From Clostridia bacterium (lineage in GTDB: Bacteria > Bacillota > Clostridia > Oscillospirales > CAG-382): DNA of 64,000 nt. Where the stretch lies: the NCBI GenBank assembly GCA_017399965.1, contig JAFQAP010000026.1, positions 1-64,000 of the forward strand, written 5' to 3'. The position numbers were made by a program, and so were the translations under genes. Positions 1-64,000 of this stretch are shown piece after piece. The notes below the pieces were generated by a model, which worked only from the letters and a program-made list of their open reading frames with translations, ran no database searches and had not been told where the DNA came from. Every line of letters starts with the position of its first letter. The stretch's first letter is position 1.

Positions 1-266
1 TCAACATTCTTTTCCTCCGGCTTTCCGGTCAATTGCGAATAATCCATATCGCGTTTTTTTACCGTAATGCGAACATCGGTTATCTCACCCGAAAAGTCCG
101 GCATTTGATACGCTTCTGCCGGTCTGCTACGGTCTAGCATAAATTCATATTTTTCTTGGTGCGTCATGGTTTGATATCTATTATATGAGCACGACATAAA
201 AGAAATAGCTATAATAATCAATGCCACAATCATTGCGCTTGATATATATATTTTCTTTGTTTTCAC
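1..266 (-). CDS. Small lipoprotein, 3' end outside the window
   Basis: An open frame reads leftward from a GTG at 266 to the window edge (88 codons visible). The start is chosen because AGGAGGT at 271-277 lies 4-5 nt upstream and an ATG in the leader runs straight into a stop. The N-terminus has two lysine pairs, a hydrophobic stretch and a lipobox FMSC with Cys at about residue 26, so a membrane-anchored lipoprotein is likely. It begins only 14 nt after the stop of the RHS gene and must be co-transcribed with it. That position fits an accessory or immunity protein for the RHS tip, but I recognise no family and this role is inference. Confidence 0.65.
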   Translation of the reverse strand, partial: MKTKKIYISSAMIVALIIIAISFMSCSYNRYQTMTHQEKYEFMLDRSRPAEAYQMPDFSGEITDVRITVKKRDMDYSQLTGKPEEKNV

Positions 267-280
267 ATTTACCTCCTAAG

Positions 281-3200
281 TTAATTTGAAAATTGTTCTA
301 TGCCAAAACATTCTGCATGTATATAACCATCTAAAGGATTTCCTATATTATAACCGGGAAATGAGCCGACTGAAGCGCTTGCACTGAGTGCACTACCGAC
401 AAAGCTACAGACACCTTTTAACGCAGTAATTAATGCCGCACCAAAAAGAACATCGCAAACGATGTCGTGATTGTCCACATCATCATCTAAAGTATAAAAC
501 TCATGCGTGATACTTCCTGTAAGCTCATAATTGTCGTTGCGAATAGAAAAACTTAATCCAAATCCATTTTCGACAAACACCGTGTCAATTTGCACAGAAT
601 CATTATCGTATAGAGTTGAAGAAAAGGCGGTGAGAGCAACGTTAGTGCTGGTTAATTCAAATTCCAATTCTTCTCCATTAGGTGTTGTTATAGTAATACT
701 ATTTTTCATATCGTATTCAACAGTTATAGAGCCAAGCGCCACGGACGCTTCGGGCAGATTTGTGAGTACAACTTCTACTTGAAGTATTAAATATCCCCAA
801 GGTGTTTTAAAAGTTCTCTTTATATCAGCATTGTTATAGCCGTTTGAAAAGCATACAGGTGTCGTCGCCACTAAACCATTGTAATCAACGTACATAGCCG
901 GATTATTCAAGCAATACGCGAACATATTGTTTCCGAGAATACCTTGACCTGTGGAAGCGTAAGCATCTGCATTTATAAATCTACCAACTTCAGCATCATA
1001 GTAACGACTATTAAGATAGTACAGTCCTGTCTCGCTATCATAGTAATATCCTCTGTATCTGAACGGGTTTATCTGCCCAACAGTAGAGGCAAGGCTACCT
1101 GTTGTAGAAAGAATGTTACCCCAAGCATCGTAGGCATATTCAACTACAATTGCGCCGTTATTGGAATTTACAATACCTATAACATCGCCTTGCAAATTCT
1201 TTATATAGTGATATACAGTACCGTTGTATCTGAACGATGTTACTCCGCTTTCGTCGTAATAATACTCAAGAACAGTAGTAGAATCACCGTTAAACGCAGA
1301 AGAATACTGTATGGTTTCTTTAACTATAGTGCTTCCGTCAAGCACGTAACTATGGTCATACAAATATTGTTCGTTACCGTTGAACTCATACTTTCTTGTA
1401 CGGATACCGTCGGAATTATACGTATAATCAACAGTATGGTTGTTTGAGATAGTTATATTGTCTAATTCACGTCCGTCCCAAGAAAGAGAGGATATACCAA
1501 TCCAATTAGTAGGATTACCAATTCTATCATAGGAAATATTTGTACCGTTATAATTGGTAAGCAAATCTCCCCAAGCACTGTCGCTGTACGAATATGTTTC
1601 GGTTATCTCACCTAATACGGGATATACAGCCATCCAATGCGATACGTTAGGACCTGTGTTATCAAAGGTATATGTTTTAAGTATATTTCCGGCGTTATCG
1701 TATGCATATACGTATGCTTTGGAATTGAGTACATCGTCCTCGCGGATAAGCTGACCTAATGCATCGTATTCATACTCGGATATTAATACTCCGTCTTTTC
1801 TGACAGCGACAATATTACCAAGGTCATCATAAGTATATGAATACTCGTCGGTATCCAGCAATGTGTTGGTTCCGACATAGAGTTTTGATACTAATGAAGT
1901 GCCGTTTAAATACTCATAACTGTATGCATAAAGAGGATTGTATTTGGAAATAAGTCTATCAAAGCTATCATAGGAATAGGCAAATCCCATTTCCGGAGTG
2001 GTATAAGAGGATACAAGGTTAGTGTTTTCCTTGTAAGAAATATTGTAAGCACGGCTCACACCGTCTATTACATATTTGGAGCCTTTCGCCCTACCAAATT
2101 CATCATAAGAGTTCTCAACGGCAAATACGGTATTTCCGCTTGCATCCTTTTGGTAAGCACGGATAAGACGGTCAAGAGAATCGTATTCGTAAACATAGGT
2201 TAAGCCAGCCTTGCCGTCTACAGCTTTTGCAAGTCTGCCGTTGGAATCGTAGACAACGGTGAAAGCGTTTTCAGCACTTCCATTATACGTGACTTTTACT
2301 AATCTGTCAAGATTATCGTAGGTATATTCCTCATATTCGCCGTTGCCGTAGGTCATACGGGTAAGCTTGCCGTTGCCCGCTGTATAGGTGTAGGTTGCAA
2401 GAACGTTACTGCCCGCGGAAACGGATACCATATTACCAAAAGCGTCATAGGTAATGGTATACGCTGTTGTGGCGGTGTTTATGCCGGAAAGTCTGCCGGA
2501 TGCATAGAGGTACGCCACGCTGCTCTCGGTGGTATCGGCAGTTTCGTCCTTGTCTGCATCCAAGTAAACGGTGGTAACTCTGTCGCGGTTATCGTAAGAG
2601 TACGCGGTGCGGTTGTTGTTTGCATCCTGAATATACTTGAGCAGCTTTGTTACGCTGTCATAACCGTATGACGTTGTGCCGCCGAGAGAGTCGGTGGAGG
2701 ATTCCAGGAAGTTTCCGTTATCGGTATAGGTAGCGGAGGAAGAAATTATCTCACTCGTTACGCTGTTGGAAAGAACGCTTCCCGTTACGTTACCGTAATT
2801 ATTGTAGCTGTATGTAAGGGTCTGGGTAACGCCGTTTACGGTACGTACAGCGGTTTCGACATCGTGGGTGTTTATTCCGTTGATTTCTTTGTAGGTATAT
2901 TCGAAATCTCCGTTATTTATAGATTCGTAGGATTTCAAATCAACACCGTCGTAAAGCGCAGTGTCATTTTGTCCATAGATATCCGTAGCAGACTCAAGAT
3001 TGCCGTCGTCGTCATAAGCATAAGTTTGCGCAGGCTCGATGGTGAAGGAAATATCATCAAAATATGCGCTGTTGCAGTTGTAGTCATAGACAAAGGCGAC
3101 CTTTGCGGAGGTTACGGTTAGTTCTTTTTGGGGTACAACCGCGGCAGTAAGATATTGCCAGCCGGTGTTCTCGGGATTGAAGTCGGCGTAATGCTCTTCG

Positions 3201-6200
3201 GTGGTGTTATCGCTGTATGTCAGCGTTACGGACAGGCCAAAACGGCGATTACCGTGCAGGTCAACGGAGTTTGCTCTTGCCCAGCCGGAAACCATAAAGG
3301 TTGTGTTGGCGGGTACGTTAAGAGGAATGGTCTGGTATACGCTCTTTGCAGCGGATGCAGATCCGGTAACTGCACCGACGTGACCTCTTTCAAGCTCTGT
3401 ATCAAGCTCCGAGAAGGTGCCTTCCCAGTAATCCGAAGTGCGAACCGAGCTGTCCTGAATAAAGTTGTAGTCAGACTCTACTTCTGCTCTTTCAAGCTGA
3501 ACGTTATCGAAGTATGCGGTGCCTGTTGCAGAATCCAGACACATATATATAGTGTTTGCTCCTTCAAGAAGTTCTGCTGTAACACTAATACGCCGCCATC
3601 CGTTTTGAACGGTGGTATCTGTGGTTCCGGTCACGTATTCGCTCTTTGTATTTTTTAATTGAATATATGCACCGCCGGAAGAAGATACACCGGTTGTCTT
3701 TACATAAGCGGAAAGCGTATAGATGCCTTTTTCAGGTACGGTTACGCTTTGGGTTTTACAAACGTAACCCGTTGCCGAAGTGCGGTAAAGTTTTATGGAA
3801 TAGTTGCCAAAGAGTTTTTCTGCGCTTGAAAGAGCTGCAGAATAGCCCGAACCGGAATATTCTGTAGTCCATTCATCGACGGATTCACAATCGCCGTCCT
3901 TAATGAGATTTTCCGCAGTTATGCCTTTTACAGAGGAAACGGTAAGCTTGTTGTTGGTTTTCAAGCCTACGTCATTTTCGGTGTACTTTGCATAGGATGC
4001 GCCGTATACGTTGCCGTAATAGTCCTCGGTATAGGAGCATATGGCTCTGCCGTAATTATCAAACAAGGTTACGGTGTACAGGTCATCGGTATTGTCGTAA
4101 ATATCATCCTTACCGCTTGAACGTACGGAGAAATATTTATCCGCATACTCAAAGCCGATTTTCTGACCTTGAGAAGTGCCTACAGATTCCGCTACTGTGG
4201 CTACACGAAAGCCGTTGTATGTGTACGTTACGGTGTATCCCGTGTCGCTGTCGTAGGTGGACTTCAGCATGCCGTCGGAGTAATATTCGTATGTGCAGTA
4301 TTCGCCGGACGGGTATTCTATCTTGCGGAGATAGTTGTAATAGGTTTGGGCAATACTGCCGTTATACGTAGTGGAGTAATAGAAATTTACGCAATCGCTA
4401 GTGTCCTGCGCGTTGGTTATCTGCGCCAGCGTACCAACAGGGTTATATACGAAGGTAAGTTGGGTTATTTCGTAAGTGGTTCCTGCAGGAGTATATGTAA
4501 TAGATGTGAGTTTATTGCTTGTATTATATTTAAACTGCTTTTTGTTGCCGTATACGTCTTGGATTTTGGTTATACGGCCGTTTACAAATGTTTTTGTGTT
4601 TCCGTAATCATCGGCAAGCGTAGCGATCGTATCATTTTCTGTTTCAGTTACTGTAACCGTCAGTCCGTAACCGTCTTCACTTTTGTATACGTTGCCGGAT
4701 TTGTAGAAATACAAGTCAGTTCCGTCGGCATCGTTGTATCTGTAATATTCTACGCCGTCTATATTGGCAACAGAAAGCGTTTCCTGAACGCTTAATTTCC
4801 AACCCTTGCCCACAGGCATAGCGGTGTCGAATTCTTGCTGTTCATCGTCTACAGCAAGATAACTGTTGTAAACGTGACTTACTGTTATGGGGAGTATGGA
4901 ACCCTTGGTGGATATATCGTCGTGAACAAACACAAGGTTTCCGTTAAATCCGTTCACGTATCCCGTGCCGGCGCTTCCTGCACCGTGGGAAGAATATGTC
5001 CAGATACTCTCAAGACCTTTTGTATCACGATATTCAATGATCAGCAAAGGCTTGGGATAGGATTCGGAACTGTAAAAATATACGTGTCCAGTTCCGTTGC
5101 CGCTTATGGGTACCAATGCCACGCCGTGACAATTGTCGATATTATCTTGGGGATTATACCACTCTTGCGCAAGACGCGTAATGTCGAATTTTACGGTTTT
5201 AGTTACGTCTGCATCGTCAATAGATGCATAGTCCAAAATTTCATTGCCATAAGAAGGCTTGTTGTTCCAGGTTACCGTATATGAATTCCATTCCTGTGTA
5301 ATAGGTTTTGCAGCTATGTTAACCGAAGTGTAACCTACAGCATAAATGCCAAACTGCATATACGAGTTTACTACAACCGCAGATTCCGGAATATCGGGCA
5401 GCGATGCGGGCTCGATAAGAGTATGCCACTCTTTAGCGGTGCTTCCGTAGTAATATCCGGTAACTAACGTAGAGTTATTTACCGTGTTCTGATTAGGAGA
5501 ATTCTGGGAAATGTATGCATCTAATGTTTCCTGCATGCTGTTGAACGCTTCAACAGAAGGGTCAATCTTTACGGGAAATACTCTGTCATCGGAGTCAATC
5601 CACTCTGCATCTGCAGTTACGGTAAGAGTATATTTCTTGCCGTTTTTGTGTGCTATTGAGTAAGTAACACCATCAGACACAGCGTAGTTCGCATCGCTCA
5701 TTATACCTTTGGGGATAACAAGCTGTGTTTCTCCGGAATTTTCATCGTTAAGAGATATACTGCCGTCCTCATTAAGCACGGGAACAAGACCGTTAAGTTT
5801 AAGTTCAAAGGTGTATACATAGCTATCCTGTTTTTCCTTAACGATAATGTTTTCTTTTACGTTACTTCCGGAGATGATATATTCAAGGTCGGTACCGTCA
5901 AGTATATCCTTGTATATTGCACCGGAAGAAAACTTGGTTAATGTAGTTGCAGAATCAAGAGAATCATCATCCGCAACAGTTGTTTGGGGATAAAGCTCAA
6001 GGGCTTTGGATTTATTTGCATCGGGTAAAGACAAGCTTATCTTGTACCCGTTCATCTTGATTTTAAGTAAATTGCCGGAGTTGGAGTTGTTAGCAAGCTT
6101 AATGGATATGTTGGATTCGGACGTGCCGTATCCCGCTATATCTTCGCTGTCAACAGCATCGGAATAGGATAACGTGTTATCATAATCCTGCCAATCTCCG

Positions 6201-6472
6201 TTTTCATCGGAGTAATGGATAGGTTTACCGTAATCTGCTGCAACAAAGCTGCCGTCGGACATACGGAAGGTCTTGCTGCTCTCTGTACGAGAGTCGATAA
6301 CTTCACCGAGAACATACACGTCCCCGTCGGAGACAGGTACTGTTTCGGACTCATTGGTGAGTAAATCGTTCAACGCTTCACTTGTTTCGGCTAAAACTGA
6401 TTGCGGAATCGCACAGAAAAGCATAGCAAGGAAGAGAATCATTGCTGTTAATCTAATGGTTTTCTTTTTCAT
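281..6472 (-). CDS. Secreted DNRLRE / RHS-YD repeat protein (WapA-like polymorphic toxin candidate)
   Basis: The protein has 2063 residues and starts at an ATG preceded by AAGGAG. Residues 1-28 form a signal peptide ending VLAETS. A DNRLRE-type beta domain lies at about 306-480, YD repeats follow, two carbohydrate-binding-like jelly-roll modules lie at about 855-1150, and more YD repeats run to an RHS-associated core at about 1800-1866 (motifs YYYDSETGLYYLNSRYYD and GRFINADA). A unique tip of about 197 residues follows. RHS shells encapsulate and deliver variable C-terminal toxins. The tip contains a hydrophobic, small-residue-rich stretch and no nuclease motif that I can see. The downstream lipoprotein (1-266) and the WapI-like gene at 7749-8171 support a toxin/immunity locus. 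A host-binding adhesin is the alternative. Confidence 0.9.
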   Translation of the reverse strand: MKKKTIRLTAMILFLAMLFCAIPQSVLAETSEALNDLLTNESETVPVSDGDVYVLGEVIDSRTESSKTFRMSDGSFVAADYGKPIHYSDENGDWQDYDNTLSYSDAVDSEDIAGYGTSESNISIKLANNSNSGNLLKIKMNGYKISLSLPDANKSKALELYPQTTVADDDSLDSATTLTKFSSGAIYKDILDGTDLEYIISGSNVKENIIVKEKQDSYVYTFELKLNGLVPVLNEDGSISLNDENSGETQLVIPKGIMSDANYAVSDGVTYSIAHKNGKKYTLTVTADAEWIDSDDRVFPVKIDPSVEAFNSMQETLDAYISQNSPNQNTVNNSTLVTGYYYGSTAKEWHTLIEPASLPDIPESAVVVNSYMQFGIYAVGYTSVNIAAKPITQEWNSYTVTWNNKPSYGNEILDYASIDDADVTKTVKFDITRLAQEWYNPQDNIDNCHGVALVPISGNGTGHVYFYSSESYPKPLLIIEYRDTKGLESIWTYSSHGAGSAGTGYVNGFNGNLVFVHDDISTKGSILPITVSHVYNSYLAVDDEQQEFDTAMPVGKGWKLSVQETLSVANIDGVEYYRYNDADGTDLYFYKSGNVYKSEDGYGLTVTVTETENDTIATLADDYGNTKTFVNGRITKIQDVYGNKKQFKYNTSNKLTSITYTPAGTTYEITQLTFVYNPVGTLAQITNAQDTSDCVNFYYSTTYNGSIAQTYYNYLRKIEYPSGEYCTYEYYSDGMLKSTYDSDTGYTVTYTYNGFRVATVAESVGTSQGQKIGFEYADKYFSVRSSGKDDIYDNTDDLYTVTLFDNYGRAICSYTEDYYGNVYGASYAKYTENDVGLKTNNKLTVSSVKGITAENLIKDGDCESVDEWTTEYSGSGYSAALSSAEKLFGNYSIKLYRTSATGYVCKTQSVTVPEKGIYTLSAYVKTTGVSSSGGAYIQLKNTKSEYVTGTTDTTVQNGWRRISVTAELLEGANTIYMCLDSATGTAYFDNVQLERAEVESDYNFIQDSSVRTSDYWEGTFSELDTELERGHVGAVTGSASAAKSVYQTIPLNVPANTTFMVSGWARANSVDLHGNRRFGLSVTLTYSDNTTEEHYADFNPENTGWQYLTAAVVPQKELTVTSAKVAFVYDYNCNSAYFDDISFTIEPAQTYAYDDDGNLESATDIYGQNDTALYDGVDLKSYESINNGDFEYTYKEINGINTHDVETAVRTVNGVTQTLTYSYNNYGNVTGSVLSNSVTSEIISSSATYTDNGNFLESSTDSLGGTTSYGYDSVTKLLKYIQDANNNRTAYSYDNRDRVTTVYLDADKDETADTTESSVAYLYASGRLSGINTATTAYTITYDAFGNMVSVSAGSNVLATYTYTAGNGKLTRMTYGNGEYEEYTYDNLDRLVKVTYNGSAENAFTVVYDSNGRLAKAVDGKAGLTYVYEYDSLDRLIRAYQKDASGNTVFAVENSYDEFGRAKGSKYVIDGVSRAYNISYKENTNLVSSYTTPEMGFAYSYDSFDRLISKYNPLYAYSYEYLNGTSLVSKLYVGTNTLLDTDEYSYTYDDLGNIVAVRKDGVLISEYEYDALGQLIREDDVLNSKAYVYAYDNAGNILKTYTFDNTGPNVSHWMAVYPVLGEITETYSYSDSAWGDLLTNYNGTNISYDRIGNPTNWIGISSLSWDGRELDNITISNNHTVDYTYNSDGIRTRKYEFNGNEQYLYDHSYVLDGSTIVKETIQYSSAFNGDSTTVLEYYYDESGVTSFRYNGTVYHYIKNLQGDVIGIVNSNNGAIVVEYAYDAWGNILSTTGSLASTVGQINPFRYRGYYYDSETGLYYLNSRYYDAEVGRFINADAYASTGQGILGNNMFAYCLNNPAMYVDYNGLVATTPVCFSNGYNNADIKRTFKTPWGYLILQVEVVLTNLPEASVALGSITVEYDMKNSITITTPNGEELEFELTSTNVALTAFSSTLYDNDSVQIDTVFVENGFGLSFSIRNDNYELTGSITHEFYTLDDDVDNHDIVCDVLFGAALITALKGVCSFVGSALSASASVGSFPGYNIGNPLDGYIHAECFGIEQFSN

Positions 6473-6562
6473 TTTCTTGTCTCCTTTTTTGTTTTTTGAG
6501 GGGTACTGTTTGCCCTCTCATATTATAAATGTTAAAAAAAGAGATTTTGTCTATAAAAAATT

Positions 6563-6582
6563 GGACTTTTTTGGAAAAGTCC
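6563..6582. repeat. Inverted repeat upstream of the RHS gene
   Basis: GGACTTTT and AAAAGTCC form 8-bp arms around a TTGG loop, 91 bp upstream of the RHS start. A TATAAT-like box on the minus strand (6522-6527) lies between it and the gene, but no good -35 box sits at the proper distance. The repeat could be an operator or a terminator for transcripts arriving from the right. Confidence 0.4.
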
Positions 6583-6828
6583 GAGTAGGCTTTGAATCGA
6601 ATATTTGCGGCTCTATTTGACTTCTGGGATTATACATTCATGTGTAGCGAAGACTCTGGAGAATATGGGCAAACACTGTGAATATGCATTCGAAACGAAT
6701 AAAAAGACAAACAAAAAATGTTTTTTCAAAAAGTCGGAAGATAAGTCAAACTTCATATGTAAAAGATGTATTCGAAAATAGCACTGTAATATTTTTTTCT
6801 TTGTTTATAGCGACTCAATCATTGATAC

Positions 6829-6857
6829 TTGACAAAGGCACGATTTAGAGTTAAGAT
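6829..6857 (+). promoter_or_regulatory. Orphan sigma-A promoter (TTGACA-17-TAAGAT)
   Basis: TTGACA at 6829-6834 and TAAGAT at 6852-6857 are separated by 17 bp. No credible coding frame follows before the tRNA fragment at 7101. The surrounding 500 bp (6590-7100) hold nothing else I can name. It may be the leftover promoter of a gene lost when an element inserted or decayed here, or drive a short RNA. Confidence 0.45.
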
Positions 6858-7100
6858 GACAACGCCGAGAGGGAAGGGGTTGCATTCTCTTTTCGTATGA
6901 TCGGATTGAAAAAGGTTGTTGTTAACTTAAAACAGCGCCCTTAAATTTTTCCACATCATCAAAAAAGCGGCTTTTATATAATGAACGCGGGAGAGGGCAA
7001 GAGCATCAATAAAGCATCAAAATGCAAAACTGCGACGCGCAAAGGTCCCAAACAAGGCTTAAAATCTGCTGATTTTACAACGCTTTTTTGCATTTTGAGC

Positions 7101-7147
7101 CACTCCAAAACCGTTGGTCGTGGGTTCAAGTCCTACTGCCCCTGCCA
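7101..7147 (+). pseudogene. 3' fragment of a tRNA-Trp gene (att-like site)
   Basis: The sequence carries the anticodon loop CTCCAAA (anticodon CCA), the 3' half of the anticodon stem, the variable loop, a T arm with GGTTCAAGTCC and the acceptor strand ending CCCCTGCCA with an encoded CCA. The 5' half is missing: the bases before 7101 pair with the anticodon stem at only one position and no D arm is present. A tRNA 3' half next to unrelated DNA is the usual scar of a tyrosine-integrase element. A terminator hairpin follows directly, as it would after a real tRNA gene. Confidence 0.75.
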
Positions 7148-7152
7148 AGAAA

Positions 7153-7183
7153 AAAGCCATTCGCAAAAGCGAATGGCTTTTTT
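7153..7183 (+). terminator. Rho-independent terminator after the tRNA fragment
   Basis: AAAGCCATTCGC and GCGAATGGCTTT form a perfect 12-bp stem with an AAAA loop, followed by a T run. It probably belonged to the original tRNA transcription unit. Confidence 0.8.
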
Positions 7184-7188
7184 CAACT

Positions 7189-7351
7189 AAATCCGTCCTT
7201 GCGGACGGGATAAATCCACCTTCGGTGGATGAAATCACTTCGTGATGAAATCCGACTTCGTCGGGAGATTGGACGGATTTAATTTCATCTGAGGCGGTAC
7301 GCCGAAGATTTCATCCGAGCTCTGCTCGGATTTCATCGCGCGCAGCACGAT
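7189..7351. repeat. Multi-hairpin (cloverleaf-like) palindrome array
   Basis: Seven small palindromes follow one another: CCGTCC/GGACGG (7193-7208), ATCCACC/GGTGGAT (7214-7230), ATCAC/GTGAT (7234-7246), CCGAC/GTCGG (7252-7264), GGCG/CGCC (about 7293-7303), ATCCGAGC/GCTCGGAT (7313-7331) and an imperfect one at 7335-7351. Most have 3-nt loops, typically TTC. AAATCCGTCC (7189-7198) also pairs with GGACGGATTT (7271-7280), enclosing three hairpins. Spacers read GATGAAAT on the left half and ATTTCAT on the right half. The array ends directly at the promoter of the four-helix-bundle gene. Confidence 0.7.
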
Positions 7352-7355
7352 TTCA

Positions 7356-7384
7356 TTGACCATTTTGAGATTTTGTGATATAAT
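7356..7384 (+). promoter_or_regulatory. Promoter of the four-helix-bundle operon
   Basis: TTGACC (7356-7361) and TATAAT (7379-7384) are separated by 17 bp. The box lies between the hairpin array and the start codon at 7405. Confidence 0.75.
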
Positions 7385-7404
7385 AACCGAAAGAGGTGAT
7401 AATT

Positions 7405-7752
7405 ATGGCAGAAAATAAACTTGCAGATATGTCAACCGAATTTGCGGTGAAGATTTTGAATTTAACTGATGGTATCAAGGGTCATTATTCTTTAGCAAAC
7501 CAACTTGAAAGAAGTGGCACAAGCATCGGTGCGAATATTAGAGAAGCAAAATATGCTCACAGCAAAGCGGATTTCGTTGCTAAACTGCAGATATCCCTCA
7601 AAGAGTGCTACGAAACAGAGTATTGGATCGAAATTGCGCAAAAGGCAAATATCATTTCGGAAGATATTGCAAAAAGTGTGTTGCACGATTGCGGTTCTAT
7701 CCGCAGAATGCTAATTGCCTCCATCAACACGGCAAAGGAGAGCGTAAAATGA
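7405..7752 (+). CDS. Four-helix bundle protein (S23 / IVP family)
   Basis: The product is about 115 residues and starts at ATG 7405, with AGAGG 8 nt upstream. The heptad pattern and the segment LERSGTSIGANIREA, followed by F-x-x-K-L-x-I-S-L-K-E and a conserved E-x-x-Y-W, are typical of the four-helix-bundle family found in 23S rRNA intervening sequences. The Avd protein of diversity-generating retroelements is related. These proteins form pentameric barrels that bind nucleic acid, but their cellular role is generally unknown. The gene follows a hairpin array and overlaps the next gene by ATGA. No reverse transcriptase or variable repeat is nearby, so an Avd role is not supported. Confidence 0.9.
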   Translation: MAENKLADMSTEFAVKILNLTDGIKGHYSLANQLERSGTSIGANIREAKYAHSKADFVAKLQISLKECYETEYWIEIAQKANIISEDIAKSVLHDCGSIRRMLIASINTAKESVK

Positions 7753-8171
7753 ATAACACTATTTTATTGGAATGCGAAAACTTTAGTTTGTCATTAGATT
7801 TTCAAGTGTTTGAGTCTGACATCTCGTACTCCTCCAATACCATTTTATCGGTTTCTGTTTCCAGTGAAGGTTTTTCCGCATCTACAACAATGGACATTGA
7901 TATAAAAGATATACAGACTTTTTGCAATGAATTACAGAAAACATACGATTCCTTAAAAGGTGAGGCAAAAATTCAGGAACCTTACGGTAATCAACAGTAC
8001 ATTTTATTTACAGGAGATAAAAAAGGTCATATCTTTGTATCTGGTATGTTAAATTCCAACGGTGCAAACGGATTTTGGCAAGAGTTGAAATTTGAAAATT
8101 GCCTTGACCAAACATTTCTGCCACAATTTTTGAGAAAACTGACTGCATTGTCAAGTAAATATACGAAATAA
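7749..8171 (+). CDS. WapI-family-like immunity protein
   Basis: The product is 140 residues and its ATG overlaps the preceding stop (ATGA), so translation is probably coupled. The pattern resembles WapI-type immunity proteins: an N-terminal strand with LECENFSLSLDFQ, a central helical segment after DIDIKDIQTFCNEL, then a G-HIFVSG strand, and a terminal QELKFENCLDQTFLPQF motif like the LKFE..DQT/S.L signature. Such proteins neutralise WapA/RHS toxin tips. It lies 1.3 kb from the RHS gene on the opposite strand, so it may protect against a lost or foreign tip and not the present one. Family assignment is by pattern memory. Confidence 0.6.
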   Translation: MNNTILLECENFSLSLDFQVFESDISYSSNTILSVSVSSEGFSASTTMDIDIKDIQTFCNELQKTYDSLKGEAKIQEPYGNQQYILFTGDKKGHIFVSGMLNSNGANGFWQELKFENCLDQTFLPQFLRKLTALSSKYTK

Positions 8172-8198
8172 CTACATAGCATCGTTTGCAGGCATGGA

Positions 8199-8232
8199 GT
8201 TAAAAGTCCGGTAGACCGCGGATACTTTTAAC
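8199..8232. repeat. Inverted repeat downstream of the WapI-like gene
   Basis: GTTAAAAGT (8199-8207) and ACTTTTAAC (8224-8232) are perfect 9-bp arms around a GC-rich loop. The 430-bp gap 8172-8600 also holds a terminator and a promoter. I see no gene in it. Confidence 0.4.
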
Positions 8233-8336
8233 ACCCATCATCGCCAAGGGGCAAGTCTACCCACTGACAGAAAACCATGGATCGGTTTCAAAAAAACTTG
8301 CTCTGCGGATCTGTTTTGTAATGGTAACACATGTAG

Positions 8337-8372
8337 AAAACCCGCATGAATCCTTGATTCTTGCGGGTTTTT
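8337..8372 (+). terminator. Rho-independent terminator
   Basis: AAAACCCGCA and TGCGGGTTTT form a 10-bp stem with an inner GAATC/GATTC stem, followed by T-rich sequence. It ends the four-helix-bundle/WapI-like unit. Confidence 0.8.
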
Positions 8373-8517
8373 GCTTTTTCATTTTTCACGAGCAACGGTC
8401 CGCTAAATCCCACTTTGATGCTCAAATCGGGCATCATTTTCCCATCTGTTCCGCTCTGTTCTCAACCTTTCCGTTTACTACATCATCAAAAGAGCATCAA
8501 ATTATATTTTGAGGCTG

Positions 8518-8546
8518 TTGACAATATTATCTATTTCATATAGAAT
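8518..8546 (+). promoter_or_regulatory. Consensus sigma-A promoter
   Basis: TTGACA (8518-8523) and TAGAAT (8541-8546) are separated by exactly 17 bp, about 55 bp before the start of the gene at 8601. Confidence 0.8.
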
Positions 8547-8600
8547 AGTATCGTGAATTTGCAATTTAATAATCTATTATTTGTTTTTATAGGTGGTAAT

Positions 8601-9173
8601 ATGGGATTATTTAAGTTCTTTTCTAATAAGAAAGATTTTGTACCAGATTTTCAAAAAAGAGAATATGATAATTGGATGGATTTTCTCGAACAAGGCGGTT
8701 CATCTAAAGAATGGGAAGAGTTAAAACGAAAAAACAAATGGTCATTTATAATGGATGATGCCGAAATATTTTCAGAATTTCAAAGTAAATTTCGTCCGTT
8801 GTATAAAGAGTATTCCGAAAGTGCTGCGAAAATAAAGATAGAATGGACTAATATAAACAATGATAAGGTTTATTTCGGCCATCATATAGATTTGTTTGTA
8901 GAATTATGTACTCAGAACATCGTTGTATATAAAAATATGGTTGCTCTTGAAAATCAATATAATGAGGATCATTTACAAGAAGCAGAAGGCTTTAAAAGAT
9001 TGGCCATGCTTTATGAAAAACAAAAGGACTTCGAAAAAGTTGTTTGTATTTGCAAAGAGGCAATAATATGCGGTGATGTTAGGAGCATGTCGCAACGTCT
9101 TTCTCGCGCAATTGCAAAAATCGGGAGAGAACCAACCGCTGAAGAGAAAAATTTAATAGATAGAAACTCTTAG
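8601..9173 (+). CDS. Hypothetical cytosolic protein, 190 residues
   Basis: The start at 8601 is chosen because AGGTGG lies just upstream; the frame is open further left without a ribosome site. The protein is soluble, charged and AT-rich in codon use, with no signal peptide or membrane segment. Residues 1-80 are rich in K, F and W. Residues 130-175 look like paired helices of a TPR type (AEGFKRLAMLYEKQKDFEKV). I do not recognise a family. It has its own promoter and is closed by a palindromic terminator. The setting beside an RHS/WapI locus makes an orphan immunity gene possible, but nothing in the sequence proves it. Confidence 0.75.
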   Translation: MGLFKFFSNKKDFVPDFQKREYDNWMDFLEQGGSSKEWEELKRKNKWSFIMDDAEIFSEFQSKFRPLYKEYSESAAKIKIEWTNINNDKVYFGHHIDLFVELCTQNIVVYKNMVALENQYNEDHLQEAEGFKRLAMLYEKQKDFEKVVCICKEAIICGDVRSMSQRLSRAIAKIGREPTAEEKNLIDRNS

Positions 9174-9184
9174 AGCAAACAACA

Positions 9185-9212
9185 CCGCCGAGGATTAAAC
9201 TTTCCTCGGCGG
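9185..9212. terminator. CCGCCGAGG palindrome, copy 1
   Basis: CCGCCGAGGA (9185-9194) and TCCTCGGCGG (9203-9212) form a 10-bp stem directly after the stop at 9173. It is one of seven near-identical palindromes found at gene ends in this window. Confidence 0.8.
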
Positions 9213-9378
9213 TATTTCTTTGTCTATTGCGTCCGGGCCGTTTTTATCTGTAAGTTTATTTGCAAAATCCAAAAAACAATGCTATAATAAATACTACACA
9301 CATTATTTTGCCAAAACAGCGAGGTAGGATATGAAGGATTTGAAACTTACGCTTGATATTGACAAAATCTCTTTCTTG
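9206..9378 (+). repeat. Direct repeat, copy 1 (with 11079-11250)
   Basis: From CTCGGCGGTAT through the promoter, ribosome site and first 7-15 codons, this stretch is nearly the same as the region in front of the GH32-like gene at 11203. The middle 70 bp are almost identical and similarity fades after codon 8. Confidence 0.85.
9260..9288 (+). promoter_or_regulatory. Duplicated promoter (TTGCAA-17-TATAAT)
   Basis: TTGCAA (9260-9265) and TATAAT (9283-9288) have a 17-bp spacer. The same boxes occur at 11132-11160, so this promoter was copied from (or to) the GH32-like gene. Confidence 0.75.
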
Positions 9379-9408
9379 CCCTATAATAAAAGTGAGGTGA
9401 AGCTATGA
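9331..9408 (+). pseudogene. Truncated 5' copy of the GH32-like gene, now a 25-codon leader
   Basis: ATG 9331 opens a 25-codon frame beginning MKDLKLT, the same first seven residues as the hydrolase at 11203. The next residues (LDIDKISF against FVVDEMPF) are still similar. It ends with TGA at 9406-9408, overlapping the ATG at 9405 of the next gene in an ATGA junction. The remnant keeps a good ribosome site (GAGGTAGGAT) and could couple translation to the downstream gene. Confidence 0.7.
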
Positions 9409-9776
9409 TTACCAACGATATTTTCTCAAAGGAAGAAAAAAGACTGCTGGATTTTATCTTAAATCAGGATTTTGCAAACAAAGCAGAAACCGTTAACTAC
9501 ATAAATTCGTTAAATGCCGAAAGCATCGTTCGCGATTATTCGCCCCATCATATTATTATGGAATTCCGTACACCGAATATAAAAGACGGCTATTTCAATA
9601 TGACAGCTATGGTCTGCGTTGACATCAAAAAGCCCGATGAGGATATCGCAACAGTATTTACGTTATACGAAAAAGACGGTTTCCCCTTTGAGTATGAGAT
9701 CTACAGGGAAGACAGCAGCGCTATGGATATCAGCACCGTTTTGGACGGTCATTTCACTGTCACTCGTTATCAATAG
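9405..9776 (+). CDS. Small DUF6984-like protein
   Basis: The product is 123 residues, starting at ATG 9405 after GAGGTGAAG. It opens with a helix (FSKEEKRLLDFILNQ) and continues as alternating strands. The tail has a short D-G-F-P-F-E-Y-E-I-Y-R-E-D segment that resembles the DG..(E)LEIY.EDG ending of DUF6984-type proteins. No enzyme motif is visible. Its expression seems to rely on a promoter and leader peptide duplicated from the hydrolase at 11203. Its function is unknown. Like its neighbours it could be an immunity-type accessory protein. Confidence 0.7.
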   Translation: MITNDIFSKEEKRLLDFILNQDFANKAETVNYINSLNAESIVRDYSPHHIIMEFRTPNIKDGYFNMTAMVCVDIKKPDEDIATVFTLYEKDGFPFEYEIYREDSSAMDISTVLDGHFTVTRYQ

Positions 9777-9795
9777 CTCAAAAAATCCGTAAAAA

Positions 9796-9823
9796 CCGCC
9801 GAGGATTAAACTTTCCTCGGCGG
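9796..9823. terminator. CCGCCGAGG palindrome, copy 2 (bidirectional)
   Basis: CCGCCGAGGA and TCCTCGGCGG flank an 8-nt loop, followed by a T run on the plus strand. It lies between the convergent genes ending at 9776 and 9862 and can serve both. Confidence 0.8.
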
Positions 9824-9861
9824 CTTTTCTTTTTTTGCTGCGGATGGATCGTGACACTTAT

Positions 9862-10917
9862 TCAAATGTTTGTGTTTAATAATTCAAAAAATGTGGGAAC
9901 ACTCGTCAGTACAGCAAAATCGTCATCCGATTTTATACTCTCCAACAGTGTCTCCTTTAGTTTTTGATATGGATGAACTGTCGGTGACGAGTTTACCACT
10001 TCATAATTATATTTCTTGCAACTGCGCAGAATAGAAGATGAACGTGTGCCGTATGGGTATTTGTCGTGCTCCTCAGCACATTTTTTGGCTTTTTGCAAGC
10101 AATCCATTGCCTTGTCATTTTCGTTGATTTGTACGTTGAGCTTTGCCATTTCTATATAGATATCAGCCTTTTGCTTCATCGAAGCTAAATCATCATCGCT
10201 TTCAAACAAAACGTCGATTAACTCAATGCACTTTTCCATTAAGACGAGCTGTTCCCCACAAGTGTAGTGCGGTAACAGTTTTTGAATACTACACTGAAAA
10301 TCATTTACTTGTTTCGCAATTATTGACGATAAGATATATTTTGCTTGTTCGCCGCCTTCCAGCAGATCCCTCATAACATCATTTCTCGATTGCGCTTTTA
10401 AGGGGAGACTTTTTGCCATTGTAATGGCTTTTTCTTTTTCTCCGTTGTAAAAATATGCATAACACAGTTCCGTGTTGACCCAATTGAGTATATTGGGCTT
10501 TTTGCAGTTTGAAATAACATATTCTCCTAACTCAATACTTCTTTTGGGATTGATTTTTGAGGAGCTGTATACGATCCATGCCATCAACAAATGGTTATTC
10601 GGGAATTGTGTTAATCCTTTTTTGGCGACTTCAATCAGTTTCAAATAATCTTTCTGAAAATCATACGTTCGTAAAGTTTCAACGATTTTTTCTACTGCAA
10701 TGTTCTCTTCTATTTCATTTGTCCCGAGAAGCTCATCAACGGAAATACCAAAAAAGCTTGCTATTGACGGCAATAATTCGATATCAGGATATGTTTCGCC
10801 ACGTTCCCATTTGCTTACTGCCTGAAAACGAACACCGAGCCTTTCCGCCAACTGTTCTTGAGATAGGTTTAAATTGTGACGAAGTTTTCGTATATTCTCT
10901 GCTATTTTAAGTTTCAT
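9862..10917 (-). CDS. XRE-family transcriptional regulator with helical repeat sensor domain
   Basis: The product is about 351 residues. ATG 10917 is preferred because GGAG lies 6 nt upstream; an in-frame ATG 12 nt earlier has no ribosome site. Residues 1-65 are a classic HTH_3 domain (LSQEQLAERLGV, RFQAVSKWERG, ETYPDIELLP). The remaining 280 residues are alpha-helical with TPR-like pairs, as in PlcR/Rgg-like or MutR-like regulators, and may sense a peptide or protein. A paralogue of the same size and layout occurs at 47805-48878. The inverted repeat TTGAAA-CAA-TTTCAA upstream is a possible autoregulatory site. Confidence 0.85.
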   Translation of the reverse strand: MKLKIAENIRKLRHNLNLSQEQLAERLGVRFQAVSKWERGETYPDIELLPSIASFFGISVDELLGTNEIEENIAVEKIVETLRTYDFQKDYLKLIEVAKKGLTQFPNNHLLMAWIVYSSSKINPKRSIELGEYVISNCKKPNILNWVNTELCYAYFYNGEKEKAITMAKSLPLKAQSRNDVMRDLLEGGEQAKYILSSIIAKQVNDFQCSIQKLLPHYTCGEQLVLMEKCIELIDVLFESDDDLASMKQKADIYIEMAKLNVQINENDKAMDCLQKAKKCAEEHDKYPYGTRSSSILRSCKKYNYEVVNSSPTVHPYQKLKETLLESIKSDDDFAVLTSVPTFFELLNTNI

Positions 10918-10962
10918 ACGCTTCTCCATAAATATAAAGTCAGAGGTACCGTCTGCAATGCT

Positions 10963-10992
10963 ATTGTATCATACGGCGAACGGAAAAATCAA
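10963..10992 (-). promoter_or_regulatory. Promoter of the XRE regulator
   Basis: On the minus strand TTGATT (10987-10992) and TACAAT (10963-10968) are separated by 18 bp, about 45 bp before the start codon. Confidence 0.55.
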
Positions 10993-11003
10993 TAACTTAT
11001 CTT

Positions 11004-11018
11004 TTGAAACAATTTCAA
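11004..11018. promoter_or_regulatory. Inverted repeat, possible operator
   Basis: TTGAAA-CAA-TTTCAA lies 11 bp upstream of the -35 box of the XRE gene, where an activator or autoregulator would bind. No test of binding is possible from sequence alone. Confidence 0.4.
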
Positions 11019-11066
11019 CCGCATTGGGAATATTTCGCCGGATGGGTGTGTTCAGCTATAATTCAA

Positions 11067-11086
11067 CCGCCGAGAATTCTCGGCGG
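11067..11086. terminator. CCGCCGAGG palindrome, copy 3
   Basis: CCGCCGAGAATTCTCGGCGG is a perfect palindrome between the divergent XRE and GH32-like genes. It has no gene end beside it, so here it is not acting as an ordinary terminator. It sits at the edge of the duplicated segment. Confidence 0.6.
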
Positions 11087-11250
11087 TATCTTTGTCTATT
11101 GCACCCGGACTGTTTTTATCTGTAAGTTTATTTGCAAAATCCAAAAAACAATGCTATAATAGATACAACACACATTATTTTGCCAAAACAGCGAGGTAGG
11201 ATATGAAGGATTTGAAACTTACGTTTGTTGTTGACGAAATGCCGTTTTAC
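11079..11250 (+). repeat. Direct repeat, copy 2 (with 9206-9378)
   Basis: This segment carries the promoter, ribosome site and first codons of the GH32-like gene and matches 9206-9378 closely. Both copies begin inside a CCGCCGAGG palindrome, which suggests recombination at the palindromes. Confidence 0.85.
11132..11160 (+). promoter_or_regulatory. Promoter of the GH32-like gene
   Basis: TTGCAA (11132-11137) and TATAAT (11155-11160) are spaced by 17 bp, about 40 bp before the start codon at 11203. Confidence 0.75.
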
Positions 11251-12390
11251 GCCGTTTCATACAGTAAATTTATTGAAATTCAAACCGATAAAGACCAATT
11301 ACATTGCAAGGTGCAGTACGATTCTCATTCCGAGCCTCTGGTGCTGAAGGGCGGCGTTAAGCAGGGCGACGGTGTTTCCGTTGTCTTGATGAAGCACAGA
11401 ATAGAATTATACGTTAACGGCGCACTTGTTGACGAGGAGTGGCCTATGGGAAAGCGTTTGTTTGACATGGGCGACAGTTTTGAGCTCGACGCAATAAGCA
11501 CCGAAGAATATATTGCTCCCCCAAAGGAGGTTTCGTCCGTTTTGGGCGAGTTTTACGGCGCGGAGGGCTGGAAGCCTGCGGAAAACGTGTTTGTGGGCGA
11601 TTGTATGCCTTACGTGCGCGGTGATGAATACCACGTTCTTTACCTTAAAGACCGTCATCATCATTACAGCAAATGGGGAATGGGCGCACATCAATGGGAG
11701 CATATTTCAACAAAGGATTTTTCGAAGTGGTACGTTCATCCTATGGCGGTGGAAATAACGGATCCCGCCGAAGGCTCCATATGCACCGGCTCCTGGATAC
11801 AGCAGGGCGGGGTGGAGTATTTGTATTATACCGTGAGGCGTGGAGGAACTATTGCGGCGCCCGTTTGCCGCAGTGTATCCGATGACGGGTATCGTTTTAA
11901 AAAGGATTTGAATTTTGGTTTTATCCTGCCCGAAAAGTATAACCGTGCCCGTGCCCGCGATCCGAAAATTATAAAGGACAAAGACGGACTGTTCCATATG
12001 ATCATCACCACCTCGCTCCTTGCGGAGAAAAAAGGCTGTCTTGCTCATTTTGTGTCAAAGGATCTTGAAAATTGGCAGGACACCGATAAGCCGATCTATA
12101 TCTCGGAAGACGGCACCGAGCCCGAATGTCCGGATTATATCTTTTATAAAAACAGATATTATTTGATATTCAGCCTTAATGCAAAGGCGCGGTATATGGT
12201 ATCCGAAAGTCCTTTTGATAATTGGAGAACGCCCAAAAATCCATCTGTCCCCTGCGCATCGGTTCCCAAGGGCGCTGTTTGGAAGGATAAGATAGTTTTT
12301 GCGGGATATAAAGGCATTGACGGATATGCGGGAACTATGACCTTTAAAACCGCAACCGCCGACGAAAACGGAGAGCTTATATTTCATTGA
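11203..12390 (+). CDS. GH32-like (beta-fructosidase clan) glycoside hydrolase
   Basis: The product is 395 residues with no signal peptide, so it is probably cytoplasmic. Residues 1-100 look like a beta-sandwich (VLMKHRIELYVNGAL). A five-bladed propeller follows, in the reverse domain order to classical GH32 enzymes. The three clan GH-J landmarks can be placed: an Asp in VGDCMPY (D133) in the position of the NDPNG nucleophile, RDP at 252-254, and the EC pair in TEPECPDY (E308) as acid/base. It may release fructose or a related furanose from an imported oligosaccharide. GH43 or an uncharacterised GH32 relative is possible, since the NDPNG motif is degenerate. Confidence 0.75.
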   Translation: MKDLKLTFVVDEMPFYAVSYSKFIEIQTDKDQLHCKVQYDSHSEPLVLKGGVKQGDGVSVVLMKHRIELYVNGALVDEEWPMGKRLFDMGDSFELDAISTEEYIAPPKEVSSVLGEFYGAEGWKPAENVFVGDCMPYVRGDEYHVLYLKDRHHHYSKWGMGAHQWEHISTKDFSKWYVHPMAVEITDPAEGSICTGSWIQQGGVEYLYYTVRRGGTIAAPVCRSVSDDGYRFKKDLNFGFILPEKYNRARARDPKIIKDKDGLFHMIITTSLLAEKKGCLAHFVSKDLENWQDTDKPIYISEDGTEPECPDYIFYKNRYYLIFSLNAKARYMVSESPFDNWRTPKNPSVPCASVPKGAVWKDKIVFAGYKGIDGYAGTMTFKTATADENGELIFH

Positions 12391-12397
12391 TATAATA

Positions 12398-12425
12398 CCG
12401 CTGAGGATTAGATTTCCCTCGGCGG
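12398..12425 (+). terminator. CCGCCGAGG palindrome, copy 4
   Basis: CCGCTGAGG and CCTCGGCGG pair with one mismatch, 8 bp after the stop of the GH32-like gene. Confidence 0.75.
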
Positions 12426-12586
12426 TGTTTTGCTTACTGTAATTTGTCTATAATGTATGAATTATTGATATAGGTGCAATACCAAACATTCTCTCCACAA
12501 AGTAAATATTTGTGGTATAATTATTTCAAAATCAATGCACCCAAATTCAAAAACGCCACACTATATGTATGAAAGGAGATGAGACA

Positions 12587-14170
12587 ATGCAAAAAGCGAA
12601 CAAAATGCGTGATAAACTTATCATTGAATTTACCGAAAACTATATGGGAAAGCTGTTTTATTTCTGCCTTAAAAAGACAGGAAGCCATGTTGAAGCAGAG
12701 GATTTAACGCAAGATATTTCTCTCCAGATTATCTCGGCTTTGAATAAGGGAACGATGCCCACAAGCTTTTCGGCGTGGATATGGCAGATAGCGCGCAACC
12801 GTTATTCGGTATGGGCAAAGGAAAAGCATAATCGAAACGAATCGGTAACCGGTTCCGATATCGGTGATTATGAACTTAAAGACGAAGGCGAAAATGTTCT
12901 TGATGAAATGATACACACAGAGCAAATGGCTCTGCTTCGGCGAGAGCTGGCGTTCATCAAAAGTGATTATCGCAATATTGTCATTGCCTATTATATAGAG
13001 GATAAGAATGTTCGTGAAATTGCATCGTTGCTCTCACTTCCCACAAACACGGTGAAGTCAAAACTTCTCCGCGCAAGAGAAATTTTGAAAGAAGGTATGA
13101 ATATGGCAAGAGAATTTGGAAAACGCAGTTATAATCCCGAAAATGTAGGATTTGTAGCAAGTGGTGATCAACCAAGCGGATTACCTTGGAAAGCGGTTAA
13201 CAGAAAGATACCCAACAACATTTTATTGCAAGCGAGCAATAATCCTTCGACGATTGAAGAATTGTCTATCGAGCTTGGGGTCGCGCTTCCCTATATGGAG
13301 GAAGAGGTTGAAAAACTGCATCAGGCTACTCTTCTTGAAAAGCAAGGGGATAAATATATCACCAATTTCTTTATACTTGATAAAGATTGTCAAATAGAAA
13401 TTTATAATGTTTTAAGACGGGGCGCAAGGGAAAGAAGCAGACTTATCGGTGAGTTTATAGACGAAAGAATTGCCGATATCCGAAAGCTCGGCATTGCCGG
13501 AGACCACATTGACGATAATATTATTCGTTGGTGGTTAGTGCCTCACCTTATTGACCGTTTAATTGAAAATTCTGTCAAGGCAAAAAGTAATGTTTATGAC
13601 CCTCCTGTACGCGCTAACGGCGAATCTTGGGGATTTGTTGGATACGAGATATTTGAATATCCCGAGGATGTAGGTATGAGTCAAAACGGAAACGGAGACG
13701 GAAAAAATATGCTTTGGGTTTATGGCGAATTCCCTCCGAACCGCGACGAAATATTGCTGTTGTGCGACTGTATTAGAAATAAACGCCATGTGACATCTTT
13801 TTCCGATATCGAGAAAAATGTATGGGAAAACATAGAAGGAAAATTTGCGCATACATCCGATAGCGGAGAGACAGTTTCCGATGTTCTTGTGCTAACAAGT
13901 GATAGTTGGGATAAAATCGGTCAGCTTTTCCAAGAGCATAGAAATTATAATAAACTTATGGAAAATATGCTCTGTGCGTACGATAAGGTCGAAGAAATCT
14001 TTAAAAAGTACAGCCATAAGGTTTTGCATGATAACCTTGGATATAACATCAGAATGGAATTCTATAAAATGAGAAGGATGTGTGTCAATGATTTGGCAAC
14101 TGATGGTATATTGACTCTTCCGGCTAATATAGACAATTGCACCGCACTTATGTATATCGTTTTGGGATAA
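12587..14170 (+). CDS. ECF-type sigma-70 factor with long C-terminal domain
   Basis: The product is 527 residues. ATG 12587 is chosen because AGGAG lies 8 nt upstream; an ATG 18 nt earlier lies before the ribosome site. Region 2 covers about residues 14-80 (HVEAEDLTQDI, SFSAWIWQIARNRY) and region 4 about 130-165 (VREIASLLSLPTNTVKSKL). Ordinary ECF factors stop near residue 170-190. Here 350 residues follow, beginning with a winged-helix-like segment (SNNPSTIEELSIELGV, about 220-275), then a mixed domain. The tail is soluble and may hold the factor inactive or sense a signal. No anti-sigma gene is adjacent. Its targets are unknown. Confidence 0.85.
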   Translation: MQKANKMRDKLIIEFTENYMGKLFYFCLKKTGSHVEAEDLTQDISLQIISALNKGTMPTSFSAWIWQIARNRYSVWAKEKHNRNESVTGSDIGDYELKDEGENVLDEMIHTEQMALLRRELAFIKSDYRNIVIAYYIEDKNVREIASLLSLPTNTVKSKLLRAREILKEGMNMAREFGKRSYNPENVGFVASGDQPSGLPWKAVNRKIPNNILLQASNNPSTIEELSIELGVALPYMEEEVEKLHQATLLEKQGDKYITNFFILDKDCQIEIYNVLRRGARERSRLIGEFIDERIADIRKLGIAGDHIDDNIIRWWLVPHLIDRLIENSVKAKSNVYDPPVRANGESWGFVGYEIFEYPEDVGMSQNGNGDGKNMLWVYGEFPPNRDEILLLCDCIRNKRHVTSFSDIEKNVWENIEGKFAHTSDSGETVSDVLVLTSDSWDKIGQLFQEHRNYNKLMENMLCAYDKVEEIFKKYSHKVLHDNLGYNIRMEFYKMRRMCVNDLATDGILTLPANIDNCTALMYIVLG

Positions 14171-14177
14171 GATTAAA

Positions 14178-14210
14178 ACACCGCCGAGGATTAAGTTTTC
14201 CTCGGCGGTG
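14178..14210. terminator. CCGCCGAGG palindrome, copy 5 (bidirectional)
   Basis: CACCGCCGAGGA and TCCTCGGCGGTG form a 12-bp stem flanked by T-rich DNA. It separates the convergent sigma-factor gene and the end of the seven-gene lipoprotein/ABC operon. Confidence 0.85.
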
Positions 14211-14223
14211 TTTTGCTTACTGT

Positions 14224-15048
14224 TTAATTTGTTGAGGAAGGGGGAGCGGGTCTTGGCTCGGTGGTGAGCGCAGTGATAGATACAATAGCTTTTATATTTC
14301 CTTGCCATTCCTCGGGCATATGGTAGCTTCTGTCGGTAGTCTGGTATACGTATGTCATACCCCAGCCGTCCCCTGCAACCTGCCCGTAATCAAGCCAGCT
14401 TATATAATCTTCCCAATGGACCACCTGATTTTGCTCGTTTACAAGCAGCCAGCGGGAATAGGATTTGACTGTGGTTTCGCAGTCGTATCCAAAGCTGAAA
14501 AAGGCTACAACGGAAGGATATGTTTCCCAGTTGCCTTTTTCACATTCCGACATAATGTACCCGTCGATCTGCTCTAAGCCTCTGAACGCGCTGGTAACGT
14601 GCTTTGCGTAAAAGGGACCATCGGCTTCCTCGGTTTCGATGGTGTAGGTATAGGATTCAAACTCCACTTGCGGCACAAATATAAAATTATTTGTGTATCC
14701 CGCGGAATATTGGTCGAAGGTCTGCTTCTGGGTTTTTAAGGCGTTTCCGTCTTTATCAAGGAATGTGCATTTTACCGTAACGGAATAATTTTTGTTCGTG
14801 CCGTTTTCAACGGTTATTACAGCAATATCGCCCTTTGTCCAGGTGTATCTTACGTCCTTTACCACCATCTCGCCGGAAAGCGCTGCCGAAGTATCTGTAT
14901 CTTCCTCTTCGCTTGCTTCGGGTACGTAAACGGACACGTTATCGTAGCTTTCGATATCGTTGGTAGGCTGATTATCTGTAGCTTCGCATCCCGTGAAAAT
15001 ACTTACGGTAAGCAAAAATGCTGTTATAAGAAAAATTTTCTTTTTCAT
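14224..15048 (-). CDS. Family-A lipoprotein (FxLYD-like), A1
   Basis: The product is 274 residues; ATG 15048 has GAGG 6 nt upstream, unlike the in-frame ATG at 15060. A signal peptide ends in a lipobox with Cys21. The island's family-A plan follows: an ESYDNVSVY motif, an acidic linker, a beta-sandwich core of about 110 residues (GEMVVKDVRY, ENGTNKNYSVTVKCTFLDKD, TFDQYSAGYTNNF) that resembles FxLYD/Ig-like domains, then a second domain closing with MPEEWQGNIKAI. It is the last of seven genes in the operon from 20422. It should sit on the outer face of the membrane. A ligand-binding or decoy role is inference. Confidence 0.8.
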   Translation of the reverse strand: MKKKIFLITAFLLTVSIFTGCEATDNQPTNDIESYDNVSVYVPEASEEEDTDTSAALSGEMVVKDVRYTWTKGDIAVITVENGTNKNYSVTVKCTFLDKDGNALKTQKQTFDQYSAGYTNNFIFVPQVEFESYTYTIETEEADGPFYAKHVTSAFRGLEQIDGYIMSECEKGNWETYPSVVAFFSFGYDCETTVKSYSRWLLVNEQNQVVHWEDYISWLDYGQVAGDGWGMTYVYQTTDRSYHMPEEWQGNIKAIVSITALTTEPRPAPPSSTN

Positions 15049-15067
15049 TTTTTGCCTCATTATTTTT

Positions 15068-15871
15068 TCAATGATATATTTGAGGGTTTACCACTATCCC
15101 CTGCAAAATGGGAATTGCCTGAATATCGCCTTTCCAGTCATCTTCCCATACAAGTTCACTCTCCAAGGTGTAGAAAACTACGGTATCAAAATATCTGTCA
15201 AAGCCTTGCCCAACGTCTATGATACGGGATTTTTCCGCTATGTAAACGATCTGACCGCTTTCATTTACAAGCAGCCATTTAATATCTGCTTGAACAGGGG
15301 CGTCCCCCGTGTATTTATACGAAAAGCTTGCCAGCACAGCGGGATACATTGTGTAATCGTCTTTTGCTATCTGCTCCGGGATATAATAAGGCATTTCCCG
15401 CAGTCCGTTGTATTTATATTCTAACTTGTCTGCATAAAAGGGACCGTCGGCTTCGGAGGTTTCAACCCGGTATTCAAACTTATCAAAGGTCATATTTGGA
15501 GCAAATAAAAAGTTATTACTGTATCCTGCGGAAAACTGGTCAAATATCTGTGTTTCGCTTTTTAATACTTTGTTTTCCGCATCAAGATACGTGCCCGTAA
15601 TAGTAACAACGTAGTTTTTGTTGGTGTTATTTTCCACGCTTACAACCACAAGGTCGTTTCCGCTGAATGTGTATTTCTTTTCTTTTACAACAAATTCTCC
15701 CGTTAAGGAATCGCTGTTTTCCGTTTCTTCACCGGAAACGCTGTCGGGCACAAATTCTGATACGCTGTCATAGCTTGCTTCGGTGTAGATATTGGAGTCA
15801 TTATTTTTGCATCCCGCCAAGGCGGTCAAAGTGACCGCCGTTAACAGAAGCATTATTACGGATTTTCTCAT
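15068..15871 (-). CDS. Family-A lipoprotein (FxLYD-like), A2
   Basis: The product is 267 residues with lipobox LAGC (Cys21), the ASYDSVSEF motif, a Glu/Ser linker and the core (GEFVVKEKKYTF, ENNTNKNYVVTITGTYLDAE, FDQFSAGYSNNFLF). The C-terminal domain ends VWEDDWKGDIQAI, a variant of the family WPEEWQGDI motif. Its start overlaps the stop of the ABC ATPase by 4 bp, so the lipoprotein and the transporter are probably made in fixed proportion. That coupling is the best evidence that family A works with the ABC module. Confidence 0.8.
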   Translation of the reverse strand: MRKSVIMLLLTAVTLTALAGCKNNDSNIYTEASYDSVSEFVPDSVSGEETENSDSLTGEFVVKEKKYTFSGNDLVVVSVENNTNKNYVVTITGTYLDAENKVLKSETQIFDQFSAGYSNNFLFAPNMTFDKFEYRVETSEADGPFYADKLEYKYNGLREMPYYIPEQIAKDDYTMYPAVLASFSYKYTGDAPVQADIKWLLVNESGQIVYIAEKSRIIDVGQGFDRYFDTVVFYTLESELVWEDDWKGDIQAIPILQGIVVNPQIYH

Positions 15872-16746
15872 CTCTTTACACCGCCAAGAGCGTAAATATA
15901 TGCGTCTTCAAGTGTGGGAGTAACGGATATAGATTTTTCCGTAAAAGGCTTTTCCGCAACGTATCTCACGCAGGGACTGCCGTCTATGTACGCAACGGAG
16001 GTTACTACAGCCTCTCTGCGCAGCATCTCTTCCTCTTCCTTGGTTCCCGTATGCTCAAACATCTTGCCCGAAACTCTGTCAATAAAGTTAGACTTTTCTC
16101 CAAGGTATTTCACTTCACCTTGTTCAAGCACACAAATGTTGTTACACAAATGCTCTATGTCTGCTGTAATATGAGTAGAGAAAATTATAGTTCTTTCCAT
16201 TGCTATCTTGGAAAGCAGATTGAGGAAGTACAGTCTTTCCTCGGGGTCAAGACCGGTAGTAGGCTCGTCGATAATAAGTACCTTGGGATCACCTATAAGC
16301 GCCTGCGCAATACCTGCTCGTCTTAACATACCGCCGGAATATGCTTTTAATCTCTTCTTTTCTTCTCCTACAAGACCTACTGTTTCTATTGCATTTGTAA
16401 TTCTTTCTTTGCGTTCCGCTTTGTTTTTAATACCCTTTAAAATGCAAACGTAATCCAAAAACTCAACAATATTCATTCTGGGCATCAGCTTTGTGCTCTG
16501 AGGAAGATAACCGAGAGAAGAACGGAATTCGTCTTTGTTTGCCTTCAGTTCTTTTCCGTCAAAATATATTTCGCCTTCCGTTGCATCCATAATAGTTGCA
16601 ACAATGCGCATTAAAGTTGTCTTTCCCGCACCGTTACGACCGATAAGACCGAATATACCTTGACCAATCTCGATATTAACGCCGTTAAGTGCCTTCTTTT
16701 TTCCTCTGGGGTAGATTTTGGTTATGTTTTTAATTTCTATTTTCAT
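15868..16746 (-). CDS. ABC exporter ATPase (BcrA/NatA-like), copy 1
   Basis: The product is 292 residues and cytoplasmic. Walker A is GRNGAGKT (36-43), the Q-loop lies in LPQSTK (81-86), the signature is YSGGM (136-140), Walker B is VLIIDEP with Glu161, and the switch His is H192 in FSTHIT. The ~75-residue C-terminal tail is usual for drug and bacteriocin-resistance ATPases. It should energise the type-1/type-2 permease pair encoded just upstream (16764 and 17527). It differs from the second ATPase at 32737-33615 at only four residues (108, 110, 134, 135), a sign of recent duplication or gene conversion. Confidence 0.93.
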   Translation of the reverse strand: MKIEIKNITKIYPRGKKKALNGVNIEIGQGIFGLIGRNGAGKTTLMRIVATIMDATEGEIYFDGKELKANKDEFRSSLGYLPQSTKLMPRMNIVEFLDYVCILKGIKNKAERKERITNAIETVGLVGEEKKRLKAYSGGMLRRAGIAQALIGDPKVLIIDEPTTGLDPEERLYFLNLLSKIAMERTIIFSTHITADIEHLCNNICVLEQGEVKYLGEKSNFIDRVSGKMFEHTGTKEEEEMLRREAVVTSVAYIDGSPCVRYVAEKPFTEKSISVTPTLEDAYIYALGGVKR

Positions 16747-16763
16747 AATGTTTTTCCTTTCAA

Positions 16764-17504
16764 TTAATCATTAAAGCCTTGGTGGAGTTTTTCTCTGCGG
16801 AGTAAGAAGTACGTTGCAACGAGTAATACTACCGCTATCCCGAAAAACAGCAGTCTGTTATACGTCCACAGCGGACCTACGCGGTAATACTCGGTAAGCA
16901 CCGTATCGCCCATAAAATAGTTGGATATAAAGGGATCGTATAAACAGTGTCTTATATCCTCGGAACCCGAATGAATTCTTTTATTCAAGGAATCTGCGAT
17001 AGTGTACGCCAGTATACCAAGTCCCACCGGCACGTAGCAGTTACGGGTGACTACTCTTATAAACAGCAACAGGGATGCGAAGAATAAGACAGTAACCAAT
17101 GCGGATACAAGCATATACCATTTAAAGTTTTCGGGTATGTAAATGGGAATACGTATTTTTTCTCCGTTTTGCGGAATATATTCCGCGTATTTATACAGAA
17201 TTACCATTAAAACCGAAGGTATGGCGGCACCCAATACCACTGCACAGAACTTGCCGAACAACAGTCTTGTGGTCCTTACACCGCAAGTCAGCCCGAGCTC
17301 GATCTCATATTGATCGTACAGCAAAAAGGAAACGGGCAAAACCAGCAAAAATGGTACTACTTTTTCTGTGTAATCAATAAATCCCTGGGCAGGTAGTGCG
17401 GCGATTAGGGGCATAGGCTCCCAGAAACGGCAGGAAAACAACAGTACCGCCAACGTGATGAAAAGAAAATAGATATTCTTTTTAATTGCTCTTAAAAACA
17501 GCAT
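16764..17504 (-). CDS. ABC-2 type permease, type 1, copy 1
   Basis: The product is 246 residues with about six membrane segments. After TM2 it carries the elbow motif YDQYEIELGLTCG, typical of BcrB/LanEG-like export permeases. Its last ~50 residues (VGPLWTYNRLLFFG to KLHQGFND) are almost the same as in the second type-1 permease at 33633, while the middle is diverged. It lies 17 bp upstream of the ATPase and 22 bp downstream of the type-2 permease, so the three form one exporter with two unlike membrane subunits. Confidence 0.88.
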   Translation of the reverse strand: MLFLRAIKKNIYFLFITLAVLLFSCRFWEPMPLIAALPAQGFIDYTEKVVPFLLVLPVSFLLYDQYEIELGLTCGVRTTRLLFGKFCAVVLGAAIPSVLMVILYKYAEYIPQNGEKIRIPIYIPENFKWYMLVSALVTVLFFASLLLFIRVVTRNCYVPVGLGILAYTIADSLNKRIHSGSEDIRHCLYDPFISNYFMGDTVLTEYYRVGPLWTYNRLLFFGIAVVLLVATYFLLRREKLHQGFND

Positions 17505-17526
17505 TTTTTATTTTTTCACCTCTTTT

Positions 17527-18360
17527 TTACACGTTTCTCTTGCGTGTGCACAGATAAGCTATAAGCGAGCCCACAATTCCCACACCGGAAAGGAAGGCTA
17601 TACATATGGCAACCTTTCCGATACTCAGATCGTTTCTGATAAGAGAATCCTCCCACCATTCGGTTTGATAATAATGGAAATACTGGCGCAGCTTCCAGGG
17701 AACGGGGGAAAGGTAATCAAAATACAAGGGGTCTACACGGTATCTGAACATAAGGAATCCCATATAGAAAGCAATAACGTATCCAATGGAGGTAACTGCC
17801 GCGGGAATACCGTTTTTAAACAGCGCACCCACAAGATAGGTAATTCCGATATAGAACAAAACGGTAGGCATAGCAACGAAAATATCAAGACGGATAGTGC
17901 GTATCAGGATTTCTTTTATAAGCTCCATTGCTGTGTGCCCTTCCACACCGCCGCGAGAGAAGGTGTAATATATTGATGCCGTAATGTTAAGTAAAACCAG
18001 CACCACGAAATTTACTGTTACCAATGCCGCAAGTCTGCCCAGAATATAGGTGGAGGGTCGCAGTCCCGCGCATTTTTCTATTTCGTAGAATTTATCGCCG
18101 TAATCACGGTTTAATATCAATACCACGGTAAAGGTGGTAAATATAGGCAGGGGATAAAACAGTATGCCGGCGCAGGTAACATTTGTCATAGTCTGCACAA
18201 AGTTTTGGTAGTCTAACACAAAGGTTGGATCGGTGTCCCCGCCGAAATGTCCGGTATATTCGTCATACATTACGGTAAATACCAAAACTATAAGTATGAA
18301 CCAGAAAACCGGCGACCTTAAAAGATTTTTAATTGTGTTTTTGTAGGTTTGTCTGAACAT
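17527..18360 (-). CDS. ABC-2 type permease, type 2, copy 1
   Basis: The product is 277 residues with about six membrane segments. It starts with the amphipathic YKNTIKNLLRSPVFW lead, and the cytoplasmic elbow motif is RDYGDKFYEIEKCAGLRPS. This type occurs four times in the island (also 28521, 36583 and 41351), with the lead and the EIEK motif always kept and the extracytoplasmic loops diverged. It pairs with the type-1 permease at 16764 in the same operon. Substrate choice probably lies in the loops, which is inference. Confidence 0.87.
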   Translation of the reverse strand: MFRQTYKNTIKNLLRSPVFWFILIVLVFTVMYDEYTGHFGGDTDPTFVLDYQNFVQTMTNVTCAGILFYPLPIFTTFTVVLILNRDYGDKFYEIEKCAGLRPSTYILGRLAALVTVNFVVLVLLNITASIYYTFSRGGVEGHTAMELIKEILIRTIRLDIFVAMPTVLFYIGITYLVGALFKNGIPAAVTSIGYVIAFYMGFLMFRYRVDPLYFDYLSPVPWKLRQYFHYYQTEWWEDSLIRNDLSIGKVAICIAFLSGVGIVGSLIAYLCTRKRNV

Positions 18361-18362
18361 AT

Positions 18363-19124
18363 TTATTCTCCTTTTTTAATAATATCAACGCAGATGACAG
18401 ACGTTAATTCTCCCTGCAAATGCTCGGGTAATTCAAGATTGCCTATAGCGTGCTCCGTGTCCGTGTATATGAAAAATCCGTTCCATTCCGAATAAGCGGT
18501 AGTAAACTCCGGGTGTGTGGGATTTTTTGTATACGGGTCGGTCTTGTGGACAATAAAGACGATATCCCCTTTTTCATTAAAAAATACTATGCTTGCACCG
18601 AGGGTTATTGTAAAATCGTTTCCGTTGGAAGCGCCGATCCCGCTTACCAGCGCGGCGTTTTTTTCAGCTCTGCCTGAATTGGGCTTTACTACCTGCACCA
18701 CTACGTTTTTCATAAAGCATTCTTCTGTCGCCTTAACGCTTTCCACGGTGTAGGTGAATTTTGCAAAATTTATCTTTGGGTTAAACAAAAAGTAATTTTG
18801 GTAGCCGGAGTAAAACTGGTCAAAGGTTTTTGTTTCTGTCAAAAGCACATTACCGCTTTCGTCTAAGTACGTGCCGTTAATTGTTATAGAAAGGTCGGTG
18901 TCGGTGCCGTTTTGCACGTCCAGTATCACAACGTCCTTTCCTTCGTAAACGTACTTTTTGTCTTTTACGGTAATTTCACCGCTTATCTGCCCGTCATCGG
19001 GCGCAACGGCGGAAACCGAATCGTAATCGCTTATCTCGTGCTGGGGGGATTTCTGTTCACCGCAGGAAACAAGCATAGCGGCAAGCAAAGCGAAAAACAG
19101 TATTAAAGCAATATTTTTCTTCAT
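18363..19124 (-). CDS. Family-A lipoprotein, A3 (short, divergent C-terminus)
   Basis: The product is 253 residues with lipobox LVSC (Cys21), motif ISDYDSVSAV, and the core (GEITVKDKKYVYEG, QNGTDTDLSITINGTYLDES, FDQFYSGYQNYFLF). The C-terminal domain is shorter than in relatives and ends in a weak version of the motif (LPEHLQGELTSV). The start overlaps the stop of the upstream lipoprotein by 4 bp and has a GGAGG ribosome site. It is the second gene of the operon from 20422. Confidence 0.8.
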   Translation of the reverse strand: MKKNIALILFFALLAAMLVSCGEQKSPQHEISDYDSVSAVAPDDGQISGEITVKDKKYVYEGKDVVILDVQNGTDTDLSITINGTYLDESGNVLLTETKTFDQFYSGYQNYFLFNPKINFAKFTYTVESVKATEECFMKNVVVQVVKPNSGRAEKNAALVSGIGASNGNDFTITLGASIVFFNEKGDIVFIVHKTDPYTKNPTHPEFTTAYSEWNGFFIYTDTEHAIGNLELPEHLQGELTSVICVDIIKKGE

Positions 19125-20422
19125 TTTAATTCCTCCAATTCCTTTTTTACGTACTCATTAATAGGGTCTATAAAGTTTTTGCCGTTGTTAATGGCGTATT
19201 CTCCAAAAACGTCAAAGTGTACTATGCTGTAGATCTCGTTGGTATATCCGTAGGGGTAGCATATTTCAGCACAAAGAGTGATTTCCGTCTTTTCTTCGTC
19301 TGCATAGGTGGTAAATCGCACAAGCACTCTGTACTCGGCTTTGTAGTTTTTATCTTCTCCCGTAACGTTGTGGGCGGGGTATTCGTTGCAGGCGTCCGCA
19401 AAGCATTTGTTAAAATTAAAATACAGATCGTTACATTCCTTGCGGTCGGTTATTTCAAAGCTTTTTACAAGCTCCTTAGTATTTTCATCGTATATTTCCA
19501 CCGTTATGTTTCTCGGCTTGTCTTCGTATACCGCAATAATCGGCTCTCTGCCGTCATTCCGATCGGTTGTGGGAGCGCTTTCTTCAGATGGGGTACTCTC
19601 TTCGGGAATTGCGTTTTGATCGGGGAACGTGGTCGCTACACGGTGCACGGCGGTTATTGCGGTTATATTGCCTTTCCATTCTTCGGGCCACTCTAAATCA
19701 TCTGTTGCGGGATGGTACAGCCAGTGGTTATCGTAGGTGTCAAAATCTTGTCCCGGGTTAAGCCAATCTCCGCGGTAGTTTATAAATATTATCTCGCCCT
19801 TTTCGTTAAAGAGTATCCAATCAAGGTTAATAAGTACTCGTTCATTTCCGCTGTATTTATAGGCATATTGGGACATAATGCCCGGATATTGCTTGTAATC
19901 CCCCAGAGGGATCCGCTCGCTTATAACGCTTCTGAATTCCGAAAGTCCCTGGAATTCAAATTCAATATCCTTGGCAAAAAGGGTAGAGGAGGCTTTGTTT
20001 AACTCTACGGTGTAGGAAAATTTATCAAAATTAATTCCCGGACGGAACAAAAAGTAGTTTTTATATCCGGCGGAATATTGGTCAAATGTCTGCGTTTCGG
20101 TTTTCAGCGTTTTTCCGTTTTCGTCAAGATACGTGCCGTTTATCGTTATGGAATAATCGCGGTTGGTTTTGTTATCCACTTCAAGAATAACGAGGTCGGT
20201 TCCCTCAAAAACGTATTTTTTGTCCTTTACCACGATTTCTCCTTCCGCAGGGGCTTGGGAAACCTCGTCTGTTTGGTTGCCGGAAACATCGTTTTCTTCT
20301 GCGGTTATGCGGGATACGGAATCGTAATCGCTTATCTCGTGCTTGGTTTCGGTTTCCCCGCAGGAAATCAAAAAAACAAGACACAAGGATGCTGCAACAA
20401 GCAAACAAATCGCCTTTTTCAT
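19121..20422 (-). CDS. Family-A lipoprotein with extra C-terminal domain, A4
   Basis: The product is 433 residues. ATG 20422 is used because AGGAG lies 8 nt upstream; the open frame upstream of it has no ribosome site. Lipobox LISC gives Cys21, followed by the ISDYDSVSRI motif, the core (GEIVVKDKKYVFEG, TNRDYSITINGTYLDENG, FDQYSAGYKNYFLF) and EWPEEWKGNITAI. Unlike the other family-A members it continues for about 150 residues: a Ser/Pro/Thr linker, then a beta-rich domain with a Cys pair (RKECNDLYFNFNKC). It heads the operon and has its own direct-repeat promoter. Confidence 0.82.
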   Translation of the reverse strand: MKKAICLLVAASLCLVFLISCGETETKHEISDYDSVSRITAEENDVSGNQTDEVSQAPAEGEIVVKDKKYVFEGTDLVILEVDNKTNRDYSITINGTYLDENGKTLKTETQTFDQYSAGYKNYFLFRPGINFDKFSYTVELNKASSTLFAKDIEFEFQGLSEFRSVISERIPLGDYKQYPGIMSQYAYKYSGNERVLINLDWILFNEKGEIIFINYRGDWLNPGQDFDTYDNHWLYHPATDDLEWPEEWKGNITAITAVHRVATTFPDQNAIPEESTPSEESAPTTDRNDGREPIIAVYEDKPRNITVEIYDENTKELVKSFEITDRKECNDLYFNFNKCFADACNEYPAHNVTGEDKNYKAEYRVLVRFTTYADEEKTEITLCAEICYPYGYTNEIYSIVHFDVFGEYAINNGKNFIDPINEYVKKELEELK

Positions 20423-20455
20423 ATACATTTCTCCTTTTATTTCCTTTATATAGGT

Positions 20456-20488
20456 ATCATAAAGGGCAATTCTCAATAAAAAGTAAAA
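20456..20488 (-). promoter_or_regulatory. Direct-repeat promoter Op1 (drives 20422-14224)
   Basis: On the minus strand TTTACTTTTTA is followed by TTGAGAATTGC, an 11-bp-period direct repeat (second half at 20466-20476), then nine bases after TTGAGA comes the -10 box TATGAT (20456-20461). The predicted start is about 27 nt before the gene. The same geometry occurs at eight other sites in the island. Confidence 0.75.
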
Positions 20489-20521
20489 TATCACACACTT
20501 TTTTTGAAAAAAGCGCAACAA

Positions 20522-20550
20522 AATTCCCGTTTTTTTTCAAAACGGGAATT
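20522..20550 (-). terminator. Terminator after A5
   Basis: AATTCCCGTTTT and AAAACGGGAATT pair, followed by TTTT on the minus strand. It ends the single-gene unit 21382-20576 just before promoter Op1. Confidence 0.7.
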
Positions 20551-20575
20551 AATGAGCATTGTTTTCTCTTTTTTA

Positions 20576-21382
20576 TCAGTGCACGGTAACGCTTTGCACA
20601 GCAATGATTACTGCACAATCACCGTCCAATTCTTCCGGCCACGTAAGTTTATCTTCTTTGGTAAAATATATTGTGGTAGACTTATAAATATCGGTTGCAG
20701 CGCTGATCATGGTTTCGGTCTTTTCGCAGACTTTATATATTTCGCCGTTTTTATCAAGGATTATCTGTATGTCGGCGATTACTATGGAACATTGATTATT
20801 ATTGCGGTATTTGGTTTTTGCTATTATGGTAGGATACACAGTATAGTCGTAGTTTTTGTAATTTGCACGCATAGGTACTTCTTCCCACCCACCGGACTTC
20901 TCAAAAACCACGTTTTGCGCGGGGCAGTCTCCATCGTGTTTTGCCGCGTCTATTTTATATTCGTAATCTGCAAAAACGATACCCGGCATAAATAAAAAGT
21001 AGTTTTGATAATCTGCCGCAAATCCTGTAAAGTTTTGCTTTTCCGTTTTAACTACGTTTCCGCTTTCGTCCTTGTAATTTACGGTTATATCTATATTGCA
21101 GTTTTTGTTTGTTTGGTTGTGTATATCCAGAATTAAAAGGTCGTTTCCTTCAAAAGCATATTTCTTTGCTTTTACCGAAAATTCACCCGTCGTTTGTTCT
21201 GCGGAGTTATCTGATGTTTTGCTCGTTTCTTTGTCATCAATATCCACTTGTATCTTTGATTCATCGTCGTAATCCGAAATAACGCCCTCTATAGGCTTGT
21301 AACCGGAATCGCAGCCGCAAAGCAAAAGAACGCAAAGCAGTGTTATCATAAATCCGTGCAGTGTAGTTTTTAATGTTTTCAT
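20576..21382 (-). CDS. Family-A lipoprotein, A5 (single-gene unit)
   Basis: The product is about 268 residues. The start is uncertain: ATG 21382 lies 14 nt from AAGGAG, while the in-frame GTG at 21394 lies only 2 nt from it. A signal peptide ends in lipobox LCGC (Cys24 from 21382). The leading motif is ISDYDDESKI. The core is recognisable but more diverged (GEFSVKAKKYAFEG, HNQTNKNCNIDITVNYKDES, FTGFAADYQNYFLF), and the end is TWPEELDGDCAVI. It has its own direct-repeat promoter and terminator. It is closest to the lipoprotein at 42216 (shared DDESKI/DEETKI motif). Confidence 0.8.
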   Translation of the reverse strand: MKTLKTTLHGFMITLLCVLLLCGCDSGYKPIEGVISDYDDESKIQVDIDDKETSKTSDNSAEQTTGEFSVKAKKYAFEGNDLLILDIHNQTNKNCNIDITVNYKDESGNVVKTEKQNFTGFAADYQNYFLFMPGIVFADYEYKIDAAKHDGDCPAQNVVFEKSGGWEEVPMRANYKNYDYTVYPTIIAKTKYRNNNQCSIVIADIQIILDKNGEIYKVCEKTETMISAATDIYKSTTIYFTKEDKLTWPEELDGDCAVIIAVQSVTVH

Positions 21383-21419
21383 AAGTATATTCACTTCTCC
21401 TTTTTGATTTTACAAAAGT

Positions 21420-21451
21420 ATCATAAAGGGCAATTCTCAAGAAAACATCAA
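21420..21451 (-). promoter_or_regulatory. Direct-repeat promoter Op2 (drives 21382-20576)
   Basis: TTGATGTTTTC and TTGAGAATTGC stand in direct repeat with an 11-bp period (21430-21451), then nine bases to the -10 box TATGAT (21420-21425), about 31 nt before the gene. Confidence 0.78.
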
Positions 21452-21472
21452 ATTTTATATATTTTTATAAAA

Positions 21473-21501
21473 AATTCCCGCTTTTTTCAAAACGGGAATT
21501 T
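21473..21501 (-). terminator. Terminator of the first two-component operon
   Basis: AATTCCCGTTTT and a GCGGGAATT arm form a stem followed by a run of T on the minus strand, 14 bp after the stop of the family-B gene at 21515. Confidence 0.8.
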
Positions 21502-21514
21502 GTTGGTTATATAT

Positions 21515-22753
21515 TTATTTTTCCAAGCGAGCTTTTATTACTTCGTTCATATAGGATGCAAACACGCTTCCGTCGGAAAACATGGTGGTGTAGTCCATAA
21601 ACAGACCGTCTTCGTACAGATCGTACTTTGAAAGATCTCCGTCCGCGAAATAAGCGTATCTTTCGTGCATATAGGTGCTGTCGGATTCAAAGCCGTTGAG
21701 ATACAGCACGATATAATAATCGCTCTTTTCAAAGCGATTATCCGTGCTTTCCATCTGCCCGAATACCTGCTCCTGCAGCTTTTCCGCTTTTTCGATTATC
21801 TCCGGATCGTTTATTTCGTCAAATCGGACACGGGCTATCATCTGTCTGCTTTCGGAGCTGTATACTTCCGCCACGATCACCTTGCCGTTTTGGTCGTATT
21901 TAACTTTACCTATGGTATCAAAATTAAATTTTGCAGGATACAACGCTTCCATATCCAGAGGGTTGAATCCCAAATCTACCTCTGCGGAATCTCCGCTGAA
22001 CCATATAAGCGACTTATCAAATATCCACACGCCGTAATGCTTGTTTGAAGGGACGGGGTTGCCGTTTTCATCGGTTTTGTCCTTTGACCAAGGGTTAAGA
22101 CCGAAGCTGAGCACGTGCGCTTCATCACTGTTGGGGGCGTACTTCATATCGGTTATCATTGCCGTTGCCCGTCCGCCGGTACCGTTAAGGTATGCTTCGT
22201 ATACCGCGCTGTTCAAAACCGCAGCGCGTGCAAATACGGCGTTGAATATATCCGTCTTCATATCAAAGGAAATATCGTTAATACCGTAATCAAATCCATT
22301 AAAGCGGTCGAGGTATTCTTCGGAAGAATAGAAAGAAAGCCCGTAATATGAGAGTAGATTTCCGTCCTTATCATAAACACGGATAATATCGTAGGTTTTA
22401 AACATTTCCACCGTGTTTTCAATAATATACAGCATTTCCTCCGTGGTGAGATAAAGCCATGCTCCCAAGCTTTTTCTGAGTAAAATGTCATTTATGGTTT
22501 CAGTATCGTATATGGTAATAGTTTTCTTTCCGTTTTCCGTAGTTTCTGTATTGTATTTGGCAAATTTCTTTTCAAGGCTTTCTCTTGAAGCGGGTGCACC
22601 CGCATTATTTATATCCGGTGCGGAAAACCTGTCAATAGGTTCCACGTTTCCTTCCTCTGCAAAGGAAAGCATAACCACGCAAGAGGAAAGGGCAAGCACA
22701 AATACAAGTATAAGAGATGCAGTTTTTAAAATTATATTGGTAGTTCGGTTCAT
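21515..22753 (-). CDS. Family-B extracytoplasmic protein linked to kinase 1, B1
   Basis: The product is 412 residues. The N-terminal hydrophobic stretch contains LSSC but continues hydrophobic after it (VVMLSFAEE), so a clear lipobox is lacking and a cleaved or membrane-anchored form is likely. Family-B signatures follow: TITIYDTETINDILLR, LTTEEMLYIIENT, YDIIRVYDKDGNLLSYYGL and SFYSSEEYLDRFN in residues 90-185, and a late YYIVLYLNGFES. I recognise no Pfam-type domain. It overlaps the kinase stop by 4 bp, so it may be an accessory sensor of that kinase. That function is inference. Confidence 0.78.
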   Translation of the reverse strand: MNRTTNIILKTASLILVFVLALSSCVVMLSFAEEGNVEPIDRFSAPDINNAGAPASRESLEKKFAKYNTETTENGKKTITIYDTETINDILLRKSLGAWLYLTTEEMLYIIENTVEMFKTYDIIRVYDKDGNLLSYYGLSFYSSEEYLDRFNGFDYGINDISFDMKTDIFNAVFARAAVLNSAVYEAYLNGTGGRATAMITDMKYAPNSDEAHVLSFGLNPWSKDKTDENGNPVPSNKHYGVWIFDKSLIWFSGDSAEVDLGFNPLDMEALYPAKFNFDTIGKVKYDQNGKVIVAEVYSSESRQMIARVRFDEINDPEIIEKAEKLQEQVFGQMESTDNRFEKSDYYIVLYLNGFESDSTYMHERYAYFADGDLSKYDLYEDGLFMDYTTMFSDGSVFASYMNEVIKARLEK

Positions 22754-24129
22754 TTTTCACTTTCTCCTTTGTCTGCAAACCGCAGATACGCGGTAGTGCC
22801 TTCTCCCAAAGCGGATTTAAAGTATAATTCCGCTTCGTGGGAATCGGCAATGGTTTTGCACAAAGCAAGTCCCAAGCCCGTTCCGCCGTCACGACGGCTT
22901 CGGGCTTTATCTGTGCGGTAAAAAGGTTCGGTTATGCGGGTAAGCTGTTCTTCGGTCATACCGATTCCGTTATCTTTTACGTAAATGATTTTTGCCCCGT
23001 CAACAATACCTGCGCCCAATTCTATTTCTCCGCCCTCTTTGCAGGCACGAAGTGCGTTTTCCGTAAGATTGGATACAAGTATCTCTATTAGCGACTTATC
23101 TGCCGTAACGTAAATGTCTTCGCATCTGTAAGTGATCTTAACCCCTTTGTCCGCCGCACGCATAATAAAAATGCGATGTATGTGTTCAAGCAGCTTTGCC
23201 GCAGAAAAAACGTTTTTTTCAATCTTGTTTTCACGCAGGTACGCCCCCTCCAAAAGTATATCTCCCACACGCTTTAACCGCTTGGATTCGTCCATAATGT
23301 TAAGCATTGTTTGTAAATGCTTTTCTTCGTCCAGCTTATTGCGGAAGGCATATTCCGCATAGCCGTATATGGAGGTGAGGGGAGTGCGCATCTCGTGTCC
23401 CAGATTATCCAGCATACGCTGTTTTTCCTCGGCAACGTTTTTAAGCTTGCTCATCTGCTCGTTAATTCTGTTTGTCATACTGTTAAAATCGCCGGCGAGG
23501 GATGCAAATTCATCGTTGCCCGTTTCGTCTGCCTGCACGGTAAAATCCCCGCGGGATACGGCGTTGGTTGCGTCCTGCAGCTTTTTAAGAGGTGCATACA
23601 GCTTTCTCTGCACAAAGTACAGACAAAAAGCAAGTATTACCGATGCCAGCACAGAAACACCGCCGAATACTATAGCAAGACTTTTAAGCTGTTCGTCCAG
23701 ATAGCTTATATCCTTTGCGTAAGTCAAAACGTATTTTCCGCCGCAGACGGTATCGCTTATAAAAATATGCTTTTTTCCGTCTGTGTTTTGGATAATCATT
23801 TGTCCTTTTTCGGGGATAGGGTAAGTATCGGGTATATTGGAATATGCCGTTTTCTTTTCGTTTGAAAAACGCAAAAGAATTCCCTTGTCCTCGTAATGAG
23901 TGCCGTAAGAAAGCATAAGGAAATATCCGTCCGTTTCGCCTCCGTCGGAATAATCTCTTTCAAAAGCTTCCATAATGGCAAACTGCTCGGATATACATAC
24001 CTGCTTTGCTGCCTCCACGCTGTTTGCGTGAGTATAGGTGGCGAGCGCAAGTATACCTATATTGAAAAACGCCAAAAACAGCACAAGGGTTATAAAATAT
24101 GATCTTTCAAAGAATCTTTTGCGCTTCAT
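22750..24129 (-). CDS. Sensor histidine kinase 1
   Basis: The product is 459 residues. TM1 lies at about 10-32, an extracytoplasmic loop of ~115 residues follows, and TM2 at about 148-175 leads into HAMP. The HisKA motif LGHEMRTPLT has its phospho-accepting His near 245. The ATPase domain shows N box NLTENALRA, G1 DNGIGM and G2 GGTGLGLALCK. It overlaps the response regulator and the following family-B gene by 4 bp each. The loop is too large for an intramembrane-sensing BceS-type kinase, so it probably reads an extracytoplasmic signal or partner protein. Confidence 0.95.
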   Translation of the reverse strand: MKRKRFFERSYFITLVLFLAFFNIGILALATYTHANSVEAAKQVCISEQFAIMEAFERDYSDGGETDGYFLMLSYGTHYEDKGILLRFSNEKKTAYSNIPDTYPIPEKGQMIIQNTDGKKHIFISDTVCGGKYVLTYAKDISYLDEQLKSLAIVFGGVSVLASVILAFCLYFVQRKLYAPLKKLQDATNAVSRGDFTVQADETGNDEFASLAGDFNSMTNRINEQMSKLKNVAEEKQRMLDNLGHEMRTPLTSIYGYAEYAFRNKLDEEKHLQTMLNIMDESKRLKRVGDILLEGAYLRENKIEKNVFSAAKLLEHIHRIFIMRAADKGVKITYRCEDIYVTADKSLIEILVSNLTENALRACKEGGEIELGAGIVDGAKIIYVKDNGIGMTEEQLTRITEPFYRTDKARSRRDGGTGLGLALCKTIADSHEAELYFKSALGEGTTAYLRFADKGESEK

Positions 24130-24773
24130 ACCTCAAACCTGTATCCTACACCGAAAACGGTTTTAATTTTGTCCTTCAATTCCAGCTTTTTCCGCAGTTG
24201 CTGTACGTATACGTCTATAACGTGGTTGGATTCCCCGTCGAAATTGTATTCCCACACGGCGTCCAATATCTGATCTCTCGTAAGCAGACAGTTTTTGTTG
24301 GTTATAAACATATCCAGCACGCCGAATTCCTTGGCGGTGAGCTTTATTTCTTTTCCGTTTTTATATACCTTCTTGGATTCAAAATCAACGGTGAGATCAT
24401 TAATAACGAATTTTTCGCTCTTTTTTGTCCTGCGCAGTACCGCGCGGATACGGGCAAGCAGCTCCGGCATTTCAAAGGGCTTTACTATATAATCATCTGC
24501 GCCCAGATCAAGACCTATCAGTCTGTCATCAAGACGGTTTTTCGCAGTAACGAATATAACGGGTGTGTCCTTGATATGCCTTATCACTTCAAATCCCGAT
24601 ATTTTGGGCAGCATAACGTCAAGTATTATAAGATCATATTTTTTGTTTCCCAGCAATTCAAGCGCCTGCGCCCCGTCAAGTGCAGATTCACATCCGTGTC
24701 CTGCAGAGGTAAGCCCATCGTGTATAAGCTGGTTTATAAGTATTTCGTCTTCGACTATCAGAATACGCGCCAT
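24126..24773 (-). CDS. OmpR-family response regulator 1
   Basis: The product is 215 residues. The receiver domain (1-115) has the acidic pair in VEDE, the phospho-acceptor Asp52 in LDVMLP, a switch Thr/Ser in VIFVTAKN and a Lys in YIVKPFEMPELLAR. The C-terminal winged helix (130-215) has LTAKEFGVLDM and the VIDVYVQQLRKKL recognition helix. Regulators of this class bind direct repeats with a 10-11 bp period, matching the repeated operators of the island. The operon has a plain sigma-A promoter without the repeat, so this pair is probably made constitutively. Confidence 0.95.
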   Translation of the reverse strand: MARILIVEDEILINQLIHDGLTSAGHGCESALDGAQALELLGNKKYDLIILDVMLPKISGFEVIRHIKDTPVIFVTAKNRLDDRLIGLDLGADDYIVKPFEMPELLARIRAVLRRTKKSEKFVINDLTVDFESKKVYKNGKEIKLTAKEFGVLDMFITNKNCLLTRDQILDAVWEYNFDGESNHVIDVYVQQLRKKLELKDKIKTVFGVGYRFEV

Positions 24774-24797
24774 TTTTCACACCGCCCTTTCGGTTTA

Positions 24798-24826
24798 ATA
24801 ATATCTTAAAACCTGTATTTTGTCAA
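24798..24826 (-). promoter_or_regulatory. Promoter of the first two-component operon
   Basis: On the minus strand TTGACA (24821-24826) and TATTAT (24798-24803) are separated by 17 bp. No direct-repeat operator overlaps. A slightly degraded copy lies between the tandem lipoproteins at 25661-25724. Confidence 0.75.
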
Positions 24827-25660
24827 TCAATAGGCGTATTTTGCACACCAGGCATCCACCTCACTCTGACTGTCGGTGATAAGCATCAAAATGGGTATAG
24901 CTTTTATATCTCCCTGCCATTCCTCGGGCCATACAAGGGGTCCGTCCGTAGACTGGAACAAAGGGAGGTTCTGGTGGTTTTCTCTGCCGTTTGTCGTAAG
25001 CATAGGACATCTGCCGAATATATCGACTATTTCGTCCTTTTCGTTTATCATTACCCACAGAATACAAGCCTTTAAGCTTTCGGCTTTTCCTTTGTATGCG
25101 GCGGAAAATCGCACTTCCAGCGTGGGATATTTCTCGTGGTCGCCTGCATCGAACTTTTCGCTATCAAGATTATAATCCATTTGTTCTTCAAGTCCGTGGA
25201 ACTTGAGTACAATATCCTTTGCGTGGAACGGTCCATCTGTTTCGGCAGTATCTATGGTGCAGGAAAATGATTCAAAATCAATATCAGATGTAAAAAGGAA
25301 ATAACCAATATACCCTGCGGAATATTCAGCAAAGGTTTGTTCTTCGGTGGAAACCACATTTCCGTCCTCATCAAGAAAACTGCCGTAAATTGTAACCGAA
25401 TAGTTTTTGTTTGTGTCGTTTTCCACGGTTACGATCACAGCCTTCTTTTCGCCGTAAACATATATTTTGTCCTTTACAACAATTTCACCTGTGAGTGAAA
25501 CGCTGTTTTCCCCTTCGGTTTCACTCTCGTTAACCTCGGGCGTGTATACGGATACGTTATCGTAATCGCTTTGCTCGTAAATATTCCCGTCGTCCTTACA
25601 GCCTGCAAACAAAGCTGTAAGCATTAATACTGCAATTAATATAGCTATTGTCTTTTTCAT
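24827..25660 (-). CDS. Family-A lipoprotein, A6 (tandem copy)
   Basis: The product is 277 residues with lipobox LFAGC (Cys21), then SDYDNVSVY, an acidic linker, the core (GEIVVKDKIYVYGEKKAV, TNKNYSVTIYGSFLDEDG, FAEYSAGYIGYFLF) and the terminal VWPEEWQGDIKAI. It is a tandem duplicate of the next gene (25725): the first ~170 residues are nearly the same and the last third is diverged. That pattern suggests a shared scaffold with a changing specificity region. It is the last gene of the unit from 28286. Confidence 0.82.
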   Translation of the reverse strand: MKKTIAILIAVLMLTALFAGCKDDGNIYEQSDYDNVSVYTPEVNESETEGENSVSLTGEIVVKDKIYVYGEKKAVIVTVENDTNKNYSVTIYGSFLDEDGNVVSTEEQTFAEYSAGYIGYFLFTSDIDFESFSCTIDTAETDGPFHAKDIVLKFHGLEEQMDYNLDSEKFDAGDHEKYPTLEVRFSAAYKGKAESLKACILWVMINEKDEIVDIFGRCPMLTTNGRENHQNLPLFQSTDGPLVWPEEWQGDIKAIPILMLITDSQSEVDAWCAKYAY

Positions 25661-25679
25661 ATTTTACTCCATGCCTCCT

Positions 25680-25724
25680 TCAATCCTTCGGTTTAATAAT
25701 GAGTTAAAACCTGTGTTTTGTCAG
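25680..25724 (-). promoter_or_regulatory. Degraded promoter copy between tandem lipoproteins
   Basis: The segment matches the promoter region 24774-24826 with its -35 changed to CTGACA and its -10 to CATTAT. It marks the boundary of the tandem duplication. Whether it still works is unclear. Confidence 0.5.
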
Positions 25725-26558
25725 TTAATAGACGTATTCGTTAATCCAATCTATCAACTCGTCTTGGCTTTCGGTAACTATCCCCACAACGGGAATGGCT
25801 TTAATATCGCCTTGCCATTCCTCGGGCCATTCAAGAGGACCGTCCGTAGACTGGCAAATATGATAGCTCTGGTGGTCCTCTTCACCGCCGGGGTGAGGTC
25901 TGGGGTCTTTGGCGATTATATCCACTATTTCATCATTTTCGTTTATCATCACCCACAAAACACCGATTTTCAGTTCTTCCGCACTTCCTTTATATGCGGC
26001 GGAAAAGCGCGCATTCAGCGTGGGATATTTGTTGTGGTCGCCTGCTGCAAACTCTGCGTCATTCATATTATAGTTCAGTGTTTCTTCAAGTCCGTGGAAC
26101 TTGAGTACAATATCCTTTGCGTGAAAAGGTCCGTCTGTTTCGTCGGTATCTATGGTGCAAGAAAATGTTTCAAACTCAATATCGGGTGTGAAAAGGAAAT
26201 ATCCGCTGTACCCTGCAGAGTACTGGTTAAAGGTCTGCTCTTCGGTAGAAACCACATTTCCGTCCCCGTCAAGAAAACTTCCCGAGAGGGTTACGGAATA
26301 GTTTTTGTTTGTGTTATTTTCTACGGTTACAATTACGGCTTTCTTTTCGCCGTAAACATATATTTTGTCCTTTACAACAATTTCACCTGTAAGGGAAACG
26401 CTGTTTTCCCCTTCGGTTTCGCTCTCGTTAACCTCGGGGGTGTATACGGATACGTTATCATAGTCGCTTTCCTCGTAAATATTCCCGTCGTCCTTACAGC
26501 CTGCAAATACAGCCGCAAGCATTAAAACCGTAATTAAAATAACTATAGTCTTTTTCAT
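25725..26558 (-). CDS. Family-A lipoprotein, A7 (tandem copy)
   Basis: The product is 277 residues with lipobox VFAGC (Cys21). It has the same SDYDNVSVY leader, an identical VNESETEGENS linker as A6, the core (ENNTNKNYSVTLSGSFLDGDG, FNQYSAGYSGYFLF) and terminal EWPEEWQGDIKAI. It differs from A6 mainly after residue 170 (for example AKDPRPHPGGEEDHQ against GRCPMLTTNGRENHQ). It is the third gene of the unit from 28286. Confidence 0.82.
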   Translation of the reverse strand: MKKTIVILITVLMLAAVFAGCKDDGNIYEESDYDNVSVYTPEVNESETEGENSVSLTGEIVVKDKIYVYGEKKAVIVTVENNTNKNYSVTLSGSFLDGDGNVVSTEEQTFNQYSAGYSGYFLFTPDIEFETFSCTIDTDETDGPFHAKDIVLKFHGLEETLNYNMNDAEFAAGDHNKYPTLNARFSAAYKGSAEELKIGVLWVMINENDEIVDIIAKDPRPHPGGEEDHQSYHICQSTDGPLEWPEEWQGDIKAIPVVGIVTESQDELIDWINEYVY

Positions 26559-26561
26559 AAT

Positions 26562-27425
26562 TTACTCCGCGCTTCCTTCGATGGGCGTCCTTCTCTTGGG
26601 CAGTATATTCCACCATACTTCATCGCTGTCGGGCACAACTCCTCTTACAATGCATATAGCGGTAAGATCCTCCCACTGTCCGTCATACTTCCAGCTTTTA
26701 TCTGTTGTCTGGTAAAGGTCAAAGGGATACCAGCCGCCGTCAGCGAAATAGGAGGGCGAATCATATCTGTTTACCTCGTCGCATATCGCCATAATTTCTC
26801 CCTCTGCGTTAAAGAATACCATTGTTACCCAAAAAGAAGCTTCGCTCTCGTTGGTGTATTCGAAGCGCATATCTGCCATTACCGTGGGATATTTTGTAAA
26901 ATCTTCCTGTCCTGCAAGTGACCATATAATGCTCGGCATTTCTTTCGTACCGGCGTATCTGAAAAACAAATCCTTTGCCAAAAAGGGACCCTTTGCCTGA
27001 GTGGTTTCTATTTCATAAGTAAACTTTTCAAACGCCATCTTGGGCTCGAAGAAGAAATAATTTTCATATCCTGCTGAGTATTGGTCGAGAGTCTGGGTTT
27101 CTTCTTTTAACACGTTGCCGTCTTTATCAAGATATTTTCCCTTTACGGTAACGCTGTAATCCTTGTTAGTGCCGTTTTTCACGCTTACTATTGCAATATT
27201 GTTTCCGCGGAAATCGTAAACCTTGTCTTTTACGGTAAATTCACCCGAAAGGGCGGGGGAAGAAACATCTTCCTTGTCGTTTTCGCTTACGTTTTCCTGC
27301 GGCTGATATACGGAAACATTATCGTAGTTACTTTCCTCATACAGATTATCGCCGCCTTCATCGCAAGCAGTAAACATTGATAATATCATCACCAACGCAA
27401 TTAATAAAAATATTGTCTTTTTCAT
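26562..27425 (-). CDS. Family-A lipoprotein, A8
   Basis: The product is 287 residues with lipobox MFTAC (Cys21), ESNYDNVSVY, an acidic linker and the core (GEFTVKDKVYDFRGNNI, NGTNKDYSVTVKGKYLDKDG, LDQYSAGYENYFFF). The C-terminal motif is reduced to KYDGQWEDLTAICIV. With its neighbour at 27429 it forms a sub-branch marked by the VYDFRG segment in the core. It is 3 bp from each neighbour. Confidence 0.82.
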   Translation of the reverse strand: MKKTIFLLIALVMILSMFTACDEGGDNLYEESNYDNVSVYQPQENVSENDKEDVSSPALSGEFTVKDKVYDFRGNNIAIVSVKNGTNKDYSVTVKGKYLDKDGNVLKEETQTLDQYSAGYENYFFFEPKMAFEKFTYEIETTQAKGPFLAKDLFFRYAGTKEMPSIIWSLAGQEDFTKYPTVMADMRFEYTNESEASFWVTMVFFNAEGEIMAICDEVNRYDSPSYFADGGWYPFDLYQTTDKSWKYDGQWEDLTAICIVRGVVPDSDEVWWNILPKRRTPIEGSAE

Positions 27426-27428
27426 ATT

Positions 27429-28286
27429 TTACTCCATACTTCCTTCGATACTGTAATCGGTATACGGTGTATCAAATATTTTGTCTTTATCTGCCGATAC
27501 TTCTACAACCGCGCATATTGCGGAAAAATTATTCCATTCATCGGGGTGCTTCCAGCTTTGGTCTGTGGTTTTGTGCATTGGAAAAGGTCGCCAGCCGTCT
27601 TCAAATTGACATGCTTCATCGAATCTGCACACATCGTCGCACAGCGCCATTATCTCGCCTTCCGCGCTCATTATTACCCAGCGCACGTAAAATGAAGACT
27701 GTTCTTCACTTGTATACTCATAACGCAGAACGCCGTTTACGGTGGGGTATCTTGTGTAATCTCCCTGCGCCATTAGGGAGCGAATAACGGTAGGCGCGTA
27801 ATTCAATCCGTTGTATTGGAAGTCAAAATACTTGGCAAAAAACGGTCCGTCCGCTTCGGTGGTTTCGAATTCGTATGTAAATTTATCAAAGGCGATATTC
27901 GGCTCAAAGATAAAATAATTTTCATACCCTGCGGAATATTGGTCAAGCGTTTTGGTTTCCGTCTTGAGCACCTTGCCGCTTTCATCAAGGAAAGAAGCCT
28001 TTATTGTAACGCTGTAATCCTTGTTAGTGCCGTTTTTTACGCTTACAATTGCAATATTCTTTCCGCGGAAATCGTAAACCTTGTCTTTTACGGTAAATTC
28101 ACCCGTAAGGGGCGCAGAAGAAACGTCTTCCTTGCCGTTTTCGCTTTCATTGTCGGGCGGCTGAAACACCGAAACGTTATCGTAGTTGCTTTCTTCGTAT
28201 TTGTCTTTGCTGTTTCCGTCTGCACAGCTTGTTGCAAATGCAAGGGTAAGGGCGAGCAGAAGCAGTATAATTATCGCTCTTTTCAT
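27429..28286 (-). CDS. Family-A lipoprotein, A9
   Basis: The product is 285 residues. ATG 28286 is chosen because GGAAGGTG lies 7 nt upstream; the in-frame GTG at 28295 is part of that site. Lipobox FATSC gives Cys21. The ESNYDNVSVF leader and core (GEFTVKDKVYDFRG, TNKDYSVTIKASFLDESG, LDQYSAGYENYFIF) are nearly those of A8, with a diverged C-terminal domain (KHPDEWNNFSAI). It is the first gene of a four-lipoprotein operon driven by promoter Op3. Confidence 0.83.
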   Translation of the reverse strand: MKRAIIILLLLALTLAFATSCADGNSKDKYEESNYDNVSVFQPPDNESENGKEDVSSAPLTGEFTVKDKVYDFRGKNIAIVSVKNGTNKDYSVTIKASFLDESGKVLKTETKTLDQYSAGYENYFIFEPNIAFDKFTYEFETTEADGPFFAKYFDFQYNGLNYAPTVIRSLMAQGDYTRYPTVNGVLRYEYTSEEQSSFYVRWVIMSAEGEIMALCDDVCRFDEACQFEDGWRPFPMHKTTDQSWKHPDEWNNFSAICAVVEVSADKDKIFDTPYTDYSIEGSME

Positions 28287-28320
28287 AACAAACACCTTCC
28301 GTATATTATTTTACGGTGTA

Positions 28321-28352
28321 AGTGTAAAACCCAATTCTCAATAAATTATCAA
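28321..28352 (-). promoter_or_regulatory. Direct-repeat promoter Op3 (drives 28286-24827)
   Basis: TTGATAATTTA and TTGAGAATTGG form an 11-bp-period direct repeat (28331-28352), then nine bases after TTGAGA to TACACT (28321-28326), about 28 nt before the gene. Confidence 0.78.
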
Positions 28353-28382
28353 ATTTTATAAATATTTTTTTATATTTATATA

Positions 28383-28468
28383 AAAAGTCCGACACGCCGA
28401 GGAAAGGGTGTGTCTTTCTCGGCGTGCCGGCACAAATCATTCAAAAAGGAGTGTCTTTTGCAGACTGT
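28383..28468 (-). ncRNA. Candidate ~85-nt small RNA with anti-Shine-Dalgarno segment
   Basis: Promoter Op4 (-10 at 28475-28480) fires into this stretch, which has no open frame of note and ends in a strong terminator (28391-28428). The RNA would contain AAAAGACACUCCUU (28446-28459 complement). That segment can pair over 14 nt (13 Watson-Crick and one G-U) with the ribosome site AAGGAGUGUUUUUU directly before the ATG at 38278, the first gene of the ten-gene operon. A shorter match exists to the AAAAAGGAG site of the gene at 21382. Existence of the RNA is inferred from promoter plus terminator. Confidence 0.45.
28391..28428 (-). terminator. Terminator between the ten-gene operon and the four-lipoprotein operon
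   Basis: CACGCCGAG and CTCGGCGTG pair, extended by outer bases, and a T run follows on the minus strand. It closes transcription from 28521 and from Op4 before promoter Op3. Confidence 0.85.
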
Positions 28469-28474
28469 GTTTGC

Positions 28475-28506
28475 AGTATAAAACCTAATTGTAAAGGAAA
28501 GATAAA
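28475..28506 (-). promoter_or_regulatory. Direct-repeat promoter Op4 (no gene directly downstream)
   Basis: TTTATCTTTCC and TTTACAATTAG form an 11-bp-period direct repeat (28485-28506), then nine bases after TTTACA to a perfect-looking TATACT (28475-28480). The next feature downstream is a terminator, not a gene. Confidence 0.7.
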
Positions 28507-28520
28507 ATTTTAAAAACTTT

Positions 28521-29384
28521 TTAAATATTTCTTTTACGCACACGTAAATAAGAAATTATACAGCCTAAAACCGCTATTCCGGTCAAAAATCCGATAGATA
28601 TAAATACGTCTGTCCAGGATATATTATAGAAATCGCACCAGAATTGCTGGTCCTCGCCCGGCACCTTGTAGAAATAGAAAAATCGGGTTACGTTTGTAGG
28701 GTAGTGGCTTAACGTTTCAAGCAGCAATCCGTCGTTGGCGGGTGTACGAAGATCGATAAAATATACCGCCAGCGTGTATATTGTGGGAACTATCGCCGCG
28801 GCGATACCGTTTTTGAATATTGCGCCAATGCAATAGGTAACACCTATAAAGAACACGGTGCAGGGGAAACCCTTAAATACGCACATACGCAACGTTCTCA
28901 CCGTTGAATCCGCAATGTATTCCCAAATTCCCATATCCACCACTCCGCCGCGGGTGATCACGTATCCGTGTACGTAGGCAAAGCTTGCAATGAGCATAAG
29001 TGCAAACCCTAAAGCCGTGAGCGCGGCAATACGGGAAAGCAGATATACGGTTGGGCGCATTCCGCCCGCTTTTTCAATTTCAAAAAATCTGTCGCCGTAA
29101 TCCCGGTTAATAACAATAGCTGTAAAAAACACCATTACCAGCGGAAACAGGTAGGTAGTAAACATATTTGGCACGTTGCCCATAAGCTTGTAATAGCTGT
29201 GGGCGGTAAGCACGAATCGGGGGTCGGTATCCACTATTGATTCGTAGGTTTCCATATCAGTATAGCCGAAAGAGGGCTTGGAAAGCCGCCAACCTACGAG
29301 AAGCACAAACAGTATCATACACAGCCAGAAGGTTCTTGAACGCACCAGATTTTTAATTGTGGCATTAAATCCTTTTATAAACAT
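28521..29384 (-). CDS. ABC-2 type permease, type 2, copy 2
   Basis: The product is 287 residues with about six membrane segments, the ATIKNLVRSRTFW lead and the elbow motif RDYGDRFFEIEKAGGMRPT. It ends the ten-gene operon that begins with another type-2 permease (36583) and contains only one type-1 permease and one ATPase. It could form an alternative exporter with those shared subunits. It follows family-B gene 29386 with a 1-bp gap. Confidence 0.87.
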   Translation of the reverse strand: MFIKGFNATIKNLVRSRTFWLCMILFVLLVGWRLSKPSFGYTDMETYESIVDTDPRFVLTAHSYYKLMGNVPNMFTTYLFPLVMVFFTAIVINRDYGDRFFEIEKAGGMRPTVYLLSRIAALTALGFALMLIASFAYVHGYVITRGGVVDMGIWEYIADSTVRTLRMCVFKGFPCTVFFIGVTYCIGAIFKNGIAAAIVPTIYTLAVYFIDLRTPANDGLLLETLSHYPTNVTRFFYFYKVPGEDQQFWCDFYNISWTDVFISIGFLTGIAVLGCIISYLRVRKRNI

Positions 29385-29385
29385 C

Positions 29386-30648
29386 CTACTCGCCTCCTAT
29401 GGTATCGTAAATTATTTTATCAAGATAACTTGCAAGCTCCTTGCACCCGTTAAGGTGGAACATACCGGACGCAAAATTATCGTCGCTGTAGGTAGACCAA
29501 GCATCGTTGTTCTCCCCGTAGCGGTAAAAGAAGGAGCATAGATTTACGCTTGAATACCAGCAGCTGGGAAAGCCGTTCAGATGCACGCACACGCGGTATT
29601 TGTCCACCCCCGTGTTGTCCTCAAAGCCCACGTTTCCGCAGTTGTCAAAGAGGGCAACCCACATTCTTTCTATCTCCGCAAGCCGGTCCTCATCGGTAAT
29701 ACGTACAAGTGCAACCACCTTTTGCGCCTGCTCATCATAAAGCTCAATAACCACGCTTTTTTCATCGGCGGCGTATTCGTATTTATAGGGCTTATTGGGG
29801 ATACAGTTGAGGAATATGTTTTCCGGTTCTTCGGTGGTATTCACCTTGCGCAGGTTAACTCCGTTTTCAAAGAAAACCGCCGTGCGGGTGTTGTTTTTTA
29901 TTTTGTCGGAAAGCTTGTTAAATACATAGCTGTGGGCAATATCACCGCATATAGCTTTGTATTCCTCCTCGTTTGGCGCGCTTTCGTAACCGCACACCAT
30001 TATGGCACCCATATCGAATTTCGCTCCGTCGGAGGAAACAATGTCCTCCTGCCGCAAAACGAGAGGGTATATTACTTCAATGCGTGTTATAAGGGCTTCA
30101 ACAATATCGTTATCAAGGCAGAAGGAATATTCGGGCAGGGACGTAACCTTGTTAAAAAGGCTGTAATATTCCTCGGTGGAGTAATATCCAACCCCCGCAA
30201 AGCTTTTTACATTTCCGTTTATATCGGTAATACGTATAATATCGTATTCGGTAAACAGCTTTACCGTGTCATCAAGAAGCTCCCGCAGGTCCTCTTCGGT
30301 AACCACAAACCACTCTCCGTTTTCCCGCTTTTGGTTGAATTCATTAACCTGCTCCGCCGTATATATCCCCGCAACGGTCAGCCCGTTTTCTTCGGATATA
30401 AAGGTGTACTTGCCCCATTTTCCTTCCTGTGCAGTACCGCCTATTTCGGGAGCGAGATCGGAAGAAGTATCGTCGGGAACGGAAATATCAATATCAATAT
30501 CGGGTAAAGAACCGTCGGCAGGTACGCTTTCTTCGGGAATACTCACTTCTTCCGTATCGCTTTCCGTATGGGAAACTTCTGTGTTTTCTCCGCAGGAAGC
30601 AAGCAACAGAATAAAAGCAAGCAAAAGAAAAAATATTCTTTTTTTCAT
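29386..30648 (-). CDS. Family-B lipoprotein, B2
   Basis: The product is 420 residues with lipobox LLASC (Cys19), a long Ser/Glu/Asp linker, then the family-B core (GKYTFISEENGLTVAGIY, EQVNEFNQKRENGEWF, YDIIRITDINGNVKSFAG, YYSTEEYYSLFN) at about 75-180. A second half ends near YRVCVHLNGFPSCWYSS. It is secreted and membrane anchored. No known domain is recognised. It is one of two adjacent B genes in the ten-gene operon, with 3 bp between them. Confidence 0.8.
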   Translation of the reverse strand: MKKRIFFLLLAFILLLASCGENTEVSHTESDTEEVSIPEESVPADGSLPDIDIDISVPDDTSSDLAPEIGGTAQEGKWGKYTFISEENGLTVAGIYTAEQVNEFNQKRENGEWFVVTEEDLRELLDDTVKLFTEYDIIRITDINGNVKSFAGVGYYSTEEYYSLFNKVTSLPEYSFCLDNDIVEALITRIEVIYPLVLRQEDIVSSDGAKFDMGAIMVCGYESAPNEEEYKAICGDIAHSYVFNKLSDKIKNNTRTAVFFENGVNLRKVNTTEEPENIFLNCIPNKPYKYEYAADEKSVVIELYDEQAQKVVALVRITDEDRLAEIERMWVALFDNCGNVGFEDNTGVDKYRVCVHLNGFPSCWYSSVNLCSFFYRYGENNDAWSTYSDDNFASGMFHLNGCKELASYLDKIIYDTIGGE

Positions 30649-30651
30649 TTT

Positions 30652-31911
30652 TTATTTCTCCTTTAATCTTTCTTCAAGAAGTCTGTTTGCAAATTCGGAT
30701 ACACTTTCGCAGCCCATTGCACCCAGTCTGGTCTTGCCGTTTTCCAGTTCAAAAAATACGGGGTTTCCCACTACCAGCGTAAACTGGTCAATATTTCCTT
30801 CGGGATAATACATAAAGGCGATATCCGGCATATAACCTATAACGGTAAATCCGTTAAGATATACCGCGGCTCTGTAATTATGGGTGGGGGGAAACTGTTC
30901 GGTGTCCTGTATAAATAAAAATTCATCACAGCGTGTCCGCAGTTCCGATATAAGCTCGGGGTCGGTCTGCTCGTCTATGCGTATACGGGCGACCATTTTC
31001 TGTGTTTCCTCGCTCCACAGCTCAATAACGATATTGGGGGATATGCAATCGTATTTGTATGTTCCCATTTGGCTGTAGCCGAAGTTGCCTTCCAGCATTT
31101 TGACAGTAACCGCACTTTTGCCCTTGGAAATGTTTTCGGTGTGCCAAAGCGCTATGTTTGTACCCACGGCTTTAAAGTAAAATACGTCGCCCGCGGTGTC
31201 TTCAAAGCCTTTTTTGTCGATCTCGTGCACGAATACGTCGTTGTAGTATTCCGCAAGGTCGTTAAGCTCGCTTTCTGTCATAGGCTTTGCATCGGAAAGC
31301 ACGATCCTATCGCGGGTTTCGTTGTCCATACCCGTTACCGCCAGCGCGCAGGCACTGTTAAGCACTTCAATACGCTTGTACATCGCCCACAGCAGTTCTT
31401 CTTTAAAATCAAAGCTGTAGCTTTCTTCAACATCACCCATGTCAAACCCGTTAAAGCAGGCGTAATAATCTTCACTGCCGTAAAAGCTTGCGCCGTAATA
31501 GGTGGATATACTGCCGTCAAGACTGCGTATGCGCACTATATCGTAATTATCTATCAGGTTTTTGGTGTCCCATATCAGATATTCGATCTCCTCTGCGGTA
31601 AGAGAAAACCATTCTCCGTTTTCACGTCGGGTATTTATATCGGTTATCTGCTCATAGCTGTATATGGTAATTACTCTTTTGCCGTCCTGCTCGCTTTCAA
31701 AGCAGTATTCGCCGAATTTACCTTCCAGAGCTTCGCCCGGTGTTTCGGTGTCGATAGATATTTCGGTTTCGCTTTCTTCTTCGGGCAGGGAAGCGTCTTT
31801 TGAAATTTCTTTCGATACTTCCTTTGAAACCTCGTTTTTGCTTTGCTCACATCCGCAGAAAAGGGCAAGAATAAGAGATATCAAAAGAAAACAAGATATA
31901 ATTCTTTTCAT
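30652..31911 (-). CDS. Family-B lipoprotein, B3
   Basis: The product is 419 residues with lipobox LFCGC (Cys21). A charged linker with repeated KEVSKE-type steps leads to the core (YCFESEQDGKRVITIYSYEQI, RRENGEWFSLTAEEIEYLI, YDIVRIRSLDGSISTYYGA, SFYGSEDYYACFNGFD). The late motif is YRAAVYLNGFTVIGY. The shared LNGF segment and the YDI[IV]R block unite the family. It lies 1 bp upstream-adjacent to the family-A gene 31913 in the same operon. Confidence 0.8.
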   Translation of the reverse strand: MKRIISCFLLISLILALFCGCEQSKNEVSKEVSKEISKDASLPEEESETEISIDTETPGEALEGKFGEYCFESEQDGKRVITIYSYEQITDINTRRENGEWFSLTAEEIEYLIWDTKNLIDNYDIVRIRSLDGSISTYYGASFYGSEDYYACFNGFDMGDVEESYSFDFKEELLWAMYKRIEVLNSACALAVTGMDNETRDRIVLSDAKPMTESELNDLAEYYNDVFVHEIDKKGFEDTAGDVFYFKAVGTNIALWHTENISKGKSAVTVKMLEGNFGYSQMGTYKYDCISPNIVIELWSEETQKMVARIRIDEQTDPELISELRTRCDEFLFIQDTEQFPPTHNYRAAVYLNGFTVIGYMPDIAFMYYPEGNIDQFTLVVGNPVFFELENGKTRLGAMGCESVSEFANRLLEERLKEK

Positions 31912-31912
31912 T

Positions 31913-32740
31913 TTAATCTCCCCGTTTTTCCACAGAGGTTATACAGCATATGGAGTATATTTCTCCCTTCATTTCTTCGGGCCAAACGAGCTTATCCTCG
32001 GTGGTGTAATAAATGTAGGGCGTGGAGTAATTTTCCTGGTCGCCTGCAAAGAACAGCTTGCCGAATTTGCGTATGTAAATCACTTCGCCGCGGTCATTAA
32101 GTATAACAGATGTCCATTCCACGTTTATGGACGTTCTGTCCGTGCGGTGGTTTTTAAAACCGCACAGCGCCTGTATCATAGGATAAAAGGTATTGTCGCC
32201 CTGCTCCGTCAATTCGTCCACAGGCCATTTTCCTTCTACAAGTCCGCCGAAATCGTATTCAACATCGTTTATATACATTGTTTCATTTGTTTCTTCCACG
32301 GTGAAGGAGTATTTAAACTTTTCAAACTGCATTTCGGGGTGGAACAGAAAATAGTGGGTGTTTCCTGCGGCAAACTGGTCAAAGGTCTGGGTTTCCGTCC
32401 TTAATTCAGTGCCGTTTTTATCAAAATAGGTGCCCGTAATAGTAACAACATAATTGGTTTCGGTCTGGTTTTCAAGGTTAATGATAACGAAATCGTTGCC
32501 TTTATAAACGTATCTTTTGTCCTTGGCAACAATATTTCCCGTTACTACGATGCTGTTTTCCGTGTTTTCGGGCGTGCTTTCGGTTTCGGTTTTGTCCTCG
32601 TTCCCTTCGGGAGTGAAAACGGAAACATTATCATAGCTTTCAATAGGGTCGGTATTTCCGTCGTTTTCTTCTTGCTGGCATCCTGCAAAAGTGCCGATAG
32701 CAAGTAAAAGTGTAAGTGTAATAATTATAATTTTTTTCAT
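31913..32740 (-). CDS. Family-A lipoprotein, A10
   Basis: The product is 275 residues with lipobox TFAGC (Cys21), ESYDNVSVF, an acidic linker and the core (GNIVAKDKRYVYKGND, ENQTETNYVVTITGTYFDKN, FDQFAAGNTHYFLF). It ends with VWPEEMKGEIYSI. The start overlaps the stop of the second ATPase by 4 bp and has AGGAGG, exactly as A2 overlaps the first ATPase. This repeats the ATPase-lipoprotein coupling. Confidence 0.82.
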   Translation of the reverse strand: MKKIIIITLTLLLAIGTFAGCQQEENDGNTDPIESYDNVSVFTPEGNEDKTETESTPENTENSIVVTGNIVAKDKRYVYKGNDFVIINLENQTETNYVVTITGTYFDKNGTELRTETQTFDQFAAGNTHYFLFHPEMQFEKFKYSFTVEETNETMYINDVEYDFGGLVEGKWPVDELTEQGDNTFYPMIQALCGFKNHRTDRTSINVEWTSVILNDRGEVIYIRKFGKLFFAGDQENYSTPYIYYTTEDKLVWPEEMKGEIYSICCITSVEKRGD

Positions 32741-33615
32741 CTCTTAACTCCTCCTAAAGCATAAATGTACGCATCTTCAAGTGTGGGGGTAACGGATATA
32801 GACTTTTCCGTAAAAGGCTTTTCCGCAACGTATCTCACACAGGGACTGCCGTCTATGTACGCAACGGAGGTTACTACAGCCTCTCTGCGTAGCATTTCTT
32901 CCTCTTCCTTGGTTCCCGTATGCTCAAACATCTTTCCCGAAACACGGTCAATAAAGTTAGACTTTTCTCCAAGGTATTTCACTTCACCTTGTTCAAGCAC
33001 ACAGATGTTGTTGCAAAGATGCTCAATATCAGCCGTAATATGTGTGGAAAAGATTATAGTTCTTTCCATTGCTATCTTGGAAAGCAGATTCAGGAAATAC
33101 AGTCTCTCCTCCGGGTCAAGTCCCGTAGTTGGTTCGTCGATGATGAGCACCTTGGGATCACCAATCAAAGCCTGGGCGATTCCCGCTCGTCTCAACATAC
33201 CGCCGGAATACTTGCCCAAACGCTTCTTTTCTTCTCCTACCAATCCAACGGTTTCTATTGCATTTGTAATTCTTTCTTTGCGTTCTTTTTTGTCTTTTAT
33301 TCCCTTTAAAATACAAACGTAATCCAAAAACTCAACAATATTCATTCTGGGCATCAGCTTTGTACTTTGAGGCAAATATCCCAACGAAGAACGGAATTCG
33401 TCTTTGTTTGCTTTCAGTTCCTTGCCGTCAAAATATATTTCGCCTTCCGTTGCGTCCATAATAGTTGCAACAATGCGCATTAAAGTTGTCTTTCCCGCAC
33501 CGTTACGACCGATAAGACCGAATATGCCTTGACCTATCTCGATATTCACGCCGTTAAGTGCTTTTTTCTTACCTCTGGGGTAGATTTTGGTTATGTTTTT
33601 AATTTCTATTTTCAT
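32737..33615 (-). CDS. ABC exporter ATPase (BcrA/NatA-like), copy 2
   Basis: The product is 292 residues with Walker A GRNGAGKT (36-43), signature YSGGM, Walker B IIDEP and switch His192, the same as copy 1 except at residues 108, 110, 134 and 135. At DNA level the two copies alternate between almost identical stretches and stretches with many silent changes (for example around 33120-33240). That patchwork is expected from gene conversion. It should power the permeases at 33633, 36583 and 28521. Confidence 0.93.
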   Translation of the reverse strand: MKIEIKNITKIYPRGKKKALNGVNIEIGQGIFGLIGRNGAGKTTLMRIVATIMDATEGEIYFDGKELKANKDEFRSSLGYLPQSTKLMPRMNIVEFLDYVCILKGIKDKKERKERITNAIETVGLVGEEKKRLGKYSGGMLRRAGIAQALIGDPKVLIIDEPTTGLDPEERLYFLNLLSKIAMERTIIFSTHITADIEHLCNNICVLEQGEVKYLGEKSNFIDRVSGKMFEHTGTKEEEEMLRREAVVTSVAYIDGSPCVRYVAEKPFTEKSISVTPTLEDAYIYALGGVKR

Positions 33616-33632
33616 AATGTTTTTCCTTTCAA

Positions 33633-34370
33633 TTAATCATTAAAGCCTTGGTGTAATTTCTCTCTGCGGAGTAAAAAGTATGTAGCAACCAGCATTACAA
33701 CTGCCAATCCGAAGAAAAGAAGTCTGTTATACGTCCACAGCGGACCTACACGGTAATACTCTGTAAGCACCGTATCGCCCATAAAATAGTTGGATAAGAA
33801 CGGGTCAAACAAGCATTTTCTTATATCCGTATAACCGGAGTGGATATCGTAATTAAATCCGTTGAACACGGTATATACCAAAACTCCCAATCCCACGGGG
33901 GCATAGCAGTTTTTGATGGCAACGCGCATAAACAAAAAGAGGGATGCAAAAAATACCGTGGTAACAAAGGCGGAAATAAACATATATACCTTGTAGTTTT
34001 CGGGAATATGTATGGGAATAATAATTTTCGATTGTTGTGGAACATACGGTTCGTATTCAAACAGTGCAACCATCGCAAAAGCGGCGGTAATGGCAAACAG
34101 CAGTATTGCAATAAACTTTGTATAAAGCAATTTTGTGGTTTTTACGCCGCAAGTAAGCCCAAGCTCAATTTCAAAATTATCATACAGCAAAAAGGAAATA
34201 GGCAATAGCAGTACAAACGGTATAAAAAACTCGGTGGAATCAATAAATCCGTGCTCGGGCAGTGCCACTATAAGGTGGTGCGGCTGCCACACCGTGCAGG
34301 AAAAGGCAAGCAGAAAAAGGGCAATTACAAGAAAATATGCGTTTTTCTTTAATGAACGCCAAAAAAGCAT
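33633..34370 (-). CDS. ABC-2 type permease, type 1, copy 2
   Basis: The product is 245 residues with about six membrane segments and the elbow motif YDNFEIELGLTCG. It is homologous throughout to the permease at 16764, with the last ~50 residues almost identical and the central loops diverged (for example EPYVPQQSKIIIPIHIPENY). It is 17 bp from the ATPase, the same spacing as in copy 1, and is preceded by AAAGGAG. Confidence 0.88.
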   Translation of the reverse strand: MLFWRSLKKNAYFLVIALFLLAFSCTVWQPHHLIVALPEHGFIDSTEFFIPFVLLLPISFLLYDNFEIELGLTCGVKTTKLLYTKFIAILLFAITAAFAMVALFEYEPYVPQQSKIIIPIHIPENYKVYMFISAFVTTVFFASLFLFMRVAIKNCYAPVGLGVLVYTVFNGFNYDIHSGYTDIRKCLFDPFLSNYFMGDTVLTEYYRVGPLWTYNRLLFFGLAVVMLVATYFLLRREKLHQGFND

Positions 34371-34377
34371 TTTTGTT

Positions 34378-35652
34378 TCACTCCTTTGTGTTTAATATTT
34401 CTTCAACAATTCGGTTAATACTTGCTGCAAGCTCTTTGCATCCACCCATACAGTATACGTCCTGCTCTATATTGGTATCGTGTGCCAGAGAGAAGGCGTC
34501 AAACTTTCCGTCGGAGCGGTAAAACACACCTCTTGCGGTGGGGTAGTTGTGGGACATATCTCCGAAGTAATCTGCAAAACCGTTAAAATAAACTATAATA
34601 CGGTAATCGGAATTCTGGAAAATATCGTCGGGCGTTTTGCCGGTTGCATCGTGCAATCCGTTCCACAGCCTTTCAAGTTCTTCAATATGCTGTTGGTTGT
34701 CTATGCGTATTCTGGCAACGGGATAGAAATTTTCGGTTTCCTGTACTTCCACAATAATCGTTTTGTTTTGGTTGCCGTATTCATATTTTCCTGCATTATA
34801 CGGGAATTTTTCGCCCGGATCAAAGTTTTGCAGATAATCCGTGCTTCCCTCGCTTACGTCGGGCACGGCGTATAGATCGGTATAGCAGATCACAAGGGCG
34901 CCGTATTGGTATGCCCTCAGATCTTGGTCAAATCTTTCGTTATAAACGGTCCATACCTTTGTGGACATACTTTTCATATCCGCTTCGGGCATTTCTTTGT
35001 CCATACCAAAATAGATTATTTTGGGTTTTCCGCCGATTTCACCACCCATTCTACCGGGAAAATTATAGCAGATAGAGGTGGTAAGCACCTCAAGACGCTT
35101 GAATATTACGTCGCGGATATCCTGATCAAGATCAAAAGAACAAGCAGGGTCATGGGAAGACGCAAGACGGTTAAAGCAGGCGTAATATTCATCGGATGAA
35201 TAAAAGCTGAGCCCGTAATAGGTGTGTACCTCTCCGTTTATATCGGTGATCCGCACCAGATCGTATTCCTCAAACAGTTTAAAAGTGTCTTCAACCAGAT
35301 AACACATTTCATCGTAGGTTATGGTGTACCATTCACCTTTTTCTTTACGTTCGGAAAACTCTTTTATCTGCTCCTTTTTGTAAATTCCCGCAACCGTTTT
35401 GCCGTTTTCCTCGGAAATAAAGGTGTATTTTCCAAACTCGCCTTCCATCTGCTCGCCGTTTACGGGTGTATCCGAAGCTTCGGGAGGCATAATAACAATG
35501 GGTTCTTTGCTTGTTTCTTCTTCCTTGCTTGCTTCCGGTGCAGATACCGCGGTGTCGGAGCTTTCTGCCGGCGGAATGCTGTTTTCAGCACTTTCACACC
35601 CCGAAAGAAGCAATACAAATGTAAACAAGAGTATTAATACTTTCTTTAACAT
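34378..35652 (-). CDS. Family-B lipoprotein, B4
   Basis: The product is 424 residues with lipobox LLSGC (Cys19), a Ser/Glu/Ala linker and the core (GKYTFISEENGKTVAGIY, EQIKEFSERKEKGEWYTI, YDLVRITDINGEVHTYYG, SFYSSDEYYACFNRL). Downstream are YRIIVYFNGFADYFGD and a terminal helix. It lies between the permease and a family-A gene in the ten-gene operon. The alternation of A and B genes around the transporter suggests an outer-face complex, which is inference. Confidence 0.8.
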   Translation of the reverse strand: MLKKVLILLFTFVLLLSGCESAENSIPPAESSDTAVSAPEASKEEETSKEPIVIMPPEASDTPVNGEQMEGEFGKYTFISEENGKTVAGIYKKEQIKEFSERKEKGEWYTITYDEMCYLVEDTFKLFEEYDLVRITDINGEVHTYYGLSFYSSDEYYACFNRLASSHDPACSFDLDQDIRDVIFKRLEVLTTSICYNFPGRMGGEIGGKPKIIYFGMDKEMPEADMKSMSTKVWTVYNERFDQDLRAYQYGALVICYTDLYAVPDVSEGSTDYLQNFDPGEKFPYNAGKYEYGNQNKTIIVEVQETENFYPVARIRIDNQQHIEELERLWNGLHDATGKTPDDIFQNSDYRIIVYFNGFADYFGDMSHNYPTARGVFYRSDGKFDAFSLAHDTNIEQDVYCMGGCKELAASINRIVEEILNTKE

Positions 35653-35667
35653 TGCTTTTACCTTCCG

Positions 35668-36570
35668 TTATTTTTCTCTTCTGTCCTCAAGTGCCCAGTA
35701 ATCTTCGGGCACTTCTTCTTTGGTGAGTACAGCCTGCACCGCCGCAATACCGTAAAATCCGTTTTTAAGGTAATCGGGCCAGGTGTCCTTGTCCAGATTG
35801 ACCACTTCCTCGTGGCCCGCATATAGCCAGAAATCCTGACACCACCAATCGGCTTCCAAGCAGTTCTTTTGCCAATCGTATTTTCTTTCTTCGAGTACAA
35901 ATATTTGATCATTGCTGTCGAAGATAATTACCGCAAATTCGCAGTAGGTATTCACTTCGTTTTTGTTTTCAAATTCCAGTTTTGAGCAAAGCTGGTGGGT
36001 TTCATAGGCCTTTCCGTCCGTTTTATCCACAAAGGGACCGTACCAATACTGCAGTTGTATGGGCAGTTCGGAATTATAATCCTTGGGTATAAAGTTAGAC
36101 CGCCACAAAGTCCCCTCGTACACTTCCGAATATACCTCGTATTCAAAGGTGTCAAACTGCATATCGGGCTTGAACAGAAAATACGCGCTTGTACCCGCCG
36201 CAATATCGTTGTAGGTCTGCTCTTCTGTAAAAAGAATATTTCCGTTTTCGTCCTTGTAGTTGCCTTCAATAGTTACGGTATAATGAGTGTTTGTGCCGTT
36301 TTCAAAATTAAGTACTATAAGGTCGTTTCCCTCATAAGCGTATTTTTTATGTTTTACCGTAAATTCACCGGTAATGTTCACCGCTTCGGAAGTGTTTTCC
36401 GTGTTTACAGAGGTTTCCGGTTTATCCTCGGGCTTTGATGTGGGTATCTTTTGCTTGCTGTCATATTCGGGAATAGGGTCGTCGCCCGTGCCTAACTCTT
36501 TATCTTTACAGCCTGTAAGGACTGTAAGAGCAAACAGAAAGGATAAAAGTAAGCAAATAATTTTTTTCAT
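35668..36570 (-). CDS. Family-A lipoprotein, A11
   Basis: The product is 300 residues with lipobox VLTGC (Cys21), PEYDSKQKI in place of the usual SYDNVS motif, and the core (GEFTVKHKKYAYEGND, ENGTNTHYTVTIEGNYKDENG, YNDIAAGTSAYFLF). It ends with TWPDYLKNGFYGI. It has several Trp-rich segments late (EADWWCQDFWLYAG). With A12 (37460) it forms a sub-branch marked by the YNDIAAGT/YKDIAAGT turn. It is third in the ten-gene operon. Confidence 0.82.
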   Translation of the reverse strand: MKKIICLLLSFLFALTVLTGCKDKELGTGDDPIPEYDSKQKIPTSKPEDKPETSVNTENTSEAVNITGEFTVKHKKYAYEGNDLIVLNFENGTNTHYTVTIEGNYKDENGNILFTEEQTYNDIAAGTSAYFLFKPDMQFDTFEYEVYSEVYEGTLWRSNFIPKDYNSELPIQLQYWYGPFVDKTDGKAYETHQLCSKLEFENKNEVNTYCEFAVIIFDSNDQIFVLEERKYDWQKNCLEADWWCQDFWLYAGHEEVVNLDKDTWPDYLKNGFYGIAAVQAVLTKEEVPEDYWALEDRREK

Positions 36571-36582
36571 TGTTTTTCTCCT

Positions 36583-37455
36583 TTATACGGTGCGCTTTTT
36601 GGTTTTGAAATAAATTATCAGCGTGATCACGGCGGTAAATATTACAAATGCTGTTACGCTGGTTACAACGTATTTTGCGGATGTGTTAAAGGTTTCCAGC
36701 GGCATTTCCTCCCACTCGGTGCGGAAGTAATACATAAACCAAAATACCTTTTTTGGAACAGGAGACAGATAATCCCGTATAACGGCAATGATCTCCCCGC
36801 CGCTCCAGCCGAAAAATTTGTTTAACACCATATTAAATAAAGCATACGCAATTCCCCCCACAGCCGCGGCGATACCGTTGTGAAATACCGCGCCGATGAT
36901 GTAAGTAACGCATAAGTATATAAGTATGGAAGGCACAGCCATAATAAGCTCAAGAAATATGTTTCTTACAAAGCCATCGGTAAATGTGTTAAGCGCAGTC
37001 ATTCCGTCCACTCCGCTGCGGGTGATAACGTAGCTGAAAAGGCATAAATTCAAAAGAATGAAATGAAAAGCGGTGTTTATTACGGTAAGAGAAACAAATC
37101 TGCCGTATACGTATGCGGAAGGCTTCATACCTGCCGCTTTTTCGATTTCAAAAAATCTGTCACCGTAATCGCGCATAAGTATTACCGCAGTAGAAACAGT
37201 GCACAGCAAAGCGGATGGGATCATACATATGACGTTTGACATATTTGCAAACAGCTTTATATAGCTTTGAAAATCCAAAATATATCTGGGGTCGGTATCC
37301 CATATCATTTCGTAGGTAGCCATATCCACGTAACCGTAGTGGCTTACAATCACCTCATTGTAAACAGCGTAAACCGTTCCCACCAACACCACCATCCAGA
37401 AGGAGGGGGAACGGAAAAGGATCTTGAATGTATTTTTACAAGTAGATATAAACAT
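36583..37455 (-). CDS. ABC-2 type permease, type 2, copy 3
   Basis: The product is 290 residues with about six membrane segments, the CKNTFKILFRSPSFW lead and the elbow motif RDYGDRFFEIEKAAGMKPS. It is the second gene of the ten-gene operon, 5 bp after A12. It is the natural partner of type-1 permease copy 2 and ATPase copy 2, in competition with the type-2 permease at 28521. Confidence 0.87.
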   Translation of the reverse strand: MFISTCKNTFKILFRSPSFWMVVLVGTVYAVYNEVIVSHYGYVDMATYEMIWDTDPRYILDFQSYIKLFANMSNVICMIPSALLCTVSTAVILMRDYGDRFFEIEKAAGMKPSAYVYGRFVSLTVINTAFHFILLNLCLFSYVITRSGVDGMTALNTFTDGFVRNIFLELIMAVPSILIYLCVTYIIGAVFHNGIAAAVGGIAYALFNMVLNKFFGWSGGEIIAVIRDYLSPVPKKVFWFMYYFRTEWEEMPLETFNTSAKYVVTSVTAFVIFTAVITLIIYFKTKKRTV

Positions 37456-37459
37456 TGTT

Positions 37460-38278
37460 TTACCTCATTCCGTAAAATTCTTCTTCGCTCATATAGTCCA
37501 CCGCCACCAGCAGTATGTCGAATCCGTCTTTAAATTCCTCGGGCCAGGTGCTTTGCTTTGCGGTAAAGCTTTGGTCGCTGTTGGCAACGTTAATGTCAAC
37601 TTTGTTTTTGCCCGGTGACATCAGCTTCCAGCCGGATTGAGTTATATTGAGTATTTCTCCCTTGGTATTAAAAGAAACGGCAATCATTTTTCTTGCCATA
37701 ATATCGGGGTTTTTGTTTTCATACTGCGGGCTTCCGTACAACGCCCAGTAAGATGCGCTTTCCACGCCCGAATCATATATGGGCCACGCCAGAATGTTCG
37801 CATCCTTCGAATTCATATCCCACTCAAGCTGTTTTATATTTGAAAGGAAGCATACACCCTCGTAAACCTCTGCCTGCACATCGTAATCAAAGCTTTCAAA
37901 AGCAATTCCGGGGTTAAAAATAAAATACGTTTCCGTTCCCGCGGCAATATCCTTGTAGGTCTGGGATTCGGTTTTTAAAACGCTTCCGTCTGCGTTTGTG
38001 TAGCTTGCGGTTATAGTAACTTTATAGTTGGTATTTGTTTGGTTTTTAAAATTTAGTATTACTGCGTTACCATCGAGATAATCGTATTTTTTATACTTTA
38101 TATCAAAGTTTCCGTCTTCCGTGTCGGATACGTTTTCAACAACCACCTTTGACGCTTCATCGTATTCGCCGATAGGATCATCCGCAGGGGGAAGGGAAGC
38201 GGAGGTATCATCTCCCTTGCAAGCAAAAAGCGCACCTGTAAGTAAAAAACAAAACAGTAAAATAATTATCTTTTTCAT
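37460..38278 (-). CDS. Family-A lipoprotein, A12 (first gene of the ten-gene operon)
   Basis: The product is 272 residues. ATG 38278 is chosen because AAGGAG lies 8 nt upstream. Lipobox LFAC gives Cys20, followed by GEYDEASKV and the core (FDIKYKKYDYLDGNAVI, NQTNTNYKVTITASYTNADG, YKDIAAGTETYFIF). It ends with TWPEEFKDGFDILLV. It heads the longest operon (38278 to 28521), driven by promoter Op5. Its ribosome site is the best pairing target of the candidate small RNA at 28383-28468. Confidence 0.82.
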   Translation of the reverse strand: MKKIIILLFCFLLTGALFACKGDDTSASLPPADDPIGEYDEASKVVVENVSDTEDGNFDIKYKKYDYLDGNAVILNFKNQTNTNYKVTITASYTNADGSVLKTESQTYKDIAAGTETYFIFNPGIAFESFDYDVQAEVYEGVCFLSNIKQLEWDMNSKDANILAWPIYDSGVESASYWALYGSPQYENKNPDIMARKMIAVSFNTKGEILNITQSGWKLMSPGKNKVDINVANSDQSFTAKQSTWPEEFKDGFDILLVAVDYMSEEEFYGMR

Positions 38279-38311
38279 AAAAAACACTCCTTAAACTTTT
38301 TTCATACCTTA

Positions 38312-38343
38312 ATTATCTACTCAATTGTAAGGAGAGTTTAAAG
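38312..38343 (-). promoter_or_regulatory. Direct-repeat promoter Op5 (drives 38278-28521)
   Basis: TTTAAACTCTC and CTTACAATTGA stand in an 11-bp-period direct repeat, and GATAAT (38312-38317) lies 8 bp after the second CTTACA. The gene starts about 28 nt after the predicted +1. The upstream half is weaker than at other sites. Confidence 0.65.
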
Positions 38344-38366
38344 AAAACGCATTTTGCATAAAAAAG

Positions 38367-38396
38367 ACCCGCTTTTTTGTTAAAAGCGAGTCTGTT
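38367..38396 (-). terminator. Terminator of the second two-component operon
   Basis: AGACTCGCTTTT and AAAAAGCGGGTCT form a stem with an A-rich loop, and a T run follows on the minus strand, just after the family-B gene at 38410. Confidence 0.8.
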
Positions 38397-38409
38397 TTTT
38401 TGTGAACAA

Positions 38410-39228
38410 TTATTCTGTTTCCCACGGATCGGGATATATCTCCTGCATATATTCCAGCACGGGAAGGCGGATATCGTTATGATAATAAAACGTGGGCATT
38501 GAATTCCATTTAACGTCATTGGTGGCGATAAATACGCCGTAAGGCGGATACTGTGCCAGCTTTTCCTGGGTTGGGTGAATGTCGGAGAGGGGAAACGCCT
38601 TAAGATTTTCAAGACTGGTTTTATAAGGAGAATCGTTTTTGAATTTCTCTCCGTCCCCCGTGTCGGTATAGAATATCCATATATTCGTATCCGAACTGTA
38701 GGAGGCGGAGTTTATTACCTCAATGCGGCGGAACATAAGCTCGATAACCTCTTCCCAACGTTGGAGAGTATCAAGCTCGTTTTCATCGTACATTTTGTCG
38801 CCGAAATAGGTGGTTATGTTTTCGTCTTTCCCGCGCAGACGGATAATATCATAGTTTTCAAGAAGCTCCAGCGTGTCGCTTATAAGAAACAGCGCCTCTT
38901 CGGATGTCAAAGAAAACCATTCGCCGTCATCCCGTCTTTTTGCAAAATCCCGTATCTGGTTTTTGCTGTATATGGTGGCAACGCTTTTCCCGTCCTCTTC
39001 GGTGATAAAGGTGTATATCCCGAACTTTCCCTCAAGCTGTGTCTGGGATTCGGGTATAACGGGAATTTCCGTTTCGGGGATATTTACCTCGGGTGTATAA
39101 TCATCGGTGGGAAATGTCTTTGTGCTTTCCGCCATAAGAGGCATAAGCGTAATTCCCCCTGCCAACAGCAAAGCGGAAAGGAGCAAAACGGAAAAGGTTT
39201 TTAAAATAAAAAGTATTTTCTTTTTCAT
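38410..39228 (-). CDS. Family-B extracytoplasmic protein linked to kinase 2, B5 (short)
   Basis: The product is 272 residues, much shorter than the 412-424 of other B proteins. The signal region (LLLAGGITLMPLMAEST) has no Cys, so it is not a lipoprotein. The core is kept (GIYTFITEEDGKSVATIY, NQIRDFAKRRDDGEWFSLT, YDIIRLRGKDENITTYFG), while the SFYSSEEYY block is reduced and the late LNGF segment is missing. It overlaps the kinase by 4 bp in the same order as B1 with kinase 1. It may modulate the kinase. Confidence 0.78.
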   Translation of the reverse strand: MKKKILFILKTFSVLLLSALLLAGGITLMPLMAESTKTFPTDDYTPEVNIPETEIPVIPESQTQLEGKFGIYTFITEEDGKSVATIYSKNQIRDFAKRRDDGEWFSLTSEEALFLISDTLELLENYDIIRLRGKDENITTYFGDKMYDENELDTLQRWEEVIELMFRRIEVINSASYSSDTNIWIFYTDTGDGEKFKNDSPYKTSLENLKAFPLSDIHPTQEKLAQYPPYGVFIATNDVKWNSMPTFYYHNDIRLPVLEYMQEIYPDPWETE

Positions 39229-40598
39229 TCATTTTCCTCCTTAAACCGAATATATGCGGTAGTTCCTGCCGAAGGGACTGATTCAAATTCCAGCACCGCC
39301 CCGTGGGCATCTGCAATACGTTTACATAATGCGAGTCCCAATCCCGTACCGCCGTCTTTTCTGGCGCGGCCCTTGTCGGTACGGTAAAAGGGCTCGGTTA
39401 TGTGGGAAAGCTGCTCTTCGGTCATACCTATACCGTTGTCCTTGACGTAAAGCGTGATAATGCCCTTTTCTTTTGTTGCCCCAAGTTCAATTTCTCCCTT
39501 GCCTCTGCAGGCGCGTATGGAGTTTTCCGCCAGATTTGATATGAGCAGTTCAATAAGCGTTTCATCGCCGTTCAGCGTAATATCGCAGGGGATATAAGTG
39601 ATCCGAACACCGCCTTCGCTTGCTTTTAATAAAAAGCGTGTTCGAGTGCGCTCAAGCATTTTGTCAACCGAAAATACCGATTTTTCAATGCCGTTTTCAC
39701 GTATAAAAGCGGAGTTGAGCAATTTTTCGCTTATTCCCTTTAACCGCATGGATTCGGACATTATATTATTCATCGCCTTCATACGGTCTGCGGGATCAAG
39801 ATCGACTCCGTAAACGTATTCCGCGTATCCGTGTATGGATGTGAGGGGAGTGCGCATCTCGTGGGCAAGGTTATCCAGCATTTGCTGTTTTTGCTCTGCG
39901 TTAAGCTTTAAGGTGTCCATCTGCTCGCCGATTCTTTCCGCCATTACGTTAAAATCCTTTGCAAGGGCTGAAAATTCATCGTCACCTTTTTCGTTGGCGC
40001 GGGCGTTTAGATCACCGCCGGAGATAAGCTTTGTAGTTCCTCTCAGCTTTTCCAAAGGAGAAAACAGTTTTTTCATTACCGCATACAGTATTACCGCAAG
40101 CAAAGCGGAAGCTGTAACGGATATCGCCGTAAAAGCCGCCGCAAGGGAAAACAGCTCCTCGTCCAGATAACTAACGTCTTTTACGCAGGTCAGCGTGTAG
40201 CTTCCGCGGCAGATGGTATCGGATACGATAATATATTGCTTTCCGTCGATACGGGTGTTTACAATAGATCCCCCGTCAATAAGAGGTATCTCATCGGATA
40301 TATCCGAATACAGCACCGTATTGTTGTATGTGCGTGTAAAGCGCAGTTTAATGTTTTTTTCGCCGTAAAACGTGCCGTAGGATACCATAAGAAGCTGTAC
40401 TCCCGTAACGCTTTTATCGGCGTAATCCGTTTCAAAGGCTTGGGAAATATATCTGTGCTCGGATAAACATATATCTTCTGCAGAGGCAACTGCGTTGTTA
40501 TACGTATATAAAGCCGTAAGCAATACTCCGCTGTTGAAAAACAAAAGGAATATAACAAGCACGGTTATATATAATCTTTCAAAAAAGCTTTTTTTCAT
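39225..40598 (-). CDS. Sensor histidine kinase 2
   Basis: The product is 457 residues, a full-length paralogue of kinase 1. TM1 is near 10-32, the extracytoplasmic loop near 33-145, and TM2 and HAMP follow to about 215. HisKA has LAHEMRTPLT with His near 247. The ATPase domain shows NLAENSIRAC, DNGIGM and GGTGLGLALCK. Loop sequences differ more between the two kinases than their cytoplasmic parts, so the two probably read different signals. It is coupled by 4-bp overlaps to the regulator and to B5. Confidence 0.95.
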   Translation of the reverse strand: MKKSFFERLYITVLVIFLLFFNSGVLLTALYTYNNAVASAEDICLSEHRYISQAFETDYADKSVTGVQLLMVSYGTFYGEKNIKLRFTRTYNNTVLYSDISDEIPLIDGGSIVNTRIDGKQYIIVSDTICRGSYTLTCVKDVSYLDEELFSLAAAFTAISVTASALLAVILYAVMKKLFSPLEKLRGTTKLISGGDLNARANEKGDDEFSALAKDFNVMAERIGEQMDTLKLNAEQKQQMLDNLAHEMRTPLTSIHGYAEYVYGVDLDPADRMKAMNNIMSESMRLKGISEKLLNSAFIRENGIEKSVFSVDKMLERTRTRFLLKASEGGVRITYIPCDITLNGDETLIELLISNLAENSIRACRGKGEIELGATKEKGIITLYVKDNGIGMTEEQLSHITEPFYRTDKGRARKDGGTGLGLALCKRIADAHGAVLEFESVPSAGTTAYIRFKEENE

Positions 40599-41245
40599 AG
40601 TTCAAACCTGTATCCCACACCGTAGACCGATTTTATGTGGGATTTAAGATTTAATTTTTGCCGCAGCTGCTGTATATGCACGTCTACCGTACGGGTGGTA
40701 TCGCCTTCGTAATAATAAGACCACACCAATTGAAGCAGCCGTTCTCTTGAAAGAACGATATTGCGGTTGGTTATGAGGGTGTCAAGCAGGGCGAACTCCT
40801 TTGGTGTAAGCTCAATTTCCTTTCCGTCCAAAAATGCTTTTCTGCTTTCAAAATCAATAAGCAGGTTGTCTATCCGCATAAAGCTTTCATCCCGCTTTGT
40901 GCGGCGCAATACCGCCTGCACGCGGGCAAGAAGCTCGGGCATCTCAAAGGGCTTTACTATGTAATCGTCCGCCCCCAGAGTAAATCCCTTCATTCTGTCC
41001 TTAAGATCGTTTTTTGCGGTAACGAATATTACGGGCACGTTCCCCGCCTGCTTTATAATATCAAACCCCGAAATCTCGGGCAGCATAACGTCAAGTATAA
41101 GCAGATCAAAAGCACCCGTCTTTATACATTCCAAAGCTTCCGCCCCGTCAAAAGCAGAAACGCATTTGTGACCCACCAAGGTAAGGTTTTTGCATAACAG
41201 TTCGTTTATAAGAATTTCGTCTTCAACAATTAATATCCGTGCCAT
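40595..41245 (-). CDS. OmpR-family response regulator 2
   Basis: The product is 216 residues. ATG 41245 is chosen because AAAGGTG lies just upstream and the protein then begins MARILIVEDE like regulator 1. Phospho-acceptor Asp52 lies in LDVMLP, the switch region is VIFVTAKND, and the winged helix has LTPKEFALLDT and the VDVHIQQLRQKL recognition helix. The recognition helix is close to that of regulator 1, so the two may bind overlapping sites. The operon has the direct-repeat operator Op6, which points to autoregulation. Confidence 0.95.
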   Translation of the reverse strand: MARILIVEDEILINELLCKNLTLVGHKCVSAFDGAEALECIKTGAFDLLILDVMLPEISGFDIIKQAGNVPVIFVTAKNDLKDRMKGFTLGADDYIVKPFEMPELLARVQAVLRRTKRDESFMRIDNLLIDFESRKAFLDGKEIELTPKEFALLDTLITNRNIVLSRERLLQLVWSYYYEGDTTRTVDVHIQQLRQKLNLKSHIKSVYGVGYRFEL

Positions 41246-41273
41246 AATATCACCTTTCGATAACAGTATACCA

Positions 41274-41305
41274 TTTATAACATCGAATTGTAAAGGAATT
41301 GTAAA
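41274..41305 (-). promoter_or_regulatory. Direct-repeat promoter Op6 (drives 41245-38410)
   Basis: TTTACAATTCC and TTTACAATTCG form a near-perfect 11-bp-period direct repeat (41284-41305). TATAAA (41274-41279) lies nine bases after the second TTTACA. A second reading, TTTACA-18-TATACT, also fits a sigma-A promoter. Confidence 0.78.
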
Positions 41306-41344
41306 GAAAAACGCCATTGACAAAAAATTCAAAAGCGTTTTTTA
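41306..41344 (-). terminator. Weak terminator after the 41351 permease
   Basis: AAAACGCTTTT and a late GGCGTTTTT arm can pair around a T-rich loop and are followed by T residues on the minus strand, directly before operator Op6. Confidence 0.5.
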
Positions 41345-41350
41345 TAAATA

Positions 41351-42184
41351 TTATACCGTGCGCTTGCGTGTAATTAAATATGAAACTAATGCCCCAAGAA
41401 TAAATATGCCTACAAGGAAAAATAAGCAGAATATTGCTTTTTCGATAGACAAGTCATAGCTTTTTAAGAGACCATCAAACCATTCGGTGTCATAAAAATG
41501 AAAATACTGGCGCAATTTTTTGGGGATTGGACTAAAATAGTTGAAATAGGTCTCGCCGATTCTATGTCGAAATATCAAGTTAAAAACATAGTAGGCAATT
41601 GCGTAACTGCTGGAAAAAACAGTTGTTGCAATGCCGCTTTTTAAAACGTTTCCAAATAACAAAGCTATACCGAGATAAAATGTAATGCAAGGAATGGCAA
41701 CAAACGCATCAATGCGCAGTATACGTGGCAGAGAATCGGCAATGCATTCAATATATGTCATATCTTTTACCCAACCTCGTGTAATTAGGTATGTGTATAA
41801 GCAGATGAAGTGCAAAAGCACTACGATAACGCTGTTTAGTGCAAGCAGTGCAGATATTCTGCCAAGCACATAATGAGAGGGTTTCATTCCTGCACTTTTT
41901 TCGATTTCAAAAAAATTATCTCTGTAATCGTGATTGATAATCAAAGCAACTGTAATGATTGAAAAAATAGGCATTGCATATTGTAACAGCGTGGTGATGC
42001 AGCAATTTGAAATCACTTGTATGTAGTCGTTAAAGTTTAATACTGTCCCCGGCTCATCGTCTCCTACGTAATAACCGGAAATGGCGCCTTGTGCAGCGAC
42101 AATGAGCATTACAAACATGCAAAGCCAAAATGTTTTTGTCCTGAATATGGTTTTTAGTGTGTTTTTGTATATTGTTATTAGCAT
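41351..42184 (-). CDS. ABC-2 type permease, type 2, copy 4 (orphan)
   Basis: The product is 277 residues. ATG 42184 has GGAG upstream; the open frame before it lies in the spacer and is not coding. It has about six membrane segments, the YKNTLKTIFRTKTFW lead and an elbow motif HDYRDNFFEIEKSAGMKPS. Codon use is more AT-rich than in the other permeases. No ATPase or type-1 permease is in its two-gene unit, so it must borrow the subunits encoded elsewhere in the island or be idle. Confidence 0.87.
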   Translation of the reverse strand: MLITIYKNTLKTIFRTKTFWLCMFVMLIVAAQGAISGYYVGDDEPGTVLNFNDYIQVISNCCITTLLQYAMPIFSIITVALIINHDYRDNFFEIEKSAGMKPSHYVLGRISALLALNSVIVVLLHFICLYTYLITRGWVKDMTYIECIADSLPRILRIDAFVAIPCITFYLGIALLFGNVLKSGIATTVFSSSYAIAYYVFNLIFRHRIGETYFNYFSPIPKKLRQYFHFYDTEWFDGLLKSYDLSIEKAIFCLFFLVGIFILGALVSYLITRKRTV

Positions 42185-42215
42185 GTTTTTCTCCGATGTT
42201 TTTTTATTAATATTT

Positions 42216-43016
42216 TTATGGACAAGTAATCTTGTCGATGCAAACAACGGCAGATAATGTTCCTTGCAACTCTTCGGGCCAGTCCTTGAATTCTTCGGTA
42301 GATTGATATAGTTCCCAACCATCGAAATCGATACCGTGCGGCGTATTAGCTAATATTTTAGGTGTGTGAGATTTGTATCCAACGATAGTACCATTTTCAT
42401 TGAACAGAATGATATGAGAATGAGCAATCAAATCGATATCGCTGTTGTTTCCGCCGGAAATATATACGACGAGCGTAGGATATTTTTGAAAGTCGCCTTG
42501 GATCTGCAATTCTGTAATGCATGACCGTGTTTTTTCGATTTTGGGCACAGATAGTTTAATTGAACTTGCATAGCAAGTGTCGTCGTAGGATTCGACTTCT
42601 ATTGAGTAGTCAAACTTCTCGAAGTTGATATCAGGTTTGAATAGAAAATAGTTTTGATATCCACTGTAAAAACCTTCAAATTCTTTTGTTTCTGTTTTTA
42701 TAAGAGTGTTAGACCGGTCGTAATACTTGCCTGTGATTTTAATTGTGTGATTAGCATTTGTATTGTTAGTGACATCGAGAATCACCATTTTTGAATCGTT
42801 GTACAGATAGGTCTTTGCTTTTATACTATAGCCATGTTCTTCGTTTGAAGTATTGTCTTCAGTTTGCGAATTGTCAGTATCAATTTCAATTTTTGTTTCC
42901 TCATCATAGCTATCAATTGAAAAAGTGCTTATTGGTGTATGTGTATCACATCCGGATAGAATCAAAAAACAAATTAATACGAGTGATAAGATAAAGCAAC
43001 GGCGATTAGTAGTCAT
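42216..43016 (-). CDS. Family-A lipoprotein, A13
   Basis: The product is 266 residues with lipobox LSGC (Cys23), DSYDEETKI, and the core (GYSIKAKTYLYNDSKMVI, NNTNANHTIKITGKYYDRSN, FEGFYSGYQNYFLF). It ends DWPEELQGTLSAV. It is closest to A5 at 20576. Codons are more AT-rich than elsewhere in the island, as in the permease that follows, so this two-gene unit may be a later arrival or an older, less edited copy. AGGAG lies 9 nt before the start. Confidence 0.82.
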   Translation of the reverse strand: MTTNRRCFILSLVLICFLILSGCDTHTPISTFSIDSYDEETKIEIDTDNSQTEDNTSNEEHGYSIKAKTYLYNDSKMVILDVTNNTNANHTIKITGKYYDRSNTLIKTETKEFEGFYSGYQNYFLFKPDINFEKFDYSIEVESYDDTCYASSIKLSVPKIEKTRSCITELQIQGDFQKYPTLVVYISGGNNSDIDLIAHSHIILFNENGTIVGYKSHTPKILANTPHGIDFDGWELYQSTEEFKDWPEELQGTLSAVVCIDKITCP

Positions 43017-43111
43017 TATGAACAGCTCCTGTAATTATTAGTATGTGTTTTGAAAAAGCGAAGTTAAAAATATAGTATTTCATAGCTCGCTTTCTTTTTG
43101 CTCTTTTTAGT

Positions 43112-43143
43112 ATTCTAAATACCAATTATCAAGAAATTATCAA
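43112..43143 (-). promoter_or_regulatory. Direct-repeat promoter Op7 (drives 43016-41351)
   Basis: TTGATAATTTC and TTGATAATTGG are an almost perfect 11-bp-period direct repeat (43122-43143), with TAGAAT (43112-43117) nine bases after the second TTGATA. The leader to the gene is about 90 nt, longer than at other sites. Confidence 0.8.
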
Positions 43144-43181
43144 ATTTCAGCATTTTTTAAAAATAAAATAATCCATAATAA

Positions 43182-43213
43182 CATATAACACCAAATTGTA
43201 ATGCAAATGTAAT
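43182..43213 (-). promoter_or_regulatory. Direct-repeat element Op8
   Basis: ATTACATTTGC and ATTACAATTTG form an 11-bp-period direct repeat (43192-43213), and TATATG lies at the -10 distance (43182-43187). It is the middle one of three operators stacked before the gene at 43016. Confidence 0.65.
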
Positions 43214-43223
43214 GGAAATGAGC

Positions 43224-43245
43224 GAATTTGTAAGAGAGTTGTAAG
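43224..43245 (-). promoter_or_regulatory. Direct-repeat element Op9
   Basis: CTTACAACTCT and CTTACAAATTC form an 11-bp-period direct repeat. No -10 box follows at the usual distance. It lies 32 bp, about three helical turns, upstream of Op8. Confidence 0.55.
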
Positions 43246-43281
43246 GAAACAACTTTTGGGTGTTTTTTCCTTTGCGCGGTT

Positions 43282-43497
43282 ATGGACAGCTTTGAATATG
43301 AGGTAAAGAAAAAAGCACCCTTTCAATTTGAATACGGTGCAGTTCCTTGTATTGTTATGATTCCCGAAAGCGCAAAGGTAACCGTAAGAAACCGAGAATC
43401 GTCTGTGCGGGCGGAAATCAGTTCGGGCGATACAACTCCCGAAGGTACGTTCTTCTTCGGGGAAAAGTTTTTGAATATATTAAAGAGCGAACATTGA
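43282..43497 (+). CDS. Short open frame, possible gene remnant
   Basis: A 71-codon frame with codon choice like the neighbouring genes (GAA, AAG, GTA, TTC) runs from ATG 43282. There is no ribosome site and no promoter. The text contains FEYGAVPCIVMIPESAKV, a strand-rich segment that looks like the C-terminal part of a larger protein. I do not recognise a family. A decayed 3' end is as likely as a functional small protein. Confidence 0.3.
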   Translation: MDSFEYEVKKKAPFQFEYGAVPCIVMIPESAKVTVRNRESSVRAEISSGDTTPEGTFFFGEKFLNILKSEH

Positions 43498-43553
43498 AAA
43501 TTTTTATAAAATATATTACAATATCCTAAAGTACGTACAGGCAGGAATCGAAA

Positions 43554-44438
43554 ATGAAGCTTTACGCTCCCGAATATTATAAAAATTTCAAATGTATTGC
43601 AGATAAATGCGAACACAGCTGTTGTATCGGCTGGGAGATAGATATTGATGAGGAAACCTTGAAAAAATACGAAAGCCTTGAAAACCCTTACGCTCCGGAA
43701 ATTTTAAACAGCATTTCCTTTGAAGGTACGCCCCATTTCAAGCTTTGCGAAGGGGACAGATGCCCTCATCTCGATAAAAACGGATTGTGTAAGATCATTT
43801 TATCCGCAGGGGAAGAGCACCTTTGCGATATCTGCCGCCGGCATCCGCGCTTTTATAATTATACCGACGTTGCCGAAGTCGGTATCGGTATGTCCTGCCG
43901 TGAGGCGGCGCGCTTGATTCTTTCTTCCCCCAATTACGGCGTTACGGAACAAACGGAGGAAATTGCTTATGAAGGAGAAGTACCCTCTTTTAACGGTCGG
44001 GAAGAACGGGAGAGAATATATAAACTATTCGGGGACAAAAGTACAGATTACAATACCAAGCTGCAGACCCTTTACTCGTCTTACGGAATTGATGCGGGGG
44101 AAGACAGCGTATGGCAGGAAATCATAAACTCCTTGGAGTATCTGGAAGAAGCTCACAAAGAGCTGTTTTTGAATTATTCTTCCCAAAGCCGCCCGCATGG
44201 TTTGGACGAATATCTGGAAAGAGCCCTTGCGTATTTCATATACCGCCATTGCACGGAAGCGTATGATGAAGCGGATTTTCGTTTGCGGCTTAATTTTTGC
44301 CTGTTTTGCGAAAGACTGCTGGCTTCTCTTATTTGCAGCCAAAAAGCCGGCACCCTGCAGGAAATTGCGGTGCTTGCAAGCATAATTTCGGAAGAGATAG
44401 AGTATTCCGAAGATAACACCGAAGCTTTAACATATTAA
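43554..44438 (+). CDS. fliB: FliB-family lysine-N-methylase-like protein
   Basis: The product is 294 residues. The N-terminus YAPEYYKNFKCIADKCEHSC continues into CIGWEIDIDEE, and the later CPHLDKNGLCKI and LCDICRRHPRFYNY carry the cysteine pattern of the FliB (flagellin lysine-N-methylase) family, which may bind a metal cluster. The family usually reaches 350-400 residues, so this copy is short at the C-terminus. No flagellin gene is in the window; many Clostridia carry FliB homologues without flagella, and the substrate here is unknown. AGGAA lies upstream of the ATG. Confidence 0.8.
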   Translation: MKLYAPEYYKNFKCIADKCEHSCCIGWEIDIDEETLKKYESLENPYAPEILNSISFEGTPHFKLCEGDRCPHLDKNGLCKIILSAGEEHLCDICRRHPRFYNYTDVAEVGIGMSCREAARLILSSPNYGVTEQTEEIAYEGEVPSFNGREERERIYKLFGDKSTDYNTKLQTLYSSYGIDAGEDSVWQEIINSLEYLEEAHKELFLNYSSQSRPHGLDEYLERALAYFIYRHCTEAYDEADFRLRLNFCLFCERLLASLICSQKAGTLQEIAVLASIISEEIEYSEDNTEALTY

Positions 44439-44458
44439 TTTATCTTTATAAAGCGTAT

Positions 44459-44496
44459 ATCCTCTTTTGCAAAGGAAGATAATAGTAAAAGAGGAT
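44459..44496. repeat. Inverted repeat overlapping a ribosome site
   Basis: ATCCTCTTTT (44459-44468) and AAAAGAGGAT (44487-44496) are perfect 10-bp arms. The right arm holds the GAGG ribosome site of the oxidoreductase at 44505, so the mRNA hairpin would hide it. As DNA it could also be an operator. Confidence 0.55.
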
Positions 44497-44504
44497 GTGA
44501 TACA

Positions 44505-45803
44505 ATGAATTCCGTTTGGATAAAGGATATAAACAAGCCCGAATTTCCCGCGCTTAACAAGGATATTAAGACGGATGTTTTGATTATCGGCGGCGGAATG
44601 GCGGGAATACTTTGCGCGTATATGCTTAAAGAAACAGGAGTAGACTGCGTTCTGGCGGAAGCCAAAGAAATATGCGGGGGAGTAACCCGAAACACCACGG
44701 CGAAAATAACCTTACAGCACGGGCTTATATATCATAATCTTATACGCCGTTTCGGAAAAGAAAAAGCGCTTCTTTATTACAAAGCGCAAAAAGAGGCTTG
44801 CGAAAAAATATCAATGCTTTGCGCAGATATTGAATGTGATTACGAGCAAAGGAATTCTTTTGTATATTCCCTTGATGATAAAGAGAAGCTTATAAACGAA
44901 CTGTCCGCATTAAAGCTTATAGGTGCGGACGCGGATTTCTGCGCTCACACGGAGCTTCCCTTCAAAACCGCAGGTGCGGTTCGTGTGAAGGAGCAGGCGC
45001 AGTTTCATCCGCTGAAATTTGCATATTCCATATCAAAGGGCTTGCCCATATACGAAAACACCAAGGTTTTGGAATTATTACCCAAAACGGCAGTGACCGA
45101 GCACGGCGTTATCGAGTGGAAAAAGCTGATAGTAGCAACCCATTTCCCCATAAATAACAAGCACGGAGGCTACTTTTTAAAGCTGTACCAGCACCGTTCA
45201 TACGTTTTGGCGCTAAAAGGAGCACAGTTGCTTGACGGTATGTACGTTGACCATAGCGAAACGGGGCTTTCATTCCGCACGTATAAAGATATTTTGTTAC
45301 TTGGCGGCGGCGGGCACCGTACCGGCAAGACGGGCGGTAACTGGGCAGAGCTTGCGGATTTCGCAAAAAGGCACTATCCTTACGCGCAGACAGTAAGCAA
45401 ATGGGCAACTCAGGACTGCATGTCCTTGGACGGTGTTCCCTATATCGGTAGATATTCAAAAAACACCCCGGATATGTTTGTTGCCGCGGGGTTCAATAAA
45501 TGGGGAATGTCATCTTCTATGGTGTCCGCGTTAATACTTGCGGATATGGTGCAGGGAAGGGAAAACCCATATGCCAAGGTCTTTGATCCTTCAAGAAGTA
45601 TTTTGACCCCTCAGCTGGCGGTCAACGCATTTGAATCCGCATTGGGCGTTTTAACACCAACCGCGCCCCGTTGCCCTCATCTGGGTTGTGCTTTAAAATA
45701 TAACCCCCACGAGCATTCTTGGGATTGCCCATGCCACGGCTCCCGATTTGACGAAAACGGCAAACTTTTGGATAACCCCGCCACAGATGATAAAAGTATG
45801 TAA
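44505..45803 (+). CDS. FAD-dependent oxidoreductase with C-terminal Rieske [2Fe-2S] domain
   Basis: The product is 432 residues. A Rossmann FAD-binding motif IIGGGMAG lies at 27-34, followed by EAKEICGGVTRNTTAK, the DAO-type fold and a second nucleotide segment (LGGGGHRTGKTGGN). The last 45 residues are a Rieske domain with CPHLGC and CPCHGSRF near 389-412, giving two Cys and two His ligands. This fusion (YhfW-like) is common in Firmicutes; its substrate is not established. It is cytoplasmic. The stop is followed by a clean terminator. Confidence 0.92.
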   Translation: MNSVWIKDINKPEFPALNKDIKTDVLIIGGGMAGILCAYMLKETGVDCVLAEAKEICGGVTRNTTAKITLQHGLIYHNLIRRFGKEKALLYYKAQKEACEKISMLCADIECDYEQRNSFVYSLDDKEKLINELSALKLIGADADFCAHTELPFKTAGAVRVKEQAQFHPLKFAYSISKGLPIYENTKVLELLPKTAVTEHGVIEWKKLIVATHFPINNKHGGYFLKLYQHRSYVLALKGAQLLDGMYVDHSETGLSFRTYKDILLLGGGGHRTGKTGGNWAELADFAKRHYPYAQTVSKWATQDCMSLDGVPYIGRYSKNTPDMFVAAGFNKWGMSSSMVSALILADMVQGRENPYAKVFDPSRSILTPQLAVNAFESALGVLTPTAPRCPHLGCALKYNPHEHSWDCPCHGSRFDENGKLLDNPATDDKSM

Positions 45804-45813
45804 TATGGCTTAA

Positions 45814-45841
45814 GCGACACTTAGTTAAGTGTCGTTTTTTT
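45814..45841 (+). terminator. Rho-independent terminator
   Basis: GCGACACTTA and AAGTGTCG pair closely after the oxidoreductase and are followed by seven T residues. Confidence 0.85.
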
Positions 45842-45882
45842 GAATATTTTTATAAAATATAAACGGAGCGTTGCGCTTGACA

Positions 45883-45911
45883 TTGACTATATTAAAAAGT
45901 TCTGTTATACT
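45883..45911 (+). promoter_or_regulatory. Promoter of the GIY-YIG gene
   Basis: TTGACT (45883-45888) and TATACT (45906-45911) are separated by 17 bp, about 55 bp before the start at 45970. Confidence 0.75.
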
Positions 45912-45969
45912 GTAATTGTATTCTAAAGTTAGGATTTATCTTTTTCTGTGAGTGTTTTGTGAGGTCGGC

Positions 45970-46800
45970 ATGGACGTAAAATGTGAATTTTGCAATTCGG
46001 AGCGTGTTTGGAAAAGCGGAAAACATAAAGGCATGCAAAGGTATCAGTGCGCTGAATGTAAAAAATATTTTGATTTTGGTGAATACTTGAATAACAGTAT
46101 TGTTCATTTTGGCGTAAAAATTAAAGTATCAGAACGCAATAAACTAAGTAGAGAGAATTACTGTATACCGACAAACAAGTGTAGAAAGGCGCATACCGAA
46201 TGGCTTAAAGATAGAATTCGTTTCGATGGATGGATTATCCCAAATGAAACGTACGCGGATGTGGAACATTATACAGACGAATGGGTACAAGAACAGTACG
46301 ATGATTGTATGTTGAATTTTGACTTGAATATGGCATATTGCAATCAAATCAGTTTTTCGGAGTTTAATTCGTATTTGAAGCGTTTTACTTCAGCAAATAA
46401 GTTTAGAAAAATTACAAATCTCAATTCTGTGAATGAAATAGAGGGGTTGTATATATTAGTTCTTGATGAATACAAACAAGTTTACATTGGCAAAGCAACA
46501 AATATTAAAAGACGTATATTGCAACATTGGAGCGCAAAAAAAGAGTTTGATAGATTATTATTCGGGTCGGTATATTCCTCTGTTCTTTCGATAGATTCGT
46601 TTGGAGCGCTGGACACAACGAGAATTTTTTATAAAAAGATGACAGGTAGCAACATTTTTGAACAAGAAAGAAAAATGGTTGAGTCGTTTGAACAGCGCTA
46701 TTCGTTAAACCGAATTTGCGGTGGTTTGAATGTACAGATGGATATGAGCGATAGAATAATAGATGTAATTAGCACAATGAAAAAGCGCGATTTGTTATAA
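45970..46800 (+). CDS. Zinc-ribbon GIY-YIG domain protein
   Basis: The product is 276 residues. ATG 45970 follows GAGG at a 5-nt distance. Residues 5-30 form a zinc ribbon (CEFC and CAEC) with the WKSGKHKGMQRYQC context seen in IS1-type transposase N-termini. A middle region of unknown fold (60-150) follows. A GIY-YIG nuclease-like domain lies at about 158-250 (GLYILVLDE, VYIGKATNIKRRILQHW, with a Glu in FEQERKMVESFE). It may be a homing-type or defence nuclease, or a DNA-binding accessory protein. It is AT-rich and single, a sign of transfer. Confidence 0.8.
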   Translation: MDVKCEFCNSERVWKSGKHKGMQRYQCAECKKYFDFGEYLNNSIVHFGVKIKVSERNKLSRENYCIPTNKCRKAHTEWLKDRIRFDGWIIPNETYADVEHYTDEWVQEQYDDCMLNFDLNMAYCNQISFSEFNSYLKRFTSANKFRKITNLNSVNEIEGLYILVLDEYKQVYIGKATNIKRRILQHWSAKKEFDRLLFGSVYSSVLSIDSFGALDTTRIFYKKMTGSNIFEQERKMVESFEQRYSLNRICGGLNVQMDMSDRIIDVISTMKKRDLL

Positions 46801-46908
46801 TAGGTTTATTTGGTAAAGTGTTTCAATATTTAGTTTTTAACTAGCCTTCGCACTACTTTCATTGAACAGGCGATACTATTGGATAAAATAATATACAAAG
46901 AATAACCA

Positions 46909-46937
46909 CCGCCGAGGATTTTAATAACCCTCGGCGG
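46909..46937. terminator. CCGCCGAGG palindrome, copy 6
   Basis: CCGCCGAGG and CCTCGGCGG pair around an 11-nt loop. The end of the right arm merges with the -35 box of the next promoter. Confidence 0.7.
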
Positions 46938-46966
46938 TTGAATTATCATTGCAACTATGTTATAAT
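46938..46966 (+). promoter_or_regulatory. Promoter of 46985
   Basis: TTGAAT (46938-46943) and TATAAT (46961-46966) are separated by 17 bp. The -35 box begins at the last base of the palindrome, so the hairpin DNA could influence it. Confidence 0.75.
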
Positions 46967-46984
46967 TGGAAATGGTGATGCGCT

Positions 46985-47290
46985 ATGAAAATTATAACTA
47001 TATGCGGAAGTTACAAATTCAAAAAACAAATGACAGAGATATGCGAAAAGCTAACTCTTGAGGGGAATTGTGTTTTTGCGCCCAACGGATTGGCTCGTGC
47101 AGACAAAGAATCTTACACGCAAGAAGAAATGTTAATGCTTGCCCAAATGCATAAAGAGAAAATAAAACTTTCGGATGCTGTTTTTATTGTAGATATAGAC
47201 GGCTATATCGGCAACAGCACGAAATCCGAGATCGAGTTGGCGCAGGCTTTGGACAAGGAAATTATCTATTACAGCAAAATATCTGTATAA
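46985..47290 (+). CDS. Nucleoside 2-deoxyribosyltransferase-like / DUF4406-type protein
   Basis: The product is 101 residues. It begins ITICGSYKFKKQM, a Rossmann-like start of the nucleoside 2-deoxyribosyltransferase and DUF4406 group. A middle HKEKIKLSDAVFIVDIDGYIGNSTKSEIE segment, split here as SDAVFIVD and GYIGNSTKSEIE, supplies the usual Asp and catalytic-type Glu. It probably acts on a nucleoside or nucleotide in the cytosol, possibly as part of defence or salvage. It is followed at 12 bp by an acetyltransferase in one operon. Confidence 0.75.
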   Translation: MKIITICGSYKFKKQMTEICEKLTLEGNCVFAPNGLARADKESYTQEEMLMLAQMHKEKIKLSDAVFIVDIDGYIGNSTKSEIELAQALDKEIIYYSKISV

Positions 47291-47302
47291 TGGGAGCCTC
47301 TT

Positions 47303-47722
47303 ATGCTTTTTAAAAGATCCGAATCGATAAAAATTTACCTATTGCCGGAGCAGGAAAAACAGATTTCCCCAAAGGAAAGAATAAAGTCCGCTTGTGCTGA
47401 GCCCGGCATTTTTGCGTTTGATATTTTTCATAATGAATACCTTGTGGGCTTTGTTATGGTACGGGAATATGAAAAGAGCGAATACTTCCTTTGGAATTAC
47501 GCCGTGGATCATAAGTTCCAAAACAAAGGAATCGGGACAAGAGCACTGCTTGAATTTATTGAGTTTATGAAAACGTCCTACAATATGAAGGTGCTTACGA
47601 CCACTTACATATGGGGAAACGAGCACGCAAAACACGTCTATGAAAAAATAGGATTTACCCAAACCGATGTGGTTGATGAGCCGGATTGCCACGAAGTTAA
47701 TATGGTTTATAAGTGTGAATAA
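47303..47722 (+). CDS. GNAT-family N-acetyltransferase
   Basis: The product is 139 residues. Motif A has the VDHKFQNKGIGTRALLEF pattern, with the acetyl-CoA-binding Q-N-K-G-I-G-T loop. Motif B has NEHAKHVYEKIGFTQ. The size is normal for a stand-alone GNAT enzyme. The acceptor is unknown. It is the second gene of a two-gene unit closed by a palindromic terminator. Confidence 0.88.
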   Translation: MLFKRSESIKIYLLPEQEKQISPKERIKSACAEPGIFAFDIFHNEYLVGFVMVREYEKSEYFLWNYAVDHKFQNKGIGTRALLEFIEFMKTSYNMKVLTTTYIWGNEHAKHVYEKIGFTQTDVVDEPDCHEVNMVYKCE

Positions 47723-47730
47723 ACAAACTA

Positions 47731-47757
47731 ACACCGCCGAGGATTCCTCGGCGGTGT
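47731..47757. terminator. CCGCCGAGG palindrome, copy 7 (bidirectional)
   Basis: ACACCGCCGAGGA and TCCTCGGCGGTGT meet with a minimal loop. It lies between convergent genes ending at 47722 and 47805. Confidence 0.85.
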
Positions 47758-47766
47758 TGTCGTGGT

Positions 47767-47794
47767 CCCCGAGAAGCCGTTAGGCTTCTTGGGG
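47767..47794. repeat. CCCCGAGAAGCC palindrome, copy 1
   Basis: CCCCGAGAAGCC and GGCTTCTTGGGG pair around GTTA. Near-identical palindromes occur at 49008-49035 and 61608-61635, each beside another terminator. Confidence 0.75.
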
Positions 47795-47804
47795 TGGTTT
47801 TGTG

Positions 47805-48878
47805 TTATTCTGCGTATTTTTCCATTTGAGAAACCAGATTTTTAAATTCTTCGGTATCTCTCACAGTATCAAATATATCTTCTTCAAGGGCTTTAAGCCG
47901 CAAGTTACAAGCATTTCCTTTGTAGTTTTTGGAAGTATTTGAAACTCGGTGCTTTAAGCGGTTTACCATTGGTGCGGTGTAGTTCATATCTTTAAGATTT
48001 GCTTCCGTAGCCGCGTGTTTGCAGCATTCTTTCAGGGCGATTAAAACTTTTTCTTTATTTTGCAGTTTAACGTATTGCCTTGCTATCTGCAGATAGTAAT
48101 ACGACAGCTCGTGAGCATAAAAGCCTACGTTTCCGTCCGAATAAAGCAGTTTTAAAATATCAACGGCAAAGGTATATGCTTCAATGACTTCTGTCGGTGT
48201 AAACTGTTTTTTGCTCGTCATCATAGATGCGGTCATTGCCGCGTGAAAAACGCAGGTTGCTATATAGCTTTGGCACGCTTTCACACCTTCTTCTCCGCTT
48301 AAAACGTGGGTTGTAAGCGTTTCGCGTCCAATGTAAATCGTTCCGCTCATATTTGCATAATGTAATGCTTTTTCTTCGTCGATATCGCAGTAAGTATAGC
48401 ACAATAATTCTATGGCGTTTTCTCGTTGGAAGGAATCGGTAGACCTTTCCAGTATTTTTTCGCCCAATTCGATAATGCGGTCCGCTTTATCTTTCGGACA
48501 AGGATATACAGCATCTCTGTTGATAGCCTGCATAAGGTTTTCCATAACCGTAAGGTCATTGGGAAATTCATCATACGCTTTTTCCCACAGCTCAAGGAGC
48601 TTTTCGTTTTCTCCTGTTTGCTGATAAATTCTGCTTTGCTTTTGATATTCATTAATCGTTTCTTCGATTTTGATCTTATCAACGCAAAGAAGTTCATCTA
48701 CGGTCACGTCAAAATAGAAAGCGATCTTGGGCAGCAGCGTTATATCGGGGAATCCTTCGCCCCGTTCCCACTTTCCCACGGATTGGGGCGTTATTCCCAG
48801 ATGATTCGCAAGAGCTTCCTGGGTAACGTTTTTACGCTGACGCAGAGTGCGCAGTTTTTCTTTCAGGTTAATTTCCAT
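47805..48878 (-). CDS. XRE-family transcriptional regulator with helical repeat sensor domain, paralogue 2
   Basis: The product is 357 residues. The HTH_3 domain (1-65) reads VTQEALANHLGIT, PQSVGKWERGEGFPDITLLP, split across residues 18-50. About 290 residues of TPR-like helices follow. Size and layout match the regulator at 9862-10917, though the sensor parts are diverged. AAAGGTGG lies 9 nt before the start. A perfect 14-bp palindrome sits just after the predicted transcription start, suggesting self-repression. Confidence 0.87.
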   Translation of the reverse strand: MEINLKEKLRTLRQRKNVTQEALANHLGITPQSVGKWERGEGFPDITLLPKIAFYFDVTVDELLCVDKIKIEETINEYQKQSRIYQQTGENEKLLELWEKAYDEFPNDLTVMENLMQAINRDAVYPCPKDKADRIIELGEKILERSTDSFQRENAIELLCYTYCDIDEEKALHYANMSGTIYIGRETLTTHVLSGEEGVKACQSYIATCVFHAAMTASMMTSKKQFTPTEVIEAYTFAVDILKLLYSDGNVGFYAHELSYYYLQIARQYVKLQNKEKVLIALKECCKHAATEANLKDMNYTAPMVNRLKHRVSNTSKNYKGNACNLRLKALEEDIFDTVRDTEEFKNLVSQMEKYAE

Positions 48879-48903
48879 GTGTTCAATCCACCTTTTTAAG
48901 ATT

Positions 48904-48917
48904 GATAAGCGCTTATC
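48904..48917. promoter_or_regulatory. Palindromic operator candidate
   Basis: GATAAGCGCTTATC is a perfect 14-bp palindrome located between the -10 box (48926-48931) and the start codon of the XRE regulator, at about +2 to +15. Confidence 0.6.
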
Positions 48918-48925
48918 TTGATTAC

Positions 48926-48954
48926 ATTATAACAACCTGTTGAGTGGAATTCAA
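48926..48954 (-). promoter_or_regulatory. Promoter of the second XRE regulator
   Basis: On the minus strand TTGAAT (48949-48954) and TATAAT (48926-48931) are separated by 17 bp. Confidence 0.75.
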
Positions 48955-49007
48955 GCACCGTAAAGTTTATTATCGGGTGTAAAATACAACCAAAGGTTGC
49001 GGAATCG

Positions 49008-49035
49008 CCCCAAGAAGCCCTGCGGCTTCTCGGGG
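49008..49035. repeat. CCCCGAGAAGCC palindrome, copy 2
   Basis: CCCCAAGAAGCC and GGCTTCTCGGGG pair around a short loop. It lies beside the terminator of the gene at 49102. Confidence 0.75.
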
Positions 49036-49060
49036 ACCCCTATAAAAAACACTCCAAGAA

Positions 49061-49090
49061 AAAACACCTTGCGCATCGGCAAGGTGTTTT
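49061..49090 (-). terminator. Terminator of the 49102 lipoprotein gene
   Basis: AAAACACCTTGC and GCAAGGTGTTTT form a perfect 12-bp stem with a six-base loop, followed by T residues on the minus strand. Confidence 0.85.
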
Positions 49091-49101
49091 GATATCGGGG
49101 A

Positions 49102-50940
49102 TTACTTAAGTTCAACTGCGTGGATAACGCTTCCGTAAGAGCAGGCAACCAGCAGGTAATCAAGAGTTATCTGCTTTACGCTGTGGGCGGGGATGACCAC
49201 GTTATAGGTGTAGTTGCTGAAAACGTTGCTGTTTTCGCCCAGTCCTGCGGTGTAGGATGCTTCCAGCACCTCGCCTGTCACGCTGTCGCGGACAAGGATA
49301 GCCAGCGTTCCGTGGTCGCGGAGGTGGAGCGTAACCGTGCGCTCGGTATCGCCCTGATTAACAAATGTGAAATGGTCCTGATATTCGATCATCCAGTTTG
49401 CGGTGTTGGCAGGCTGACCGCATCCGTCTGCGTGGTGGTTATCAATAACAATAGGCTTTCCGTTTTGATCATGCCATATGAATTCCACCATATCCATACC
49501 AACGGCGCGGTGGTCGTTCTGGGGGTTAAGATGTGTCATCCAGGAGGTGGTGTTGTTGATATGCTCGGTGCTGTTGTACTTATTGTACGCAGGTGAATAG
49601 GTAGGTACGTAGTTTGCGTAAAGATTGGTGTAGGTTACGGGAAGCATACCCGCCTTATCGTCATCGCCAAAGGTCCAGGACATATAGTTGTCGATAACGC
49701 CGTGGTGATGTCCGATCCCCGAATACTGCTGTGCGTATCCCGCAGCAACGTAGCCCAGGGCTTTGGGCTCCGCCTTTACCTGAGAAGCATTGGTATAGCA
49801 GTACATAGTGCCGGTAACCTCGCCTCCCGTTACGGTAAACTTTACGTTTCCGTTGGCACAGCGGATGTTGTTTACATAGTGGTTTGCGGAATTATCCACG
49901 TTGATGTTTCTGTATGCATCCGCACTTGTTCCGCCTATTACCCAAAAATATTCTCCTGCAGGAAGACGGTAGGTGGTGGGCTGATACACACGTGGCTCGT
50001 ATTTTTTATATGCATAGTCAAGGTGGGAATATTTGGAGGTAATACCGCCGTTTTCGTTAAGATAATCATCGGGCAGTTCGAAGGACGTGTTATAAAAATC
50101 ATACCAGGCAAGCTGTCCGAACCAGGTGCCAATCCATTGGTATCCCACGTTGGTAATGGTTATGTATACGTCGTGGTCGGAATTGTTTTTAAGCTGGTAA
50201 CCGAGATAAGCGTTGCTTCCCGAATAATTTGCGTGCTCAAAGGTTACGTAAACATCCCCCGTAAGCCCCTCGTTGCGCATAAAGGCTTTTCCTACGTGCT
50301 GGGAACCGAACTGCTCGGGATTGTTGGAATAAATATACGTGCCGCCTGCGCGTTTGATATAATTAACCTCTGCGGCAACGAGGTCGTCGTTTCCGTTAAC
50401 GTCAATACCGGAAATATCTTCGGGATCAGCCACGTCATAGGGCAGGGTAACCAAGTGGTTGTCCGCCGTAACGTTAATTTTAAAATCCGCATTCGCTTCG
50501 GTCTTTACGGAAACAGTGTATAATTCGTTTTCCGTAAGCGCGAGGGATTTTATGTATGTTCCGCTTGCTATTTCGGTGTCACCGCTTAAAACAGAGATAA
50601 CCGATACGCCTTCTCCTTCAATGGTGTAGGTATCCGTATAGGGTGCGTAAACCAAATAGGAACGTGTGCCGTTTTCGTCGGAAACGTCGTCAATGCTTGA
50701 AATACGAAAAGCGCCGTGCTCGTTTACGTCGGGCTCATATATTTCTGCGCTTTCTTCTTCGGGGGCGGAAATATCCTCGCTTTCGTCTTTGGGCAGGGAA
50801 GTGTCCTTGTTATCGGAAACCTCGGCTTCGCTTTCCGAATTTGATATATTGTCCGCTTCGTCTGCACATCCCGCAAATACTGCGGCAGCCAAAATCGCCG
50901 AAAGAATAAATGCGGTAAGTTTTTTATACGTTATTTTCAT
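49102..50940 (-). CDS. Large surface lipoprotein of unknown function
   Basis: The product is 612 residues with lipobox VFAGC (Cys25), an acidic Ser/Glu linker to about residue 75, then a beta-rich body. Aromatic and Asn residues are frequent. The C-terminal half holds histidine-bearing segments (SGIGHHHGVIDNYMSW, VIDNHHADGCGQPANT) that could bind a metal. I recognise no family. It is a single-gene unit with AAAGGAG before the start. A 7-bp inverted repeat (TTAACAT/ATGTTAA at 50976-50993) lies upstream. A role in binding a cell-wall or carbohydrate ligand is only a guess. Confidence 0.75.
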   Translation of the reverse strand: MKITYKKLTAFILSAILAAAVFAGCADEADNISNSESEAEVSDNKDTSLPKDESEDISAPEEESAEIYEPDVNEHGAFRISSIDDVSDENGTRSYLVYAPYTDTYTIEGEGVSVISVLSGDTEIASGTYIKSLALTENELYTVSVKTEANADFKINVTADNHLVTLPYDVADPEDISGIDVNGNDDLVAAEVNYIKRAGGTYIYSNNPEQFGSQHVGKAFMRNEGLTGDVYVTFEHANYSGSNAYLGYQLKNNSDHDVYITITNVGYQWIGTWFGQLAWYDFYNTSFELPDDYLNENGGITSKYSHLDYAYKKYEPRVYQPTTYRLPAGEYFWVIGGTSADAYRNINVDNSANHYVNNIRCANGNVKFTVTGGEVTGTMYCYTNASQVKAEPKALGYVAAGYAQQYSGIGHHHGVIDNYMSWTFGDDDKAGMLPVTYTNLYANYVPTYSPAYNKYNSTEHINNTTSWMTHLNPQNDHRAVGMDMVEFIWHDQNGKPIVIDNHHADGCGQPANTANWMIEYQDHFTFVNQGDTERTVTLHLRDHGTLAILVRDSVTGEVLEASYTAGLGENSNVFSNYTYNVVIPAHSVKQITLDYLLVACSYGSVIHAVELK

Positions 50941-50975
50941 ACACCATGCTCCTTTTAGCTCGGATTTACATTATT

Positions 50976-50993
50976 TTAACATGCAAATGTTAA
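50976..50993. promoter_or_regulatory. Inverted repeat upstream of the large lipoprotein
   Basis: TTAACAT and ATGTTAA arms are separated by four bases, about 36 bp before the start codon. The spacing fits an operator, and no clear -35/-10 pair was found. Confidence 0.4.
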
Positions 50994-51024
50994 GAAGTTG
51001 TAAAATACAGGGCAGTTTTTTAAC

Positions 51025-51052
51025 TTGACATTAAATTTATTTCCATTATAAT
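51025..51052 (+). promoter_or_regulatory. Promoter of the DUF4855 gene
   Basis: TTGACA (51025-51030) and TATAAT (51047-51052) are separated by 16 bp, with GGAAAGGAAG before the ATG at 51088. Confidence 0.8.
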
Positions 51053-51087
51053 ATATACCGAAACTTTCGGAAAGGAAGAACACACAT

Positions 51088-52125
51088 ATGAAAAAAGGCG
51101 TACTGCTTTACACCTGCTACAACGGATACGGAAACACCAAGTACCACACTCCCACGGATGAGGAGCTTGTGCGTATCTTGAACGTGACCGACGAGATACT
51201 GTTTATCCCCATAGTTACATATAATCGTTTTACGGATAAAGACGGCAAGGATTACTCCGTGCTTTCCCACGATATAATAGATGATATGACCGTGGATATG
51301 GTAGGGGATCCTGCCCGCTTTGAAACCATAAAGCAGGAATACCACGCTACCGCAAACCACCGCCTTCCCGCGAATTATCACGTTAGGGATTATGTAAACG
51401 ATGCTGTCTCCCTTGCAAAGCGCATTACCGCAATAAAAGGGGATGCAAAGCTGTGGTTTTCCGTTCCTTCCGCAGAAAATTTCCACGCACTTACCCATCT
51501 TTTTGCACCTGCGTGGGCAGATACCGTGGATATGATAAAAAACGCACTGCCCGATGAACTGTGGCAAAATAATGTTTTGGGCATATATTATGCAGGGGAG
51601 GATATCGTTACCGCAGGTTACACCCGTTTTGATAACGACAAGCCCGAGGACGATTTTAACAACCCCATCGTATATTCCATGCGCGTGGTTTCCGATAAGG
51701 TTCACGGCTACGGAAAGAAAATGCTTTGGATCCCTTATTACCACGAAGCGTCGTCCTCTTCCAAGAATCTGGGACACGTGCTCAATCTTACAGATATTTT
51801 TGATGTTGCCATAATCCAGCCCTCCCATTTCTTTAATACCGCACGCAAGGATGAAATGCGGGTAGTGCCCGAATGTGTGGAAAAGCAGGCAGTGGTGGAT
51901 ATAGAACATAATATAATAGGAAGCAAAAAAACTTCCCGCACGGAAATAGGCTTTGAAATGGAAATCGACGCCCAGTTTTACGAAAAAGAAGGCTATGCGG
52001 AAAGATATTATGATTACGAAAAAGCCTTCGGGCGTTTTGTGGGCAAATATCCCACCGCATATTACGCCGGCACACCTCAAACCCTGCTCAGATCATTGGA
52101 TATAATAGAGAAATTTTATAAATAA
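51088..52125 (+). CDS. DUF4855 domain protein
   Basis: The product is 345 residues with no signal peptide. It resembles the DUF4855 family: an early YTCYNGYGNTKYHTPTDEEL, a central LGIYYAGEDIV strand, and KMLWIPYYHEA ending an alpha/beta barrel-like series. The family is often found as part of carbohydrate-active proteins and looks like a catalytically uncertain glycosidase-type barrel. Here it is a stand-alone cytosolic form. It is followed by a GC-rich terminator. Assignment rests on remembered sequence pattern. Confidence 0.7.
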   Translation: MKKGVLLYTCYNGYGNTKYHTPTDEELVRILNVTDEILFIPIVTYNRFTDKDGKDYSVLSHDIIDDMTVDMVGDPARFETIKQEYHATANHRLPANYHVRDYVNDAVSLAKRITAIKGDAKLWFSVPSAENFHALTHLFAPAWADTVDMIKNALPDELWQNNVLGIYYAGEDIVTAGYTRFDNDKPEDDFNNPIVYSMRVVSDKVHGYGKKMLWIPYYHEASSSSKNLGHVLNLTDIFDVAIIQPSHFFNTARKDEMRVVPECVEKQAVVDIEHNIIGSKKTSRTEIGFEMEIDAQFYEKEGYAERYYDYEKAFGRFVGKYPTAYYAGTPQTLLRSLDIIEKFYK

Positions 52126-52135
52126 AAGAAGTTTT

Positions 52136-52170
52136 AACGCCGCGCAGCCACAAAAACCGCGGCGTTTTTT
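52136..52170 (+). terminator. Rho-independent terminator
   Basis: AACGCCGCG and CGCGGCGTT pair around a 13-nt loop and are followed by a T run. Confidence 0.85.
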
Positions 52171-52272
52171 CATTATTTATACACGTTTTGCATAAAAAAG
52201 AGCGTATAAAGACAAATTTATGATAATTTATAAGAAATTGGTTGTAAAAAATAATAATTTCTCATAAACAAA

Positions 52273-52301
52273 TTGACATTTTAAAAATAATGTGTTATAA
52301 T
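52273..52301 (+). promoter_or_regulatory. Strong consensus promoter of the oligopeptide importer
   Basis: TTGACA (52273-52278) and TATAAT (52296-52301) are perfect boxes with a 17-bp spacer. The transcript leader is about 125 nt long and contains three small hairpins (near 52314, 52352 and 52380). I match it to no riboswitch class I know. Confidence 0.88.
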
Positions 52302-52432
52302 ACGTACCGAATAGTTTCTGAGTGTAAGAAACGTATATGCTATATGCAGCTATCTTCGGTAAAAGTTGCCTATAACATATTCGTTCCTTCGTAGGAACTA
52401 TTATAAAAAAATTTTAAGGAGAAACCACAAAG

Positions 52433-54979
52433 ATGAAAAAGTATTCTTCAATTCTTGCTTTAGTGCTTGCAGTTGTTATGCTTTTTGCTCTCACTGCTTG
52501 CCAGCCCGGTGATGACACAAGCAACGTGTCTAAGGAAGCAGGCGATACATCCGAAACTGAGATCGTTGTAGAAAAGTTCGAAGGCGATTTCACCTGGAAG
52601 GATTCCGTATCTACCCTTGCTACCAACTGGAACCCCCACACCTATGAAACTGCAGACGATTCTTATCCTCTCGATTTTATCGTTAGCGGTCTCTACACCT
52701 TCGTTTTCAACGATGCACTTAACCCCGTTGAAGGCAAGGATCCCTATTCCGGTTACGTTATCGTACCCGAAATGGCAGCTGCTATGCCCGTAGATGTTAC
52801 CGAAGACATCAAGGAGTCTCATCCTCAATTCAACATTCCCGAGGATGCAACCAAGGGCTACGCTTACGTTATCGACCTCAATCCTAACGCTAAGTGGGAA
52901 GACGGCACCCCCATCAATGCAGACACTTACGTGTACTCCATGGAAAAGCTGTTCAATTCCGAACTTCTTAACTACCGCGCTACCGACTATATGGATGGCG
53001 ACCTCGCTATCGCAGGCGGTAGAGATTACTACAACAGCGGCAGAACCGTTTGGGAAGCAAACTCCGCAGACGGCGCAGCTATGAACTTCGCTTTTGCTGA
53101 CCTCGTAAAGGGCGATGACGGCGTATACACCACCGCTGACGGCGTTAAGGTATACTTCGGTCTTACCGCAGGCTACGCTTGGATGGGCGGCGACGCTCTT
53201 GCAGACTATGCAGGCTACTTCCCCGAAGGCGTATATGCTTCTCTTGAAGCTCTCGCTAACGACGAAGGCTATGTTCCCGTAACCGACGAATCTATCGCAC
53301 TTCTCTATTCCTTCACCGGTTCCGATGTTTGGGGCAACGAATCTGAGGCTGACCTCGGCTACTACGTATCCTACCAGAAGACCTACGAAGAGTTCGCATT
53401 TGAAAACGTTGGTATTATCAAGACCGGCGATTACCAGATCACTCTCGTACTCGAGAAGTCCCTCACCGGCTTCTACCTCCTTTACAACCTTTCCGGCAAC
53501 TGGATCGTATACGAAGATCTTTACGAATCCTGCCTTAAGAAGGAAGGCGACACCTACCTTTCTACTTACAACACCAGCGTAGAGACCACCAAGTCCTACG
53601 GTCCTTACAAGCTTGTTTCCTACCAGGAAGACAAGGCTATGCGCTTTGAAAAGAACGAAAACTGGTTCGGTTATACCGACGGCAAGCACATCTACTGCGA
53701 TCCCGAAGATGGCAAGTACTATCCTATGTACCAGACCACCGCAGTTGACTGCCAGGTAGTTGCAGAAGCTGAAACCAGAAAGCTTATGTTCCTTAAGGGC
53801 GAACTTATGGGTTACGGCCTCCAGGCTGATGACTACGATAGCTACCGCAGCTCCGAATACTGCTATGCTACTCCCGCAACCGCAACCTTCTTCCTTATCC
53901 TTAACGGTCACGGCGAAGCTATCGCTACCCGTGAAGCAGCTGAAGATTTTGACCAGACCAAGCAGGATCTCGAAACCCTCCAGCTCACCTCCTTCAAGCA
54001 GGCTCTTGCTCTCTCTTATGATAAAGACCTGTTCGCTTCCACCGTATCTCCCGCTCGTTCCGGTGCTTTCGGTATGATAGGCTCCGCTTATGTATACGAT
54101 CCCGATACCGGTGCTAAGTACCGCGATACCGACCAAGCTAAGAAGGCTCTCTGCGAATTCTACGCAGTTGACATTTCCAAGTTCGATTCTCTCGACGCAG
54201 CTGTTGAGTCCATCACCGGTTACGACGTTGAAGGCGCACGCGAATTCTTCAAGAAGGCATTTGATGAAGCTATCGAAAAGGGTTACATCACCGATACTGA
54301 TAACGACGGCAAGTCCGATCAGGCTATCAAGATCGAGTATGCAATTTCTTCCGATTCCGACTTCATGACCACCACCATCAACTACCTCAATAACACTCTC
54401 GCAGAAGTTATTAAGGGTACTCCTTTTGAAGGCAAGATCGAGTTCTACAAGTCTGCTGAATACGGCAACGAATGGTCCAACAAGATCAAGTCCGGTATGT
54501 CCGACACCGTTCTCGGCGGTTGGTCCGGCTCTGCTCTTAACCCCTTCTCTCTTACCGACCTCTACGTTAACCCCTCTCGTGCATACGACGCAGCTTGGTT
54601 CAATCCCGAAGCTTACGATCTCACCATCAAGATTAATGATGAAGACGTAACTCTCAACCTCAAGCAGTGGTCCGACGCTCTCAACGGCGCAGCAGTAGAA
54701 GTTGACGGTAAGACCTACAACTACGGCGACGGTCAGGCAGACATCGAAGTTCGTCTCGAAATCCTTGCAGCTTTCGAAACTGCAATCCTCAAGAACTTCA
54801 ACTACCTGCCCATGCTGGAAGACGGCTCCATGGCACTTCTTTCTCAGCAGGTTTACTACGTAGTTGAAGAATACAACCCTGTTATGGGTCGTGGCGGCAT
54901 CGCTTACACCAAGTACAACTTCAACGACACCGAATGGGCTGCATTCGTTGAAGAACAGGGCGGCGAGCTTAAGTATTAA
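52433..54979 (+). CDS. oppA: Oligopeptide-type ABC transporter substrate-binding lipoprotein (SBP family 5)
   Basis: The product is 848 residues, against 500-600 for usual members. Lipobox LTAC gives Cys23. The family-5 pattern is seen in LATNWNPHTYET, the AKWEDGTPINADTYVYSME segment, the TTKSYGPYKLVSYQ turn, and the C-terminal PMLEDGSMALLSQ. It captures an oligopeptide or similar ligand outside the cell and passes it to the permeases downstream. Codons end mostly in C (TTC, TAC, AAC), far more than in the neighbours, which indicates very high expression. The extra ~250 residues are spread as insertions in both lobes. Confidence 0.92.
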   Translation: MKKYSSILALVLAVVMLFALTACQPGDDTSNVSKEAGDTSETEIVVEKFEGDFTWKDSVSTLATNWNPHTYETADDSYPLDFIVSGLYTFVFNDALNPVEGKDPYSGYVIVPEMAAAMPVDVTEDIKESHPQFNIPEDATKGYAYVIDLNPNAKWEDGTPINADTYVYSMEKLFNSELLNYRATDYMDGDLAIAGGRDYYNSGRTVWEANSADGAAMNFAFADLVKGDDGVYTTADGVKVYFGLTAGYAWMGGDALADYAGYFPEGVYASLEALANDEGYVPVTDESIALLYSFTGSDVWGNESEADLGYYVSYQKTYEEFAFENVGIIKTGDYQITLVLEKSLTGFYLLYNLSGNWIVYEDLYESCLKKEGDTYLSTYNTSVETTKSYGPYKLVSYQEDKAMRFEKNENWFGYTDGKHIYCDPEDGKYYPMYQTTAVDCQVVAEAETRKLMFLKGELMGYGLQADDYDSYRSSEYCYATPATATFFLILNGHGEAIATREAAEDFDQTKQDLETLQLTSFKQALALSYDKDLFASTVSPARSGAFGMIGSAYVYDPDTGAKYRDTDQAKKALCEFYAVDISKFDSLDAAVESITGYDVEGAREFFKKAFDEAIEKGYITDTDNDGKSDQAIKIEYAISSDSDFMTTTINYLNNTLAEVIKGTPFEGKIEFYKSAEYGNEWSNKIKSGMSDTVLGGWSGSALNPFSLTDLYVNPSRAYDAAWFNPEAYDLTIKINDEDVTLNLKQWSDALNGAAVEVDGKTYNYGDGQADIEVRLEILAAFETAILKNFNYLPMLEDGSMALLSQQVYYVVEEYNPVMGRGGIAYTKYNFNDTEWAAFVEEQGGELKY

Positions 54980-55029
54980 TTTAAGCTTTAACTACAATTA
55001 TTAGGCACGGAACGTCTTTTCCGTACTTT

Positions 55030-55059
55030 CGTGCAGGGGCATCTTAATGTCCCTGCACG
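55030..55059 (+). other. Intercistronic hairpin 1
   Basis: CGTGCAGGG and CCCTGCACG pair after the binding-protein stop, around a 12-nt loop. No T run follows, so it is more likely an mRNA 3'-end stabiliser or partial terminator. Confidence 0.7.
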
Positions 55060-55100
55060 CAATATAATACCGGAGCGAGAGTGTTCCGGTATTATATTGC
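55059..55100 (+). other. Intercistronic hairpin 2 (16-bp stem)
   Basis: GCAATATAATACCGGA (55059-55074) and TCCGGTATTATATTGC (55085-55100) are perfectly complementary, with a 10-nt loop. It directly follows hairpin 1 and lies before the permease gene. Confidence 0.8.
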
Positions 55101-55168
55101 TATATGCCAACAATATTAAACGGCGCCTTTTTTAAAAATGTTTCCGTTTAAACACCGGAGGAAAATTT

Positions 55169-56122
55169 ATGCTTAAATACGTTATACAAAGAGTCGTGCT
55201 CATGCTGGTTACATTGTTTATAATAACCGGTATGTGCTTTATACTTATCCGAATGCTGCCTCCCGCAACCGTTTCGCCCGAGGACCCTCATGCAGAGATA
55301 GTCGAGCTGAGACGTGAAGCGCTGGGCTACAATAAACCCCTGCTTGTACAGTTCGGCATTTTCCTCAAGAGTGTATTCACAAAGTGGGACTGGGGTGTTT
55401 CGGACAAGCTGTACGTAGGCAGAGACGTATTCCAGATGCTGTATCAAAAGATGCCTGCTACAGTGCTTGTTAACCTGTATTCAATTTTGATCAGTATACC
55501 AATAGGTATTATACTGGGTATTATTGCCGCTTTAAAGAAAAACACCTGGATCGACCATACCATTTCAACGCTTACGATGGTGGTAATTTCGGTTCCGTCA
55601 TTCGTTTATGCTTTCGTTATCCAGTACTTATTCTCATATAAATTGGGCTGGTTTCCCTTCCTTATGAAGGCGGGTACGGACTATTTCTCTTGGGAAATGT
55701 TCGTTTCCATGATCCCTGCAATAATGTCGCTTTCCTTCGGCGTTATCGCCGGCTTTACCAGAACCACCCGTGCAGAGCTTACCGAAGTGCTTACCAGCGA
55801 ATTTATGCTGCTTGCCCGCACAAAGGGTCTTACAAAAGCTCAGGCTACAGTTCGCCACGCTTTCAGAAACTGTATGGTAGTTGTTCTGCCCTCTATTTTC
55901 GGTAGCTTTATCGGTGTAATGTCCGGTTCTCTTATTATCGAAAAGATATTCTCCATCCCCGGTGTTGGTCAGCTGTATATCAACTCTATAAATGCGCCCG
56001 ACTATCCTATGTTTATTATGAATACTTTCTTCTATACCAGCATAGGTCTTGCCGCAAGTATCGTAGTTGACCTCAGCTATGGCTTTATCGACCCCAGAAT
56101 CCGTATGGGTTCCAAAAAATAA
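55169..56122 (+). CDS. oppB: Oligopeptide ABC permease, OppB/DppB type
   Basis: The product is 317 residues, a normal length, with six membrane segments. It starts MLKYVIQRVVLMLVTLFIIT, typical of the family. The EAA loop reads EFMLLARTKGLTKAQATVRHAFRN, given here as EFMLLARTKGL and ATVRHAFRN. The C-terminal VIEKIFSIPGVGQL-like segment is seen as IIEKIFSIPGVGQLY. CCGGAGGAAA precedes the ATG. It pairs with the OppC-type permease that follows. It is the only membrane or ATPase subunit of this importer without a large insertion. Confidence 0.93.
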   Translation: MLKYVIQRVVLMLVTLFIITGMCFILIRMLPPATVSPEDPHAEIVELRREALGYNKPLLVQFGIFLKSVFTKWDWGVSDKLYVGRDVFQMLYQKMPATVLVNLYSILISIPIGIILGIIAALKKNTWIDHTISTLTMVVISVPSFVYAFVIQYLFSYKLGWFPFLMKAGTDYFSWEMFVSMIPAIMSLSFGVIAGFTRTTRAELTEVLTSEFMLLARTKGLTKAQATVRHAFRNCMVVVLPSIFGSFIGVMSGSLIIEKIFSIPGVGQLYINSINAPDYPMFIMNTFFYTSIGLAASIVVDLSYGFIDPRIRMGSKK

Positions 56123-56171
56123 GAAAGAAAGGAGAAATTTTTGCTGCTTTTGCAGTTGAATGTGTGTAATT

Positions 56172-57761
56172 ATGGATAACAACGTTTATGAACATATACC
56201 TGCCGAGCAATTTGAGTTTCAGCAGCTTAATGCAGAGCTTCACGACCAAAAGCTTGAGACAAAATCCAGAGGCTATTTCGCAGATGCGATGATACGCTTC
56301 AAGAAGAATAAGTCTTCCGTTGTTGCCGCTTGGATAATTTTGTTTCTGGTAATGTTTTCTATCATTTCTCCTCTTGTTTCGGGAATCGATGTCCGCCATA
56401 TGGATACGGTTTATAAGAGCCATCCGCCCTTTATAAAGGCTGTCGCAGATAAGTTTTCCGATCGGAATTGGTGCTTCTGGGACGGCGGCTATACTCACGA
56501 AAGCCAGTCCGAAAGCCAGCTCCTTGTTTGGGAAGCGATCGGTATGGAGACCGGTCTTAACCCCGTTAACCGCGTTATAAGCGAAACTGTTCAGAAAGAA
56601 AAATACCGCGGCCAGTGGCGTGACGTTAAGTATTATACTATCGAAAACAACAAGTATTACGAGCGCGGTGTTGTTTACCGTACCGTTTCTTATGAAGAAT
56701 TCCAGCGTATTCAGGATTTCCAGAATGAATCCGGAATTCAGGTTATTTATCCTTACGTAGAATCAAAGGATATTAACGATATCAAGGATAATCCCAACAT
56801 CTGGTATCAGGTTAAGGATGCCAAGGGCACTCCCGTTGTGGATGCAGACGGCAATCTTATTCCCGCATACTCCACCAACCCCGCTCTTCTTCAGTATAAG
56901 GAATATGAAGGCGATGATCTCGTTACCGTCGAAGTTCCTTATAACAGCCTTCGTATCGAAAGCGACCCCGGTAACTATATGTACGGTTACGTAAGATCCG
57001 GCTCCGTTACCATCCGTGTGTGCTATTTCACTTATTATCAGTATATCAACGAAGGACGTTTGCCCAATTATATATTCGGTACAAACTCTCTCGGTCAGGA
57101 CCTGTTCACCGCTATCGGTGTAGGCGCCCGTTTCTCTCTCATCTTTGCGGTTGCGGTTTCCGCTATCAACCTTTGCATCGGTGCGGTATACGGCGCTATC
57201 CAGGGTTATTACGGCGGTTGGATCGACCTTTTCCTCGACCGTGTATCCGATATTCTCAGCGGCGTTCCCTTTATCGTTGTTGCAACCTTGTTTAAGCTGC
57301 ATCTTGCCGACAAGGTTGGTATCGTACCTTCATTTATATTTGCATTCGTTTTAACCGGATGGATCGGTATGGCTGCCCTTACAAGAAAGCAGTTCTACCG
57401 CTTCAAGGGTCAGGAATTCGTTCTTGCCGCAAGAACTCTCGGTGCTTCCGACTGGCGTCTTATGTTCAAGCACGTATTCCCCAACTCCCTCGGTACCATC
57501 GTAACAAGCTGTGCTTTGGTTATCCCCGGTGTTATTAATTCCGAAACAAACCTTACTTACCTGGGTATTATCAACCTTCAGGAAGTATTCGGAACATCTA
57601 TCGGTGTTCTTTTGTCCCAGGGTCAGACATCTATGACATCTGCACCCCACGCAATGGTGTTCCCCGCAGTATTCATCGCGCTTCTGCTGATCTCCTTCAA
57701 CCTCTTCGGTAACGGACTCAGAGATGCGTTTAACCCGTCTATGAGAGGAGTTGAGGACTGA
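56172..57761 (+). CDS. oppC: Oligopeptide ABC permease, OppC/DppC type, with ~215-residue extracytoplasmic insertion
   Basis: The product is 529 residues against about 300 in the family. The start is uncertain: ATG 56172 (or in-frame ATG 56160) lies 25-35 nt from AAAGGAG. TM1 is at about 42-66. About 215 extra residues follow (70-285), placed outside the cell, with many Tyr and Asp and no known motif. The standard region then resumes at FGTNSLGQDLFTAIGVGARF, with the EAA loop EFVLAARTLGASDWRLMFKH. The insertion could contact the enlarged binding protein. It ends one base before the next gene. Confidence 0.9.
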   Translation: MDNNVYEHIPAEQFEFQQLNAELHDQKLETKSRGYFADAMIRFKKNKSSVVAAWIILFLVMFSIISPLVSGIDVRHMDTVYKSHPPFIKAVADKFSDRNWCFWDGGYTHESQSESQLLVWEAIGMETGLNPVNRVISETVQKEKYRGQWRDVKYYTIENNKYYERGVVYRTVSYEEFQRIQDFQNESGIQVIYPYVESKDINDIKDNPNIWYQVKDAKGTPVVDADGNLIPAYSTNPALLQYKEYEGDDLVTVEVPYNSLRIESDPGNYMYGYVRSGSVTIRVCYFTYYQYINEGRLPNYIFGTNSLGQDLFTAIGVGARFSLIFAVAVSAINLCIGAVYGAIQGYYGGWIDLFLDRVSDILSGVPFIVVATLFKLHLADKVGIVPSFIFAFVLTGWIGMAALTRKQFYRFKGQEFVLAARTLGASDWRLMFKHVFPNSLGTIVTSCALVIPGVINSETNLTYLGIINLQEVFGTSIGVLLSQGQTSMTSAPHAMVFPAVFIALLLISFNLFGNGLRDAFNPSMRGVED

Positions 57762-57762
57762 T

Positions 57763-59934
57763 ATGGAAAATAAACTTCATGTAAAAGACCTTACCATATC
57801 CTTCCGTACCTCCAACGGTAAGGTGCAGGCGGTTCGCGGCATAGATTTCGACCTTGCAAAGGGCGAAACTCTGGCTATCGTTGGCGAATCCGGTTCCGGT
57901 AAGTCTGTTACCTCCAAGGCGATCCTCGGCATTCTCGCAGGTAACTCTATTATCGAGGGCGGCGAGATCATTTACGACGGTAAAGATCTTCTTAAAATAA
58001 GCGAAGAGGATTTCCACAAGATCCGCGGCGATAAGATCGCTATGATCTTCCAGGATCCTATGTCCAGTCTTAACCCCATTATCAAGATCGGTAAGCAGCT
58101 TACCGAAGCTATGCTTCTTAAGGGCAAGGCAAGACAGCGTGAAAGCCGTGAGATATTTAACAGATATCTCAAAACTCTTGAAAAGAATATGATACAGGCT
58201 TCCGCACAGGGCAATTCCGCAAAAGCCGCAGAACTTTCCAACAAGTGCAAATCCTTCGATAAATTCGAATATAAGCACCTTGAACTGGAAAATAAGTATA
58301 ACGTGGCTCACGAATCTGCTACTCAGGCAGTGGCTGATATCGAAGATATCCTGTTTGAAATAAGCAAAAACGCTTTTTCTGACGGCGCATACCGTATAAA
58401 GAGCCTTAAATCTATGGCGCTTGCCTCCGTAAACGATTGGGTTGTTTCCGGCAAAAAAGCAGAAGAGCTTGTTGCCTTCGCTCAGCCTCTTCCCGCACTT
58501 TTCTCCCGCGCCAAGAAGTCCGGCGATTACGCTGAACTTGTTTCCAATATTGAAAAGATAAACGCTATTCTCAAAGATGCTGTTGCGCTGGCTCAGCCCA
58601 ACTTCTTTGCAATGGGCTATTATCTTACCTTCTCCGGCAAGAACGAGCTTCCCAAGCAGCCCGTAGAAGAGCTTAACGTTACCCTCCGCAAGTATCTGGA
58701 TGATAACTTTATGCTTTCCTTTATCGAGGATGCAAAGCAGGCACTTATATACTCCGCAAATGTTTCCAAAAAGGAAATGCTGGAGGCGATCTCACTGCTG
58801 AACGAAAACAAAAAGGTATATCAGCAGGAGATCCTTGATAAGAAACAGGCCAATTCCGTTTGCCAGCGTCTTACCAAAGAGGTAATGGAAACGATCGACC
58901 CCCTTAACACCAAGAAAGACAGCCTTATATATACCTTCGGCACCGGTCTTAAGAACGAGATCGACAAGTATTTCGGCGGTATAGTAAAGAACGCAAAGGA
59001 AATCAAGCGTTACAACAAGCAAAAGGCAGATTACGATAAACGTGTTGCAAGAGGCAAGGAGCCCGATTGGAAGGTAGTTCCCGCTTCTATAACCGATCTT
59101 GAGCTTGCCAAAAAGAATATGGTCCACCAGATCGAGCGTACGGTTGCTCATCTTGAAACTCTCGTTACCGCTGTTGATACCCGCGATTACGATGCAGAGA
59201 CTGTTGCGCTTATAGATTTTCTTAAGGCAAACGCTTCCGGCGTTGTTAACAAGGTTACCAAGAGCATTGCAAAGGCAAGAGCTATAAAGCTTATGAAGGA
59301 AGTTGGTATTTCCGAACCTCGTAAGAGATATAAGCAGTATCCCTTTGAATTCTCCGGCGGTATGAGACAGCGTATAGTTATCGCTATCGCTCTTGCCGCA
59401 GACCCCGATATCCTTATCTGCGACGAGCCTACCACCGCTTTGGACGTTACTATTCAGTCTCAGATACTTGAGCTTATCAACGACCTTAAGCGTGAAAGAC
59501 AGCTTTCCATTATATTCATTACCCATGACCTCGGCGTTGTTGCTAATATGGCAGACCGTATCGCGGTAATGTACGCAGGTAAGATAGTAGAATACGGTAC
59601 TTCCGAAGACATATTCTATTCTTCCGCACATCCTTATACCTGGGCATTGCTTTCCTCTATGCCCGACCTTGATACAAACGAGAAACTGGACGCTATTCCC
59701 GGTACTCCTCCGAATATGATCTATCCTCCTGTAGGCGATGCGTTTGCCGCAAGAAACAAGTATGCAATGAAGATAGATTTCGAGCGCCAGCCTCCTATGT
59801 TCAAGATTTCCGATACACACTATGCGGCAACCTGGCTGTTGCATCCCGATGCACCTAAGGTTGATCCTCCCAAGACCATACTCGACCGTATTGCAAGAAT
59901 GAAAGAAAAGAGAGGTGTTGAAAATGAGCAATAA
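57763..59934 (+). CDS. oppD: Oligopeptide ABC ATPase, OppD/DppD type, with ~370-residue insertion
   Basis: The product is 723 residues against about 330 in the family. ATG 57763 follows a GAGGACT site and lies just after the OppC stop. Walker A is GESGSGKS (41-48) and the Q-loop is MIFQDPMSSLNP (94-105). The signature SGGMRQR comes only near residue 530 and Walker B ICDEPTTALD near 552. The intervening ~370 extra residues are mostly charged helices (coiled-coil-like) in the helical subdomain. The C-terminal peptide-transporter extension HPYTWALLSSMP is present. The frame is continuous and no intein or intron motif is seen. Confidence 0.9.
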   Translation: MENKLHVKDLTISFRTSNGKVQAVRGIDFDLAKGETLAIVGESGSGKSVTSKAILGILAGNSIIEGGEIIYDGKDLLKISEEDFHKIRGDKIAMIFQDPMSSLNPIIKIGKQLTEAMLLKGKARQRESREIFNRYLKTLEKNMIQASAQGNSAKAAELSNKCKSFDKFEYKHLELENKYNVAHESATQAVADIEDILFEISKNAFSDGAYRIKSLKSMALASVNDWVVSGKKAEELVAFAQPLPALFSRAKKSGDYAELVSNIEKINAILKDAVALAQPNFFAMGYYLTFSGKNELPKQPVEELNVTLRKYLDDNFMLSFIEDAKQALIYSANVSKKEMLEAISLLNENKKVYQQEILDKKQANSVCQRLTKEVMETIDPLNTKKDSLIYTFGTGLKNEIDKYFGGIVKNAKEIKRYNKQKADYDKRVARGKEPDWKVVPASITDLELAKKNMVHQIERTVAHLETLVTAVDTRDYDAETVALIDFLKANASGVVNKVTKSIAKARAIKLMKEVGISEPRKRYKQYPFEFSGGMRQRIVIAIALAADPDILICDEPTTALDVTIQSQILELINDLKRERQLSIIFITHDLGVVANMADRIAVMYAGKIVEYGTSEDIFYSSAHPYTWALLSSMPDLDTNEKLDAIPGTPPNMIYPPVGDAFAARNKYAMKIDFERQPPMFKISDTHYAATWLLHPDAPKVDPPKTILDRIARMKEKRGVENEQ

Positions 59935-61138
59935 TCAAGAAACACTTCTTAAAGTAGAGAATCTTTGCCAATACTTCGGTTTTAACCGCGCGGTTGACGA
60001 TGTCAGCTTTGAGGTTAAGAAGGGTGAGGTATTCGGTCTTGTTGGTGAATCCGGCTGCGGAAAAACAACTACCGGCCGTTCTATCATCAAGCTGTACAAC
60101 ATCACTTCCGGCAGTATATATTTTAAAGGTATACGTATAAGCGCCGGTATCCGTTCTTATCAGGAACAGATGAAGACAGCAAAAGCAGAGTATGCGGAAA
60201 AGGTAAAAAATACCGCAGATCCTGCAGAAAAGGCTCTTTTGAAGGGCGAACTGGATGCTATTATAACAAATTGCAAAAAAGAGATTAAACGCGCACGTTT
60301 TGACCAGAAAAACTGCGATAAGGAATTTTCCAAGCAGATGGTTCTGGCTGTAAAGACAAAGTATCAGGCTTTGCTTTCCAGAGCATCCGAAACCGAGCTG
60401 GCAGCGCTTAAGGCTGAATACAAGGATGAACTCCGCAAAGCCCGCAAGACAAAACTGGTTACCCAGATACAGATGATCTTCCAGGATCCTATTGCTTCTC
60501 TTGACCCCCGTATGACCGTACGCGAGATCATTTCCGAAGGTCTTATCATCCGCGGCGAGAGAAACAAAAAGGTTATAGACGAAAAGGTTTATGAGATGCT
60601 GGAGCTTGTAGGTCTTGTGCGTGAGCACGCAAGCCGTTATCCTCATGAATTTTCCGGCGGACAAAGACAGAGAATCGGTGTTGCCCGCGCTATAATTATG
60701 AATCCCGAGCTTATCATTGCGGACGAACCCGTTTCCGCGTTGGACGTTTCTATTCAGGCGCAGGTTATCAACCTTCTTAACGACCTCCGCCACAGTCTGG
60801 GCCTTACAATTCTGTTTATCGCCCACGACCTTTCCGTTGTTAAGTATTTCTCCGATCGTATCGGCGTTATGTATTACGGAAAGATGGTAGAGCTTACCAC
60901 ATCGGATGAACTGTTCAAGAATCCTTTGCATCCTTATACAAAGTCGTTGCTTTCCGCAATTCCTTTGCCCGACCCTATTTACGAAAAGAACAGAAAGAGA
61001 ATTGTATATAACCGTCTTGCAGAACACGATTACTCTGTGAACAAGCCTTCGCTGCGTGAAGTTGCTCCCGGACATTTCGTTGAATGTAACGACGAAGAGT
61101 TTGAAAAATACAAGGCTCTCTTGTCAGCGCAAGACTAA
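59924..61138 (+). CDS. oppF: Oligopeptide ABC ATPase, OppF/DppF type, with ~100-residue insertion
   Basis: The product is 404 residues against about 320 in the family. ATG 59924 has AGAGG 8 nt upstream and overlaps the previous stop by 11 bp. Walker A is GESGCGKT (41-48). An inserted charged coiled-coil-like segment lies at about 75-178 (YQEQMKTAKAEYAEKV to YKDELRKARKTK), before the Q-loop QMIFQDPIASLDP. Then come the signature FSGGQRQRIG, Walker B ADEPVSALD and the HPYTKSLLSAIPLPDP tail. The insertion point differs from that in the OppD partner. Confidence 0.92.
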   Translation: MSNNQETLLKVENLCQYFGFNRAVDDVSFEVKKGEVFGLVGESGCGKTTTGRSIIKLYNITSGSIYFKGIRISAGIRSYQEQMKTAKAEYAEKVKNTADPAEKALLKGELDAIITNCKKEIKRARFDQKNCDKEFSKQMVLAVKTKYQALLSRASETELAALKAEYKDELRKARKTKLVTQIQMIFQDPIASLDPRMTVREIISEGLIIRGERNKKVIDEKVYEMLELVGLVREHASRYPHEFSGGQRQRIGVARAIIMNPELIIADEPVSALDVSIQAQVINLLNDLRHSLGLTILFIAHDLSVVKYFSDRIGVMYYGKMVELTTSDELFKNPLHPYTKSLLSAIPLPDPIYEKNRKRIVYNRLAEHDYSVNKPSLREVAPGHFVECNDEEFEKYKALLSAQD

Positions 61139-61153
61139 AAGTAATTCCCGAAT

Positions 61154-61558
61154 ATGAAAAAACATCTTAAACAATACGTCACGTATTTCGGTATAGGCAT
61201 AACCGTCGCTGTAATTATGGCGTGTATATGGAATTTGTTTGATCAAACCGAGCTTTTGCCGATTTTAAAGATCGTTTCGGACAGCTTTACGGTTCCCGGA
61301 GTTGCTTTTATTGGACTTTGCCTGCTCGGCTGGGTCGGCTCTAAGGGCGGATTCGATCTTTTCGGATACTCTTTTAATACCTTTTTGGGATATTTCAAAA
61401 GAGAAACCTATTATTCAAAGCCGGAATCATATTACGATTACTGCGAAAAGAAGAACAAAAAGCGCAAGCCTTTTGACCTGCCGATGCTTTTAACCGGCGC
61501 TTTCTTCCTTTTCCTTGCCATTGTGTTTATGGTCGTGTTCCTTGTTCTGGATAAATAA
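61154..61558 (+). CDS. DUF3899-like small membrane protein
   Basis: The product is 134 residues with three membrane segments (about 10-30, 45-65 and 108-130). A conserved-looking SKGGFDLFGYSFNTFL segment and an ESYYDYCEKKNKKRK cytoplasmic stretch match the DUF3899 pattern. It lies 15 bp after OppF and probably shares its transcript. Function is unknown. The gene is followed by a terminator that ends the importer operon. Confidence 0.75.
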   Translation: MKKHLKQYVTYFGIGITVAVIMACIWNLFDQTELLPILKIVSDSFTVPGVAFIGLCLLGWVGSKGGFDLFGYSFNTFLGYFKRETYYSKPESYYDYCEKKNKKRKPFDLPMLLTGAFFLFLAIVFMVVFLVLDK

Positions 61559-61567
61559 CTGTGTTTT

Positions 61568-61599
61568 AAGCAAGTCTGCACACGCAGACTTGCTTTTTT
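61568..61599 (+). terminator. Terminator of the importer operon
   Basis: AAGCAAGTCTGC and GCAGACTTGCTT form a 12-bp stem with an ACAC loop, followed by T residues. Confidence 0.88.
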
Positions 61600-61607
61600 G
61601 TCGGGGT

Positions 61608-61635
61608 CCCCAAGAAGCCGTTAGGCTTCTTGGGG
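61608..61635. repeat. CCCCGAGAAGCC palindrome, copy 3
   Basis: CCCCAAGAAGCC and GGCTTCTTGGGG pair around GTTA, 12 bp after the importer terminator. Confidence 0.75.
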
Positions 61636-61733
61636 TGATTATTGGTTTCTTAGGTTGATTTATCGCGGTTTTATTGACTTAATAAATGCGTTGTGCTAAA
61701 ATAAAGTGTTAAGAAGATTATCGGAGGCGCATG

Positions 61734-62411
61734 ATGAAACGTATTATATGGCTGGGGCAGGCGGGACTTGTTTTTGAAAACGAGTTTTGCACCTTTATGG
61801 TGGACCCATATCTTTCCGACAGCGTTAAGGATATAGAACCCCAAAATTACCGCCGTGTTCCCGTAGACAATAAAATGTTTGAAATAAAGCCTAATATTCT
61901 TGTGTTTACTCATGCACATCTTGATCATTACGATCCTGAAACAGTAAAGCATTTTTTAACCGAAAATTCCGAGATAACTGTGCTTTCTCCACGTTCTGTT
62001 TGGGAAAAGGTGCGTTTGTTCGGCGGAAAGAACAATTATATTCTATTTGATGCGGGCACGGAATGTACCGTTAACGGAATTCGCTTTACTGCGGTAAAAG
62101 CCGTTCACAGCGATCCTTACGCTATCGGTGTCCTGCTGGACGACGGAAGTAAAAAATACTACGTTACGGGCGATACTCTCTATAACAGCAGTATTTTTAA
62201 TTCAATTCCCAAAGATATTTATGCCGTTTTCCTGCCCGTAAACGGTGTGGGGAACAATATGAATATGACAGATGCCGCCCGTTTTGTTGAAAAGATAGAT
62301 CCGATATATGCGGTTCCTATGCATATCGGAATGTTTGACAATAGATCCCCAAATGATTTTATATGCGATAAAAAGGTTATTCCCGAAATATATAAGGAGA
62401 TACAGCTATGA
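61734..62411 (+). CDS. MBL-fold metal-dependent hydrolase (UlaG-like)
   Basis: The product is 226 residues. The second of two adjacent ATGs (61734) is chosen because GGAGG lies 6 nt upstream. The metal-binding motif THAHLDHYD is present near residue 60, a Glu/His pair follows, and VTGDTLYNS supplies the bridging Asp. A late PMHIGMF gives the last His. UlaG relatives open lactone rings of sugar acids. Coupling by ATGA overlap to a sugar-acid dehydratase supports a lactonase role, which is inference. Confidence 0.85.
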   Translation: MKRIIWLGQAGLVFENEFCTFMVDPYLSDSVKDIEPQNYRRVPVDNKMFEIKPNILVFTHAHLDHYDPETVKHFLTENSEITVLSPRSVWEKVRLFGGKNNYILFDAGTECTVNGIRFTAVKAVHSDPYAIGVLLDDGSKKYYVTGDTLYNSSIFNSIPKDIYAVFLPVNGVGNNMNMTDAARFVEKIDPIYAVPMHIGMFDNRSPNDFICDKKVIPEIYKEIQL

Positions 62412-63568
62412 AGGTTACAGACGTTAAATGTTTTACTGTAGATTGCTTCCGCACCAACTGGGTGTTTGTTAAGATATACACCGACGCAGGTATCGACGGT
62501 GTGGGAGAAGCCACTCTGGAATACAAAGAAAAGGCACTTATCGGCGCCGTTGAACATATTAAAGAGTATCTTGTGGGCAAAAATCCTCTCGATATCGAAA
62601 AGCATTTTCACGATATATACAGAGACGCATACTGGCGGGGCGGAGCGGTACTTATGTCCGCGCTTTCCGCAGTAGAGTGCGCTTTGTGGGATATTCTGGG
62701 TAAACATCTGGGCGTGCCCGTGTATCAGCTTTTGGGCGGCAGAGTTAACGATAAGGTCCGCATATATGTAAACGGTTGGTTCGCAGGGGCAAAAACTCCC
62801 GCAGAGTTCGGCGAAAAAGCCCGTATTGCCGTTCAGCGTGGTATTACCGCGATGAAGTGGGATCCTTTTGGAAAATCCTATCTTGAAATTTCAAATAAAG
62901 ACCTTAATACAGCCCTGGAATGTGTGGCGGCGGTAAGAGATGCGGTGGGCAACGATGTTGACCTGCTTATTGAAGGCCACGGCAGATTTAACGTTCCTAC
63001 GGGTATAAAGATCGCCAAGGAACTGGAGCAGTTCAAGCCTATGCTGTTTGAAGAACCCACTCCTCCCGATAATTTAGAGGCACTTAAAGCCGTGCGGGAT
63101 AAATCTCCCGTTGCTATTTCCGCAGGGGAAAGACTTTACACCCTTAAATCCTATAAAGATCTGTTCGAAATGCGGGCGGCAGATTATATCCAGCCGGATA
63201 TTTCCCACGCAGGCGGTATTATGGAGCTTAAAAAGATCGCCGCTGTTGCCGAGGCATATTATATTCCCTTTGCGCCTCATAATCCTTCCGGCCCCGTGGC
63301 AAACGCCGCTACCCTTCAAATAGCCGCTTGCTGTCCCAATTTCTCCATTCTGGAAATAATGTACAGCGATGTTGAGTGGCGCAAGGACGTAACAAATGAA
63401 TTCCTTGAATACAAGGACGGATATATTACAATTCCCTCCAAGCCCGGTCTGGGTATAGAGATAAACGAGGAAGAGTGTCTTAAGCACCCGTATCAGCCTC
63501 ATACTCTCCGCCATTATACCGGCGCGCTTACGGATATCCGCCCCGCAAAAAGCGAATTTTATTTCTAA
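62408..63568 (+). CDS. Enolase-superfamily sugar-acid dehydratase (galactonate dehydratase-like)
   Basis: The product is 386 residues. The N-terminal capping domain (WVFVKIYTDAGIDGVGEATL) leads to a mandelate racemase/galactonate dehydratase barrel. Metal ligands can be placed in IEGHGRFN (a Glu where DgoD has Asp), FEEPTPP and SAGERLYT; the general base His lies in FAPHNPSGP. The overall match is to DgoD/ManD-type enzymes, which dehydrate sugar acids to 2-keto-3-deoxy acids. The exact substrate cannot be read from sequence. It shares an ATGA overlap with the MBL hydrolase. Confidence 0.88.
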   Translation: MKVTDVKCFTVDCFRTNWVFVKIYTDAGIDGVGEATLEYKEKALIGAVEHIKEYLVGKNPLDIEKHFHDIYRDAYWRGGAVLMSALSAVECALWDILGKHLGVPVYQLLGGRVNDKVRIYVNGWFAGAKTPAEFGEKARIAVQRGITAMKWDPFGKSYLEISNKDLNTALECVAAVRDAVGNDVDLLIEGHGRFNVPTGIKIAKELEQFKPMLFEEPTPPDNLEALKAVRDKSPVAISAGERLYTLKSYKDLFEMRAADYIQPDISHAGGIMELKKIAAVAEAYYIPFAPHNPSGPVANAATLQIAACCPNFSILEIMYSDVEWRKDVTNEFLEYKDGYITIPSKPGLGIEINEEECLKHPYQPHTLRHYTGALTDIRPAKSEFYF

Positions 63569-63580
63569 GGAGCGCTTCCT

Positions 63581-64000
63581 ATGAAAAACGCAGTTTTTAT
63601 AACCGGCGCCTGCAGAGGCACGGGATACAGAATAGCAGAGGTTTTTGCACAAAACGGATGGAGCGTTATCGTTACCGGCAGAAACGGTAAGGATGCTTAT
63701 GAAGCGGCAGAAAAGCTTGGCAATACCTACGGTGTTTTTGCAAAGGGATACGAATGCAATATCCGCAACGAACAGCAGGTAATAGATATATTCAACGATA
63801 TAGATAAAAGCGGTGTTTTTGTTCAAACCGTAGTGCTTTGCGCCGCAGATCTCGGCTTCGGTACCGACCCTTCCAAGGGTATGGATTTCTTTACGGTGCC
63901 TGTAGAGGAATTCGGGCGAGTTTTCGAAACCAACCTGGTGTGGAATTTTACCATCGTTCGTCAGGCGGCACTGCGTATGCGTGGAAAAGGGAAGGGAAGT
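63581..64000 (+). CDS. Short-chain dehydrogenase/reductase, 3' end outside the window
   Basis: The first 140 residues are visible, starting at ATG 63581 with AAGGAG 8 nt upstream. The nucleotide-binding motif is TGACRGTG (residues 8-15), near the classic TGxxxGxG. The usual NNAG motif appears as LCAA. ETNLVWNF supplies the following Asn. The catalytic Tyr-Lys lies beyond the edge. It is the third gene of the sugar-acid set and probably reduces or oxidises the same substrate series. Confidence 0.88.
   Translation, partial: MKNAVFITGACRGTGYRIAEVFAQNGWSVIVTGRNGKDAYEAAEKLGNTYGVFAKGYECNIRNEQQVIDIFNDIDKSGVFVQTVVLCAADLGFGTDPSKGMDFFTVPVEEFGRVFETNLVWNFTIVRQAALRMRGKGKGS

What the first reader, a model, noticed from the sequence alone, without database searches (positions are those of the whole stretch)
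7189..7752. Cloverleaf-like hairpin array fused to the promoter of an S23/four-helix-bundle gene
Seven palindromes, mostly with 3-nt loops, separated by GATGAAAT/ATTTCATC spacers that mirror around the centre, plus an outer 10-bp stem, end exactly where the four-helix-bundle promoter begins. Four-helix-bundle proteins are linked to rRNA intervening sequences and to retroelement accessory proteins. The unit looks like a compact mobile or structured-DNA element: the palindromes as its substrate and the protein as its binder.
Basis: partly seen in the sequence, partly recalled or inferred. Interest (0 to 1): 0.6.

Follow-up and report, generated by a model that had tools for sequence, protein, structure and literature searches.

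The report
tRNA-end mobile palindrome array with helix-bundle gene
The hairpin array and the small gene beside it are one mobile DNA unit that inserts exactly at the 3' end of tRNA genes, occurs in dozens of copies in gut bacteria, and appears to belong to a wider, unrecognised family that also includes the insertions known inside 23S ribosomal RNA genes.

Summary
The array (7189-7359) is one part of a 1,184-bp insertion (7148-8331): terminator-like hairpin, seven-hairpin mirrored array, promoter, S23/four-helix-bundle (4HB) gene, overlapping cargo ORF (WapI-like immunity). It sits exactly between the 3' CCA of a tRNA-Trp remnant and that tRNA's old terminator; congeners carry the empty site. 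Rfam's 'Gut-1 RNA' is one arm of this array. The genome holds 40 Gut-1 matches, mostly without the gene; in a related genus five similar solo copies follow five different tRNAs with conserved ends. Of 78 related 4HB genes, 55 have a strong mirrored array upstream (3 of 177 control genes), 44 of 68 have a tRNA just upstream (0 of 164 controls), and the array word follows the 4HB tree. Hairpins covary but show no G-U excess (GT:AC 42:47; tRNA stems 55:5), pointing to DNA rather than RNA. Beyond this clade, 29 of 39 4HB genes, including some inside 23S rRNA and RNase P RNA genes, follow 7-nt tandem repeats (6 of 415 controls). The joining enzyme is unknown; neither a Y1 transposase nor a reverse transcriptase was found.

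The parts
7103..7147 (+). 3' half of a tRNA-Trp gene, from the anticodon loop to CCA; the insertion target
   Evidence: Identical to intact tRNA-Trp of G001/G002 from CTCCAAA to CCA; ARAGORN finds no complete tRNA in the window
7149..7184 (+). hairpin 0: symmetric terminator-like stem GAAAAAAGCCATTCGC/GCGAATGGCTTTTTTC; left end of the element
   Evidence: new relative to the empty site; 54 distinct hairpin-0 sequences between a CCA end and an array: 887 Watson-Crick, 8 GT, 1 AC
7189..7280 (+). left half of the array: hairpins 1-4 with GATGAAAT words, and the outer 10-bp stem 7189-7198/7271-7280; 7184-7256 = Rfam Gut-1 (RF01706)
   Evidence: cmscan 58.8 bits, cut-off 50; covariation
7281..7359 (+). 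right half of the array: hairpins 5-7 with mirrored ATTTCATC words; on the - strand a second, weak Gut-1 match
   Evidence: cmscan 32.9 bits, below cut-off, - strand 7303-7386; covariation
7356..7384 (+). sigma-70-like promoter TTGACC-17-TATAAT; -35 formed by the array's end
   Evidence: 11 of 12 consensus matches; TTGAAA-17-TATAAT visible in L034
7405..7752 (+). S23/four-helix-bundle protein (PF05635, TIGR02436), 115 aa
   Evidence: model pLDDT 94.9; Foldseek 2RLD E 4e-8, 2GSC
7749..8171 (+). cargo ORF, 140 aa, WapI-like immunity family (PF24716); start overlaps the 4HB stop (ATGA)
   Evidence: the same overlap in 17 of 79 homologous loci, with different cargoes
8172..8331 (+). non-coding right end of the element, ending ..AACACA
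   Evidence: The old tRNA-Trp downstream sequence resumes at 8332 (TGTAGAAAACCC against CGCAGAAAACCC), 94% identical over 8335-8506
8337..8371 (+). old terminator of tRNA-Trp, displaced by the insertion
   Evidence: Follows tRNA-Trp CCA within a few bases in G001, G002 and G004

Best explanation
The feature is a mobile cassette whose target is the 3' end of tRNA (and tmRNA) genes. SHOWN by sequence comparison: it inserts immediately after the CCA, leaves the tRNA intact, brings its own terminator-like hairpin and pushes the old terminator outward; copies can stack behind one tRNA. Full copies carry the array, a 4HB gene and often one overlapping cargo ORF; shorter copies carry hairpin 0, the array and a conserved tail only. 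INFERRED: the array is the nucleic-acid handle of the element, and the 4HB protein (its solved relatives crystallise as five chains; one is described as a homopentameric toroid) recognises the family-specific word presented several times. The array probably acts while single-stranded DNA is exposed, each half folding on the opposite strand. UNKNOWN: the strand-joining enzyme. Solo arrays would be mobilised in trans by the 4HB protein with a host or resident recombinase. Inserting behind a highly expressed RNA gene while supplying a new terminator keeps the host gene working, much as the 23S rRNA intervening sequences escape by being cut out of the rRNA.
For: Empty and filled sites at tRNA-Val (G002 against G001) and tRNA-Trp (window against G001/G002/G004), with the boundary at CCA. 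Five solo copies, 285-297 bp and 76-94% identical, behind tRNA-Gly, Tyr, Gln, Leu and Ser in G007, all ending ..TAGACA, some stacked. 40 Gut-1 matches in the genome; 39 of 50 family genomes have at least one. Array upstream of 4HB genes: mirror score at least 3 in 55 of 78 against 3 of 177 controls; tRNA just upstream in 44 of 68 against 0 of 164. Word classes need 12 changes on the 4HB tree; minimum 9, shuffled mean 42. DNA-like pairing: GT:AC 42:47 against 55:5 in tRNA stems, p 8e-9. GNA loops: left half - strand 65 of 97 (+ strand 4), right half + strand 41 of 72 (- strand 2). Period-7 words before 29 of 39 other 4HB genes against 6 of 415 controls, with further dispersed copies of the word in two genomes.
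Against: No binding, transcription or excision data. No strand-joining enzyme identified; integrases and other transposase families were not searched. Word and protein co-inherit because they are physically linked, so specificity is not proven by the tree. The conserved tail of solo copies was not found behind full copies. Some array families (TGAAGT, TGAATT, TGATATT) sit after protein genes, not tRNAs. The lack of G-U pairs could reflect palindromes perfected by a copying process rather than selection on folded DNA. Genomes are mostly fragmented metagenome assemblies.
Confidence: 0.6

Rival explanations
1. Gut-1 is a functional noncoding or regulatory RNA, as Rfam files it, and the 4HB protein is an RNA-binding partner or is regulated by it.
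For: Rfam match above cut-off; strong covariation; S23 relatives sit inside rRNA; the fold resembles DGR Avd, part of an RNP.
Against: G-U pairs are no commoner than A-C mismatches. Loop type is mirrored between strands. The 4HB promoter lies downstream of the array, so that mRNA lacks it. The Gut-1 model covers one arm only, and the inverted arm also matches weakly.
Confidence: 0.15
2. The solo arrays are MITE- or REPIN-like repeats moved by an unrelated recombinase; the 4HB gene is a passenger or a local regulator.
For: Solo copies far outnumber 4HB genes; some genomes have arrays and no detected 4HB (6 of 50); no catalytic protein in the element.
Against: No Y1 transposase in the genome. 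Word and 4HB subtype change together. Heptamer words also precede 4HB genes in other phyla.
Confidence: 0.25
3. tRNA-targeting genomic islands carried these sequences as flanking baggage; their association with tRNA ends is a by-product of island integration and decay.
For: The window's tRNA-Trp copy is a 3' half with a break in the anticodon loop, as island attachment sites are, and an intact tRNA-Trp with a 96% identical array stands on another contig.
Against: The 1.0-1.2 kb insertions at tRNA-Val and tRNA-Trp hold no integrase and have exact ends. Many isotypes and tmRNA are hit with the tRNA left intact.
Confidence: 0.08

Closest known systems
Rfam RF01706 Gut-1 RNA (Weinberg et al. 2010, PMC2864571)
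   Same: Sequence and structure of the left arm; found in gut bacteria
   Different: Described as a noncoding RNA of environmental sequences only; here it is one arm of a two-armed, mobile, DNA-like array behind tRNAs and beside a 4HB gene
23S rRNA intervening sequences with S23 ORF (e.g. Coxiella IVS, PMC4990558)
   Same: Same protein family; an insertion into a structured-RNA gene that leaves it functional; short tandem word array directly before the S23 start (GACAGAT heptamers in Coxiella)
   Different: Here the insertion is after the tRNA 3' end, not inside an rRNA helix; mirrored hairpin array; cargo ORF; many solo copies; no terminal stem enclosing the gene
REPIN-RAYT / BIME (PMC3116915, PMC8266576)
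   Same: Dispersed arrays of small palindromes in inverted pairs, next to one associated gene; folded DNA likely relevant
   Different: No Y1 (RAYT) transposase; 4HB instead; target is the tRNA 3' end
Short tandemly repeated repetitive (STRR) heptamers of cyanobacteria
   Same: 7-nt tandem words, dispersed; Planktothrix and Nostoc 4HB genes here follow such words
   Different: No protein partner reported in the papers found here; words not separated by hairpins
DGR accessory protein Avd (4DWL, 8UB7)
   Same: Four-helix-bundle fold, TM about 0.8
   Different: No reverse transcriptase found in this genome; low sequence identity (about 10%)

Membership tests
Rfam RF01706 Gut-1 | covariance-model score at or above the gathering cut-off of 50 bits | tested here: met
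   58.8 bits at 7184-7256
Rfam RF01706 Gut-1 | acts as an expressed structured RNA | tested here: inconclusive
   Covariation is strong but there is no G-U excess; expression cannot be tested here
PF05635 23S_rRNA_IVP / TIGR02436 four-helix-bundle protein | HMM score above the curated cut-off, and fold | tested here: met
   90.5 bits against 33.8; 99.5 against 24; fold matches 2RLD and 2GSC
23S rRNA intervening sequence | located inside a 23S rRNA gene | tested here: not met
   Sits after tRNA-Trp; four distant relatives do lie inside 23S rRNA
23S rRNA intervening sequence | excised from the precursor by RNase III | not testable with these tools
   -
REPIN-RAYT | Y1 (RAYT) transposase in the genome | tested here: not met
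   PF01797 absent from a 97.75% complete genome
Diversity-generating retroelement | reverse transcriptase | tested here: not met
   PF00078 absent
Integrase-carrying tRNA island | integrase inside the element | tested here: not met
   The 1,184-bp insertion holds only the 4HB gene and one further ORF with a family match
STRR heptamer arrays | head-to-tail 7-nt repeats | tested here: not met
   In the window the words are separated by hairpins; pure heptamer arrays precede other 4HB genes

The most novel reading that the evidence does not exclude
S23/four-helix-bundle proteins across bacteria are dedicated partners of short word arrays (7-nt words, in places drawn apart by hairpins). Together they form one superfamily of minimal mobile elements that parasitise structured-RNA genes without breaking them: tRNA and tmRNA 3' ends, 23S rRNA (the IVSs) and RNase P RNA. 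This would explain at once the Gut-1 'RNA', many heptamer (STRR-type) repeats and the unexplained S23 reading frames. A pentameric ring binding one word per subunit is the simplest physical model.
Probability: 0.45. Interest if true: 0.92.

Novelty: categorically new. Interest (0 to 1): 0.82.

Why it matters
Bacterial heptamer repeats, the S23 protein of rRNA intervening sequences and the Gut-1 RNA family are each orphans: described, common, of unknown function. If they are parts of one element type, the open question of how such insertions spread becomes directly testable, because here there are many copies per genome, close relatives with empty sites, exact boundaries and a single small protein to purify. 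It also warns that an Rfam family of covarying hairpins can be a DNA element. An insertion that spares tRNA function without carrying an obvious recombinase would be a new mobility mechanism, or a new use of a host one.

Tried and rejected
RAYT- and reverse-transcriptase-based mobility: no gene found. The idea that the tail of solo copies is a tRNA 3' end duplicated from the target was dropped: the tails resemble one another across different tRNAs. The tail was not found behind full copies. Most solo arrays lack the gene, so array and gene are not one obligate pair. Target duplication: ends fit either a CA duplication or an element ending in CA; not resolved. No paper in the open-access library was found that links 4HB genes with such arrays, apart from the heptamers noted in the Coxiella IVS; that library lacks most subscription papers and all preprints. 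Three early calls failed on wrong ORF2 coordinates. Notebook entries place the element start at 7147; the CCA ends at 7147 and the element starts at 7148. A pattern control for the Bernardetia repeat is uninformative because the repeat reads the same backwards. A first motif-based start-finding script missed most distant genes and was replaced.

Full report
WHAT IS THERE. Folding scores lie 4-5 standard deviations beyond shuffles. Aligned with 19 homologous arrays, the helices covary strongly: score 0.257 against 0.108 in shuffles and at most 0.067 when slid. The 5' arm 7193-7198 covaries both with the 3' arm of hairpin 1 and with the outer-stem partner, so the two pairings are alternatives.

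A KNOWN LABEL FOR ONE ARM. Rfam's Gut-1 RNA matches 7184-7256 at 58.8 bits (cut-off 50), and the inverted right arm weakly at 32.9 bits on the other strand. Gut-1 was listed in 2010 as a noncoding RNA found in human gut sequences only (PMC2864571); no later paper on it was found in the library. The window genome has 40 matches at E below 0.001; all five genomes of the genus have some, and so do 39 of 50 genomes of the family.

THE UNIT AND ITS BOUNDARIES. Upstream of the array stands the 3' half of a tRNA-Trp gene, ending in CCA at 7147. In G001, G002 and G004 the intact tRNA-Trp is followed directly by a different terminator and flank. That flank reappears in the window at 8332, 94% identical over 8335-8506. 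The inserted segment is therefore 7148-8331: hairpin 0, array, promoter, 4HB gene, ORF2 and a right end ..AACACA. At tRNA-Val, G002 carries a 1.0-kb insertion of the same make-up (other spacer word, other 4HB, other cargo) exactly between CCA and the old terminator, which G001 retains; G000 carries a third kind there.

SOLO COPIES. In G007, a genome of another genus of the family, five copies of 285-297 bp, pairwise 76-94% identical, follow tRNA-Gly, Tyr, Gln, Leu and Ser. All begin right after CCA with hairpin 0 and end ..TAGACA; some are stacked, and L209 shows three in tandem with a period of about 242 bp. Copies that are most alike also share hairpin 0, so hairpin 0 travels with the copy. 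This is dispersal with a fixed target. The shared target is the mature tRNA end, since the isotypes (and tmRNA in L033) differ in sequence.

THE GENE AND THE ARRAY BELONG TOGETHER. A scan of named genomes gave 80 loci, nearly all from Clostridia and Oscillospiraceae metagenome assemblies, many from ruminants and deer. Among 78 with enough upstream sequence, 55 have a mirrored word score of 3 or more, against 3 of 177 control genes; mean hairpin count is 5.8 against 1.3. Of the eight with the lowest score, most still show half an array by eye. A same-strand tRNA ends within 600 nt upstream in 44 of 68, over 13 isotypes, against 0 of 164 controls. The spacer word changes with the protein: ten word classes need 12 changes on the 4HB tree, against a shuffled mean of 42 (few alignment columns, and near-copies inflate such clustering). 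In 17 of 79 loci a cargo ORF starts in the overlapping ATGA of the 4HB stop; cargoes differ and include WapI-like, GNAT, DUF6678 and DUF4288 proteins.

DNA OR RNA. Among 4,206 hairpin pairs there are 42 GT and 47 AC mismatches; in tRNA stems of the same loci 55 and 5 (Fisher p 8e-9). Triloops are of the GNA type on the - strand in the left half (65 of 97; + strand 4) and on the + strand in the right half (41 of 72; - strand 2), nearly all closed by C-G. From general knowledge, d(cGNAg) loops are unusually stable in DNA. Both facts fit hairpins of single-stranded DNA, or palindromes kept perfect by copying, better than an RNA on either strand. Hairpin 0 is almost perfectly paired (887 Watson-Crick, 8 GT, 1 AC) and is probably a real terminator for the tRNA.

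THE PROTEIN. AlphaFold gives a confident four-helix bundle (pLDDT 94.9). The closest solved structures are the S23-family proteins 2RLD and 2GSC, then Avd of diversity-generating retroelements at TM about 0.8. The Xanthomonas S23 protein is described as a homopentameric toroid (PMC4990558). No catalytic domain is present. The genome (97.75% complete) shows no Y1 transposase and no RVT_1 reverse transcriptase; other recombinases were not searched.

A WIDER PATTERN, FOUND IN PASSING. 4HB genes in cyanobacteria, Bacteroidota, Spirochaetota, viral contigs and across the window's phylum mostly follow 7-nt tandem repeats. In 39 such loci, 29 have at least 15 of 21 matches at lag 7 within 130 nt of the start; other lags give 0 or 1; control genes 6 of 415 (p 2e-31). 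Four of these genes lie inside 23S rRNA and one inside RNase P RNA. The Coxiella IVS paper itself reports heptamers just before S23. Two genomes with (AGGAGWC)n before their 4HB gene carry the same word at several other places. The window's array may thus be a heptamer array drawn apart by hairpins; the same genus also has plain-heptamer forms. That step is inference.

MECHANISM AND CONFIDENCE. Shown: insertion after CCA, own hairpin 0, old terminator displaced, dispersal, association, co-diversification. Inferred: the 4HB protein binds the words and serves solo copies in trans (about 0.6); the active form is folded single-stranded DNA (about 0.45). Unknown: the joining enzyme and whether a CA dinucleotide is duplicated.

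LIMITS. The label 'categorically new' refers to the element type; the protein family and the Gut-1 label are known, and if IVSs are counted as the same type it would be a new variant of those.

Noticed in passing
L090 (G000 C30), L110, L111, L112 (downstream of tRNA-Arg / tRNA-Ser): A second small palindromic insertion of about 80-100 nt lies between an inverted and a direct copy of the tRNA T-arm/3' end (GGGATTCGAACGGGTTGG..GAGAATTCGAATCCC); another tRNA-end element.
   Followed up: no
window 7103-7147; G000 C30:1-281: The window's tRNA-Trp is only a 3' half (break in the anticodon loop), while an intact tRNA-Trp on contig C30 is followed by a 96% identical array; suggests an island in tRNA-Trp, possibly including the RHS gene at 281-6472.
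   Followed up: partly
window 281-6472 (-) and 7749-8171 (+): A large RHS-repeat protein gene lies near a WapI-like immunity ORF, but the latter is inside the mobile cassette.
   Followed up: no
L021, L069, L072, L077 and L047, L057, L192: Other array families have other targets: TGAAGT arrays start at or just after stop codons of protein genes; TGAATT arrays follow what looks like an rRNA methyltransferase gene, with hairpin 0 formed by the end of the coding sequence.
   Followed up: partly
L064, L065, L070, L073, L082, L083: A TGATATT array family with a conserved leading hairpin (GCGAGACTTC..GAAGTCTCGC) and in several copies a conserved 3' part (GGGTTTGGGCATAGCCC..GCATTTGTACTTACAAATGC), not near tRNAs.
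   Followed up: no
L259 1229-2003: A 4HB gene with word repeats inserted inside an RNase P RNA gene.
   Followed up: partly
L181 about 204-221: The tail of a solo array appears fused to the interior of a 4HB frame; the solo tail may derive from a deleted 4HB gene.
   Followed up: no
L209 140-701: Three solo elements in tandem (period about 242 bp) behind one tRNA.
   Followed up: partly
window 7017-7034 / 7081-7098: An 18-nt inverted repeat (89%) just left of the tRNA-Trp fragment, with repeated AGCATCAA words.
   Followed up: no
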